Assembly: GCF_024868665.1 (NCBI RefSeq)
Contig: NC_079906.1
Coordinates: forward strand, 8,368,238 to 8,432,237
Direction of reading: 5' to 3'
Length of the DNA: 64,000 nucleotides
From: Triplophysa rosa
Lineage: Eukaryota; Chordata; Actinopteri; Cypriniformes; Nemacheilidae
In this document: positions 1 to 64,000 of the stretch, one piece after another
How positions within the stretch are numbered: the first letter of the stretch is position 1
Layout: each line of letters begins with the position of its first letter
Position numbers and translations under genes: made by a program
Notes under the pieces: model-generated
The model's database searches: none
Seen by the model: only the letters and a program-made list of their open reading frames with translations
Told to the model about the DNA's origin: nothing

Positions 1-641
1 AAAAGACACATGTGATTTAATGTATCGTAGTTAATTTTATCTGTATAGAACCATAATATTATCTTATATAGATGAAAAAAAATGTTAGTACTCTTTTTTT
101 ACTGGCAATCAGAACTGGTTTTTGCCTTCATGAGGATGCAGTTAAGGCATCTAACAGCTGCAAAAATGACCACTGTGAAAAATAAGTATTAATCTGCTCA
201 AAGAGATGACGCTTGTTAAGAAAACAAGACACAAACGGATTGTTTTGACACATTTTGGAGGCAGTATTTTGATTACATGTAATTACAAAATATCAGTTTT
301 TTGCTTAAACATGATGTTGCGACTGTACAAATAGGCAGTATTTTCTCTTATAAAAACGACTATTTTGACTGTTTAACTCATCATTTACAAGGTTTTGTGG
401 ATCTCAAATTGGAAATGTATGACAATAAACTGTTAAGGGTGCCTTGCACTTTGTTTCCATAAAAATCTATGGCCTCAGACCAAAATATAATGCATACAAA
501 TGTGATTCATAGATGACAGAGAACACCCCCACCCACATCGTTGAAAACTGCCCCTACAATGAATGTTGCCTATGATTAAAAATAGCAGATAAATAAAATA
601 AATACTAATATTAATCTGAAATCTGCCTTTTTATTTTTCAG

Positions 642-692
642 GAACTTGGAGAGGATTGCTATCCTTCAAAAGACTACATCTGCGAAAGTGAG
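642..692 (+). CDS. Penultimate coding exon of an unidentified GPI-anchored-like protein (partial)
   Basis: A 51-bp exon is bounded by a T-rich stretch ending in cag (639-641) and a strong donor, GAG|gtaagaag, at 693. In frame 1 it reads ELGEDCYPSKDYICESE, 17 residues with two cysteines. It joins in phase 0 to the exon at 1712. A second frame is also open, but it runs into a stop soon after the junction, whereas frame 1 leads to a convincing GPI-attachment tail. I do not recognise the protein. The acidic, cysteine-containing segment would be extracellular. The upstream exons lie before the window, and positions 1-641 look like intron. The exon calls are inferred from splice sites and reading frame, not from transcripts. 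Confidence 0.5.
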
Positions 693-856
693 GTAAGAAG
701 TGGAAGGAAACTTTCCAAGCCAATGATTTGAGTAATCTCAAGTAATTCATGTGCATGAGAAAGAAGACGTTTGTTACAAGTCCAAATGAAGAGTTCCTCT
801 GCAAAAACACATATTTTATTTATTTTAAAAATCATTTATATTTTTTGTGCATTCCA

Positions 857-1262
857 ATTAAAGGTCCAGTGTGTAATTTATTTGTAGGATCTATTGACAG
901 CAACGCAATAAAATATACGTAACTATGTCTTCAGAGGTGTATAAAGACCTTACAAAATGAAGCTTTATGTTTTATTATCTTAGAATGAGCTATTTCTATC
1001 TACATACACCGCGGGTCCCCTTGCATGGAATTCACCATGTTGTTTCTACAATAGCCCTAAACGGACAAACTGCTCTACAGAGCGTGTTTCGTAAATACGT
1101 TATCTCCTTCAGCAAAGAAGCGAAAACATGACGACATCTTAGTTCTGTCTCAGCCACCGTAGTGCTTTAAAAGGGAGGGGTGGAGTAAGCCATTGGTTGC
1201 AATTTTCAACCTCACAACTAGATGTCGCTAAATTTCATATTTCAAATTTCATGGCCTTTAAT
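857..1262 (+). repeat. Dispersed repeat family A, copy 1 (intronic)
   Basis: This block shares long near-identical stretches with 19505-19760 and 42040-42375. All contain the words 'ctatgtcttcagaggtgtat' (or close), 'atttctatctacatacag' and 'tagccctaaacggacaaac'. The copy lies in the intron between the two exons of the GPI-like gene. No coding frame is visible. I take it to be a non-autonomous interspersed repeat common in fish genomes; its class is uncertain. Confidence 0.7.
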
Positions 1263-1430
1263 GTCAATCAAACTGAAGTTGGGTTGTTTTAATTAAGTAA
1301 TACTAAATCAAAAGAATACAGCTATTCTACATTATTTTTGATATTTTTTTAAAACTGATTTATCTGCCTGTACCTTTCAAATGTTATTATGAATAATAAC
1401 TGGAGTTTGATTTGGGTGTTGTTCTGCAGA

Positions 1431-1559
1431 AACATGTCCAGGTAGCCTACACATGGTTTTAGGACCAGTTTTGTATTGCGACCAAACTATTACATAGTTG
1501 CTACACAATGCAAAACCCATGATGCTCCTAAAACCATGTGTAGGCAACCTGACATGTTC
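1431..1559. repeat. Hairpin inverted repeat (small MITE-like)
   Basis: Two arms of about 33 bp (1431-1465 and 1526-1559) are inverted copies sharing 'cctacacatggttttagga' and its complement, with a loop of about 60 bp. The unit would fold as one hairpin. It sits in the last intron of the GPI-like gene, about 150 bp upstream of the acceptor. Confidence 0.6.
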
Positions 1560-1711
1560 ATTGTGTTTTAAAAGTCCTTAATTTTTGATGCTAAATATTT
1601 TTGTTGCATTTAATTATTTTGGGGTGAAATGTAAAGTTCTCCTGAGATACACCCATTTTACACAGTCTAGTGCTACATTTCAAATGATTTTGTCAATTTG
1701 ATTGTTCGTAG

Positions 1712-1834
1712 GTTCGTGGCAGTCCACCTAACACAAGGGTAGAAGATCCCAGGAATTCAAGTCCAGGCACAAAAGCCCTGACTGACGTCTTCATGCTCTG
1801 TCTGCTGTTTGCTTTCGGAATCCTCACTATATAA
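1712..1834 (+). CDS. Last coding exon: GPI-anchor-signal C-terminus (partial)
   Basis: After an acceptor (ag at 1710-1711) the frame encodes 40 residues and then TAA at 1832-1834. The first half is polar and rich in Pro, Asn and Ser. A small-residue NSSPG motif (residues 15-19 of the exon) is followed by a hydrophobic C-terminal stretch of about 19 residues ending in GILTI, with nothing cytoplasmic after it. This is the usual layout of a GPI-attachment signal: an omega site with small residues, a short spacer and a terminal hydrophobic tail. A short single-pass membrane protein is the alternative. It joins in phase 0 to the exon at 642-692. The gene is unidentified. Confidence 0.5.
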   Translation, partial: VRGSPPNTRVEDPRNSSPGTKALTDVFMLCLLFAFGILTI

Positions 1835-4300
1835 ACCTACCTGAGCTTCATATGCCTGCATAGGGAGGACAAGGCCGAAGGAAACTCTTCATGATCATCT
1901 TCAGACCAAACTCACACCTCTCTCCTCTATACTGCAACTCTTTTTCCTTTCAAACACACACCAAACCACAAAGAGAGACAACAAAGAGACACATATCGCA
2001 AGGACTGCTGCATATTTGCAAAGGCGGAATGGGAGAGATGCTGAACAAATGACAAAGAAATGGATATTGCTTACTTGATTCCAAAGTAAAGACCTGTTGG
2101 GTATGCCGATGGGTCTTATTGCTGATTGGTGGACCTGGAACTAAAAACCCAGGCACAGAGCTTTCCAGTCTATTCCTGCCGCCCACACTGAACACTAGAA
2201 AGGGGCATCTCGCACAACCCACCAGGCCCGTTGTCCGCAAACGGATTACCCAGAAACATTCTCCATACCGGCACCACTGCCCATTTATCGGATTTTCAGA
2301 GCTCCTCTTTGACAGGTGCTTCAGCTTTCTCATTGTGATTATTCTTTCCGCTTCCGTCTTTTCTCTTCCCTTTGTTCACCAGTCGAACAGGAGTAATTAC
2401 TTTCCCGTTGTCCTTTTTAAACATGAAGCGTTTGAAGTTTAAATCCACAACCTGTCGAGACGGCGCACGGCAGTGACAACTCTCTTCGTATTTTGTTTGA
2501 TTCGGAAAAGAACATTGAGATGAAAGTTGATTTAAACGTACCGGTGGGTGAAGAGGCGCTGATTTTTACGAGAGGATTAGCCGGGGGTCAGTGAGTGTAC
2601 GCTGACGATGGGCTACCCACACATGTATCATTTTGTCTGTGAATATGAATGTTTTTTCTTTCCAAAAGTACAGTTGTTAATTATTACGTAATGTCTTTAA
2701 GTGAAGGATGTTGAGGCTGAAGAAATGTCTAGAATTCTTGAGACGAGCAGCAGGAGAGGAAGGACTGTATGACCGCAGAAGTGCTCAGACCAGTAATCAC
2801 GCTAGTAATTGCAGAATCTATCTCCGACTAAATGGAGAAAAGTTTCAAAGACGGCAAGCACTCTGACACATTCATTGTTACGTAAATCTTCGTGTGCAAT
2901 TTATGATGTGGCCTTACTCTTTGTTTTTCCTCATTATTTTCGAGACGCCAAGGCAGCACGCTGTGTGGGAAAGACAGTTTTTGCGGAGTTTTGATAAGGG
3001 GAAAAAAGTGTATTCAACCCAATTCACAAATTCAGTAAATGCACTAGATTCTTTTATCAACATTCCAAATAATGACGTTAAGAACAGACATCTATATATA
3101 TATATAAATATAAATGTAAAGTACAAATCTGAAAAGATTTATATATTGTGTCTTAGGCTTGTTAAATATGTACCATCGCAGCGGAACAAATGACAAATAT
3201 GAACATACTTTGTGTAAATACGACACTATTGGAAAAAGGAGAAATTCATTAAAGACATGTTGTATCGGTCAGGGTTCATGTGTGTAAACAGATTACCAGT
3301 CAACATCAACGGGATTTTGTTTTTCAGTCAAATAAAAATTGAGCCAATACTTTGTAGAACGAAAGGCTTTATAAGATCAATGCTGTGCAGCTGTACTGTA
3401 ATATTGTTTCTGAAGGATACGATGATTTTAAAAATCCGTTCTATTTTACCATGCCATGCCGAAAACGAATGTTTCTGTGCTTGTTTCTTTCATTGGATTG
3501 AGTCGTTTGAGCAAAGCCCTGAAGTGTGAGTGTTCTGACTAAATGCCGCATTTCTCTATTCGTGCTGTGTTTAAACACTTGAAGTATATAGACGTGTATA
3601 CAGTATATTTTTGACAAAACAAAATATATTTTAAGGGAGTTATTGAGGCAGGTTTGTCATTGTTCGGTGAGAACGAAAACAAATTTAAACGGGGAGAAAA
3701 TGATCTTGGAGCCAGATTGACGTTGATTGGTTCAATGTGGGCACGGACCTACTGGTGAACAGAATTTAAAAAGGAAAAAAAAACATTTGTTGAAATTCTT
3801 TGCAAGTTGTCAATTCACATTCAGTACAAGAGAATTTGAATCTTAATGTATCGAGGTGCAAAGTGCCTGCCAAATAGTCCCCAACACAGTGTTGAATTAT
3901 CAAAAACTGGCGTGGATACAGAACCGCTCTATTGTTGTGTGTGTGTGATAGAGAGAGAGTGTGTGTGTGTATCCTACATGTACAGCATAAATTTGTAACA
4001 CAAAAAATGTCTGGTCGGTGTGTGGGGTGTTTCAGACTGTTTGAATGACAAACGCAAGCTTCACATGCACTTATATGAGTACTCATCTAAAAGAAATGAA
4101 TCCTGATAAAGAGTAGCACTTCACTGTCAGCTTATGCCATGTCACCTGACATTGATAAGACATTGTGATTTGATCAACAGTTCTACGTCATCTCATTGTT
4201 GCTTTGATGTAAGGCTCACCTCCTTTCTGTAGACTGCTGTGAGGTCCAGATATGCTAATGCTGTGCTTGTTTCCTGATCAATAAAGCCACTTCAATTTGT
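1835..4300 (+). other. Long 3' UTR of the GPI-like gene, with poly(A) signal
   Basis: No convincing coding frame follows the stop codon at 1832-1834. The stretch is AT-rich and non-repetitive apart from a GT/GA microsatellite. A canonical AATAAA lies at 4280-4285, with GT- and T-containing sequence downstream that could act as a cleavage region. Another AAATAAA-type signal near 3339 could give a shorter transcript. The UTR extent is inferred from the signal position only. Confidence 0.4.
3935..3973. repeat. Compound GT/GA microsatellite
   Basis: Short runs of (GT)n, (GA)n and (GT)n follow each other within the presumed 3' UTR. Confidence 0.8.
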
Positions 4301-6350
4301 ACCGCTTTCCACATTTGTCACGTCAGTGTTTACTCGAGAACGATATACATTTCAGTTATAGCCAACTCAAATGCAACATCTATTACATATACTGTATGTT
4401 TGCAAGTTTTAGTTTTTTTATTGTTTTTTTATCTTGCTACTAATTTCAGATTTACAGTTCAAATGTGTTCTGTGTACATTAAGTTCTGTGGCAAAAGCAT
4501 CTACAAGCAGAGTTACAAAAATATGAATCGTTTCAAGCAAGTTAACTGATCGATCAAACTTATTGGTGATCACACTGAAGGGGCTTATTTCGCGATAACA
4601 GCCGGCTGCTTGTACATTATCCCGATTATTACACGGCTTCTTTCCAGATGAGAAAAAAACTGGACATAAAATGTGAATTTGAAATATTTTATTAGCTCAT
4701 TTTTACCGAATGCAGACCTTCCGCGAGGAAAAGCCGTTTACTTTCGGTTTTAAAGTAAGAAACGACGTTCAAACGTCACGAACAGGCAAATTGGTTTAAC
4801 CATTTGTAAATATAATGTCATATGTGTTATTAAAAGACTTAGGTATGTTAATTTAGACAAATTCCCATAGTTGATTTTCATTTACATTAACGATCAATTA
4901 ATCGATTACTCGTTAACATTAATACTGAAATATGCCTCTGCAGTGGCATATAGGCATGACAGCGCGCAAAAGCCACGCAAACGCCATCTTCCTCACATGA
5001 ATAAAAAGGTTTCTTTAGTCGCATTGTTAAAATGAATCTGTGTAATTGATATTATAATAAAATTATGTATTTGATAATTAACATATGGACCAATATACAA
5101 CGTGTCACCGCCTCAGACGTGCACTCTGGTAATTGCATATAAGCAGACGCATATCATTGCGCACGTCTGCGTGAGAGAATAGGTTGATTTGTTATTATAA
5201 GCGTGTTATTTTCTTTCTAAATGTGCATAGGACACAGCGCATGGACACTATCGACAGTATTACAGAGAATCTGTAGAATTCGAAGAAGGGCATTTTAACT
5301 CACAAATGTCCATAACGTGTTACAACCTTTAGCGTTCCTGAAGTTGAGACTTGTGTCTCACACTGAGGCATAATTTGCAGGTGGGACGAGTGGGACATGT
5401 CGCCACTTTTTGCCAAATCAATTGTGTCCCGAGCACTTATTTGAATAAAACTAAGCTTGTGGAACAAACGCGCTGTGAACGCGCCGCTTGCGCATCCATT
5501 GTCAAACAACTTGCACTGTGTTTTCAATGGTCATGTATCCTTGGTCAGTTTGTTTCACAGTTTTATCTCTGAATTAAATACATTAGCAAGCATATTTCTA
5601 GAAATAGTGAGACCCACAGTGCATGAATATCAACAATGGCTCGTTTTATTTCCCACAGAATTTGAGGCCTTTTCATAAATGAGAGGCTAATTGGTTTCTA
5701 CTGCATGCAAAGTGCATTCACACACGGTTCAGCCACTGTACGTGATGATACTACAAAACAGCTGTTGATACTCCAGACAGAAATACTGCCTCATTTAATG
5801 AGAGCGATAATGCTCTTTTATCTACAATGTTATTCATCCGATCAATCTAAGTTTGAAATGTCTTCGAGGGAGCCTTTGACTGACACGTGACGAAAGGAGT
5901 TCATTCAGGATATGAATTGGGATCATGTATTTGTTTCAGCTTAATGGCGTTGCCCACATAAAAAAAAAACGGAAATCCATTTTTTACTCTGAGTTTTGCG
6001 CAAATTTACTGTGCAAACTATCTGTGCATTTATCACTTCTGGTATTAAATCATGCAAAGTACGTCTGGAGACTTGAAATCTGTATGAAAATTATTGAGCG
6101 GTAAATACTTTCATCAGTGCAAGTGACAAATTCTTTTGCAGAGGGGAGTGTGCTAATGTTATGTGCTCTGAAATTGATGAACAGTGGGCAACAGGCTTTA
6201 GGAATCTGACTTCAAAAATCGTACCAAGCCAAGCTCTGCATGTCTCTGCTTTTGCTCTGTGCCAACTTATAGACTTGTGCTGTTTCAGCTTACAGCTGTT
6301 CTCCTCTTCCAGCGGACATGACAAAACTAAGCAGTGAGGAAAGACCGAGA
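4301..6350. other. Intergenic stretch, nothing recognised
   Basis: The sequence is AT-rich and mostly unique. The small open frames have no recognisable domain. No terminal repeats, tRNA-like sequences or splice-bounded exons were seen. Confidence 0.4.
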
Positions 6351-6512
6351 TTTACATTCATGCATTTGGCAGACCCTTTTATCCAAAGTGACTTACAGTG
6401 ATTTCAAGGCATACATTATATCAAGATGTGTGTTCCACATGGTCCCAGATTCAAACCTTTTGTGCTGCTGAAGCAATGCTACAGTAGCTGAGCTACAGGA
6501 AGATCATTTTAA
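6351..6512 (-). repeat. tRNA-related SINE fragment
   Basis: It carries the fish SINE signature 'gcatttggcagacccttttatccaaagtgacttacagtg' (6360-6400). A degenerate tRNA-like segment follows, ending in 'gctacagtagctgagctacagg'. Read on the minus strand, that end corresponds to the tRNA-derived head. The poly-A/T side is not clean and the copy is diverged. Confidence 0.65.
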
Positions 6513-7104
6513 AATATATTGAGTTACATTTGTAACTAAAAACATGTTTTTGAAACTGAGTGTAAACAACAAAAACAAGAAAATAGGGATGGTCATGCCA
6601 ACCTCATTGTTGGCTTTCGTCATCTTGATTGCTTTCACTGCTCTGTAAAAGAATGTGTAAGAGCAAAGTGACATCACCAACTACTGGCCTGGCTTGCATA
6701 ATACGCGTTTTTAGGCTATGTTCACACTTGCCATATTTTTGAAGCTGCCAGCGTCTGTTTTACATTATGATCCTATGGAGTAAACTGTATTGTCAAAGTC
6801 CCAATCGCCTATTTAAACGCCACTACTGCCTTCTTTTTGTAGTTCAGAGCGTCTTTTCAAGTTGAAACAATTTCAATTTATCTGAAAAAACTCCCTACGT
6901 GAAGCATATTTTGCCAGCTGACCAATGACAAGCGAGACCAGTCATTTCCATAACAAGAACAACATGCAAAGAAGGTGATTGATCGAGCAGGATCGAGCTC
7001 GAAAAAATAAAATGGCGGCCGAAACACCAGTTGGAGCATAGGTTGGTTTAATTTTCACTTTCAATAACTTTAGATTTTATTTCTAACAAGAAATTAGTTT
7101 TGTA

Positions 7105-7690
7105 CCGGGTCGTTGCCTTCCGTTCACTCCGGCAGACCGATTATTTGAAAATTACGCCTGCGGCCACAATTTTCCAGGTCATGAATATGTGTAGACATTT
7201 CGTTTATTTTCTTTTGAAGATCAGCCACCGTAACCTGCAGTGAATCCACTGAGTTCTCTACGCCGGTGATTCTTTCTTCCGCTTGATCAACTCGCTCAGC
7301 TAATGCCTGAAACTGAACTGTTTGTTCGTTTATAGCAGCTAATACCGTGTTCAATTTCGCATCTATCACATCCATAATCTTTTCAGTTAGCCTTTCGAGA
7401 GCCAGGGTGAAGTTGAAGTTGGAACTTTCTTCCTCCCAGCCATTCGCACCTGCATTTTCCGTGATAACATCACACTCGTCGTCGCCTCTAGCAGGGCCTT
7501 TCTTCTTATTTTGGGGCATGTTGTCAGAACCTTTTAAGAAATATTGATCTAAAGACATGGCACAACAGCCAACTGATCATGCAAAATGATTTCGCAGAGT
7601 GAAAATGTCAAACAAACGGATATTTAAAGTGATGCTACAGGAGCTAGCCGAAAAGCGTGCTTACTCTACGACGCCATCTTCCTTCCCCCC
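7105..7690 (-). mobile_element. 5' fragment of an L1/Tx1-type LINE flanked by a target-site duplication
   Basis: On the minus strand the piece starts with a G-rich leader running into AAGATGGCG (7671-7690), typical of L1 5' ends, and runs through the start of ORF1 before breaking off. Direct copies of 'agaaattagtWttgta' flank it at 7089-7104 and 7691-7706 (15 of 16 identical), a target duplication of L1 size. Unlike ordinary L1 copies, which lose their 5' end, this one keeps the 5' end and lacks the 3' end and poly(A). It may be an internally deleted or prematurely terminated copy. Confidence 0.7.
7124..7558 (-). pseudogene. Truncated LINE-1 ORF1p (N-terminus and coiled coil)
   Basis: This is a 144-codon open frame. 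Residues 1-45 are basic and acidic and likely disordered. Residues about 50-125 are rich in spaced Leu/Ile/Val and Glu/Lys with heptad spacing, as in the trimerising coiled coil of L1 ORF1p. It ends at NFQIIGLPE, the motif that opens the RRM domain of L1 ORF1 proteins, where a stop follows. The RRM and C-terminal domains are absent. Such proteins bind LINE RNA as chaperones; this fragment could at most form the coiled coil. Confidence 0.75.
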
Positions 7691-7744
7691 AGAAATTAGT
7701 ATTGTAGTTTTTATGTGACTGTTTTTTGCAAAGACGCTCTGTTT

Positions 7745-8160
7745 ATAGACGGTTTCATCTTCATCAACAAGATAAATAAACTTCACTGCACATGCAAGTG
7801 CCTGTAGATTATTTCTGATAATAATCAAAAGAAACTGAGAAGAACTGTTACTTGGCTAAACTTGTCTCTCCAATATTTTGAATTTAGACTTTGATACCAA
7901 GCTCAACCGCTAGATGTCAATGTACCATGCGTTTTTTTTAAATGCGACCAAACTACAGGACCCATTAAAAAAATAATAATAATAAAATGAACATACAACA
8001 AAATTCAACAAATCGTTTATTTAATACAATTATTATACAGTAAAATAATAATACAAATTAAATTGAACATACATTAAATGAAATATAAATAGTTATATTA
8101 TTAGACACTAGCCAAACACAAACTGGAAGTTAACTGGGGTTCAGGCACGCGCGCATATAT
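7745..8160 (+). repeat. Dispersed repeat family B, copy 1
   Basis: It begins with 'tagacggtttcatc' and shares long segments with 13017-13478, for example 'gtgcctgtagattatttctgat' and 'aagctcaaccgctagatgt', followed by an AT-rich tail. This copy lacks the clean inverted end that copy 2 retains, so its right boundary is approximate. No coding capacity. Confidence 0.7.
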
Positions 8161-8539
8161 TATTAATCTGCTTTTTGAACTATTTATTTAAACAATTTTG
8201 TGCATCTTGGGGTAAATTCACAGGTGATGATTAGGGTTGGGATGGGCTAGGCTGTGGTGGAATTGTTTCTGCGTGCAAAGTATTAAGTGTTTCTTCAACA
8301 TTTAAGGTTCTGTTTCTTCTAGACTCATTGATGTTCAACCGCTCCTCTACTGTTTGGGACATTACTAGCCAATTCATGTCCTTCCAAAGAGATGTTCACA
8401 GAGTCCAGAAAAGCTTGTGCTTTCATCTTTAAGGTAATTTTCAACATGCTGGAGAAAACGCATTTTTGTCACATTCCCGTTATTTTGTGATATTTTTTCA
8501 CTGTGAAATAATTGAGATAATATTTACTTTTCATTAAAA

Positions 8540-8745
8540 ACTAAAGAGACCCTATAGCTGAAGTGCCAGACAAAAATGTAAAATACCATTTTATGTAAAG
8601 TAAAATGACATGTTTATCATGTTATTTTTACACCGAACCTGTGAATTGGCAGTTTATAGGCCTATACCGCATTTCAAAAATATTTGAAAATTCTGTCAAA
8701 TAAAACCGTAAAATTCCACAAAAATTACATTTTTTTACAGTGTAC
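8540..8745. repeat. MITE-like fragment ending in 'tttttttacagtgta'
   Basis: The AT-rich block ends with 'acatttttttacagtgtaca', the terminal motif also seen at 34445-34465 and 58238-58252. Its other end is not clear. Confidence 0.4.
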
Positions 8746-11106
8746 ACAATACTGAGTTAACGATTATGATTGTATCAGGATACTTTGAACAACATGTAAA
8801 AAATGAATCCAAATGACAATTTTATTTCCTAAACATCAACATGAAGCTTTCAAACAACATTTGTTATATTGTTAACAAAACAATCTGTCAACGTAAGAAT
8901 TAACTGAACCTTCTGCAATCTACATGTAAATAAAAAAGGCATGTCTGTCAAAAAAGTCTGTCACTGAATTGTAACCTTAAAATATATGAGCAAACGTGAC
9001 ACAATCGTCAAAGCGCTCTGATACATATCTTACTTTTTTTTGCTCCACAATATTTGATACATTAATACTATATCTTAGCTTTACTCCGCTAGTACAGACT
9101 TTTTAATTGTGATTTCTTTACTGCATTTTGCATTTTATTCAGGCAATTTATTTTGTCTTCAGGCTGGTTTACAATTTCCCAGAAAACACCATGCACCAAA
9201 ACATCGTTGGAGTTTGGTCTTTAACTTTGATACTGTGTGCAGTGTTGGCATTGTTGATGCCATGTGAGCCCACCGCACTTTCTCTTCAGAAAACAACACG
9301 AAGGGCTACTTCTATTGTTGACAGGGGATAGTGTTGTGTGCAGTAGGGGAATGTTGTGATTTTAATGAGTGTTTATGAATATGTGCTAACGCATATGATT
9401 AATGCAGTGGCATTTTGGGAAGTGAACGGTTGCAGACTAGGCACGTTTTATCCAGTGCATATCTGAACTAATTAGCACTTCATCTGCCCTCTGAAACCAT
9501 GGAGCTGAGTCAGACAGATATGTACACACATACACAGTCAAGATATCACACACGCACATGTCCAATTTAAAATACTACCATTTAAAGAACCCCTGTGGTG
9601 AACATCAAATATTGATGTTGTTTGTATGTCTGTGTGGTGTTTTTAATTAGCTGTAAGACAAACCATGTGCAAATATCATCAGTCAACACCATTGTTGAGT
9701 ATCATTATAAAACTGCAGTTTATCAAAGACAGACTCAAAAACGAGGTTTGAAACCAATTCTACAAGCACGCACTCTAAAAAAAGTAAAAAATTAAGTAAA
9801 TTTGAGTAACTCAAATATTTCTATTACAATTCACCAAAAATTAAAAGTAAATGTTAAAAATATAATTCGTTAATTAAATACTTTTTTCATTAAATAAACT
9901 TAAATAATACATGTAAATTTTATAGAAATTAACCGTTGGATTTTTTTTATTAAAAAAAACGTTATATGTCCCACTGAAAAAAATCAGTTAAATGATTTAA
10001 AAACATTTGATGAAATTAATATAACTGTTTATTTATGTGATATTTACTAAGCCACATGAATTATTTAACCAATCCTGTCACACATCTTAATGATTGGATC
10101 AGGTATTCAGAGCTGGTGTGATGGAGTGGAGGAGTTTGAAGGGTTAAAATGATCAACTAAAGCGTATTTTTAAGGGCACATTTAATAGTTAATAGCAGTA
10201 TATTTGAACTGAGAATGTTGCACAATCCACTATAAAAATACGCCTTTCCATAAACAATAGCTGATACCATCCAATACCATCTATACCTATTTTTGTGAAT
10301 GGTAGTGTACTGTCAGATTTTTACAGCAGTATTCTTTTTCTTTCATATGTACAGATCCTTTTACAATGCATTTAGCTTTACTGCACCAGAATTATATCAT
10401 TTAAAAGTGCTGTCGTCTGGCATTATTATACAGTTTGTGAGCAAATGCATTTAAGGTCCTGAGCAGCTCTACCCACTTGACCCACACAGCAGATATCAAC
10501 TGACAAGAGTCTCTATTTCACCCATTTCGGTCTCTAACAGCCAGAGGAAGGAAGTGAAAGACGTCCTTCTTGGTTCTTCACCTGTAACGCATATGTCTGA
10601 TGACATCTGCAGAACAACAGTCGTCGTGGGCATTCCGGTCTCGGCTGTTAATAATTGATTTGCGTTTAACCCTCACGAGAGTAGTGTGCGTGTCATGAGT
10701 TCCTTCAGCGATGCCGACAGCCCTTTAGTTCTGTGAGTTAAGAGGAAAGCATGAAGCATCAGTGTGTAACCGGAGTCTCCCAACTAGTGCAGAAACAAGA
10801 AGATAAGCCCTATCATGTCTCGCTTACTCAACGCGTTTTCTTTTATTTACTTTATCTTCATCTCCTTCGTATCCCCATACCTCTGATGCAGCGAGCCTAC
10901 AACATGAGGTGTGACCGGGCGGAGGGAGGGAGGATAGAGGAGATGGGCGCCTCAAATGAAATTGAATCCATTTAAAAAACCAAGCTGATGTTTATGCACA
11001 TCACACGCGTCTCCCCTTGTTGCGATACTACTAAAAGGTCAGAAAAATTGCAGTCCACGGCAACTGCTGCTGGTCGGCTTTCTGATAACGTTGCAAATAG
11101 TTCTTA
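8746..11106. other. Intergenic stretch with AT-rich repeat debris
   Basis: No gene is supported. Positions 9770-10060 are very AT-rich and resemble degraded MITE sequence ('aagtaaatttgagtaactc'). Positions about 10470-10720 are unique and of balanced composition and could be regulatory; there is no direct evidence for a function. Confidence 0.35.
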
Positions 11107-11375
11107 AAGGGACAGTTCACCCAAAAATGAAAGATGCCTTGTACATAGAATTGTTCAATAGAATTGAATGTGTTCACCCAAATATAAATAATCTGTCATC
11201 ATTTATTCATCCACATGTGGTTTAAAAGAAAACCTGTATGTGACTCTTTCTTCTGTGGAACACAAAAGAAGATCTTTTGAGAAAAGGTTTTGTGCCCATA
11301 CAATGGATGTCAATGGGGCCCAGTGTTGTTTGGTTACCAACATTCATCAAAATATCTTCTTGCGTGGTTTTTATA
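11107..11375 (+). repeat. MITE family C, copy 1 (5' part)
   Basis: It opens with 'ttaaagggacagttcaccca' and continues through 'ttcttctgtggaacacaaaa', then a central region ('ggatgtcaatggggcccag'). It matches 41303-41572 and the fragment at 29692-29830. The full-length family is palindromic; here the second inverted half is lost after 'atcttcttg'. Confidence 0.75.
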
Positions 11376-12272
11376 GGTTCATCAAGTTCAAATTAGAGTA
11401 CATGTTTTTAAAAAGTACATTTTACATTTTGGGTAAACTCTCCCTGCAGACTTCCATTTATAACTGTACCAACACTTTTTATTCATATTGTAAATGTATT
11501 GTACAGTAATCATTTTGCATCATAATTATTTATTTTGTGCCTCTTTTTCCATTAAACTATGAAAGTGAAAACAACAATCCAACTAAGTTGAATGAATAGT
11601 GTATATGAAATATGAAGGATATACTTTTTTGTACTACTTATTAGATAAAAAAACATCAATAAACATGACGTAAAGATTACTAACTCCACTTACTAACTTG
11701 CTCTTAGCACTTCAGAAAACCTCACTGTTGATTTTCTCCTTTAGCTTTAGCCGAAACTCACTTTTGAACTCACGTCATGTCTACAGATATCCATTATGTG
11801 AATTGGATACCGCCATTAATAGAATTTTGGTGGGGGCGTCATGCTAGAGTGCTCTGTCTCTGACAACACAGGAAGCATTGCTGGATGTATGTGTCAGCAC
11901 ACAACTGAATGGAGCGGACATGCAAATTATAGAGGTGAAGAAAGGGCTTCTGAGGACTATTAGACTGCACAAACCAGGGAAGGAAAACCAGAGCTTGGCG
12001 TAGATGCTAAGACATTTCAGTGAAGTTCTTAAGAGGTGCCGCCCAACACTGGTCAAATTCACATTTGCAAAGACAAAGCCTCTCACATTTCATGTAACAA
12101 GCAAAGTTTTGCCCTTTGAACTTTGTAATGGACATATTTCAATTTTAGTGTCAGTTGTAGCTCGACAAGAGTTGAGAAGGCAGCAGAACTTTAGAGTTAC
12201 ATCTGGAATAAGCAAGTTCTTTGAGGAAAAACTACATACATTTGATATTTCCAACAAAATGAAAATAGACTA

Positions 12273-12512
12273 GGGGCCGGTTTCCCGGACAAGGATTATC
12301 TTAAACCAGGACTAGGCCTTAGTTAATTTAGGATAATTAAGTAATTTTAAAAAGCATACTTTACAAAAAAACATTACTGTGTGCATCTTGAGACAAAACA
12401 ATGGCAGTGATACATTTTAAGATACATCAGTGCAAGTTGTTTACGATCAAGGCATCTCTCACGTTTAAGTTAGACTGAGACTAGGCTTAAGCCCTGTCCG
12501 GGAAACTGCCCC
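12273..12512. mobile_element. MITE D with terminal inverted repeats and TA flanks
   Basis: The ends 'ggggccggtttcccggac' and 'gtccgggaaactgcccc' are inverted copies (one base change and one length difference) and sit between TA dinucleotides at 12271-12272 and 12513-12514. The 240-bp interior has no coding frame. TA flanking suggests mobilisation by a Tc1/mariner-like or similar transposase; the superfamily is not proven. Confidence 0.75.
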
Positions 12513-13016
12513 TAAATGTTTGTTCTTAATCAAAATCTATTTATATACATCCAAAATAAAAAAGTAACATTCATTTTCACAGAACCTAAGTCAGCCAGTC
12601 AGAGTAAAGCTAGTCACATGAACTCTTTTTCAGTTTTGTTTGTTATATGCATGTCAGTCAGTGGACTGTGGATGGTCTCTACGGGTCCAACTATTCCGCT
12701 ATCTATTTTTATTATATAAAAATTGTTGATTGTTGTTTCAAAACAGTCCATTTTTAACTATTACTTTGGCAGGTTTGGCTCGATTTAACGGTTAGTGTGG
12801 TTCATTTGAATAAGTATGAACGCCGCCATCTGAATCCTGGTGTGCACTTTCAAACAAACTCTGGTGCGGTTTCGACTAAAATAGGAACAGAACGCAAATC
12901 CAAGACATATACACCAACCAAAAACAGGATGTAATGTTAGATGTGAACACACACTTGGTTTTGTTTTACTTTTAATATTTTCGTTTCTATACATAAATTC
13001 ATTTTCATTTTAGTTC

Positions 13017-13478
13017 TAGACGGTTTCAAAGCAACAAATAAACAAACGTCACTGCGCATGCGTGCATTCGTGTACTGCCCTTAACTCCCGGTACACATTC
13101 GCAAATAATAGTGCCTGTAGATTATTTCTGATAACAAGCAAAAGAAACCGAGAAGAACGTGACTTGGTTAAACTTGTCTCTTCAATATTTTGAATTTAGA
13201 CGGCGATACCAAGCTCAACCGCTAGATGTAAATGTCCCATACGGTTTCTTAGACTAAACTGCAGTACCCATTCAACAAATTGTTTATTAAAAAAAATGAA
13301 CATACAACAAAATTCAAATACAATTATTGTACAATACAATAATAATATTAATTAATATTAACAAATTAAATAAAATATAAATATTTATATTATTAGACAC
13401 TAGCCAGACCGATATACAAACACAGACCGGAAGTTAACGGCAGTCCAGGTGCGCGTGTCGAATGAATGAAACGGTCTA
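13017..13478. mobile_element. Repeat family B, copy 2, with inverted ends
   Basis: The ends 'tagacggtttca' and 'tgaaacggtcta' are perfect 12-bp inverted repeats bounding a 462-bp AT-rich unit. The interior is homologous to 7745-8160. This copy therefore defines family B as a terminal-inverted-repeat, non-autonomous DNA element. No clear target duplication was found. Confidence 0.7.
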
Positions 13479-13506
13479 TGGTATGAAAAAACCTGATGAC
13501 AAGACA

Positions 13507-13730
13507 TAATAATAATAATTCGTTACATTTATATAGCGCTTTTCTGGACACTCAAAGTGCTTTTACATGGAAGGGGGAATCTCCTCAACCACCACCAATG
13601 TGCAGCATCCACCTGGATGATGTGACGGCAGCCATATTACGCCAGAACGCCCACCACACACCAGCTTATTGGTGGAGAAGAGACAGAGTTAGACATCATC
13701 AAAATAAAATTATATTGGAGAAATAATATC
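13507..13730 (+). repeat. Interspersed repeat E ('atatagcgcttttc' family)
   Basis: It starts with an AAT run, then 'tatatagcgcttttctggac', 'cttttacatggaagggggaa' and 'gcagcatccacctggatgat', words I recognise from a widespread fish repeat. A small chance frame through it is not a gene. Confidence 0.6.
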
Positions 13731-15078
13731 AAACATTGCTGTAAATCTGGTAGTGGCAGTGCAGATAGAGATCTGTTGAGTGAAAGCGTGAGCAGCGGGA
13801 ATGCCAGGACTGCCCTGAACCATTTTATCAATTTTGACAGCACCATTACACTCAAGCAAAATCACAACCCATATTCAGATTTGCTGTGCGTGTGCGTGCG
13901 AGTTTGGAAGTGTCACTCATGCTGTTTTCAGAGGGCAGATGAAGTGCTTAGTGTTCACTTCAGACATGAACTGGATATGCCTAGTCCGCACCGTTCACTA
14001 CCCAGAATACCTCTGCATTAATCACACCTGTCAGCACATTTCCATGACTATAGTCACAATATTGCGCTCGCTCACACAACACTGCTTGCCTTGCTCTGAT
14101 GAGAGTAAGAAATTAACATAAGAAAATTTAAATTCCGCTCCTTGCTGCGAATCAACAGAATCAACACAAGGCTTAAACTGATGATGACAAATTAAATCAA
14201 GACGATGCTTGAATCAAAACATTGAAAAGAAGATGTCATTATACTCCGTTAGTTTAGCAAAAGCAAGTAAAAGATTTACTTGAAGCAGCTTTGGGTGACC
14301 TTTTGATGTCCGGTGTTTCTCTTAATCCTCCCTGTTTAATCCTGTTTCTCTCTCTCTGTCCTTCCTAATACCAAAACATGAAAAAAAAATTTTTTAATTG
14401 TGCCTCCTGACCTGTATCTAAATTCAGTAAAAAGGAGCACTCTCATGTTTCTGCAGTCGATCGAGTCACATCTGCTACCACAGGCAATCTCAACAGACAC
14501 TGAAACAACAGTATGATGCATGTGTGCATATACAGACCACCAAAACAGACAGGCATCTGGCACAGACAGAGCATAAGAACCCATCCTGTATAAAGTCTAG
14601 CTTGGTCTGATTGACAGTTTCATTGCAAAATGGATTGCGGTGATGTAGTGAAAGAAAACCAACCAAATATTGTTTTTCAAAGCTGCTATTTAAAAAATGT
14701 AATAACCCGTAAATGTTTAAACCATGGGGACACTGGCAATGATTTCATTGTCGTTTAACTCATAAAGTCCCTAAGTGACATCTATTGAACTTGGTTAGGT
14801 CATGTGACAATGTGTGAGTTTTGTGTTGCCATGACAACATTTCCAAAATTGTGGTCTGCGTTTCAACAATTAAAAAGAATGTTTTTATACTTCGGGGATA
14901 AGAGGTTAGAACCCATTTAACAATGGGGAATACTGTATGCATACGGGATGATGACGTACTTCCGCTAAAACCTCGGCCAGCTATGCCTCTTCCGCTCTCA
15001 TTGCGCTGAGGTCATTTTTCATCAAGCGATAACGATGTGTTTAGTAAGAAAACGCTTCAATTTCAGCAAACGGACAAC
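13731..15078. other. Intergenic stretch, nothing recognised
   Basis: Unique, AT-rich sequence. Small open frames lack recognisable domains, and no paired terminal repeats were seen. Confidence 0.35.
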
Positions 15079-16018
15079 CATACCTGTCAACACTCCCGTA
15101 TTTCAGTTATTTCTCCTTTGAAACCCGGACTGAACGGTAGCCGAAGTGGAGGAGAGAAGATTCACACAGCTAAAGGTCTGCATATTCCACTCCGCATTTT
15201 CCATTTAACGCTCGCTCCTCACAGTCTGTGTCCGCTCGCTGGAGACGACAGACCGTTAGGTCCAGAGCTTTGACAGGTAGATGTGGAGAGTCTACATTAC
15301 AGCTAGTGCTTGATCTGCAGAAGTAACATTTTAGTCGTTTTTAAAGTATGACTGTCAGTTACGTATTGTTTTTGCTCTTGGTCTACTCTAACAGTATTTT
15401 TGGAAGTATGCCTAATTAAACTAGTGAAACCGATACCATCTTTTAACACCACATTAGCTGTTGTTGTTACACTTTCTAAACGTGTTATGAAAAGAGTGTT
15501 GTGTTCTGCAGACAACTCTGAATAAAAACAAGTAATATAGAGTTTATTTCTAATATTTCCCATACTGTGACCATAAGCAGTTCTTGTAAATAATAACTGC
15601 AATATGCAAACACAGGTCAATCCATCCATCCATGTAAATAAACACTAAAAACATTCTGCTAACTAATAAACCAAGTTAAAACAGCCAAACTATGGGACGC
15701 GTGAAGGGACAAACTGCTCGTACGTTTTTAAACCGCGTTTAGATGTTATTTCATGTCTGACGTTGAGATCTCTGGGAAAATGTAAATTAAAATTATACCT
15801 TGCAGAGGTGCATTAAACAGTCTGTATTATTGTTCTCAATAAATGTACTGATTTACATTTAAGAGTTTGACATGAAAATCATGTTATGTTAGATATAAAG
15901 TAATTAAAAGATTTATAACAGAGGGGTACCCCCTGCACAACACCCCTGCAACCACATCACCACCCCCCCTCCCATCATGGGTCTCCCGGATTTTGGTACC
16001 CAAATGTTGACAGGTATG
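15079..16018. mobile_element. Non-autonomous hAT-like element with 8-bp target duplication
   Basis: The termini 'catacctgtcaac' and 'gttgacaggtatg' are perfect 13-bp inverted repeats. The flanking octamers 'cggacaac' (15071-15078) and 'cagacaac' (16019-16026) match at 7 of 8 positions, the size of a hAT target duplication. The 940-bp interior has no transposase frame, so mobilisation would have been in trans. Confidence 0.8.
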
Positions 16019-19000
16019 CAGACAACACTACGGCTGAACATTGCTATATGCCTTTGTGATCGTGCCTCGAGTAAGTGCAAAAGTTTACTTAGCTTTTTTC
16101 AGATTTGTGAATGTATCTTAAAACACATTGCCTGAAGTGCTTCTCCTTTTTGGTTGTTGATGTATGACATAGTGTTTGGATAATTTGACTCATGTCATTG
16201 ACCGTAATCTTATGTGCATCTTGAAGCGACCGAGTGAAAAACGCCATTGTTTCCTATGGACGCTACATGCGGCGGATGTAACAGAGCTGGCTGAGATTTT
16301 AGCAGACATACGTCATCGCTCCGTGTGCATATACACTATTGTAAAATGTTGTATTATGTACTCTATTAAATTTAATCTGTTTTGACTACATTTCTGCAAC
16401 AAAATGACAAAAACAATAGGCGTTATATATTTTTTTAATCATTTCAAAATAGTGCTCTATGTGGTCCATTGGGTGTGTTTTATAGTCCCCATTTTATCCC
16501 CCTTTTCCTTTATGGTCAAATGTGTCTGTGTTCTTATGGGTTAAATTATTTTTATTAGTAAACACTGATTTGGCATTAACTGAAATATTTAATATACTAT
16601 CCATATGTCTGTTTGTTTTAGATATTGGACATATAATCATAAATTATATACTTATTCATAATCATACATATTCAAATATTCTTTTATTTTGATAAGGAAA
16701 CCACAGAAGAAAACAACATGTCAAACATTTTCAGCAAATCGTTTTGGTGGGAATGGGAAGTTAGCTCTGGTGCTAAAATGAAATATTTACAAGAGCATAA
16801 ATAAAAAGTGTGCATGCCTTAGCTCGCTCAAAAAAGAAGGAAAATCGAATTATGTTACACAGTGTATGGTTCAAATAATTTTGTATGTTCATTTTTCTTT
16901 GATTTCCCCACGTTCTTGTGTCTTACAGAGGCACGGCAATAAAACAACTGCTGTCCTTTGGTGTAATTAAGTCTTTAAGAAAGATGTCTGCGTTTGACTC
17001 CGCAGACCCCTCAATGCAACAGACGGCAAAGGAAGGACCAATTAATGAAAGTCATTTGATCTCAAGTCAGTAACTTCATCTTTCACTTACCCATCCCTCC
17101 ATTAAATATGTTTAGGTAATTAGGCTAAATTAATGAGCAAAGCTCAGGCGCTGCCTACGATGAGTAATTACCTTCACTAATCCACTGCTTCTACATCCAA
17201 TGAACCACTGAAAAATCATGCGGTATCGACATGTAATAAATTCACAACATGTTATTTCTTGTCGCTTTCCCCCGTTTATATAATGTAAAACATTGTTTTT
17301 TATTTTTTTCTATTGCGGTCATATATTGTTCTTAAAATATTAACAAGCATTTGTTTAATAACCAATCACATCAACATGCTCCTCACAATAATGACCTCAT
17401 GAACCATGCAAGAATATAAAGCCTACGTTATGCTCCAATGCTTCCTCCCTGTGGGAGAGATGGAGACGTTGCTCTGTGTATCTCAAAGTAACTTCACCTC
17501 ACACCAATGAGAGGAAAAGCCCGGAGTGTGCTCATTAACTCCGGGTTAGAGGTACACCCAAATCCACCTCCCGCACTTGGAGTCAAGACCCACGGGGCTT
17601 TTTCTACATGCTCGGCATGCATGGAATAGCTCTGGGGTACGGCAGCACTAAAGGCCGAATTCAAACTGTTACTTCATGTCTTTGTACATAATCTAAGCTC
17701 ACAGGTAATGCTTGATAATGATGCAAATTAAAAGCGCTAACTATTGTTAGGTACTGCTGAGACACTGTGGTTATTATCTGATAATGGGCTGTAAATCATA
17801 ACAGCATTTTTTCTATTCAGTGATTTTGAAGGTGTGGAAAAATGCATTGAATGTTATTATAATGCAAGTCTGTTGGTTAACTAAACTAAGCAGATCTGTG
17901 GTGTACATTGTCACGCGTTTCTTTCATGTTCACGGTAACTTTGGTCTTTTACCTTTTATTGTTTGAAGTTAAACGGATTACAAAATCTTTCTTTAATAAA
18001 CCCACACCCTACAGAAATGTTTTCAACAGAACGCTCTCTTTTTCAATGCAATGAATATCCAACAGGTCAATGCCAAATATCTGGTACATACATGTGCATA
18101 TAATCACTATGGGCGAATAAAATAAATAAGAGGCCACAAGAAAGAATGCAAGAGTGAAAGCAAGAATGAACAAGACTTCTTTCAGAAAGATGTGCTGGTC
18201 ATTATTTAAGGTAGAAAGAAGCAAACTAATTCTAAGCAAAACAAATTCCTTTCATACAAAGTTCTGCTCTGAAGATGAAGTAAGATGACTCAGTTCTTTT
18301 CATAAGAGTACATTTAAGGTACATTTGAGACTTCTGCAGCGAAATACAGTGTTATTTGGATTTAGTACAGGAACCGAACAATGATTTTATTATTAATGAA
18401 AAAAAATCTTTCTTTCTAAATAACCTATTAATCATATTGATACATAAATAATGTTTATGTTACAGTCTGTGACTGATTAAAGAGGAAATGTTCTCCAAAC
18501 ACTTAAATGTTTTTGTGTCATTTGGAAAAACAAAATTAAACCCTGTCATTTACCCTGTGCCATGTTTATTATTATGACATCACAACCACATAATAGCTTA
18601 TTTGGGTTTTTTGTTATGGGCACAGAAATTAAGTTCTTAGTCATACATCTTGAATGCCCATCACATTTCTGTATACAGTAGTTTACTATGAAAACATAAT
18701 GACATATGAATCTGATGGTATCATGGTATCACCAAGGTTTGCACGGTAATGGGCAAAACCGTTACCACAATAATTTACTTAAAATCTCAAACCCAATTAA
18801 TAATCATGATCATTCTGTCAGTTTCAACTTTTTTTTCACTTCTGCATATTTATTACACTTTGCAGCCTTTAATACATATTATCTGTCACTGCTGAGCTTC
18901 TGTGAAACTGTATTTCAAAGTGCTCTCAGCCCTAAAAATCAACAATTTCGGACCATATCATGATGATGGTTTGCGCATTCTGTTAACACATTAATATCTC

Positions 19001-19504
19001 CATGATTATGCTTAATTACGTGAAAGCAGAAATCATCGTCACGATTAAAATGGGATTAATCGTGCAGCTCCAGTATTACCATCTTATTTCATCACTTTGC
19101 CATCAAACTTTCATGGTGCTTTTGTAAAGATCTGTTGTAAAAACTGAGGTAATAAAAAACTAAAGTTGACTAAAGAATGAGAAATAAAAGCATACTCTTA
19201 AAACCCTTCAGTGCAAATGTCTTGTGGGATATAAAAAGACACAATCATCAAGGCTCTGATGAATGATTGACAGGAGAGGAAAGAGGAGGATATAAAACAC
19301 TCCTTTCAACACATTTACAGGTGACAGCATAACACAGACAAAAAACTACTCAAATATGACAGAACGTTCGCCACCCTGTGATGACGGGTCCGTATTTTCA
19401 ATCGTAGGAGACAAATGTAGGTGGAATACATTAGCTGTGCTATGGTAGATGAAAGCAAAATCAGACAGAAATGTATCAGAACAACGATACAGATTATAGA
19501 AGTA
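16019..19504. other. Intergenic stretch with possible regulatory block
   Basis: No gene recognised. Positions about 17030-17240 form a non-repetitive block with several TAAT/ATTA cores ('taattaggctaaattaatga'), the look of a developmental enhancer, but conservation cannot be tested here. Positions about 18960-19075 end in 'gattaatcgtgcagctcc', resembling one end of a hAT-type repeat whose partner I could not find. Confidence 0.3.
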
Positions 19505-19760
19505 CTTAAAGGAGCATTGTGGGATTTTTAGGAGGATCCATTGACAGAAATACAATATAATATACAAAATTATGTCTTCAGAGGTGTATAAAGACCTTAC
19601 ATAATGAACCGTTATGTTTGTATTACCTTAGAATAAGTTATTTCTATCTACATACAGAGCGGGCCTATATACACGGAATTCGGCATGTTACGCTGCTATG
19701 TTTTGTACAGTAGCCCTAAATGGACAAACAGCTCTACAAAGCGCGTTTCGTATATATGTT
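19505..19760 (+). repeat. Dispersed repeat family A, copy 2
   Basis: Homologous to 857-1262 and 42040-42375 through 'ttatgtcttcagaggtgtat', 'atttctatctacatacag' and 'tagccctaaatggacaaac'. The 162-codon frame at 19698-20186 starts inside this repeat and continues into the next one, so it is not a gene. Confidence 0.7.
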
Positions 19761-19839
19761 GTAGCACGTAAGAAATCTAACAATAACTTTCGCAATAGCA
19801 TACAGGTTAAATGGTTACTTACATTAAAGAGTAACTATT

Positions 19840-21060
19840 ACAATGTCCTTAAAGTGGCCATAACTCAGACAGTTTCTGCATATCTCATGTTAATCTTGAG
19901 TACTTACAGAATACTATCGCACCCTTCAAATATCCGTAGGGTCTTTAGTTTCATCACATTTATAAAAGACAGATACAGCTGTACGATTATTTCTGAAAAC
20001 ATACGACGTGCGTGCGGGAGGATGGGGCGGAACAAAAGCACGTGCGCACCCATTGCCAACAAAACACAGACATATGACTTAGTTTCACTTACACGTGCGG
20101 TTCATGTCTGGCATCTTTTAGCGCTGGAACCGCTCCATCAACCAGTTTCAAACGATCTCCAAATCCAGCATTATATTCACCATTAATATAACATCCATCA
20201 CTAATATGCTGTGAACAAACAAACACACCTCAACTTCTCACAGTATCGCAAGAGTAACGAGCTGCAGCTGCAGGCCCACAGCGCAGAGAATCTTGACGCA
20301 GCTCAGCCCATCTTGATGGTAAGCAGGTCTTCCTATCACTCATCAGTTGACGGGCAGGCTATTTTTTTGCATTGCCGTGGGCGTCCTTTTCCGAGAGATC
20401 TGCCCTATAAGGGACTAAGAAAAGTTGTTACGAAACGGATTTTCATGTTCGAATAAAACTTTCCGAAACCTATACGAACCGAGCACAGAAATACTCCGTC
20501 ATATGTCCAACTCGTTTTTTGACAATTTGACCGTGTCAAGCATGAGAAGACGGCACGTTTAACATTGTTAAGAAGTCAGAATGCATGAAACACTGTTGCA
20601 CATCCCCTTTAAAATTGCATTTCATGCAGTGTCTAATGTTGCTGTGTGTGAATGTAAGCAGTCTGGCAAGTTGTAAAGCCGAAAGTGAACAAATAACAAA
20701 GTAATTGGCTTGGGAAAAAAGAAGTCGACTCTGAGTCACGCGAACGAGTCGTCTGTCATTCTAATTTCAGTTCCGGGTCAGATTTGCGTCACTCCGTGTA
20801 ATACCCGCCTACGTTCCATTTTGCACGCAGTAGACCAATCACAGCAGAATAGACCATCTGACCAATCAGAGTAGGCTGACAGAAAGGGAGGGGATTAGAC
20901 AGATGAATCGCCGAACGAATCATTTGAGAGTCAGTCAAGAAGTGAGGAAATAATAACTGGCTATGATTAGAAAATGAAAGTGTTTTTACACCGTGTATGT
21001 ACGTAAACTTATTGTTGGACACTCCATAAACCAAAGTAGGACCTAAAAAAATTACAAAAT
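19840..21060 (+). repeat. Long interspersed repeat H (two joined segments)
   Basis: The words 'ccataactcagacagtttct', 'ggggcggaacaaaagcacgt', 'agtagaccaatcacagcaga' and 'gttggacactccataaacca' are ones I recognise from a widespread fish repeat. The copy is continuous from about 19840 to 21060 and directly follows repeat A copy 2. No transposase-like coding frame was seen. The class is unknown. Confidence 0.5.
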
Positions 21061-22083
21061 ATTTCTTGAATATATTTTCTTAGGGTTGGGCGACAGTGAA
21101 ACAGCGATGGATGATGTGTGGTGGTGTGGTGTCTGGATTGTCATACTACAGAGCGGTCTCCTAAACAGAAATATGTTTCAAACAATAGGGTGTGATTGTC
21201 AAAGTTAAATATGTAGTAATTACGATGTCACTGTTATTAGATTCTGCAGCATCCTGCTAATGATTTTGTCTTCAAAGTGCACATCCCCAATGAAAGACAA
21301 ATAAAATATGTCCTATTTAAATGTGTTTGAAACCCAACTCTAAAAATACTGTCAACTTTAAGGTATTTGAGCAGTCTTGCCATTTGAGGGCTCTGCAATA
21401 CAAATGGGACAACTGATGTAAGAGAATGTCAGGAATCCTCAAACATCCAACAAATCAAATTGTCACAATCACACCCAAGGGAAACAAATGAAGAGATAAC
21501 TGCAGAAAATGACTTGAGAATCAGGTCATTTGGATGTTGATGCAAACGTTTAAGGAATGAGACTTTTTATCTCCTTTTCTTAGAAATGAAACAATTGCAC
21601 TAGGAATAAATCGTTTTTTACATTTTCCAAATGCAACAAGGACAAGAGGTTTTCTTTTGTAAATATTTGAATAAATAAATAAAACTGTCACTAAATCAAA
21701 CTCCAGCATGTTTTGGCTGAAAGTCTTATGAAAGCTGCAGTCTCGCTGTGCAAATCGCTGAAGGTTTCTTTAACCGTAATCACTCCCATAGCACTAATTA
21801 TCACTAACGGCACAAAACAGACAACAGATCAGGCTCTGAGCGAGGTTAAACAGTCAGCTTCGCTGCGTTTTACCATGTAAAAGATGAAGTCGTTGGTGGG
21901 AACATTTAAGCCTAAATTACCCACTTCCGACTTCAAAGGGTTCCAGTCAATCATACGTCATAATTAAACGTAAACAAATGAGATAGTGGCACCAGGACAT
22001 GTTGCTTTCTGATGACATCTAAAAAACAAAAATAAGATTTGACCACAAAATGCTTGCTTTTGCTCTAAAACATAAAATAAGGT
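21061..22083. other. Intergenic stretch, nothing recognised
   Basis: AT-rich unique sequence with no recognised repeat ends and no supported gene. Confidence 0.35.
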
Positions 22084-22089
22084 ATATAC

Positions 22090-22652
22090 TGTCATGGTCC
22101 TGCCTTCTTGTTCAGGATTTTCTAGTCTTGTGGCAGGATCGTGACAGATCCCTTATGTTTAGTGTGAGAAAGCCATGGGTGTTTATCTTTTGACATTCCA
22201 TGTGTTTTCTCGTGTCTCGTCATTGGCCCCGCCCCTCTCGTTTCCTGTATTGTTTCCCTGCCATGTCTTATGTTCCTCACCTGTCCCTCGTTATCTTCCT
22301 TTGTTTGTTCCCCTTTAAAATGCCCTCATGTTTCATTGTCCTGTGCTCGGTGATTGTATGTGCTTGTACCTTCGTGCTGGTTGCTGTCTCGTGCGTTGTG
22401 CTGGTTCCTGCCTTGCCTCGCTCTGTGTGTCCCTGAATCTGAGTTGTGTTTGTTTATGACTTTAGTTCTCGTTTTGCCCCCTTGAGGGAAGTTTTTGGTT
22501 TCTAGTTTTGTATTTTAGTTCGTCTTGTCAGACACCCCCTCGTCGGTATTTCCTTTGTTCAGAGTTTTGTTTTAAGTTAAATAAAGTATTTATTTGTTAA
22601 CCCCGTCGCTGCCGCTGCCTGCATTTTGGGTTCTCCTTCCACGATCGTGACA
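22090..22652 (+). mobile_element. Solo LTR, Gypsy-like family
   Basis: A 563-bp unit starts TGTCATGG and ends CGTGACA, with the hexamer 'atatac' repeated on both sides (22084-22089 and 22653-22658). It carries a TATA-like 'ctttaaaatgcc' near 22315 and AATAAA at 22580-22585, as expected for U3-R-U5. A GGGTTCT motif lies about 20 bp before its end, as in the other LTRs of this window. The internal region is absent, so it is the product of LTR-LTR recombination. Confidence 0.85.
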
Positions 22653-23071
22653 ATATACTGTATTAAATGTGAGAGATGTTTGCCGAGGACAAACTCCTTA
22701 TGAATAGTCAAACACAATTCTGGTAAACACAATGTTTTATTATGATGTTAGAATGTTTAAGCTTGATGCTAGCATTATTAAACATGATGCTAGCAGTGTT
22801 TCGGTTAATTAGCGTGTGACGTCATCCAGCCCCACAGTTTCGCAAAATTTTATTTATATTTTAATACAGCTTATTGCAGCTTAAATTAATAAAGCTGTTC
22901 ATTTACATATTCTACATATTCTTACATATTCATATCTATTTCTGTTGTCAGTTCTAATGTATAACCGTGACATCGACTGACAAAATCACCCCACACACCT
23001 TAAATTTTTAAGATAAAGATTTTGGCTATTTTTCCATGTAGCGCGTAGTTTTCTATTGGCCACTATACGTG

Positions 23072-23337
23072 TGTCACGGTCCTAGTCTGTGTTCCCATGT
23101 TGTTCTGGATTGTTATGTTATTTCCTGTTGTGTGCCATGTTTGTAGTCCTTTGTAGTTTTTGTGTTACCAAACAAAGGAAACATTAGGGTTTAAATAAAC
23201 TAGGATAACAAGCGGGCAAACAAGGAACACCTGACAATAATTAACACAAAAACTACAAAGGACTACAAACATGGCACACAACAGTAAATAACATAAAAGT
23301 CCAGAACAACATGGGAACACAGACTAGGATCGTGACA
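23072..23337. mobile_element. Palindromic LTR-like unit with 5-bp target duplication
   Basis: Two arms of about 96 bp (23072-23168 and 23242-23337) are inverted copies about 95% identical, both beginning TGTCACG and matching the start of LTRs elsewhere in the window. The spacer is about 73 bp. The whole unit is flanked by perfect 'acgtg' copies (23067-23071 and 23338-23342), so it appears to have entered as one piece. A normal LTR is not palindromic, so this looks like a rearranged or foldback derivative. Confidence 0.8.
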
Positions 23338-23342
23338 ACGTG

Positions 23343-26300
23343 GGACTTGCAAGCTGGTTGGGAAATCAGGGCCACCAAGTTTGCAATTTTCCCACACATC
23401 AACAACGGTTTATAATAATAGTAAATCCTAGCTATGATTAACTGACATATTTTACATGCTGTTTTGTAGAGCAAAACATAACTGTTAAGCAAGACGACAT
23501 TAGCTAACATGACAGAAAAAGTTACCATTGTTTTAAAAACTTGTAATAATGGGTTAATACATTTAAAAACAAATAAACTCTCACCTGAGAAATGTATAGC
23601 ATTTTTGGGGTATTTGTATCGTTTTATATCGTACAGTTTTTACAGCAAGAATCTGTGCAATGTTATACAGTGAGTGATGTCAAAAGTGGCTTAAACGTGG
23701 ACCTCTCCAAAATGGCAGGCGCATCTCTGAAGCACTCAAATGCTGCGGCATCTACAGTAGTTATTAAATATCTAGAATGATTTAGCATGACAAGGGCCAA
23801 ATGAAGAAGGTAAAATGCCAAGAGTACATTTTTGCTAATTGTTATGCCAAGGGTGGGTACAACCTCAACTTTCATTCTTTCATTCTCACATTTAGATGTT
23901 ATGTTCCATTTCAATCTCTCATGTCACACCAAACTGCTTTCCAGCTCCTACATTAACTTGAGAGGATGAGGATGGGGAGCCAATATGGTAGTTTAAAAGC
24001 AACTTGATGCTAAAGCTCTTCATCAAGATCTTCTCCAAGAGTAAATCTATGAGTCTACGGTATTTCACAGTGCAATGGCACCACAGTAAGCACGATCTTC
24101 AACCTCGTTTACAGCACACAATCACCACCAAACAGTAAACACTTTATGGAATCCTGCTGTCAGGCCAATCTCCCCAACCATAATTACTTCCCGAGGCCTA
24201 ATGATAAATGTTGAGGTGCTAGCCATGATCTTGGTTTATTTGCCGCCTGCTGTTATGCAGGAGTGCACTTAAATGACTTTGTGTTACAGTACGTTGCACA
24301 TACTAAACGTGTGTGCAATCAATGTGTGTGCGGTGCAATGTTAATATGTAAATACGTTCCATTCAGTTTTGTATTGAACTCCATTGCTCATATTGAGCAT
24401 ACATATTTGCTGAATGTTAACCAATATAAAATTCCTCATATACTGTATTTGTATTTGCAAAATACAAAGAAAATGTATTTTACATATCAGAGAACAAACA
24501 CCAATAGTGTAATTATTTATTTTATTTTATTCAAGGCTAGTTTACTAAAATTAAAACTTTGAAAACTATTATGTTTATTAAAATGAAATAAGTATTGGCC
24601 TAAAATTATTGGAAAAACTTCAAACTAAACAAACAGAAAATCAGAAACACACTAAAATATGCTTAAGGCACAAAAATTACAATAGTAAACAAAAACTAAA
24701 ATGAAACTAAATTATCTTTTATTGCACCATAAAAATGAACAAATAAATAATAATACAAAGACAAAAGCATATAACAAAATGGCCAAAAATTGTACTAAAA
24801 TTAAAATAAAAATGAATTAATAATATAAGTATAATAATATCATAATTTAAATCTTAAATTCATTGCAATAATTTAAAATATTAATAAAACTGTAATAAAA
24901 CAAACCAAACAAATTGTATAATAACTCTGATTTCATTATTACTTTTTTTCTGGTAATTGAGCTAAAACTAATAGTAAATTCGTAAAATAGTAAAGTTTCA
25001 AAAGGTATTGCACTTTGTTTTATAAGAACAAAAGCATTTACATTACACTTTCTTTGCTTTGCAATATACAATTTTGTGTGTGCTGAGATGGTCAAAAAAA
25101 ACTTTTTTTTGCTAGCAGGACCAGCAACACATGCTTTGAATACTTCTCCAGGTCTTAGCGTATTTTTCTGCCTGACCTGTCATTGGCCTTTAAGAATGAG
25201 TTTCAGGAACTACATGCTTCCCTGGTCTAACCTGGTGGTTCTGGCCTCCTTCCCGGGAAATAGATAGCCTCTTGGCAGCAGCACCGCACAGGTGGTAGAC
25301 CGGGCAGAACAACAGTGTTATTTCAATTCTGAATGTCTCTCTCTCTATGAGATGAAGAGTGCCAGTCTGTGTCTCACTTTCAGATTATGGATGTTAATGC
25401 ATTTTTGAGGGAAGCTTCATTGTGATTCGGACACAAACACAAATTATACCAACAATTGTGCATGCAAATGATTTCCATTGTGGCTATAAAGGACATCTTG
25501 CTGGCAATGAACAAATCAGTTAGCTAATTGTTCATTTAATGGCGGATTTTATTAAAAGGAGGTAACAGTTCATCAGTTTTACTCCCTGGAGTAAACTGGT
25601 AAACATAATGTAATGATATATGGCATGAAATGTAATGATTTATGTTTAAAACTGTAGGATCCCTGCTATGAGGATTCTGGCAGTGAATTTATCTTTAGGT
25701 GTGGATTCCTGGAACATTACAAGGATGTTGGTATATATTACAAATATTGAAAGTAAATCTTTGTGTACAAAAGTCTTCTGCTGTAAAAAAAACATACCCC
25801 AAAACACAAAATGGAGTCGTGGAAAAAATGTATAGACCATTCCAAACCTCAGGAGTGACATAAGGTCATCCAACATCAATGTGAAAGACTGACAGCATGA
25901 CGAGAAACATGAAAACTTTGATACAAATAAATACTTGTAGAAATATTGTTGTTGTATTGCTTAAAAGTGAAAATGAACTTGTTTTCTTTGTAGTATTTGA
26001 ATTCTGAAAAAATACAGATTTTTTTTATTTTCTGTTATTTTGGCCTTTTTCTCCAGTTTTCATTTTCTGCAATTAAATACACATAGAAATATTTTGATTT
26101 TACCTAAACAAATACTTCATAAGAAATCAGAAGAACGACGGGTTGGTTCACGTGGTAAAGTGACGACACGTCCATACCCTCTATTGAAAGAAGTTTGATA
26201 TTTTCCATTGTGTGAAGCATTAATCCCACATCCAACAACAAAAATTCTACAACTGCATGAATGAAAATCCAGTACATGAGACCTGCTGTACACAGATACA

Positions 26301-29300
26301 AAGGCTGACTTCACATTAAACTGACGGAAATGCAAAGTTTGACTTTCAAGTATTCACCAAATGCGAGCTACCCAAAGTTACATTTAGCAGATTTCTTAAA
26401 GGTACGATACCAAAATATTGTTTCATTTGTTTGGCATCATCTTGATGTCAACTTTTAGAAAGGAATTGCTTTTTTTTGCTAATGTGAACACAACAATGTT
26501 TTTCTCCCCCTCACACAAATATATTTAATATCGTTGTTTTCTAAAAACAAAAGTAGGAGCTGGCATTCCACGCCATTGCTCTCGTGAATGCACGTTGGAG
26601 ATGCGTAAGAGAGGAGAATCAATTCGCTATTTTGTTTTTGTTTTTGCAAGCAAAATTCTCGTTGCATCATAAAATTAAGGTTGAACCACTGTGGTCACAT
26701 GGACTATTTTAACAATGCCTTTACTAACGTTCTGCACCTTAAAGGTTGTAGTTGCGATGCTTTCCATGGGGGGGGTCAGAAAGCAGACTTCATCAAAATA
26801 CTTCATCGTAATTTGTTTTCTGAAGATGAACGAAGGTCTAACGATTGTGGAGCGACATAATACAACATAATAAAATGTTGTTTTCTATTAATGACAGACT
26901 TTTCATTCTTCTGTAATTATTTTAACATTTAGTTGTTTGCCTATGTCATCTGATAGAGCATTTGGATCCGGAAGTGGTGGTGTGTGATGTCAGACTTAAC
27001 AAGCGGATAGGAACTATCAGTGATGCAAGTGTTGACTGGCTAAGCACATGCCAGAGAACAGTATTTTTGTGTTACAAGACATAAGTACACAGAAAGCTAA
27101 TGTTAACCTGTCGCCATTGTGTTGTGTTGTGTTCTTTTCTTAGCCTCAATGACACGTAGCGTCGCACGTAGCGTTGCACTCTCTTGTAGGAGTTATCATC
27201 TCTATGCCCTTCTTAATTCTTTCTATTGCAACTTAGATGTCTATTCTATCTCTGTTATCACGAAACCTACGGCAGACAACAAAAACAGCTCCAAATATGA
27301 GATTTACAAAACTATCGGGGCCATAGACAGGATTTCTGTGTACCATGACTTAAATTGCTATTTCCCCCTTACCATAATGCAATAAAAGCTCCTACAACTG
27401 TTTCCACCTTTCACCCCACCACATGCCCTTATCTTAGTTACTTAATTACTCATAAATACAGCAAAAAAGCAATTGACTTAATTTCTCTTGTGAATATGAT
27501 AATTCATTATAATCTTGTATAACATGCTAAGGTCATATTTTCATGTGTAAGAAAGGAGGGGGATCTGCTGGCACTAATGAGAATGAATAGCTCCAGGCTG
27601 AAAGTTTTCTGGTCTAGTTCAGACAGAAGACTCTTTTCATCCCACTCATTAACGGCTGATAAATCGCTCTGGTCTTCACACTCCTTCCATGCATGTTAAA
27701 GTGGTAATCCTCTCTCAGCACCTCTCTTATTGATTACGCTGATGGCAAAACCAATTACGGGACTTTTAAACTTTCTTAACAATGACACAATCTGGAAACC
27801 CATGGATAATGAGAAGCCTCAAGAAACCCAACGCTTTCTTGATAACCTCCCACTCATTTGAAGTTCTGAGGTGTCTGTAATTTACCTTCATGCTTTTGGT
27901 ACACGACTTATGATGGATGTATATTATGCATTTGAATGTTCTCAGAGAATCAAAGCCACAACCTTGACACAAAATGAGGTACAGAATCGCAAACTTGCTC
28001 ATAAATCAACAAAGTGGTCCCTTTTAAATATTACCTTTACATTTACAATTTTATTCTCAAACAGCAGGGAATAGAAGGAAGATGAAGGAACACGGCGATT
28101 GCTTCTAGTTAAAAAGAAAAATCTCATCTGAATAAATGTACCTCAAATGCCAGTGAATTAAAGGTAAGGTCCATCACCCGAAGGCAACTTAAACGCTCTG
28201 AGGAGAATGTTTTCAGACAGCCACACTCCTTCAAAGAAAATGAGCCATTACAGAGAAAAACGCAGTATCTATCACTCATTCCTTTATTCCTCCCATCCTT
28301 CAACTAGGATGACCAAAAATGTTACGTAAGGAACTTCCTTTATTGATTTTGCAAATCATTTCATGTAATATGCCAGGAAAGGTCGGCATCAAATGAGCAT
28401 GAAAAGGTTGACAGGATAAAGGATAACGCTAATGAAATTCTCCCCATCACGATTCTTCGCAAACGTAAGAGACGCTGTTTAAAAACATTGATGAATATGA
28501 TACAGTAGGTTTCAGCAGAAGATACAGATAATAATTAAAACATTATTGCGTTGAAAATTGCTTAAAAAGTGTAACGTACTCTAACTGGTAATTAACACCA
28601 TTTGCATAATGCACGTTATTTGTTAAGATCAGACTGTTCAACAAAGGAACCTTTCCCCTTTCAGTAATTCCGGTCAGCAACATTATACAGGAGGCACATG
28701 ACAGATCCCAATTATAAGAAAATTAGCATACACTCATACCACCAGCGTGAGCCTGTCTCTTATTGTCTGTTATTTCTTGTTGAACTCCACAATTATGAAA
28801 TGCCAAAGCCCTGCTCTCATAAGCATGTAATTAGGTTCCATCTAAGCCGAGTCCAAAGACTCTCAACCAGGTTCCTAGACCATTTCCCAAATGGGATCAC
28901 CAGGATTAAATGGAGTGATACCCTTCCTGGTGATTCACAGAGCCTGGAAAAATGGTTCCTTCAGGGCTTCAATTACCACTTTAATTACTCTTTTAATTAA
29001 TCACAAATGTACAGAGCCGAGCTCCATCAGCCATTCAACACGCTGTGATTTTACCTGCCTGACTCTCGCTGAACACAGTTCTTAAAAAACATACAGATTC
29101 CGATCAAGGGATACACAACAAGATCACAAATGTGCCATATAGCTTGTGAATAAACTGCACACAATGACTAATATCATGTACGATCCTCTGGAGCATGTAA
29201 TCTCCTGTTTAAAAATTCACATGCTGTACTTGGAAGTGCTGACAGGGCACTCTTTTGTCCGTGTAACGAAATTCAACGTAAAAAAGAAGAGAGAAAGGTG

Positions 29301-29691
29301 TAGGAGGTGTGCAGAAACTTCAAACTCAAATGTGCACAGGGATAAAATAGAATGGTTTTGAACGTGTCTGTTATCATACGGATGCACACGGCTTGGAGAA
29401 CTGGCAGCATTCTGCAGTTTGTCACAGGAAGAGTAAATAAGCAAAGCTTTTAATGTTCAGAACTAACTGGGCAAAAATTTTCAAAGTTCAAAATAAACAA
29501 ATAAACAATAAAACTTGATAAAGTGGACCAGAAAAGGTGTCTTTTCACATCTCATTTTGTTTGGCAAGCAACTGCGTCAGCAGATATGTAACACTGACAG
29601 ACAAACTATGGGGCTGGAGTGTGTCGGATTCTGACCTGTAAAATACTGAATATTAATCTAGTTTTGAATCCAGACAGCATGGGTTTTCTTA
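23343..29691. other. Large intergenic stretch, possible regulatory blocks
   Basis: No gene is supported in over 6 kb. Positions 24560-25080 are extremely AT-rich. Positions about 27545-27745 and 28640-29075 are unique, balanced in composition and rich in TTAATTA-type cores ('ctcttttaattaatcaca'), resembling conserved noncoding elements; this is inference only. Positions 26815-26870 hold a short fragment of a common fish MITE. Confidence 0.3.
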
Positions 29692-29830
29692 AAGGGATAG
29701 TTCACCAAAAAAATGAAAATTCAACCTCAAGTTCTTTCAAACCTGTATAAATTTCTTTGTTCTGTTAAACACAAAGAAAGATATTTAGAAAAATGTTAGC
29801 AATTGGGATTTCTAGGGCACCATTCACTAC
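29692..29830 (+). repeat. MITE family C, fragment
   Basis: It starts 'aaagggatagttcaccaaaa' and continues to 'acacaaagaaagatattta'. It is homologous to the first third of the copies at 11107 and 41303. Confidence 0.65.
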
Positions 29831-30261
29831 CATGGTAGAAACATTTTAATGCTCCCCAATAGTTCTTAATGTACAGAATGAGCAGTAAACTCATTGTTAT
29901 GCCTGTGCTTAGGCAGACTATATAGAATCTATTTAGCATTCATTGAAGGCTACAGATGACAAACTGCCCAGCACTCCTTTCCATCAAACAAGTAGATTAA
30001 TGACTTCAGTTTAAATGCATGGCTGTTCTGACCTATTGCTCTTTACCAGACGGCCATCAATAAAACGTGCGTCAGTAAGTGTGTTGTTACCAAACCACAG
30101 AGAATGCCGTAAGTAAAAACGCATTATTGTGATGTCAGATTAGTGACATTTTTTTGCGTTGGATGGTGGGCTCTGTTCATTATAAACTGTAGAGGTTGTG
30201 CAACTTTGTATTGTATTGCAGAAACACAGGCAGCTTGCAAAGACCTTGGGATGGTGTAGAG

Positions 30262-32499
30262 CAGGGGTGGGCAAACTTTTTACCTCGAGGGCCACATAAA
30301 GTTTTCGAATCCTTGTTAAGGGCCGCATATTATTCGCACATTAAATTAAATCTTTTTTTATTTATTCCAAACTGAAATTTGATAACTACTGTATGTGTGT
30401 ACATGCAATTCCTTCTACCCTGTGTTTTATAAATACTTTTATATAAAAAAAAATGGCAAAGACACATTATTATTCACTGTAAACCCAAATGTTCAAAATA
30501 ATCAAACAGATTAAGTAATGTAAACTTAATTTTATAAAAAAGTTATAAAAGTTCTACTTACTTAAATATTTTAAGTTCGTGAAACATTTTTTTTACTTTT
30601 GAGTAAAGTATAATGATTATTTTTGATTAACTTTGAGTAAAACTCAAAAATTGTATTTGCTCCTTACTTAATTTAAACATGTTAATTCAACAATTGGTCA
30701 AGAAGGATTTCCAATTCCCAGCATGCTTTGCGTCAGACTGCATTAGGACAGTAAATAAAAAAAATATGATTATTTTATATGTTTTTAGTAAAGTTAAAGA
30801 CTTGTTATTGTTTAATGTTCACTTCTCTTGGATATTTAGAAGAGTTTGACATATTTTTCAGTTTTGTGGTTACCATTGTTTAGAAGAGTGGTGCATGTGC
30901 CTAGTCTCTGTGAAGCTACATTTCACCTGTAACATGTATTATGTCACCAGTGAGCAGTGACTGTGCTAATGCCAGTTCTGAGATCAGTCTCTTCTTGCTC
31001 ATTTTGGATTGCATAAGTCAAGGTGTTTGATTTATGCATATTAAGACTAAGGAATATGCGAAATAAAGAAACCGAAATAATTTAGTTTAGTTAACTTAAA
31101 AATGCAATTTTGGTACTTATTTGTTAAGTTCTGAAAACTTAATTTCATAAAAAGGATAAATTAAATATTTAAGTCGCACTAACTAAGATTTGGTAAGAAC
31201 TTTAATTTAACAGTAATCAAAATTTGAAGGTTCTGCTTACTTAAACCAAGAATCTCTAAAACTCAAAAAATATTTGAGTATTGCCAACTTATCCGGGTTT
31301 ACAGTGTAATAATTTACAGTATACATCATTTTTATTCTTGACATTTTCAAATATTCGTCTAATTCAGGGGTGTGCAATTAATCCCAATGGGCCACATGAG
31401 AAATGGGACTATAGTGGAGGGCTGAACCAAACGTGTAAACTTAATTCTGCTCAATGCTTAATTTATGGCTTTTAAAATGCAATAAATATCTAAACTGATC
31501 TAACTCTTTTATTTTTAAAAAAGAAAAACCACCACCACTAATACTTTTCTGCACCTCTACCCGTTGTGCATATCACTGGTTATACATGTATAATGTGAAA
31601 TCAGATGTGTAATATACATGTCTAAAAAAATAAAACATTGTAATATTACAATACGAGTTAAACATTTGGCATTGCAAACCGCTCTCAATTTAATTTATAT
31701 CCATTGTGAGCCATATTTACAATTATTCTGGTTCTCGAATCTGATTGGTTGAGAGCTACGCCATATTCACCAGTATCACTACGGGAACTATATGAAGAGT
31801 TTGGTTCCGTTTTAAAAAAAAGGTTTAAATGTTTTTTATTATGTTATCATGTTTTTCTTGTGTTTTATTGCGTTAGTTAGCTGTATTTTTGAGTAAGTGT
31901 GGCTTGAAATAAAAAAGCAACTGCACTTTGATATGAATTGGAAGGCACAATAAAAATACATGATTTTAGATTTATTTTTAAAACGGAGTTACCTCATTTT
32001 GGAACCAAACTCTTATATATCTATGACGGTAACCATTTCACAAGTCGGACTTATAAGAAGTGAAAGTAAAAGCAGTCTCTCTTAGAGCACTCAGCAATAG
32101 TGACCGATTGCAGAACAGCAGAACCATACGTCACAGCCGTATCTCTTTCTCAGCGCTCAGGACGCAAGTGTCTTGAGATGCGCTTTTGATAACAGAAATT
32201 CCCGCCTCAGCGCGAGGCGCTTCAAAAGACACGAGACGCGATCGCAGCGTTTAAACATGTCCGTCTAGCTAGCGCAATAGCGCATGTCTCCCTCTCTTTT
32301 CATTTTTACTATAGTATGCTGCATAGCAGACTCGCGCCATCTAATGGATTTTGTCTGTATTGCATCAAATTAGTCATTTTCACCAAAATCCTAACTGAAA
32401 CGCAATGTTATTAAATACATTTAAAAACCGCCTGGCGGGCCGGATGAAATTGCTTGGGGGGCCTGATGTGACCCGCGGGCCGTAGTTTTCCCACCTCTG
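30262..32499. mobile_element. Non-autonomous hAT element with 8-bp target duplication
   Basis: The left end 'caggggtgggcaaac' and right end 'ttttcccacctctg' are related inverted termini of the CAGGGGTGGG hAT class. The flanks 'gtgtagag' (30254-30261) and 'gtgtaaag' (32500-32507) match at 7 of 8. Sub-terminal GC-rich segments ('gggccacataaa' and 'cgggccggatgaaat') also mirror each other. No transposase frame remains in the 2.2 kb, and a second MITE is nested inside. Confidence 0.8.
30475..31306. mobile_element. Nested MITE with 'cactgtaaaccc' termini
   Basis: The ends 'cactgtaaaccc' and 'gggtttacagtg' are perfect 12-bp inverted repeats. The flanks 'ttattatt' and 'taataatt' match at 6 of 8, consistent with a degraded 8-bp duplication. 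The 832-bp AT-rich unit sits inside the hAT element at 30262-32499 and must be younger than it. It is non-coding. Confidence 0.7.
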
Positions 32500-33915
32500 G
32501 TGTAAAGCAATACTGTACAATTTGTTCCTTAAACCAATTATACAGTTCACGCAAAGGAACATTTTCTCATTATTTTAAAATATGGCAACATTTTGGTAAC
32601 TTCAGATCTCATTAGTTCTCATGTGTCTCATAAAAAACATATATTTAATGAGATGTACACGTAAACATGTACACGTTTTCTCTCACAAACCCAACTCAGA
32701 AGACATTTATTAACCCACTGAATTAACCCACTGAATATATCCTTTAAGTAGGCTATTCATATTAGAAAGTCACATAATTGCATATTGTGCACCAACAAAT
32801 AATCCTACTGAAAAACAAGATAAGCACCAAGCACTACATCAAACAGAATACATTCTTCCATTAAGAACACCAAAAGAGGTCTGTTTAGAGCAAGTTTGCA
32901 AGGAAACAAAATTAAAAGCAAAACCTGAATATGGAAGCAAAAACCTGTGAAGAGCTACAGGCAGGAACTTTGAAAATAAATTGTCTTATTGCAATCTTTC
33001 ATTATATTTATCTATAACAGTCTGTATGGCCCATACATTTTGTTAGGTGACAACAAATGCAGAAGAATGTTGGTTATCAAGGCAATATATGACAGATCTC
33101 TTGAAGAATTAAATGGGACACAGCAAAACTTGAGGTTTATTGTTTGTTGAATGTGCATTGTGCACTACGTACCTGTATATGATTCACTGTGTTCTTTTTT
33201 GCAGTTCTATCAGTGTGACACAAGCAAACTTATTAAAACATCTGGAAGTCTCCTTAGCCCTGACCCCAAACCACCTCAGTTTGTGTATCTGAGTTTATGT
33301 GTGGAGATGTCTGACTCCACTGAGACAACACTAGCTGTACAATGAACTGATGATTGATGTGCTAGCTGTAACCCTTCCTGCAAAAGACTAGCGGGGATCA
33401 GATTTAGAAAAGGTTTGTACAGGACGGTGTTTATTTCTGTATCTGTGCAACATTTAAGTGTAAACCAAAAGCGGTGTCCATTTAAACCGCGCCTTTACGT
33501 GCTATTGATTTTTTTTACTTGAAAAGGCAGATTGTTTGAATTATATACAAACCAGACAGGTGTAATAAAGAATTTGCTTCTGTAAAGTGTCATGAGCGAA
33601 AATAAGCCCCCCCCCTCCATGTCTTCATCAAAATCTGATGTCAACATATGACTGGAGCCCACAGGACTCTCTGTGTCAAAATAATCCACCCCTTATAAAT
33701 GCTAGACTGTAGTTGTTTGCCTAAGAATTGCAACTCTATGTTGTGGTATTCTAGTTGGTTTGTAGATATTTGCTAACACCATGTCCTAACAAGACTTGAC
33801 ACAATACCACAACATGTTGAATCTGGTTAGAACGTAATGTAAAGCTACAGTTTATGTTATTGGTATCTATAGAAACTAAACATCTGATCTCTGTGCCATG
33901 TGCTATTTTGCTTCC
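32500..33915. other. Intergenic stretch, nothing recognised
   Basis: AT-rich unique sequence. A T-rich tract ending in 'tttttttgcag' at about 33205 resembles a splice acceptor, but the following frame has no recognisable domain. Confidence 0.3.
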
Positions 33916-33919
33916 TTTT

Positions 33920-34465
33920 CAACGCTCTAAAAAAAATCTTTTACAGAAAAAAAAATCCTACAGTAAAACCCTGTTCATTAGTTAACTGTAAAAAAACCTT
34001 CACATATGCAGTGAAAAAATGTAAAATATTTAACAAGACATTACTTTTAATTTGACTGTAAAATAATATAAAATGTACATTTTTTAAAGTAAAAGGTGTA
34101 AGTTAACAAATATGTTTATCATTTAAAATGATATGTGCACTTTTACAGCAAAACACCATTAAAATGTTTTATTAAGTTAAAAAATACTGTAAAGTCACCA
34201 TAACAAAAGGACTTTCCCATAATTCCCTGTGTGACTCTTCACATTTGATGATATTTAAAAAAGATTTATTAGTTATAGTTATGGTATATATATGTTAATG
34301 AAATACACAGTTAAGAAAATAAAATGCAAAAATGGGCATAATGCTTAACATTTTGCTACTGCATTTTGCAAAGCTGTTTACATGTTTTCTGTATTTTACG
34401 GATGTTTTCTGGCAACCACAATTTCCAGAATTTAACCATAAAAACTACAGATTTTTTACAGTGTG
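33920..34465. repeat. AT-rich MITE-like element ('cagattttttacagtg' ends)
   Basis: The left end 'aaaatcttttacaga' and the right end 'ctacagattttttacagtgt' are related in inverted orientation, and the interior repeats short 'actgtaaaa' motifs in both directions. Boundaries are approximate and no clean target duplication is visible. Confidence 0.5.
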
Positions 34466-35230
34466 TCTACCATAGAGAAGGTCTGACATCGTAATTACAC
34501 TATTTGACATTTGAACTACAAGCTGTTAGGGTTCATGGAATAAAAGGGTAGAAAATAATGTTTTGATTCACAAGCACCACTAACTGACTAAAAGGTAAAT
34601 AAAAATGAATATGTGCAGTTAGGATAAATACTATCCATGTATAGCTCACATCACAGGATGAATTTCAGAGTTTCATCATGACTTCACCTAACCTCAAACA
34701 GGGCCAGCTGGTTTTATGTGAGGCACGATGAAAAGCCCAAAAGATCACAATATGCCAGGACTTCATAAGACTGAGGGCTCAGTTTTCATTGATCAAACGT
34801 CTGCGTCTGGTTTAAGTCAACAGCTTTATCTTCTTCACACAGCAGATGTCAAGATGTTGCGTCATGCTTTAACCCAGCACATCTGGCCTCAGTCTCCAGC
34901 AGCAGCAATGAGGTATGCTGGTGCATGCACATGTCTGGAGGGGCTACCACTGGCCAGAACTGTCTGATCTTTTTCTAACTCTACAGGTGCTCAGGAGTAC
35001 CTTTGAGGCTGTTTATTTTTGTCTGTTGTTTTTAGGAGAATCACCTACTGTGGAGGCCTTTAAATATGGAGCAAAACACTGATAACCAGCATGGCTTAAT
35101 TATAAAGAAACATTGCAAAAAAGCTGTGTTTATGTGAGATTTTATCAAATAGTTTGATTCGTTGTGACAAAGTTGTGCTTTGAAACACATAAAACGTTTT
35201 CCAGTCGAATTAGGCTACCAAAAATGCTAG
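34466..35230. other. Intergenic stretch, nothing recognised
   Basis: Unique sequence with short chance frames only. Confidence 0.3.
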
Positions 35231-35548
35231 TTAAAGCTGCAATTTGTAACTTCGCCATCTCTGTTTGAAGCATAAAATTGCAGGTTACTTGAGTTTTCTT
35301 CTTTTACTTTGGCTTTGCTCCTCTGCACAGAATCTGGGTTGCCAGATCTACATGGCAAAGCCATCCCAAATCCAAAACACGATTTCCCATGAAGTCTGAC
35401 TTGACCACTCAAATTATAAATCATCATTACCTTCAAGAGTCAGGATAAATTAAGGAGACAGTTTTGAATACTGATTTCTTATGTACATGGTGAATAATTT
35501 ATTTTTGCTAATTTTTAACCAAATAAAAGTTACGGATTGCAACTTTAA
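35231..35548. mobile_element. TTAA-flanked MITE
   Basis: The sequence TTAA sits at both ends (35231-35234 and 35545-35548). Just inside, 'agctgcaatttgtaactt' and the complement of 'agttacggattgcaact' are inverted repeats with 3-4 differences. TTAA duplication is typical of piggyBac-like and some Kolobok-like elements. The interior is non-coding. Confidence 0.7.
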
Positions 35549-35929
35549 GTGAATGTGATGCTTAAGATAAATCAATACTTTAAGGAGAATTAAATCACAA
35601 TTGGTGAATGACACATTGTCTACATTCGAAAGACAACTATATGAGAAAAATGTTTTTTTTTATTGTATGTCAAGTCAATGTAGGTATTGACTACCCACAA
35701 CTCAATATAGGACTGTACTAATATGTCATTTATTGAAGAACAATCTTAGTAATTATGAGTGATTGTTCATCATCATGAGTTTCGTCATCAAGACAGAAGC
35801 TAACTGATATCATATAGTATGTGTGTTTATGATGAAAGAGAAAGATATCTGACTGGCATTGGACAAAACACATCTTATTGAGAAACACAAAAGGTTGCTG
35901 CTGAATAAATCTTCAGTGATCTTTTAGCC

Positions 35930-36208
35930 ATGCACCAAAGCCAGAGAGTCTCCAAGGTTGAGAACTTCCACTTCTATAAACGTTTATGTGCAGGAACTGT
36001 CAGGGATGAACCACTGCACCATTTTCACAAACATCACAGATTAAACAAGAATCTGCTACAGCTGTTCAGAATTTTGAAACTGGGCAGATGCAGAGTACAG
36101 CAAACAGATGTACCAAGAAGCACTTCAACTAAAAGACCAATTCTCTGGCATCATAAAGAGTATGATCGTTGTCTATTTGGTGAATACAAGAATTTTGTGA
36201 AAATTTAA
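35930..36208 (+). other. Unassigned 92-codon open frame
   Basis: A frame from ATG to TAA encodes a His/Lys/Arg-rich peptide (near the middle: HHFHKHHRLNK). I recognise no domain, splice context or repeat homology. It may be a chance frame or part of a noncoding transcript; there is little support for a protein. Confidence 0.15.
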
Positions 36209-36233
36209 GTGTGCTAAAAATTTCCAAAGGAAT

Positions 36234-36671
36234 TAGGGCCTGATTAGACAGAATGCGTCTTTTGCTGTGAGATGCACCACTTATGAATTGCGTTTTGCGC
36301 GCTGCTTATGCGTGCCGGGCGTCTCGCGGTTTTTGCCGCCTGCTGCGCCTCGCGTTTTAGGCGGAGCGCTATGAGTGCCCGAAGTTGAAAAAAACTCAAC
36401 GTTGAGCAGAAAAGCGCTTGAAGTCATGTGCGCTTTTTTCATTGTCCAATTGAATGAGTGGAGAGGCGGGGCTTCCCTTGTGGCAACGGACGTTTACAGA
36501 TGCTCGGAACGCCTGGAGACGTGGAGGAGAAACTTGTTGTGGCTGTTTCGGGTTACCTAGCAACATACAAAAAACACTGCGTGCTGCTCTTTTCAAAGAG
36601 TCACCAAAAGAGCAGCGCGGCGGGCGTCGCGTTTTCGAACATGAAAAGCGCATTCTGTGTGATCGTACCCT
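36234..36671. mobile_element. GC-rich DNA transposon remnant with terminal inverted repeats
   Basis: The left end 'gggcctgattagacagaatgc' and the complement of the right end (gggtacgatcacacagaatgc) are inverted repeats sharing 'cacAGAATGCG'-type cores. The GC-rich interior contrasts with its AT-rich surroundings. A short plus-strand frame inside (36514-36570) reads EEKLVVAVSGYLATY, resembling the opening of MADF/Myb-like DNA-binding proteins encoded by Harbinger-type transposons. I infer a deleted Harbinger-like element. Confidence 0.55.
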
Positions 36672-38036
36672 TAAAAGGCTTTAAAACATAGTCCCAGCGT
36701 TGGATATCATTTGTCATTTTGGTGCAACCAGCCAGATATATTTTGACAAAAGACCTACTGTAATCTGAAATGCCAGAGTAATGAATTCAGGTTTCGATAA
36801 TTGGTTTTCGACAGCAAAATAAGAGCTAGACGCAGGAAACATTTAAAACTAACTTCAAATGCTTCTTTCTTTAGTCATTAGAAATAACTGAATGGACTGC
36901 AATTGACAGATAAGCTTAATATAATTACTTAATATATGATGACAAAACACATATCTGTAACATTGTTAATTCCATTTGGCTTGCCAAAACATGCACACTG
37001 AATGTTTTGAGGATATGTGCAAGAATATAACATGTTCAGCAGCAAATATTGCTTACCAAATACTTGTTAGCTCATTTATCCCTGAGGAAATGAATAGTTG
37101 AGATTTCTTGCTATTACTGTAGATGGCACATAATGGTACCATTATAACTAGCATAAATTAAGGTGAATTAATTCATAATATTACTAATGTAACACAAAGA
37201 CCTTTAACTTTGAATAAATATTCATCATCTTGTCCCAGAAACAAATGAAGGAAATATTGACATCAGAGTGGAATGAAGAAATCCCTCATGGGACATTTGA
37301 CATTGACACAACCTTTTCTATTCCACATTTGTTGAAAAGCAGTGCGTGGGATATCTCGCAAAGGAAAAGCTGGTTTGTATCTGTCCGAGGTGATGGATAC
37401 TAGCAATGGAAAGTGGAGAGGCGACTGCATGAAGGACCTAGATTGAAGGTGAATGAATGTCTTTATATAACTGTTCTTCAATCTGAGACTCCAACTAGAG
37501 AAACGAGGGAGAGAACTTGATGCTCTTATGAATCGAGATCATTTGACGTTCCACATGACGTTCTCAAAACCACTATGCATGCTACTTTTTTAAGGCAAAA
37601 CGTTTTTCAACATAATCGGTCGAGAGTTTAATACGGTGGGCAAGGTTTCATAGATGCAACTGAAGAGTCATTCAAAAGGCGATTTGGGTCTCCATAAAAC
37701 CCACCCAAGGCTAGGTGACACATCATCACCTACAGTTTCGCACACCGCACCACATTCGCACACACGCAGGATCACACACAAACACTCAGTCCCGGAATCA
37801 ATCACACATAAAGGTCAGTTACAGTATGACCATCTCCTACTCACCTAATGGGGCCCTAATGGAGAAAAGCTCATGAAACACGAGAGCCTTTCCTCAAAGG
37901 AAGTAGATGCATCCCTCAAAACACTTTCACCTTGGACAAACTCTGCAATCAATACTGTATATCCCAGTGTACCCGTTTATCTATCAGTCCATCCATCATC
38001 CAGTCATCTATCCATCGCTGTGGTTTTAGAAGAGGG
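36672..38036. other. Intergenic stretch, nothing recognised
   Basis: AT-rich unique sequence without supported genes or paired repeat ends. Confidence 0.3.
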
Positions 38037-38491
38037 ATCATATGGAGCCAGAAATATGACAAAACAATCTGAATTTGAATTTTGTAAATCTGCATTTTAG
38101 ATAAGTGTAATTGCACAAAATTGAATATTTCCTGACGTTCAATATAGTTCTGAATTTGAATTTTATAAATCTGAATTTTAGATAAGTGCAATTGCACAAA
38201 ATTGAATATTTCCTGACATTCAATATACTCTAGTTCTGAATTTGAAATTTCTTAAATTTAATATAGAAAAATTCAAAACGCAGAAATTCAGATTCAAATT
38301 CAGATTCAAATTCAGAAATGGTTCAGTGGGTAAGGTTAGCTTCCGGGTTCGACAGGGAAGAGTAGAAGATCTCGGAAAAATCAAACGGAGCGCTTTGGCC
38401 ACAATGGCCAGTTATTTGTTCTTATTATCCAATCAAAATCCAAACATGCTGTTTTGGAGAGTGGAACTTCTTACATTGCAATAAAAAGGAT
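38037..38491 (+). repeat. Left arm of a large foldback
   Basis: This arm is an inverted copy of 40633-41102, estimated above 90% identical. It runs from 'gatcatatggagccag' to 'cattgcaataaaaaggattt'. Inside are two tandem units of about 85 bp ('ctgaatttgaattttgtaaa') and a tRNA-like stretch 'gtgggtaaggttagcttccg' followed by 'ggttcgac', which resembles pol III A- and B-box spacing. Open frames in the arm are by-products of the repeat. Confidence 0.85.
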
Positions 38492-39163
38492 TTAAATTTT
38501 TCAAATTGCGACCACGCCCACAAGACTACACGGGTTGATCGTTTGTTGCTGCAGCATAGCCAAGCTCATATCGCTGCAATCTTAGGCAGCTGCCCGGGGT
38601 GTGTGCGCTCACTGCCTGCGTTTTTGCCTGTTGCCTCCACTGTTTGCGCTCACTCCCAGCGTTTGCTGTTGGTGCTTTTACCCACTGTGTGCTTAGTGCA
38701 CGCTCGCTGCCAGCTGCACCACTATGCGCGCTGGCTTCGAGCGTTTGTGGGTGCATATACATTTAATATATTAGACATGTATACAATATATAAAGAACGT
38801 TTGTGGGTCCTGCAAAGTCAATGACATACGTGGAACGCTGCAATAAAAGTTATGTATAACATCTAGTGCTACAATAGAGAGAAAATGAATAAACCAAGTT
38901 ACAGACTGAAATAATAACTTTGTAATAAAAAATAGTGTGTAATAGTATTGAAATGCTATAACTTTGATCCAAGACACATAACGACCAGCTGAAACAATCT
39001 GGACACAGCACGCGTAAAGATTTTTTCTTATGACTATAGCCGATTCCGGTCTTTGTCAGTCAGAAAGGAGCACACACCTAACTGCTGTGCCAGACCACTA
39101 CACCACACATTCAATGACTGGACGTTCTTCTGAACCAACGAATCTATCGATCTATGTTATATT

Positions 39164-39752
39164 TGTCACGGCGGTGCGTGGAGAAGAACCCAATAGCAGG
39201 CAGGCAGTGAAGGGGTTAACAAAAGACGTTTATTTAAGTAATCAAAACACAAAACAAAGACCCGCGATGGGGAAAACCAAAAACTAGACAATAAAGTTAA
39301 CTGGACAAAAAACACAAAGACAAGATAAAAGAACAATACTACACAAACATTACTAATGAACTTACAAAAACTTGACTTGACTAGGGCTTTCAACAGAACA
39401 CTGGAAGAGCCAGGAACATGTACAACCACATGCAAGGACCAGGTACAACCACATGCAAGGACCAGGTACAACCACATGCAAAGAACAATCCACAAGCAAC
39501 AAGACAAAGAAACATGAGGGTATATATAGGGAGAGACAAACGAGGGATAATGACACAGGGCAGGTGTGGGTAATAAAACACTCAGGGAAAGATAACAAGG
39601 AAACGAGAGGAGCGGGCCAATGACGAGACACGAGAAAACACATGAGAAGTAAAACCAAACAACTCATGGTCTTCTCACATAAAACCTAAGGACTCTGCCC
39701 CGATCCCGCCACACGACTAGAATTTCATAAACAAGACGGTGGGACCATGACA
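39164..39752 (-). mobile_element. Solo LTR (minus strand), Gypsy-like family
   Basis: A 589-bp unit begins TGTCACGG and ends CATGACA with perfect 'atatt' duplications at 39159-39163 and 39753-39757. On the minus strand it has a TATA box (complement of tatatata, 39521-39528) and AATAAA (complement of 39229-39234), then a GGGTTCT motif near the U5 end. It lies in the loop of the foldback at 38037-41102. No internal retroelement genes remain. Confidence 0.88.
39412..39483. repeat. 23-bp tandem repeat inside the solo LTR
   Basis: Three tandem copies of a 23-bp unit containing 'tacaaccacatgcaaggacc' lie in the U3 part of the solo LTR. They make the minus-strand frames there repetitive, and those frames are not genes. 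Confidence 0.85.
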
Positions 39753-40344
39753 ATATTCCCGTTTTGTCAGTAAAGCAACCATGATGTTCGTGTTTTTTGT
39801 ATGGTTATGCACTTTCTGTTTCATGCAGATTAAACATTTTGATAATGATAACAAGAGAGCATTTATTCCTCAATTATTTGACATGTAAAAAATAACTTGC
39901 CTGCATATTTTCGATAAAGGAACTCAGGACATAATGTAAGTTTGTTGTGGATATACTATAAATAATATGTTGAGTAATATATGACTGGAAACGCCATACC
40001 TTAATATCCAGGTGCATTTGCTGCGTTCGTTTTGCAGGCTACTGTATAGTACATAGAATATGTGTTTATTTTTATTTCATTTAGACTGTATTCACTAAAA
40101 CGCATAAACGGATAGCTTTTTTATTTTGCGTTGACAAAGTAGGCTATATTTAGCTTAAGGTGGAGGTGTTTGTTTGCTAAAGGAAAATCTTTTTGTTTTA
40201 ATTGTACCTCATTGCTACTTGTACTTCATATAAATAAATTAATAAAAGTACTTTAAAACTGCAGTCGTTGTCATTTAAAAATATCTACATAGAAATAACC
40301 CAACAATAGCTTTTATATTTTTCTCATTTCTCTATATCATTGTG

Positions 40345-40567
40345 AAAGTGAAAGAAAGTGACCTATTAGTCAGATATGGTGACCCATACCCGAAATGTGA
40401 CCTCTGCTTTTAACCCATCCAGAGAGTAGTGAACACACGCACAGCAAGTGGTGAACACACGTACACCCAGAGCAGTGGGCAGCTATCACTGCAGCGCCCG
40501 GGGAGCAAGTAGGGGTAAGGTGCTCTGGTCACGAGTCCGACTCTCTAACCATTAGGCCACGACTGCC
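40345..40567 (+). repeat. tRNA-related SINE
   Basis: It matches a well-known fish SINE through 'tatggtgacccatacccgaa', 'ttttaacccatccagag', 'agcagtgggcagctatcact' and the end 'taaccattaggccacgactg'. The end is a tRNA-derived segment in inverted orientation. It lies in the foldback loop. Confidence 0.75.
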
Positions 40568-40632
40568 CCTGTTTGTCTGTGTTCAGTCTTTAGCTGTGAA
40601 CACATATCTGCCCAATATGAACAACTACTGAA

Positions 40633-41102
40633 AAATCCTTTTTATTGCAATGTAAGAAGTTCCACTCTCCAAAACAGCATGTTTGGAGTTTGATTGGATA
40701 ATAAGAACAAATAACTGGCCATTGTGGCCAAAGCGCTCCATTTGATTTTTCCGAGATCTTCTACTCTTCCCTGTCGAACCCGGAAGCTAACCTTACCCAC
40801 TGAACCATTTCTGAATTTGAATCTGAATCTGAATTTGAATCTGAATTTGAAACTGAATTTCTGCGTTTTGAAATTTTCTATATTAAATGTAAGAAATTTC
40901 AAATTCAGAACTATATTGAATGTCAGAAAATATTCAATTTTGTGCAATTACACTTATCTAAAATTCTGATTTACAAAATTCAAATTCAGAACTATATTGA
41001 ACGTCAGGAAATATTCAATTTTGTGCAATTACACTTATCTAAAATTCAGATTTACAAAATTCAAATTCAGATTGTTTTGTCATATTTCTGGCTCCATAGG
41101 AT
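40633..41102 (-). repeat. Right arm of the large foldback
   Basis: Inverted counterpart of 38037-38491. It starts 'aaatcctttttattgcaatg' and ends 'ctggctccataggatc'. Together the arms could form a 450-bp stem with a 2.1-kb loop. No clean target duplication flanks the pair ('agagg' on the left, 'agagc' on the right). Confidence 0.85.
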
Positions 41103-41302
41103 CAGAGCATTACCACAGAGTTAAACTTATGGCGGGTTCAAACAACACAATTTTGTTTGTTACGATACTCACTGTGTCAGATTGTGATTTTGACTCCTAA
41201 ATTATGGTAATGTCATGTTCAACAATCATGTCAGACTACATGCCGATTTTTGGCCAATCACAGTGTGGTGTCATAAAACGGCATGTGTGATATCATGTGC
41301 GC

Positions 41303-41572
41303 TTTCAAACCTGTATGACTTTCTTTTCTCTGCAGAACACAAAAGAAGATAGTTTGAAGAAAGTTGGTGACCAAACAGCGGCAGCACCCATTCACTTCTA
41401 TTGTATAGACACAAAACCAGTTCAAGTGAATGGGTGCCGGTGCTGTTCGGTTAACAGCATTCTTCAAAATATCTTCTTTTGTGTTCTGCAGAAGAAAGAA
41501 AGTCAAACAGGTTTGAAATGACAAGAGGGTGAGTAAATGATTTTGGGGTGAACTATCATTTCAATTACCACA
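41303..41572. repeat. MITE family C, palindromic copy
   Basis: The two halves are inverted copies ('gcagaacacaaaagaaga' near 41335 and 'tcttcttttgtgttctgca' near 41474) around a central palindrome 'ttcacttctattg...caagtgaat'. The ends resemble family C at 11107. Both strands contain open frames because of the palindrome, so they are not genes. Confidence 0.8.
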
Positions 41573-42039
41573 TTTTTATTAAAATAACTTTTTCATAATG
41601 CCTATTGTAGCCTATCAAGACCACACCTGTAGTGAATGAATCTCAGTGTAAGAAACAGAGGGGAAAAGTTCAATGAGTAGGTAACCATTACAGATCAGAC
41701 CCCCGTCAAGAGAATGCTGAACAGCAGAGATAACAGCAACTGCAGGGGAGGAGAATCTGCTTACTTCAAAGAGCTCCGCCTCTTTTCATCTCTCACCAAC
41801 ACTCCAGACCAGCGGTTCAGTGGTTGAGAATGCCACGTAACCTTGATCAAAACCATGCACGTTCAACGCCTGCAGATCTGTTTGCATGTGCGCGTTGTCT
41901 GTGCATTGACAGATGAATTTGAAGTTTTTAGAGATAAATTTTCATGTGTGAAGTCAGTGACAGTTACAGTATACTGTGCAAAAGCTTCACAACAGTTTAA
42001 TGTGCTGCCTGAACATTTAAATTTAAAACGTTTAAACGA
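41573..42039. other. Intergenic stretch, nothing recognised
   Basis: No gene or defined repeat recognised. A short 'gcggttcagtggttgagaa' segment near 41812 is weakly tRNA-like but has no complete cloverleaf. Confidence 0.3.
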
Positions 42040-42375
42040 GCAATGTGTGATATTAAGGATGATCTATTGACAGAAATCTAATCTAATATACATAACTATG
42101 TCTTCAATGTATGAAGATCTTACACAATGAAGCGTTATTAGAATGAGCTATTTCTATCTACATACAGCGCGGGTCCCCTTACATGGAAATTGCCATGTTG
42201 TTTCTACAGTAGCCCTAAACGGACAAACTGCTCTACAGAACGCGTTTTGTAAATACGTTATCTCCTTCGACAAAGAAGCAAAAATGTGACGACATCTTAG
42301 TCCTGTGTCAGCCACCGAAGTGCTTCGAAAGGGAGGGGTGGAGTGAGCTGAGTGTACCTTTAAAACTGAAAACTT
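42040..42375 (+). repeat. Dispersed repeat family A, copy 3
   Basis: Homologous to 857-1262, sharing 'atttctatctacatacagcg' and 'cctaaacggacaaactgctc', and ending in the same 'gaaagggaggggtggagt' motif. Confidence 0.72.
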
Positions 42376-44106
42376 TGTGGTCACTTACTTTTGACGTCAT
42401 TTACTGTCTGTGATACTTATATGTAACTTGCATACATTATTACATCCAAATGCAAAATAAATTCAGACGCACAACCATTAAGACCAAATGCTGTTTTAAA
42501 TTTGACAAGAGGAACGTTGTTTAAGGGACAGTGGAGGAGTTCTAAGCCAATCCAGGCCACTCTAAAACTAAGAATAAAGAGGACACTTCAAAGCAGTTCA
42601 CTGTTCTTCAGATCAGCATCGTGACAGGGACAGACACGTCAACTACAAAGTAACCACAGTTGACATTTAATCAAGGTCTTAAAAGCCTGGCCTTCTTTAT
42701 CTGAAACAGACATAATTGATTCACCATCCTGGATTGACTACGGAACGTTCAACTTTTATTCGCTCATGACAGCTGGACCTGACAGGCAAAGTGACCATTC
42801 GAAACCTTTTTACATTGAAATGCAGTTCCATGAATCCTTTCGTTCATATTCTCCACAGTTCTCTTTCTCGAACTACAATATCTTCACGAACTCGGACGAC
42901 GCTACAATCTCGGGCTCTTGAAACAGAATCTCTTATATCTGCCATGTGCTCTGCTCGATAAATCCTCAACAGTCGTGTAGGCCTTACAAATCCAATCACA
43001 GAGTTGAATAAAAGAGATTGGTTCTGACTGCCATTGTTAGTCTTTTGAAAGTGATTGCTTTATCAATAATCATTTGAGCAGGGAAGCCGGCAGAGTAAGA
43101 CACAGGAGTGGACATCTATCCACAGCTGAAGGAAAAGAGGGAAGAGAAAAACCATCTGTATCATTGTTTCACCGCGGTGAGCTTTCATCCTTCAAATCTA
43201 ATGTCCAGTATGTCTTCAGTGGAGCAGAGAATTAAACAATGCAGAGCCTCATACCCATTTCATTTTCTTTTGGCCAGTCGTTACAGCACTGTTTCAACTG
43301 GTTGCAGATTTTTTCCTTTGTTTATTTGAAGAATTTTGTATTAAAAACAAAAACATTCAAGTACTGCAAATTGAAATTGCTGGTACAACATAAACGTTTG
43401 TGAAGGAAATACCAGTGGTTGCAAAGCAGCAAAAGAATAGTGGCTTTGGGTTTGCCACATGAGAGCCACTTTGCCATTGTCATGACACTCAGCGTGCAAT
43501 GTTTTCTGATGGCTGCTCACAAGAATCAACACATTGTCACTGTGTAGCATCAGTGTCTATACATGGTTGAACACATGCAAGGAAAGGCTAAAAAAACATA
43601 TAGAATCACATCTCAGTATGCAAAGCCTGCTAAAAAAAAACAATAAAAAAACAATGCTTGTTAAGCCTGACATCACACACCACCATATACTGTATGGAAG
43701 GTCATATATCGTTTCCAGGTTCCGAATGCACACATCAGATGCCATTGGCAAACTAAATATATGCTAAATATAAACTGATGGTTTGCTGTAAAACTACCAA
43801 AAAAATCTCCATAACAAAATCCCAGATGTTCAGCGGTTTATTTTTACAATTTATAAAAAATTTAACTTTGGAGATTCCATCAGACTGTAGTGTTCCTTGT
43901 GTGTTTATAAAGGTTTTGCGTAAATGTGCGATATGAATAAAAAGTGCTCATAAACATGCTGTTTAAGTACTAGGCTTGGACCCAGAAACATTATTCCTTA
44001 TATCACGACTTAACAAGCGGATAGAAAGTTAGAAACATGCCCAAAAAACACCAGAAAACATTATGGATTTAATGGTTATAATGGGAATTGTAATGGTTTT
44101 AATGGA
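42376..44106. other. Intergenic stretch, nothing recognised
   Basis: Unique sequence. Positions 42530-43030 are of balanced composition with an AATAAA near 43010 and could belong to a noncoding transcript, but I see no coding frame or clear splice sites. The phrase 'acttaacaagcggatag' near 44006 recurs near 26996, so degraded repeat sequence is present. Confidence 0.3.
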
Positions 44107-44382
44107 AACTACACCTTTGTTTTTGTCCCCATTTTTCATGAGCTGAACTCAAAGATCTAAGACTTTTTCTATGTACACAAAAGGCCTATTTCTCTCAAAT
44201 GTTGTTCACAAATCTGTCTAAATCTGTGTTAGTGAGCACTTCTCCTTTGCCGATAATCCATCCACCTCACAGGTGTGGCATATCAAGATGCTGATTAGAC
44301 AGCAGGATTATTGCACAGGTGTGCCTTAGGCTGGCCACAATAAAAGGCCACTCTAAAATGTGCAGTTTTATCACACAGCACA

Positions 44383-45024
44383 ATGCCACAGATGTCGCAA
44401 GTTTTGAGGGAGCGTGCAATTGGCATGCTGACTGCAGGATTGTCCACCAGAGCTGTTGCCCATGAATTGATGTTCATCTCTCTACCATAAGCCGTCTCCA
44501 AAGGCGTTTCAGAGAATTTGGCAGTACATCCAACCGGCCTCACAACCGCAAACCACGTGTAACCACACCAGCCCAGGACCTCCACATCCAGCATATTCAC
44601 CGCCAAGATCATCTGAGATCAGCCACCCGGACAGCTGCTGCAACAATTGGTTTGCATAACCAAAGAATTTCTGCACAACTGTCTCAGGGAAGCTCATCTG
44701 CATGCTCGTCGTCCTCATCGGGGTCTTGACCTGTCTGCAGTTCGTCATCGTAACCGACTTGAGTGGGAAAATGCTCACATTCGATGGCATCTGGCACTTT
44801 GGAGAGGTGTTCTCTTCACGGATGAATCCCGGTTTTCACTGTACAGGGCAGATGGCAGACAGCGTGTATGGCGTTGTGTGGGTGAGCCATAACCCTAACC
44901 CTAACCCAGCCATTGAAGAGGAGTGGACCAACATTCCACAGGCTGCAATCAACAACCTGATCAACTCTATGAGAAGGAGATGTGCTGCACTGCGTGAGGC
45001 AAATGGTGGTCACACCAGATACTG
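44383..45024 (+). pseudogene. Broken Tc1-like transposase
   Basis: From the ATG at 44383 one frame gives a helix-turn-helix-like N-terminus (MPQMSQVLRERAIGMLTAG) interrupted by several stops. It then runs on to an intact RGVLFTDESRFSLYR segment holding the first catalytic Asp of the DDE domain. After 44886 the frame breaks: a telomere-like filler replaces the middle of the gene, and the sequence resumes in the C-terminal region (EEEWTNIPQAAINNLINSM). The second Asp and the Glu are therefore missing. A full-length enzyme would be about 340 residues. Confidence 0.85.
44887..44907 (+). repeat. Short telomere-like repeat at a deletion junction
   Basis: The sequence 'aaccctaaccctaaccc' (44891-44907) is about three units of the vertebrate telomeric repeat. 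It sits exactly where the Tc1 transposase loses its middle. The flanking transposase sequence is collinear with the family on each side. Confidence 0.85.
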
Positions 45025-45347
45025 ACTGGTTTTCAGAACCCCTTGGACCCTCCCAATACAGTAAAACTGCACATTTTAGAGTGGCCTTTTATTGTGGCCA
45101 GCCTAAGGCACACCTGTGCAATAATCATGCTGTCTAATCAGCATCTTGATATGCCACACCTGTGAGGTGGATGGATTATCTCGGCAAAGGAGAAGTGCTA
45201 ACTAACACATATTCAGACAGATTTTTGAACAATATTTGAGAGAAAAGGCCTTTTGTGTACATAGAAAAAGTCTTAGATCTTTGAGTTCAGCTCATGAAAA
45301 ATGTGGGCAAAAACAAAAGTGTTGCGTTTATAATTTTGTTCAGTGTA

Positions 45348-45793
45348 TAATGATACTGGTCTTATGGTAAGTGATGGATTCTATTGGTGGTGGTATTAGT
45401 ATTTTCAAGAAAACCATAAAAAATTCTGTAATGGTTTCTGTTCAAATCTATCAACGCACGTCAATGTGAAATTTGAAAAGTTATCTTAAATTATCTTAAA
45501 ACACCTACGGCTTAAATGATCTACAAAATAAAATTTAAAAAGATTTGGTGTGTTAAGCGGCTTGGGCTGAATTAACTGCAGGAAATGTAATACTTAGGGT
45601 TTAGATCAAACCCTTAACCAGAACGTTTGAGGAATATCAATACGGCGCTCCCTAACAAGCACATTTCCAGTCGATTCCCATTGGTCCATCCTGCAGGCCT
45701 TGTTATGGTAAGAGCTATGCGGTAAAAATGAAAACACGAACAGGCTGGATGGATGCAAATGTACTGAAGCATACAGTAACAGAAGAAATAAAG
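45348..45793. other. Intergenic stretch, nothing recognised
   Basis: Unique sequence between the Tc1 element and the GA microsatellite. Confidence 0.3.
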
Positions 45794-45799
45794 TGAGAT

Positions 45800-45860
<61 letters not shown>
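45794..45860. repeat. (GA)n microsatellite
   Basis: A nearly pure GA dinucleotide tract of about 65 bp. Confidence 0.95.
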
Positions 45861-45863
<3 letters not shown>

Positions 45864-46780
45864 CCATTGAATTAATTTAGCAACATGTGCAGCACACCGA
45901 TAAGGAACATCATTCCTCTAGCTCATTAATCTAGTGTAAACGCCAACCTGCCATTTTGTGTTGTATCCCCCCCACCCCACCATCCTCTGCTCCACCCAAC
46001 TCAACTGTTTACATGGGCACATACCTGATTTCTCACATCACATCAGGCTGAGCTACTGTATGCATGTTCTCTCTCTTCTCTCTGCGTGGTCCAACATTGC
46101 AACTTTAAACCAATACAGTCGAGTGAAAGTGTGATCATGAGAGCCAATAAAGCAGAAGCTGTATTCTCCAGTTTAATCTGTCCCATAATGATATATCGCG
46201 CAGTCAAGAGGAGAGGACTGTATTTCCTCAATAAATTTGCCAGACCTGTGTGATTACGGCAGAGAGATTATAGGTGGCCTACAAAGTCTAACATCTGTCT
46301 CGCCGAGAAACGTCAGTGGACAGTTTCATTAAAACTCAGCTGTAGGCAAGCGGCAAGATGGCAAACATGCTACAGCCAATGAAAGTAGTAATCACATCTC
46401 GATTTGCATTTGATATCCTGTAAACATTATCACTGGATTATAGGTTCATAAAATGCAGATGTCATGTGGTAAAGATCATAAATAGCTACAGAGAAACACA
46501 GGGATAAACTATATTGTACTGAATGTGAAAGTCACACCTAAAACGGAATTATTTAAAAGGAGAACAAAATCACAGATTATTTGTGAATGTTTGTGTTAGT
46601 TATATTTACTGATGTTAATTCAATGTTGACTTTGAACAAAAAATAATGTCAATTTGAAGAGGTGGATAAGGAAGCATCATTTAGCAATGACATGACATAT
46701 GTTGAGAAGACCCACTGAAGTGCATTGAAATCTGCAGCTTTGTTCAATACACTCATGTAATTTCCTCAGGAAATTACGGC

Positions 46781-47104
46781 CGTTACATTTAACATGTATT
46801 TATTTATTTTTGTTGTAAAGCTCTGTCTGCCCCTAGGGGCTGGAATGGCGTTTACTTGTGTTTGAGCAGATTCCTAACAGCTGTTTACCCTTAGTGTGCG
46901 CTTAAAGGAAGCCGCTTCGCCACACTCAGACGGCGAGACTGGAGCGATCGTCCAGGGACAGCTGTGCCCCTTTGTGTCTTTTTGTTACCTGATTAATTTC
47001 TTTCCATACCATTTTGTTTATATCTTATGTTTATTTAAATAAAAACCCCTATAGACCGAGCTTCGTATTATCTCCCTCCTTGTGTTATGGCAGTGGCTGT
47101 AACA
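46781..47104 (+). mobile_element. Solo LTR, second family, with 5-bp target duplication
   Basis: A 324-bp unit begins CGTTACA (probably once TGTTACA) and ends TGTAACA, so the termini are inverted repeats apart from the first base. Perfect 'acggc' copies flank it (46776-46780 and 47105-47109). AATAAA lies at 47038-47043 about 60 bp from the end. It has no GGGTTCT motif and differs in sequence from the other LTRs here. An MITE is less likely because of the poly(A) signal. Confidence 0.7.
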
Positions 47105-47656
47105 ACGGCGGATGCATATAAGTGTCTCCTGCCCTTTAAAAAAGCCAGTAGAAGGGATAGACACAAGATTCTCTAGAGAGAATCTGATGTGAAGCTAAAG
47201 TGCAGAATGATGTCATAAAAGTTTTTGATTCATTTTTGTGGAAATAAGACTAAGTTCTGAATGCTTATACAGCATCTTCTAAATTGATTTTTGTCAATTT
47301 TGGATCACACTACGTTCTAAACAATAAAGTTGCTTCAGGATGCCATAAAATAACCTTTCTTTTTGTCTAAATGGTTCCATAAAGAACCTTTAACATCCAA
47401 AGAACCTTTCTGTTTCACAAAAAGTTCTTTGTGGCACTAAAAGGTTCTTCAAATTATGAAAGGGTAAGAAAGAGATGGTTCTTTTAATAACCTTTGACCT
47501 TTAATAACCTAAATGGTTCTTTGTGGAACCAAAAATGATGGTTCTTCTATGGCATAACTGCAGAGATGGGAAGTAACGAAGTACAAATACTTCGTTACTG
47601 TACTTAAGTAGATTTTTCTGGTATCAGTACTTTACTCCACTATTTATTCTTCTGAC

Positions 47657-48205
47657 TGTCACAACTCTGTCCTTCCTATCATGAGGTTTCTGGTCTGTGG
47701 ACGGAGTTGTGACGGTGCCATGTCTTTTGTGCTTGTTTTGTTATGTGTGGAGGACACGTGGCCATTGTTGTTTACTTTGTGCTGCGTGTTCTCCTGTCAT
47801 GTCATTCAGCCCCGCCCTCCTGTCACACGTAATTATTGCCCGTTGTGTGTGATCTCTGTCACCTGCCCGTCACGTCCCTTGTGTAATTTTCCCTCGTTAG
47901 TGTTCCCTTATATAATGCCCCTTTGTTCTCTGTCTGTTGTCGTTTTGTTGTCAAACTTGTTGTCGTGAGAACTACATGTCAATCCCTTCGTGTCGTTGGT
48001 GTAGTAAGTCTCGAGTTGTTCATGTTTATCTGTTTCCCTAGTCTAGCTCTGTTTCTACCTTTTTGGTTATGGTGTTTGTTTTGTTTTAACGAGTATTATT
48101 TGCCTGTTTTCCCCCTCGTGGGTTTTGTTTTGTATTTTTGTTGAATAAAGACATTTTCTGTACTCTCCTGTCTGCGACTGGGTTCTGCCAAACCGATCTG
48201 TGACA
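47657..48205 (+). repeat. 5' LTR of element 1
   Basis: 549 bp from TGTCACAA to TGTGACA. A TATA-like box (47908-47916) and AATAAA (48144-48149) give a plausible U3-R-U5 layout. U5 contains CTGGGTTCT, whose complement AGAACCCAG lies just inside the element at 48224-48232. Confidence 0.9.
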
Positions 48206-48251
48206 GAACAAAACGACCAATAAAGAACCCAGCGGACAGGAGCACAACGCA

Positions 48252-49415
48252 ATGCGGTGGCCGTGTGCTTCTAACCGGGAGTGGTGGAGTTCCATTGCCT
48301 CCCAATCCCACGCCGGCGATGGGCCATTCCCGGCTCAAGGCCATCGTCCCATGCAGGACTACGCCCGGGAGCTAGAGGCGAGGAGGGGTACCTTCCCTGA
48401 GGTGCTGGTGAGTGCCTATCTGGTGGCCGGGATGGATAATCCTCCACCCCTAGCTGAACGGGAGGAGCTGATTTATTTGCCATTTTCTCGGTTGGTGGAT
48501 CAGCTGCACTCTCGAGAGAAGCGGCTAGATGGCGTCGCTTCCAGCTGCCCCCAGGACTCCTCCCGTTTCAGTCTGGGTACTGTTCCGGAGGACCACGTCC
48601 TGGTCACCAGGGCCGTGGGGCTCTCAGTCCGGTCCATCCCAGCATCCTCAGGTCGGGGCCCTCCCAGCCTCCGTGGAAGGCGTGGGAGAAGGAAGTCATG
48701 GGACTCCCCATCTGACTCTTCAGGCACGGAGAGGGCTCCCCCACCATCTGCACCCCTGCAGCCAGCCACGTGTTCAGTGGTCCGACCCCGGCGGAAGAAG
48801 AAGAAGAGGGGGTTGTTGTCTTTTCCGCCGGCACCTCTGCCAGCATTCCAGCCGGCGAACCAGCCGGTTATCCAGGCGGCACCCCAGCCGATATTCCAGC
48901 CGGGGTCCAGTCCGGTGGTCCAGCCGGAGTCCAGTCCGGTGGTCCAGCCGGCGTCCAGTCCGGTGGTCCAGCCGGCGTCCAGTCCGGTGGTCCAGCCGGC
49001 GGTCCAGCCGGCGTCCAGTCCAGTGATCCAGCCGGCGTCCAGTCCGGTGATCCAGCCGGCGTCCAGTCCGGTGCGGCCGGCGTCAAGCCCTGTCCAGCCG
49101 GCCTTCCAGCCGGCGTCAAGCCCTGTCCAGCCGGCCTTCCAGCCGGCGTCAAGCCCTGTCCAGTCGGCCTTCCAGCCGGCGTCAAGTCTGGTCCAGCCGG
49201 TCTTCCAGCCGGTCCCTGGGAGCATCCCAGGGCCGAGGATTGTTCCCCCCAGGACTTCCCCCTTGATCTCTTTTGTTTCCCCACCCTCCCTCCCATGTGT
49301 GTTATTTTTATTGGCCCACCCCAACCCCGTCCTTGTTTCTTCCATGTTGCCCTTAGTCTGTTCTGTGTTGTGTATATGGTGTATGTCCTTGTGTTTCTCT
49401 GTTCTTGCCCGCTGA
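48252..49415 (+). CDS. Gag-like protein with proline-rich octapeptide repeats
   Basis: This is a 387-codon frame starting 46 bp after the 5' LTR. Residues about 28-75 (AQGHRPMQDYARELEARRG and onward) resemble the capsid-type helical segment of Gypsy Gag proteins: Gln-Gly, an aromatic, then LExx. They align with the 'QGNSDIMEFADRFLEAA' segment of element 2. A Ser/Arg/Lys-rich linker (about 135-195, with PRRKKKKRG) follows and could bind RNA or act as a nuclear signal. From about residue 200 come tandem octapeptides of the QPASSPVV type, then a hydrophobic, proline-rich tail. There is no zinc knuckle, protease or polymerase. It may serve as a structural Gag for a parasite-like element. The repeats lengthen by minisatellite slippage. 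Confidence 0.65.
   Translation: MRWPCASNREWWSSIASQSHAGDGPFPAQGHRPMQDYARELEARRGTFPEVLVSAYLVAGMDNPPPLAEREELIYLPFSRLVDQLHSREKRLDGVASSCPQDSSRFSLGTVPEDHVLVTRAVGLSVRSIPASSGRGPPSLRGRRGRRKSWDSPSDSSGTERAPPPSAPLQPATCSVVRPRRKKKKRGLLSFPPAPLPAFQPANQPVIQAAPQPIFQPGSSPVVQPESSPVVQPASSPVVQPASSPVVQPAVQPASSPVIQPASSPVIQPASSPVRPASSPVQPAFQPASSPVQPAFQPASSPVQSAFQPASSLVQPVFQPVPGSIPGPRIVPPRTSPLISFVSPPSLPCVLFLLAHPNPVLVSSMLPLVCSVLCIWCMSLCFSVLAR
48895..49215. repeat. 24-bp coding minisatellite of element 1
   Basis: The unit 'cagccggcgtccagtccggtg' plus three bases repeats about a dozen times with 24-bp and related periods, encoding QPASSPVV-like octamers. The period is a multiple of three and no unit contains a stop on either strand, so every overlapping frame stays open, including a 322-codon antisense frame (48500-49468). 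Confidence 0.9.
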
Positions 49416-49449
49416 GGATTCTCCCTTGGGACGCCATGAGTCGTCCCTT

Positions 49450-49462
49450 GGAGCGGGGGTAG
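49450..49462 (+). promoter_or_regulatory. Polypurine tract of element 1
   Basis: 'ggagcgggggtag' lies directly before the 3' LTR. The same sequence, apart from its last base, precedes the 3' LTR of element 2, as expected for the plus-strand DNA primer of LTR elements. Confidence 0.8.
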
Positions 49463-49774
49463 TGTCACAACTCTGTCCTTCCTATCATGAGGTTTCTGGT
49501 CTGTGGACGGAGTTGTGACGGTGCCATGTCTTTTGTGCTTGTTTTGTTATGTGTGGAGGACACGTGGCCATTGTTGTTTACTTTGTGCTGCGTGTTCTCC
49601 TGTCATGTCATTCAGCCCCGCCCTCCTGTCGCTCGTAATTATTGCCCGTTGTGTGTGATCTCTGTCACCTGCCCGTCACGTCCCTTGTGTAATTTTCCCT
49701 CGTTAGTGTTCCCTTATATAATGCCCCTTTGTTCTCTGTCTGTTGTCGTTTTGCTGCCAAACCGATCCGTGACA
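49463..49774 (+). repeat. 3' LTR of element 1, internally deleted
   Basis: 312 bp, nearly identical to the first 280 bp of the 5' LTR and to its last 25 bp, but lacking about 237 bp in between, including the poly(A) signal. The deletion joins 'gttgtcgttttg' to 'ctgccaaaccgat'. It keeps TGTCA and TGACA ends and an intact target duplication, so the loss is internal and later. Confidence 0.88.
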
Positions 49775-51912
49775 CTGACGACTTTTTACTTTCACTTCTT
49801 ACATTTTTACGCAAATACCTGTACTTTCTACTTCTTACATTTTCAAACCAGGCTCTTTACTTTAGTTTTAATCTGTATTTGATGCACAATCAATATTATT
49901 TCTTGTCATTGCGTGACTTTTTCAACCTAATGATAGGTCTGCCTAAAAGCCGAAGCGCTGTGTGAGGTGGCCACTAGCCAATCAAATGTAAGAAGGCGGG
50001 AGTTACTGTTTACAGAGCAAAGCGGTGACCAATCAAATCAAAGAAGATGGAGTAACTGTTCTCAGATCTCGAGCGTGATATTCTGCATCATGTGGTGACT
50101 CGTGAATGGTAGGGTTTTTTAGCGCGAAAGGACCAGATTTTAAATATGTAATTTAGCTATTTGGCTATTCGCATGTTCTACAAACATATACTTCACGAAA
50201 GATGTACTGTAGCTCTGTCAGAAGTTAAAGCAGCTCGTTAAGTTAAGCGCATTATTGTTGCTGTTGTTCATTAGTATGTATGAATTGCATGTTTTTTGCT
50301 ATCGTGGTGTGTGCGTTAAGTTCATGAACGAGTGAAAAATACCTGCTCATTGCGTTGCTTTCGATGAACTAATTATAGTGGGCACTTTTGCACAAAAAAG
50401 TGGTTTCTGGACATATCCTATTAGTCTTATTTTCTAATTTTCTTAATGCATTTGCCTTGTTTGATCTGTTTGATCTATTTTCCTGATTTTTATTATATTT
50501 TTTCATCTTGTCATGATTAAAATTATAAGGAAATAAAAAACGATCCTTATCAACGTTGACTGACATTGCAATAAAATACTATCACATTATTTTGGAAGTT
50601 AAAATTTTGGGGTGGTTTTTGTTGGAGTGAGTAGGTTTTAGTGAGCCTTTGGGCTGGAAATCATCCACCTAATCTAGCAACACTGACATCAGTTTTAATG
50701 TTGAACGAGTGTAACGTACAATGTAAGAGGCTAAACATTTAATATTTTAAAGCAAGGCATAATTTCAAGAAATGTGTTTAACCAATCGAGAAAAACAGTA
50801 ATGGTTACCAAGTAAATTGACTTGCCTAATTAATTATCTCTTTATTTCTCAGTTTTCTCTTTTTGACAAGATCTCCCAAGTGTCTACAACCTTTGTATAA
50901 TGATATGTCCATGAATGGTCTGTGCTTAAAATTTAAAGGGACAGTTAATCTAAAATTGAAAGCAGTGAAATTCTGTTATAAAATGTTTTGACAATCACAG
51001 TACCAAACAGTCATTTCCTGGCTATTACGCATCGCAGACATAGGCTAGTAGTCTAAGAAGCTGCCACGGACCAAGGCTGAAGGCAACACAAAGAATAGCT
51101 AAAATTATGGTTGAGAACTTGAGACAAAGGGAATTCTGTCACAATTATTATCAATACGCTTGTCCTTTACACTCTTATCTTACATCATAATTGTATTATA
51201 AATTTGTGTTTTTTTCCACTACCTAGGTAGTGGCAAATAGATTTATTCCATCAGTCTTTTTTATGCTTGTGTTCTACATAATGGTAGTTCAGTTGTGAGG
51301 TACGAGCGTGACTCTAAAACAGGTAGTAGTATTGGCTACTTTTTACTTAAGTACATTTTAGAGCCCATACTTTATACTTTTACTTGAGTAAACAAGTTTA
51401 GTCAGTACTTCAACTTTTACTTGAGTACTTTTAAACATGAGTATCTGTACTTCTACTTAAGTAAAGGATGTGTGTACTTTTGCCATCTCTGCATAACTGT
51501 AAAAACAAACTTTAAGAGTGTGGTTTACATATATTCTTAAGGCTAACATATTCTAAAAGCCAAAATGTTTAATTCATGGGACTTTAAGGGCCGATGACAC
51601 TACTGACGATAATAAACACTACACAGAACCTACTGAAAGAAACAACCAGTAGGACTTAATTTTTTGTGTCAAGTTTTTTTGTAAGTAAATTTACTTAGTG
51701 TGTGCAAATCCTGACATATAAAATAAGTAAATCCTACTAGTTGTTTTAAAGATCATTTTATGTAAAATAAAAGTCCACACAACAACTATATGGTTTCATT
51801 GGATGCACACACCTGGCCTGAAGTTAACTCTCGGTCTCTGTTTGGTTATCAGTTTGGCTAGTGTCTATTATACTGTATAAAATAATATATTTTAAATTAA
51901 TATTAATTTAAC

Positions 51913-52723
51913 CAGGGCCGGCCCAGCCTCTGTTGGTGCGCAAGGAAAGATTTTAGATTGCGCCACTCCTATGCAAAATAAAAAAATAAAAATGAACTTC
52001 TTTAAAAGCAAGAATTGTGATTAACATAAATAGGAAGTAAATAAATAACAAAAATATATAAAATATATAAAAAATATGTGTTATAAAAATGTTTCTAATT
52101 ACCTACTCATTGTTTGAAAATAATGCTGAAAATAAAAGAAGACTCGTTGATTTCTCAATAATACTGTATTTGAATATTAGAGCTTATAAAACGAATATTT
52201 GATTATTATTATTATTATTAAGATAAAGGTTTATGAGAAAGTTTAAAAAAAACATTTTGTCAACCTCTGTGCAAATGCTGTAGAGACACAAATAAAAGTT
52301 TATTGTATTGTTTTGGATTATCTTAAATAAATGGCATGGGCTAGTCACAGTGCCAGTAAACACACTTTGCAGACCACTTAGTTGAAAGCAGTGAAAAACA
52401 GCACGCAGTGTCAGTGTTACCAGTAAAATGGTTCTAAATAAGCAAGCTGCTCAGAGCAGGATTCGAACTTAAAACCAGTGATGAGTCCGGCATGGTAAGC
52501 AAGCGCTCTAACAACGAGGCCACATACACTCATTTAAGTGGTAAGAGCATCTTGAAGTCGGGGAGTGAAGTTTACCTGCACAGATCACACTAGCTAGTCT
52601 CCATTACACATGCATAATTAACGCATTAAGATGATTAATTATAATCGCTCTTGTCTGGCGCCCCTCCAGTCATTTTGTGCCCAAGGGAACCGCCTATGTC
52701 AGCTATGCCACAGGTCGGCCCTG
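51913..52723. mobile_element. Non-autonomous hAT element with tRNA-like insert
   Basis: The termini 'cagggccggcccag' and the complement of 'ccacaggtcggccctg' are inverted repeats of the hAT CAGGG class. The flanks 'aatttaac' (51905-51912) and 'aacttaac' (52724-52731) match at 7 of 8. Near 52450-52530 an inverted tRNA-like segment contains 'ggattcgaac' (a B-box complement) and 'gcgctctaacaacgaggcca', suggesting SINE-derived or captured tRNA sequence. There is no transposase. Confidence 0.8.
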
Positions 52724-52731
52724 AACTTAAC

Positions 52732-54761
52732 TATTAATATTTGATTGTATATTAACAGTATTAAATTATAACTCTTTGCGGAGGTCTACCGAAAGTTAAG
52801 TTTGGGCCATGTGACATTTATGTTGTTGCCGCTGGAAAACGCCTATATTGATAAAGATACAGAGGAACAATATTGTTGGGATCACTTTCCTAGCAATTTT
52901 TTTACTCTTCCTGATGTCCTATACTAAATTTCACAATGCCCAGCATGACTTTAAACTAATAATGACTTTATGAAAATTTGCCTTAACAAGACAACGTCTT
53001 TGAAGAATTTAATGAAATCTTTTTTTTTCTGTTTGTTTGCGAAGGGTTAAGCAAAAGCAGGTCATCTGCACACATCTTTGTTGCTGTAACACTGCTGCGT
53101 GCCTAATGTTGTCATCCGTTGTTGTCGACACTGAAATAGTTACAGCTATCATTATTGTTATCATTATAGAAAAGCCTTTAGTCATGCTGTTAGAATGACA
53201 TAATCTTGGTATTTGATTTTTATTCCATGAATGGGACCATGACAGTTAAATAAGCAATAATAACACGTTTATCGTGGAAATCTTGCCACGGGCATCTTTA
53301 CACTGATGCATCTTTGAGGTGGGGGTCTTTGTCGACTCTAAAGAGCTCCACTGTTTGTAATGCCTGATCAAATGATCCCTTTCGGCTATTTTGTGACTGT
53401 CAGTGGGTCAAAGTTGGACATTGAACAAAAAATAATGACATTGTTTGCCTCTTATAATTTCTCTATCTAAACTATTATTTATAATTATCACAATTATTTA
53501 TTTATTGTGAAGTCACATTTTAATCACTTTACAACCAAACCTCCCCATTTTCACTCATCATTTCCTCCAGAGGGAGAGATGTAATTCAATTAAGGATTTA
53601 TTAACATCTCTGCTCTTTGTCCTGTGTTAATGAGTGGCTAATAAGGGCACTTTGGACTCGGCGAGGCCTAAATGGGCCAGTCATAAATAGAGCATTAACA
53701 TGCAGTTAGACTTCCGCGAAAGGTCCCTCTAAATGGGGATGAATTCAGGCTGTGTGACTCTGAATGGGCCCTTATTTCTACTGCGCCCGGGCAATGCATC
53801 TTCGCATTGATTCTCAGCAGAGAAACGGGTTGCTGAGACAGTTATGCTTTTGTTTTTGAGACTTCACTGATGTTGTATCATATTATCAGATTGAGAAGTC
53901 TTTTGAGCGCGAGGGAAGGGAGACAATTAATCTTTTCTCAACGTTCGGCTGGCTTACGTTTTGACAGGCGCGACAGTGTCACCCCTCAGAGCTCTCCCTT
54001 CCTTGTTGGATTCTCGACAGCTTATAAAAATCATCTTTTATGGCACTAATATCTTTATGAATAATGCAGTATGAGAAAATGAGACACAGGCGAAGAGAAG
54101 TGCGAGATACAAAACGGAGAGCAAAATTAGACAATAAATTCCATCCATCCTTTAATGCATGCAATATACAGTGTGTTAGCACAGTTAAGTATGAGAAATG
54201 ACAACTGTACCTAATCTTACCAATGTGTTCTGCCTCTGTGCCGTAGAAATAATAGTTCACGACTTCACGGTATTGAACAATACAATTACGGTAACATGAA
54301 AGTAAATGAGCGAATAGCTGATGTTAAACTTCCACATATCCTGTGAGCATTCCTGTCAGAATTGTTCATCAAATGCTGTGCGCTGGAGTTGAAAGTAAGC
54401 CGCAATCAAAGTAACGCAATTATGTGCCGTAGAATGAATGCGAACATGGTGAAGTGGTTGTGAAGAGCTCTAGAGAGGCATTATTTAATAATAAAAATAA
54501 GGATGAATGAGGTGAAGGAGTACAAAAATGAGAAAAGCATATGCACAGAGTGCTTAAGAGGTGGGAGCCTGGACTTTGTGATGATACTTGGAGACCTCTT
54601 CTGACGCCTTGATGGAAATTTATGGCATTGGTGATGAGGTGCCGAAGGTCTCAGCTGTGAGTCAAGCTTCATCCAGAGTGCTCACGCATTTTTGTCGGAA
54701 AGATACAAAGGGGGCGGAACAACAATGATTGTTGCCAATTGCATGAGATTTGAACGAATGA
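52732..54761. other. Intergenic stretch with possible regulatory block
   Basis: No gene recognised. Positions about 53520-53850 are unique, balanced in composition and rich in TTAAT and ATAAA cores ('taattcaattaaggatttat'), the look of a conserved noncoding element. This is inference; no conservation data are available. Confidence 0.3.
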
Positions 54762-55305
54762 TGCCTTCACGTTCTCGCGGAATTATCGGAAATATGAGTT
54801 TCCGGGGTAAAAATTGCACATACGCCCTCTGATGTCGCATTTCCCACTGGGAAGTTGTGAAATAATTTTGATACCCGAGTTCCCGAGATGGGAACTTACA
54901 GATGCGGGCCTTACACAATCAACATGGTGGATGGGAGAAGGATTTCTGCTGTGACAGAAAGGATTTATTGTTTTTTCCACAACAGCTTCATTGCCTTGTC
55001 TTATCGTTACATTAGTACATACAGTATTTAAATATATGAATAACCATTTGAAGCATACTGTATGTGTTATACACTGCGAAAATAGCATGTTTTTCACTAA
55101 TATTCCAGAATAGTCAGCAAGCTGACTAGTGATACAGTAGGATGTACGGTTGAAAACTATTTTCATATAATATTTTCCCAAGACACACGCAAGCATGAAT
55201 CTGGCGTCCTCCATTCTTGCTGACAACACAGCATCTGAACACAACAAGCTCGGAATCATGACATCAGAAGTAGGAATTATCAAATTTCCGAGAGCACGTG
55301 AAGGC
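54762..55305. mobile_element. DNA transposon remnant with 'tgccttcacgt' ends
   Basis: The ends 'tgccttcacgttctc' and the complement of 'gagcacgtgaaggca' are inverted repeats, and the sub-terminal segments also match loosely. The long minus-strand frame here (54783-55310) has no domain and lies wholly within the repeat. The superfamily is unknown. Confidence 0.6.
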
Positions 55306-55457
55306 AGCATAAGAATGCCTTTTAAATTTGAATTCAGTTCTTAACTGATATTGAGGTATCAAAGGGAACTGGAATTTGAGGCAGTACAATTCAAATTGAA
55401 TTAAAATAAAATAAATCCATGAGCTGTAAGTGTGTAAGTTGTTTTCAGTAATACATT

Positions 55458-56094
55458 TGTCACGGTACGGGGACAGAACCCAAGCGCAGACAGGTGAAGG
55501 GTTAAATAATAAACTTTTAATAACAAATAGGAACAAAAAACCCACGATGGGGAAAACGGTCACAAACAAAACAAGTAAATAAACTAAAATACTTCCCGCA
55601 AGGGGATAAAATAAACACGATGAATAAATCCAAAATAATAAGTCCAACACGAAAAGGAAAGTCCACAGCAAACAGGAATGAGGGATCTGGAACACGAGGG
55701 CAAGGTAAGGTGAGGTAAACAAATACTGGGGAACATGGAACAATGCAAAGACGAGGGACAAAGGGAACTGAGACATTAAATAAGGAAACATTAACGAGGG
55801 ATAATTACACAGGGACGGTGAAGGACAGGTGAGGGAGATGAAACACTAACAGACAAACAAGGGGGCAGAGCTAAACGAAAGACAGGAGAACACGCGGCGA
55901 AATGTCAAAACAAACCGCACGTGTCTCCACACAAGACGAAACACACACACAAGACATGGTACTNACGCGGCGAAATGTCAAAACAAACCGCACGTGTCTC
56001 CACACAAGACGAAACACACACACAAGACATGGTACTGTCACGACCCTGTCCACAAGACATGAAAACTCAGAATAGGAAGGACAGGACCCTGACA
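55458..56094 (-). repeat. 3' LTR of element 2 with internal duplication and an N
   Basis: 637 bp. A unit of about 72 bp containing 'cgcggcgaaatgtcaaaaca' is present twice (55893-55964 and 55966-56037), separated at an ambiguous base (n at 55964). The 5' LTR has it once, so the duplication may be an assembly artefact at a gap. This LTR also has about 97 bp that the 5' LTR lacks. Confidence 0.85.
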
Positions 56095-56107
56095 GTACCC
56101 CCGCTCC
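56095..56107 (-). promoter_or_regulatory. Polypurine tract of element 2
   Basis: On the minus strand 'ggagcgggggtac' abuts the 3' LTR. It is identical to that of element 1 apart from the last base. Confidence 0.8.
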
Positions 56108-56259
56108 AAGGGCCGAACCCCGAACGGCCCAAGGGGAAAACATTCAGCGGGACAAAACAGACAGAAACGAAGAAAGACACCACACATACAAAACAGAACA
56201 TACTAGGGGCAGGGCCGACAGAACAACGAAGGGGTTGGGGTTGGACAATAAGAAAAACA

Positions 56260-57625
56260 TTAACGGGAAGGGAGGGGGGGAATGGGCTGAAAAAAACTGG
56301 GAACACTAAACTGGGGTGGGACAGGGGGTGTGGACCTAGGAGGGACATGGGTATGTTTCCTAGGGTGGGGAGGGGCAGGACGGGAAGGGACAGACATGGC
56401 AGGGGAAGGCTGGGACAATAATGGCTGGACGGGACTGGACGCCAGCTGGAAGGCCGGCTGACAAAGGCTAGGTGCCGGCTGGAAAGCTGGCCGGACTCGA
56501 CTGGACGCCGGCTGGAGGGCCGGCTGGATGGGACTGGACGCCGGCTGGAAGGCCGGCTGGACGGGACAGGATGCCGGCTGGAAGGCTGGCTGGACGGGAC
56601 AGGATGCCGGCTGGAAGGCCGGCTGGACGGGACTGGACACCGGCTGCACCGGCTGGACTGCCGGCTGAAGCACCGGACTGGACACCGGACTGGACGTCGG
56701 CTGCACCGGACTGGACACCGGCTGCACCGGACTGGACACCGGCTGGATAACCGGCTGGGACGCCGGCTGCATCGCCGGCTGGGACGCCGGCTGGATAACC
56801 GGCTGGGACACCGGCTGCATCGTCGGCTGGATAACCGGCTGGGACGCCGGCTGGATAACCGGCTGGGACGCCGGCTGCATCGTCGGCTGGATAACCGGCT
56901 GGGATGCCGGCTGGATAACCTGCTGGATAACCGGCTGGTACGCCGGGTGCATCGCCGGCTGGATAACCGTCTGGGACGCCGGCTGGATAACCGGCTGGGT
57001 TGGGTTCCGTGCCTCCCTCCGTTGCCTCTTCTTTTTTAGCCGAGCCAGTGATCGGCTGGAGGAAGGAGGTGAAGTGCACGGCTGGCTCAGGGTTGGAGGC
57101 CTCTGATGAGGACTCCCACGACTCTCGCCTCCCCCTCTTGCCACCGAGGCTGGCTGGGGGTGGAGAGGTGGTGGAAGGTGAGGCGGATGGTGTGGCGATG
57201 CCCATAACCCCGATTTGCAGGGTGCGGCCCTCAGGGATCGCGACCAGTGGAGATGGATTTTTCTAATGGACTGAGACCCTGGGCTCTGGACGGTTCATGG
57301 CGAAAGTGAACATGCCATCGATGCCCAGCGGTCTCAGCATCCTCATCTCCGCCGGCGATAGAGGATCCCTGAGGCCGCGGTTGAACAATGCCGTCACCTC
57401 CTCCTCACCAAAGACCCCCTCCCCTGCAGCCTCCAGGAACCTGTCCGCAAACTCCATGATATCGGAGTTTCCTTGCCAAAGACTGCAGAGGCGGGGAGCA
57501 TGACGGGACCGCTTGGAGCGGCCCCCGCTGCCTGCTGGGTTCTTCTTTGGTCTTTCTGTCACGGTACGGGGACAGAACCCAAGCGCAGACAGGTGAAGGG
57601 ATAAATAATAAACTTTTAATAACAA
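56260..57625 (-). pseudogene. Broken Gag-like / octapeptide-repeat gene of element 2
   Basis: The Gag-like part (about 57263-57545) contains QGNSDIMEFADRFLEAA and 'EVTALFNRGLRDPL', resembling the C-terminal capsid segment of Gypsy Gag and aligning with element 1. A stop at 57263 interrupts it. The same frame resumes through a KRGRRESWESSSEA linker (matching element 1's RRGRRKSWDS), then shifts into the repeat frame of QPASQPVI octamers (56470-57010). The gene is disabled by at least one stop and one frameshift. No zinc finger, protease or polymerase. Confidence 0.65.
56470..57010. repeat. 24-bp coding minisatellite of element 2
   Basis: More than twenty units of about 24 bp, rich in 'gccggctgg' (plus strand). 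All are multiples of three and free of stops, so several frames on both strands are open. Confidence 0.9.
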
Positions 57626-58024
57626 ATAGGAACAAAAAACCCACGATGGGGAAAACGGTCACAATCAAAACAAGTAAATAAACTAAAATACTTCCCGCAA
57701 GGGGATAAAACAAACACGATGAATAAATCCAAAATAATAAGTCCAACACGAAAAAGGAAAGTCCACAGCAAATAGGAATGAGGGATATAGACATTAAAGA
57801 GGGATAATTACACAGGGATGGTGAAGGACAGGTGAGGGAGATGAAACACTAACGGAGAAACAAGGGGGCGGAGCTAAACGAAAGACAGGAGAACACGCGG
57901 CGAAATGTCAAAACAAACCGCACGTGTCTCCACACAAGACGAAACACACACACAAGACATGGTACTGTCACGACCCTGTCCACAAGACACGAAAACTCCT
58001 AATAGGAAGGACAGGACCCTGACA
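57557..58024 (-). repeat. 5' LTR of element 2
   Basis: 468 bp, TGTCACGG to CCTGACA on the plus strand. On the minus strand its U5 carries GGGTTCT, and AGAACCC follows just inside the element (complement of 57538-57544), repeating the arrangement seen in element 1. Confidence 0.88.
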
Positions 58025-58451
58025 ACATTTCATTTGAATAAATGACAGCATAATGTAAACAAAAATATATGACCAGTCATGGCAACATATATTTTTAGAT
58101 TAACACATCAAAATAAGTTAATCAATTTCAGCTTGTTTTTATAAGTTACAGCAACTAAGTGTCGAAATTGAATTTAAGTAAATTTAAATGACTTGTACAG
58201 ACAATTTATTTATACTTAAAAAACAAGGCAAACAAGCTATTTTACAGTGTATGTAATGATGCACATATCGCGTTTCCTGAACAAAATGTCTATATTAATA
58301 ATAAATGTTAATATATTTAATAATATGTTTAAAATGCCACATTTGAAATCTATTTTAAAACAGTTAATAAGCCTTCATTTTGTGGATCACACTGGAAGAA
58401 CTTTTAACCTGCTAAAATAATATTCAAAATGGAGCCAAACATTATGAAGAT

Positions 58452-58767
58452 TAGGGTTGCCAGGTTTGTGGTTTTATTTCAGAAGTCGGCTACTATGAAC
58501 AGTTGCCGTTAGTTGCTTTTTATTCTGCAGGTTGAAGATAGGTAGATTTTGTTCATCAGCTGTCATTCTTTATGACCATGTTATCCGTTAAATGTTTATG
58601 ATTAATAATAACAGTGATAATAACAGTGATTTACAAGAAGAATCGTGTAATGTTTAAACGTGATTTAAAAATATATACATTTTAAGTTTGGGAGTGACAC
58701 ATTTTAGTTTTTGTTATTTAAGATGGAATCATTGGGCTGGTTTTGTTATGGAGATCTGGTAACCCTG
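58452..58767. mobile_element. hAT-type MITE with 8-bp target duplication
   Basis: The left end 'tagggttgccaggt' and the complement of 'atctggtaaccctg' are inverted repeats of the CAGGGTTGCCAG class. The flanks 'atgaagat' (58444-58451) and 'atgaggat' (58768-58775) match at 7 of 8. 316 bp, non-coding. Confidence 0.75.
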
Positions 58768-58775
58768 ATGAGGAT

Positions 58776-60329
58776 TACAAAATGGAAATCTTCATCTGAC
58801 TATGCATTCTTGCTTATTTTGTTGTTGTGTTGCACTAATGAAATTCCTCTGTTGTGTGACTGTGTTAAATTTCTATGAAATTCCTCTTTCTTTCATTGAA
58901 ATTCAATTTCGGCCCCTGTAGGGTGCGGCCAGTTCAAATTCGTCAACACAAAGCACGACATTCATAAATTCTGAATCTTGTTCAAATGTGGTAACACGCT
59001 TATGTTAAATAAAGTTCTTTTCTGTGAAATATCTGCACTGGGGTGGGGCCAAACCTTCATGGTGACTGACTTTAGACAAATAAATGAAGCATGCGATCTG
59101 CTCACATCCTTTGGATGAGCAAGAATCATCTTATTGTTGAAACGCCATCGCCAAATGCCCGATAATAAAGGTTGCTTTAGACCAGGGATATCAAAGCTAA
59201 TTTAAAATTATAATTTTCTTGGCTCTATCTACCCGTAACTCCTCTCGGGTCATTTTCTTTTCTCTTTCTTTGACCTTTTTGTTGTGTTGCTAATGAGAAC
59301 ATAATGCAAAGTGAAATCATATTAGTACACAGAGGGGAAGAAGCTCACACTGGACCACAAACATTCTTTATGAATATACCAAATGATTTCTTTAAAGGTG
59401 AACTATATGATGTAGTGCCCACTAGCATTACCAAAATGAAATTGCAAAATGAATATTTCATAGAGATTTTCTCAACACACACCTGTCAACCATCGAGTCG
59501 AACGAACATATTGTTGCCATGTCAGGGTGACCAGGATGCTCAGATTAACGTTCAGGTCCAGTCACAGTATACGTTTTCAGGCAAATAAACAAACAAGGGG
59601 CACGAAATTACAGTTTACCAAATTCACCTACTATCTACTAGTTCAGTGTGTCATTCACAAAATTATTCCAGAAATGCAAACCCTGTCTTGACGTATAGTC
59701 AGATCAGCATGTGCTGTGTGAGAGCGTGTGCAAAAAACATGCAAGACAATAGATACGACACAATACAAGTTCGAAAACGTGTGCTGTAACTCCACTTGTG
59801 TTCTCTTTTCTATACAATAATCTTTAAGAGATGCCTCAGAGCTGTAGATACGTATTTTAAGTATACAGCTCGGATGGGTAAACGTTGGAGAACAAACGTA
59901 GCCAGCAGATAAGACTACGATTAAGAACAGAAGTTATCTGAAATGTCATTCCGGATTAAAACTTCACCACTTCTGTTGACATGTTAGACATAAAGGCTTT
60001 TTGAAGTGTGTGTTGGTGATCTTGGGATTCCTAAGAGATCTAATTGCCTTTTATCTTACTTTTGTTGCTTCAGAATGAAACAAGACTCGAGACTGACCCG
60101 AGGTTCCTGTTTCCTCCACTACAATATCTTTGAGAAACACATGAAGAGGAAAAGTTTCACAGTGGTGAACTCAAAGTTACCACAAGTTTAGTATTCAGTC
60201 ATGTTTGTAGTCTTGTTGTTGTTTACACAGGAAGAATGTGTCTGCCTGGTAATTGAATTGATTGCATGCTTGCTGTTAAGGGAAACAAAACTGACAAATA
60301 ATCTTCATCAGTTTTACATTTAGAATATG
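58776..60329. other. Intergenic stretch, nothing recognised
   Basis: AT-rich. The 94-codon frame at 59304-59588 has no recognisable domain and no repeat homology, so I treat it as unsupported. Confidence 0.3.
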
Positions 60330-60675
60330 CAGAGGTGGGTAGTAACGCGCTACATTTACTTCGTTACATTTACTTGAGTAACATCTTGGAAAACATGTAC
60401 TTTTTAAGTAAAATTAAAAGTGTGTACTTTTACTCTTAAATTTCTAATAGAAAATCTGTACTTTTACTTCGTTACATAACTTACATTGCGTGACGTTCCT
60501 TAGTTCCTTCATTTTAAAATATGCTTTTTAAAACGAATTGATTATTTCAAGGTTGTCGTCTCCTTTTACGGGCATTCCCGAGTGATCGATTCTTTTGAAA
60601 GCATTAATTGAACAATGGGCAAAACCATTTGAATAGGCTAATGAATCAGTTCAAATGATTTGTTCAGTTCGCAGC
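60330..60675 (+). mobile_element. Left end of a hAT-like element, interrupted
   Basis: It starts 'cagaggtgggtagtaacg' and has sub-terminal 'tttacttgagtaac' motifs like those of the hAT element at 47561-51491. The right end is not in the window: the sequence is cut by LTR-type sequence at 60676. Confidence 0.65.
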
Positions 60676-60753
60676 TGTCAGGAAAACACTAGGGAAGAAC
60701 CCAGATGCAGGCAGCGGGGATGAAGGGTGTTGGACTTTAAAGGCAGTCCTGCA
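60676..60753 (-). mobile_element. Fragment of a Gypsy-like LTR (U5 end)
   Basis: 'tgtcagg' followed by 'aagaacccagatgcaggcag' matches the U5 ends of the LTRs at 22090, 39164 and 55458, including the GGGTTCT motif on the minus strand. It is cut off by the ERV LTR. Confidence 0.6.
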
Positions 60754-61514
60754 TGTTCAAAAATTTGAAGAGACAATTTGCTCAAAAGTAATATAAGGTT
60801 TTATTATCAGATGTAAAAAGGTAACAAAGCTTTGGGTTGCCAGTAAATCACCACTCTCTCCAAAAAGCCAACAACCACAACCATTTCCTGACACCCATAT
60901 TTTATACAGAATGTGACGTCGTTCTATCTTCTGACCCCGCCTTTGCCTTTTAAGGAGTGTTGTTCTCTTTCCACCAATCACCATACGCCACGTTTATCTG
61001 CTTAGTTCCTGAAAAATAAAACCTTCTCAAAACATACATCCTGTGGTCAGTCGCTAGTATTGAGGAATGTTCTCCAGGGACACCCTCCCCCAAGGAGTGG
61101 TCTCCTAAAAACAGTCTCCTGTGGCCGAACAATATACTAACATTCCCAACATTCTTCCAGTAAAAAGAAAACACTTAATCATCTAATGTTTTTAATTATA
61201 TAGCGTTGTTTCTTAATCCTATGATTCATTAAAACACATCACAACTCATGATTATACTTAGAACATATGCAGTGGATTGATTCATAACATTTATTTTTCT
61301 TTGTGACTCTTTATATGTGTGTGTGTTTATCTAGATAATTTACGACTCCAACCCCCAACTTTCTCTGTTTTCTTTGTTTGCCCCAGGAACTTTCCACTGA
61401 GTGAAATAGAAAGCACATGACCAAAACACACAGCTTAATGAAACAAATGAAAGAAAACACTTATTGATTATATTGATATTTAAATCATACTTTTATCTAA
61501 AAAATATTCCCACA
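60754..61514 (-). mobile_element. 3' LTR of a gamma-type endogenous retrovirus
   Basis: On the minus strand the LTR starts TGTGGGAAT right after a polypurine tract. It has a TATA box (complement of 60898-60906) and AATAAA about 100 bp downstream (complement of 60800-60805), a normal U3-R-U5 layout. The end at 60754 (TG on the plus strand) is the best candidate but is not confirmed, because the partner LTR lies outside the window and no target duplication can be checked. Confidence 0.7.
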
Positions 61515-61526
61515 ATTCCCTCTCTT
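61515..61526 (-). promoter_or_regulatory. Retroviral polypurine tract
   Basis: AAGAGAGGGAAT on the minus strand lies between env and the LTR start. It would prime plus-strand DNA synthesis and fixes the LTR boundary at 61514. Confidence 0.8.
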
Positions 61527-61542
61527 GACCTCGAAAGAGGTC
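61527..61542 (-). other. Perfect hairpin abutting the polypurine tract
   Basis: In the viral sense GACCTC-TTTC-GAGGTC forms a 6-bp stem with a 4-base loop immediately 5' of the polypurine tract and 22 bases after the env stop codon. Confidence 0.6.
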
Positions 61543-61563
61543 ACACAAAATATTCGTAATAGG

Positions 61564-63585
61564 TCATACATAATTTTCTTCCTCATTTTCTGTTAGATCA
61601 CTTGATAACAGGGGCATACTGTAAGATGGTGGAGATTCTTTTTTTTCAATAGCTGTAACAATTAACCTATTACACAGTGATCTAATACAAGGAATACAAC
61701 AACATCCACAAGTACTCAATATGCCTAAGAAAACTCCTATTGACACTAAAATAGACATCACCATGGCCTTCCATTTTCCCAACGTTGCATCTAACCAATC
61801 TCCGAAAGGGTTATTTATACCGGAGTGCTCCTTCATCTCTACAGACAATGTCTTCAATCCCTCTAATGCTCTAGTAACCGATCCATCTTGGGCTGTATTG
61901 TTTGGAATGTATGTGCAACACAACTCTCCAAACATGAAACACACTCCTCCTTTCTCTGCTAACAGCATATCTAAAGCCATGCGATTTTGGATGGCCATCA
62001 AAGAAGTTGGGGCCAGCTGCTCAGCCAACCCATCAACAGCATCTCTGGTCATGTTTGCCAATCTCATGACATTATAATGTACGTAATTTATTCTATCTAC
62101 ATTTTTGTTAGGGGTGACTGGGAAAAATGCAGATATTATCGGTATGTTCTCAAATCCTGATGCTATCTGATCTACTAACTTGTACTCTTGTGGTACTCCC
62201 CTAGGAACTCCTATTGCATCAATGTATGTAGGGCTGTTCAATGACAAATCTACACTTGAACCTGTTGCCCTCTTCCTGAGGATATGTCTTCTGCGTCTTC
62301 TGGCAAGTGTGGCTGAACTTATACTTTCCTTTTTTACAGTTTTCTCACCGATTAAGGCAATGGGGGCTCCCAACCTTACCATAGCACACATTCCTTTTGC
62401 TCCCTCAGGTATTCTAGTAAACAGTCTACGATCTCCACAATAGTAATACAATCCTGCTCTAGCCCATGTTCCTATTTGTGTCCCTTTATCTATCACTATC
62501 TGATTACACCAGTCACTACTTATTTCCCCTAGGTTACTTTTTGGTGAGTTATGTGTAATGTTAAAACACGTGTAGTTTGCTTTCTGTGGTGTGAATGGTC
62601 CTGCCTTTGAGTAATTTGATATGGGTGGAAATATTGCTGCCAACGTGGTACAATTTGGTGGTGATGCTTGACGTGTCAAGGCTAGCATACACCTGTAGCC
62701 CCAAGCATCATTTGGATACAAGGGTGCAGGTTCTGTGTGTAATTTAGGTCTTGCGTTAGCACACCCTACACAATCATCTAACCCCTGTTCTCTGGCTGTG
62801 GTAATTATCCATTCCAGCCATAAATTGTTTTCCCCATATCCTGTGGCTTTCTCTATTATGTCTTCTGGTTTCAATTTAGTGTAGTCTATTTCTACTACTT
62901 CATTTTTTGGGTTCTTTACTGACAGTGTCTCTGATGTGTTAGTTGCCTTTGGTTTGGGTTCTATTATATTTATTTTGAGTAAAGTTTTTGGATCCTTACC
63001 AGTTACATCTACCCCCAACATAAAGTAATATGAGTTCCCATTTCTTCCCCAACAAACATCCTTTCTGGTAGTCTCAGATTTTTTCTCATAAATGTGTCCT
63101 CTCTGTTCCCTTATAGAAAATGTGATTGGGTTCTGTGAGTTACTGTAATCTCTCTGTATGGACACCTTATTGGCCTTGTGTGAATTTTTATAGTCCCTGT
63201 TTGTTGCTACCCACACATGTCCACATGTGGGACACCATGTAGGCTCTGGCCTCTCCATCCCACACACATACACATCATATCCTCTCCAAGAGCTATTCTT
63301 CCCTCCGCAATCAATTACTGCGCACAAATCAAACGTGAAACTTCCCCCTGACCCATTGAGATAATCCAATTCTATTCCCCCATACCTCTGTAAACACGGG
63401 TCTATTGATGTAACTGACCTTTTCCTCCTGTTTTTTGAATGGGTACGGTTTTCCCCCTGGTCAGTTTCATTACCTTGCCTATTCTCATCTGTTTCCTTCT
63501 TCCCTGTTCCGAATAGGGATCCTACTATCACCACTGCCAACATTCCTAGTATCCCCAACAACCTCCAGTTTTCCCACAGCTTCAT
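61564..63585 (-). CDS. env: Endogenous retrovirus envelope glycoprotein (intact frame)
   Basis: 673 codons, with no stop or frameshift. A hydrophobic segment at residues 9-25 is the signal or leader, followed by a basic RRKR at 53-56 that could release a leader peptide. The surface subunit has a CPTC (118-121) and a CVGC (272-275), the latter like the CXXC of gamma-type Env, plus several N-glycosylation sequons. A dense basic run ending RKR at 437-439 is the likely furin site. The transmembrane subunit has heptad-rich helices and a CX6CC motif (549-557), a membrane span at about 605-630 followed by a Cys cluster, and a 40-residue tail. No strongly hydrophobic fusion peptide directly follows the cleavage site; a hydrophobic patch at about 480-490 may serve. 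It lies between the macrodomain frame and the 3' LTR. It is probably expressed from a spliced RNA. Confidence 0.93.
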   Translation of the reverse strand: MKLWENWRLLGILGMLAVVIVGSLFGTGKKETDENRQGNETDQGENRTHSKNRRKRSVTSIDPCLQRYGGIELDYLNGSGGSFTFDLCAVIDCGGKNSSWRGYDVYVCGMERPEPTWCPTCGHVWVATNRDYKNSHKANKVSIQRDYSNSQNPITFSIREQRGHIYEKKSETTRKDVCWGRNGNSYYFMLGVDVTGKDPKTLLKINIIEPKPKATNTSETLSVKNPKNEVVEIDYTKLKPEDIIEKATGYGENNLWLEWIITTAREQGLDDCVGCANARPKLHTEPAPLYPNDAWGYRCMLALTRQASPPNCTTLAAIFPPISNYSKAGPFTPQKANYTCFNITHNSPKSNLGEISSDWCNQIVIDKGTQIGTWARAGLYYYCGDRRLFTRIPEGAKGMCAMVRLGAPIALIGEKTVKKESISSATLARRRRRHILRKRATGSSVDLSLNSPTYIDAIGVPRGVPQEYKLVDQIASGFENIPIISAFFPVTPNKNVDRINYVHYNVMRLANMTRDAVDGLAEQLAPTSLMAIQNRMALDMLLAEKGGVCFMFGELCCTYIPNNTAQDGSVTRALEGLKTLSVEMKEHSGINNPFGDWLDATLGKWKAMVMSILVSIGVFLGILSTCGCCCIPCIRSLCNRLIVTAIEKKESPPSYSMPLLSSDLTENEEENYV

Positions 63586-63737
63586 CCCGTTCCTGCTGTA
63601 TTCACCCTCTCTAGTGATGCCTTGTTATCTTTGCGAGATCAACACTTCTTAAAAACTTAATACCTTAAAGCCTGTAAGAAAACACTCTTAAAAATACCCT
63701 TTTAAACCTGAAACTAGAAAAATATGAAACAACATTT

Positions 63738-63790
63738 AAAATCACACAATAATGAAAACTTAATGAAATCACACAATAATGAAAACTTGA
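63738..63790. repeat. 27-bp tandem duplication between macrodomain and env
   Basis: The words 'atcacacaataatgaaaact' occur at 63741 and again at 63768. The second copy ends at the macrodomain stop codon. The rest of 63586-63737 is AT-rich and noncoding and could hold the env splice acceptor, which I cannot place. Confidence 0.75.
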
Positions 63791-64000
63791 TTATAAGGAA
63801 TAAATGGTTATTTGTATGTCCACGTCCGTGAACACTTCACACAGAATCTTTTGTACTTTCTTGAAGTCTAGTTTATCTATGCCACACCCCAGCCGGGGTA
63901 CTGAGACACTTCTTACTCTATGAGCCACACACCAATCTCTCATGTGTTTTAGGCTCTCTGTGAAACAGTCATATGTTGGTAAATCAGTACATTGTTCTTT
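63791..64000 (-). CDS. C-terminal half of a TARG1/OARD1-like macrodomain in the retrovirus (partial)
   Basis: An open frame enters from the window edge and ends at TAA (63791-63793), giving 69 residues. It aligns without gaps to residues 84-152 of human OARD1/TARG1, the host hydrolase that removes ADP-ribose from acidic residues of proteins. The PTY motif (8-10), the PRLGCGID loop (35-42) and the final ITIYSL all fall at equivalent positions, and both proteins stop at the same residue. Lys1 and Asp42 correspond to the catalytic Lys84 and Asp125 of TARG1, so the enzyme could be active. Same strand as env and 205 bp 5' of it. Whether it is fused to Pol or a separate protein cannot be seen. A host OARD1 retrocopy is the alternative, made unlikely by its place in the provirus. 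Confidence 0.8.
   Translation of the reverse strand, partial: KEQCTDLPTYDCFTESLKHMRDWCVAHRVRSVSVPRLGCGIDKLDFKKVQKILCEVFTDVDIQITIYSL

What the first reader, a model, noticed from the sequence alone, without database searches (positions are those of the whole stretch)
63791..64000. Endogenous retrovirus carrying a TARG1-like macrodomain just upstream of env
Seen: an open frame on the proviral strand, 205 bp before env, aligns gap-free with the last 69 residues of the host ADP-ribosyl hydrolase OARD1/TARG1 and stops at the same residue. Both catalytic positions (Lys84 and Asp125 in TARG1) are retained. Known: macrodomains that remove ADP-ribose counter host PARP defences in several RNA viruses; the usual accessory enzyme of retroviruses is dUTPase, not a macrodomain. 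Inference: a fish retrovirus captured a host hydrolase, as a Pol extension or a separate accessory gene, to reverse antiviral ADP-ribosylation. Related fish copies may already sit unnoticed in databases.
Basis: partly seen in the sequence, partly recalled or inferred. Interest (0 to 1): 0.9.

Follow-up and report, generated by a model that had tools for sequence, protein, structure and literature searches.

The report
Fish retrovirus with host-like ADP-ribose eraser
A family of retroviruses buried in a fish genome carries, at the end of its polymerase-integrase protein, a copy of a cellular enzyme domain that removes ADP-ribose tags; the general kind has been in print since 2009, and what this study adds is how it is fused and that it has been kept intact by selection.

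Summary
The last 210 bases encode, on the minus strand, the C-terminal 69 residues of a TARG1/OARD1-type macrodomain, 205 bp before a 673-codon gamma-type env and a 3' LTR. A genome search scored 40 copies; I read pieces of the other 39. In 22 of 39 one frame runs without a stop from the integrase C-terminal region through a linker into the macrodomain; two copies held at greater length are open for 569 residues. So it is a C-terminal extension of Pol, not a retrocopy or assembly join. The macrodomain passes an open-frame test in 33 of 39, and all 33 keep Lys84 and Asp125. It shows purifying selection (pN/pS 0.215) like the neighbouring integrase part (0.196), unlike the linker (1.25, imprecise). 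Host OARD1 lies elsewhere, in separate exons, and is 45-48% identical to the five retroviral domains compared. Three diverged retroviral lineages here share the layout. Macro-domain ORFs in fish epsilon-like ERVs are already in print (Basta 2009, cited in PMC4977317), so the kind is known. ADP-ribose erasure for the virus is the likeliest function; it is untested.

The parts
63791..64000 (-). C-terminal 69 codons plus stop of the TARG1-like macrodomain, the end of Pol by comparison with other copies; the rest lies outside the window
   Evidence: full-length domain seen in other copies
63586..63790 (-). 205-bp spacer between the macrodomain stop and the env ATG; 85-90% identical over its main part in the 7 other 3.2-kb loci; holds a consensus-like 3' splice site (TTTTCTTACAG, ending at 63672) upstream of env
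   Evidence: the splice site is a sequence match only, and other AGs with pyrimidine tracts lie nearby
61564..63585 (-). env, 673 codons, gamma-type (TLV_coat), open frame
61515..61526 (-). polypurine tract AAGAGAGGGAAT abutting the LTR
   Evidence: sequence; inference
60730..61514 (-). 3' LTR, starting TGTGGGAA; outer end approximate; matched end to end in 4 of 8 loci (L002, L003, L005, L006; 68-88% identity) and in part in L004; L001, L007 and L008 show none within the stretch held
   Evidence: no second copy in the window

Best explanation
This is the 3' part of a fish endogenous retrovirus whose Pol polyprotein carries a complete TARG1-class macrodomain as a C-terminal extension, fused in frame behind the integrase through a variable linker of about 35-45 residues (shown for other copies of the same family in this genome). 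Most likely it is made as part of Gag-Pro-Pol, packaged, and carried into the next cell with the reverse-transcription and integration complex. There it would remove ADP-ribose from proteins or nucleic-acid ends with the Lys84/Asp125 chemistry of TARG1, and so blunt host ADP-ribosylation aimed at the virus (inferred). Env would come from a spliced RNA whose acceptor lies in the spacer after the macrodomain (inferred from sequence).
For: Fusion: 22 of 39 copies have no stop over about 303 codons ending at the macrodomain stop; L002 and L008 are open for 569 residues, with integrase-like sequence upstream; the own-genome protein search reports open frames of 1,536-1,537 aa around the domain in 5 of 149 rows. 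Kept function: 33 of 39 macrodomains pass the open-frame test, with Lys84 and Asp125 in 33 of 33; pN/pS 0.215 (95% 0.13-0.31, 23 distinct sequences) against 0.196 (0.12-0.29, 14 distinct) in the integrase part and 1.25 (0.52-5.4, 14 distinct) in the linker. TARG1 class: profile match to TARG1 E 1.4e-31; fold search ranks TARG1 entries 1-8. Recurrence: ERV1, ERV2 and ERV3 lineages with the same order.
Against: No activity was measured. pN/pS is uncorrected for multiple hits, mixes divergence before and after insertion, and used only the 33 domains that passed, out of 39 copies chosen by closeness to the window. The linker ratio rests on few silent changes (pS 0.031). The fold model is weak (mean pLDDT 57). 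P0126, a relative, has Arg at the Lys84 place. The window's own copy outside the window is withheld, so its own fusion was not read. In L003, L004, L005, L007 and others the integrase part is broken although the macrodomain is open.
Confidence: 0.6

Rival explanations
1. The macrodomain is a reader, not an eraser: fused behind the integrase it tethers the integration complex to ADP-ribosylated chromatin or DNA ends, as chromodomains do behind the integrases of chromoviruses (recalled).
For: Position directly after the integrase C-terminal region; a macrodomain can bind without cleaving.
Against: The catalytic pair is kept in 33 of 33 open domains, which a pure reader would not need.
Confidence: 0.2
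2. The domain acts on a viral or metabolic target (for example ADP-ribosylated nucleic-acid ends, DarG-like, or O-acetyl-ADP-ribose) rather than on host antiviral PARP marks. This overlaps the best explanation and differs in the substrate only.
For: NCBIfam's only match up to E 1 is DarG (P0126 E 1.4e-11, window fragment E 5.4e-8), though at 44.2 and 32.5 bits against a cutoff of 250; TARG1 also acts on ADP-ribose phosphoesters at nucleic-acid ends and on O-acyl-ADP-ribose (PMC7050489 passages).
Against: Nothing tested here separates the substrates.
Confidence: 0.25
3. A passenger: a captured host domain that rides along without a role.
For: 6 of 39 copies fail the open-domain test, one of them (L006) by a stop just ahead of the domain.
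Against: pN/pS as low as in the integrase part, with a relaxed linker between them; several diverged lineages keep it.
Confidence: 0.08
4. It is the host OARD1 gene, its retrocopy, or an assembly join beside an unrelated provirus.
For: Similarity to OARD1.
Against: 40 scored places at 94-100% identity, the window's own included; the same spacer lies downstream in 8 of 8 loci, env-like sequence in 7 of 8 (not L004), integrase-like sequence upstream in 7 of 8, the eighth being withheld there; a host OARD1 gene was found separately, in separated exon pieces.
Confidence: 0.01

Closest known systems
Fish epsilon-like endogenous retroviruses with macro domain ORFs (Basta et al. 2009, J Virol 83:10152; cited in PMC4977317)
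   Same: Fish retroviral elements carrying a macro domain ORF (from the review's sentence)
   Different: Basta 2009 itself is not held, so I cannot say whether it already shows the integrase fusion, the TARG1 class or the selection; the RT phylogeny of this element was not tested here
TARG1/OARD1 (C6orf130), ALC1-like macrodomain hydrolase
   Same: About 45% identical to human TARG1 over the compared part, same C-terminal end, Lys84 and Asp125 kept
   Different: Sits at the end of a viral polyprotein and is intronless; host OARD1 is a separate gene in several exon pieces
DarG (bacterial DNA ADP-ribosyl glycohydrolase)
   Same: Same macrodomain class; NCBIfam and Foldseek neighbour
   Different: Far below the family cutoff; the review says DarG keeps only the lysine of the pair (PMC7050489 passages)
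Macrodomains of alphaviruses and coronaviruses
   Same: Virus-borne macrodomains inside a polyprotein
   Different: Alphavirus entries rank below TARG1 and DarG in the fold search at 14-22% identity, and no coronavirus entry is among the 50 listed; these are RNA viruses, not retroviruses
Chromodomain behind integrase in chromoviruses (recalled)
   Same: A chromatin-mark-related module fused at the integrase C terminus
   Different: Unrelated domain and a reader, whereas this one keeps a catalytic pair

Membership tests
TARG1/OARD1-type hydrolase | Sequence and fold closest to TARG1 among solved structures | tested here: met
   phmmer E 1.6e-13, profile E 1.4e-31, Foldseek ranks 1-8 (model mean pLDDT 57)
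TARG1/OARD1-type hydrolase | Catalytic Lys84 and Asp125 | tested here: met
   33 of 33 open domains; K in 38 of 39 and D in 37 of 39 of all copies, the exceptions being frame-broken; also in L042-L044 (ERV2) and L046 (ERV3), read by eye; P0126 elsewhere has Arg at 84
TARG1/OARD1-type hydrolase | Minimal domain without N- or C-terminal extensions (PMC7050489 passages) | tested here: not met
   In frame behind integrase in 22 of 39 copies; the domain itself has no C-terminal addition. So I file it as TARG1-like, not as a TARG1 protein
TARG1/OARD1-type hydrolase | Hydrolysis of ADP-ribosyl bonds | not testable with these tools
   needs an assay
Endogenous retrovirus | Integrase, env and LTR in order, multicopy | tested here: met
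   the 5' LTR of the window's copy was not seen
Epsilon-like fish ERV with macro domain | RT phylogeny in the epsilon-like group | not tested
   RT not examined; env is gamma-type
OARD1 processed pseudogene | Isolated copy close to host OARD1, no retroviral flanks | tested here: not met

The most novel reading that the evidence does not exclude
A lineage of vertebrate retroviruses delivers an active ADP-ribosyl hydrolase inside the particle as the tail of its integrase, so that marks set by host PARPs on the incoming complex or at the integration site are erased; the trait is old, recombines between lineages, and is maintained like a core enzyme.
Probability: 0.35. Interest if true: 0.78.

Novelty: new member of a known kind. 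Interest (0 to 1): 0.55.

Why it matters
Whether ADP-ribosylation restricts retroviruses, and whether a retrovirus answers it with its own eraser, can be tested directly on a purified domain. The multicopy record in one fish genome gives a natural selection test, and it points to integrase fusion, that is to delivery in the particle, rather than to an ordinary accessory gene.

Tried and rejected
Rejected: retrocopy and assembly join; a stand-alone accessory ORF as the original state (the frame runs on from integrase in 22 of 39 copies); recent capture from this host (45-48% identity). A capture from another host is open: human TARG1 and this genome's OARD1 were the only cellular sequences compared.

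Led nowhere: scans of viral contigs with env, an env alignment and two macrodomain queries and of genome contigs with both alignments gave no confirmed relative. Rfam: no match at gathering thresholds. A solved-structure search with a possible 2H-phosphoesterase piece of P0111 gave one chance-level row (E 1.1). dN/dS against other fish was not possible, as their DNA was not reached. LTR dating of the window's copy was not possible. Literature: some searches answered; one (retrovirus, macrodomain, integrase, teleost, all four needed) listed 0 papers; others failed. I make no claim that the integrase fusion is unpublished.

Full report
What is in the window. The last 210 bases hold, on the minus strand, a 69-codon open frame with its stop that matches the end of human TARG1/OARD1 at E 1.6e-13 and ends at the same residue. 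Identity is 26 of 68, and 0 of 20,000 shuffles score as high. The numbering (152 residues, recalled) puts Lys84 and Asp125 on K and D. On the minus strand the frame is followed by a 205-bp spacer, a 673-codon env (61564-63585, TLV_coat), a polypurine tract and a 3' LTR of about 785 bp. Of 236 env relatives 120 were listed; the rows that bear an organism name are fish, sharks included, except P0007, filed under Aeromonas salmonicida.

Which genome. The window lies on contig C17 of a 684.8-Mb assembly. Contig C4 of it has the same length, 32,984,518 bases, as the contig of an envelope protein named from Triplophysa rosa, a loach (P0019). I take this as the likely species; it is an inference.

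Other copies. The 210 bases were found in 40 scored places of 116 candidates, at 94-100% identity. The part of the window's own provirus that lies outside the window is withheld, so I read the other 39 copies (L002-L040). They were picked by closeness to the window and are not a random sample. In 22 of 39 there is no stop over the piece read, about 303 codons that end at the macrodomain stop; in two of the 22 the integrase part is incomplete (L021 has a run of N, L013 begins in other sequence). Two copies held at 3.2 kb, L002 and L008, are open for 569 residues. Integrase-like sequence lies upstream in 7 of 8 of the 3.2-kb loci, the eighth being the withheld one. The macrodomain passes the open-frame test (last 144 residues without a stop, with its N-terminal motif) in 33 of 39; the six that fail are L006, L012, L026, L035, L036, L037, and L006 fails only by a stop just ahead of the domain. 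Lys84 is K in 38 of 39 and Asp125 is D in 37 of 39; the exceptions (L026, L035, L036) are frame-broken, and 33 of 33 open domains keep both. Env-like sequence follows in 7 of 8 loci, not in L004. In several copies, such as L003, L004, L005 and L007, the integrase part is broken while the macrodomain is open.

Selection. By Nei-Gojobori counts without multiple-hit correction, pN/pS of the macrodomain is 0.215 (bootstrap over codons 0.13-0.31; 23 distinct sequences from the 33 open domains). In the integrase part it is 0.196 (0.12-0.29, 14 distinct, copies open there only) and in the linker 1.25 (0.52-5.4, 14 distinct, few silent changes). Failing domains were left out, the copies are related, and the figure mixes divergence before and after insertion. 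Even so, the macrodomain is held as tightly as the integrase part beside it.

Mosaic. The open domains fall into two types, A (13) and B (20). In codons 11-76 A and B are 78.5% identical, against 94.8% in codons 77-144 and 98.9% in codons 1-10 (ten codons only); within types codons 11-76 are 95-96% identical. This is the mark of recombination between two diverged forms of the same domain.

More lineages, and the host gene. A protein search of the same genome gave 149 rows, with 150 of 159 candidates scored. I fetched 12 further macrodomain pieces besides the host gene. Besides the window's family (ERV1 and near kin such as L047 and L052) there are ERV2 copies at 50-51% identity to P0125 (L042-L045, one with a stop) and ERV3 at 59% (L046; L049 is a broken relative), with the same order of integrase end, linker and macrodomain. 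Five of the 149 rows report open frames of 1,536-1,537 aa around the domain; I did not read those frames through. The ERV1 and ERV2 linkers are alike (0 of 2,000 shuffles as high); for the ERV3 linker the likeness is doubtful (42 of 2,000 against ERV1, 532 of 2,000 against ERV2, 126 of 2,000 against P0135). A host OARD1 gene was found on C21 in four separated exon pieces, introns being inferred from the separation. It is 62% identical to human TARG1, whereas the five retroviral domains compared (of 16 in the tree) are 45-48% identical to it. In the tree the host pair is split from the ERV domains with support 100/98 (18 rows), and again after dropping P0127 and P0131 (16 rows). The first tree, drawn from a midpoint root, puts ERV2 next to the host pair on a short branch (80/82) and warns that long branches meet there. 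This fits one old capture from a spliced messenger but does not prove it: no outgroup was at hand.

Relatives elsewhere. A protein search found 16 relatives of the fragment. P0135 runs in one frame from integrase-like sequence into the macrodomain (0 of 2,000 shuffles reach its score against P0111), and P0136 runs from the macrodomain into env-like sequence. Of the 16, P0130 and P0132-P0136 leave the frame inside the domain, and P0131, a partial record, ends just there with Val at the Asp125 place. P0126 has Arg at the Lys84 place.

Structure. The model of P0126 from 9 sequences is weak (mean pLDDT 57, pTM 0.58). Its eight best PDB matches are all TARG1/C6orf130 entries.

Known literature. PMC4977317 (passages) states that fish epsilon-like sequences occasionally include ORFs for a CNPase or macro domain proteins, citing Basta et al. 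2009, which is not held. PMC4245714 (passages) says TARG1-like homologues occur in numerous viral genomes but only a few keep all the needed residues. PMC7050489 (passages) describes TARG1 chemistry. PMC7729036 (passages) deals with viral macrodomains; the places with 'retrovir' concern PARP13 and reference titles. PMC10499221, PMC8672886 and PMC9967133 were seen in passages only.

How it most likely works. Shown: fusion behind the integrase in sister copies, purifying selection, the catalytic pair kept. Inferred: translation within Gag-Pro-Pol, packaging, release or retention on integrase, and removal of ADP-ribose marks that host enzymes place on the incoming complex, its DNA ends or nearby chromatin. 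The chief rival is a reading or tethering role like that of integrase chromodomains (recalled).

Noticed in passing
P0111, a public fish protein related to the window's env: A stretch with two HxT-type motifs (by eye) weakly matches the 2'-5' RNA ligase superfamily (E 0.0019, below cutoff) and Acb1 (E 0.013, below cutoff); it may be the CNPase-like ORF that the 2016 review mentions. The own-genome search for it did not complete.
   Followed up: partly
L002-L040, macrodomain codons 11-76: Two forms of the N-terminal half of the macrodomain are exchanged between otherwise about 95-99% identical copies, a recombination mosaic.
   Followed up: partly
window 55458-58024 and 47657-49762: Pairs of near-identical direct repeats (203 and 176 nt, 97-98%, about 2.0-2.1 kb apart; 300 nt, 99%, 1.8 kb apart) around GC-rich tandem repeats with 12-, 24- and 33-bp spacing, looking like short LTR-type elements.
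   Followed up: no
window 38036-41103 and 44111-45322: Long inverted repeats (arms of 74-208 nt, 88-99% complementary) that look like terminal inverted repeats of DNA transposons.
   Followed up: no
window 63739-63790: A short tandem repeat of about 27 nt lies just after the macrodomain stop in the spacer before env (read by eye).
   Followed up: no
P0007; P0127, P0128, P0131: Fish-type retroviral proteins are filed under bacterial MAG names (Aeromonas, Plesiomonas), probably host contamination.
   Followed up: no
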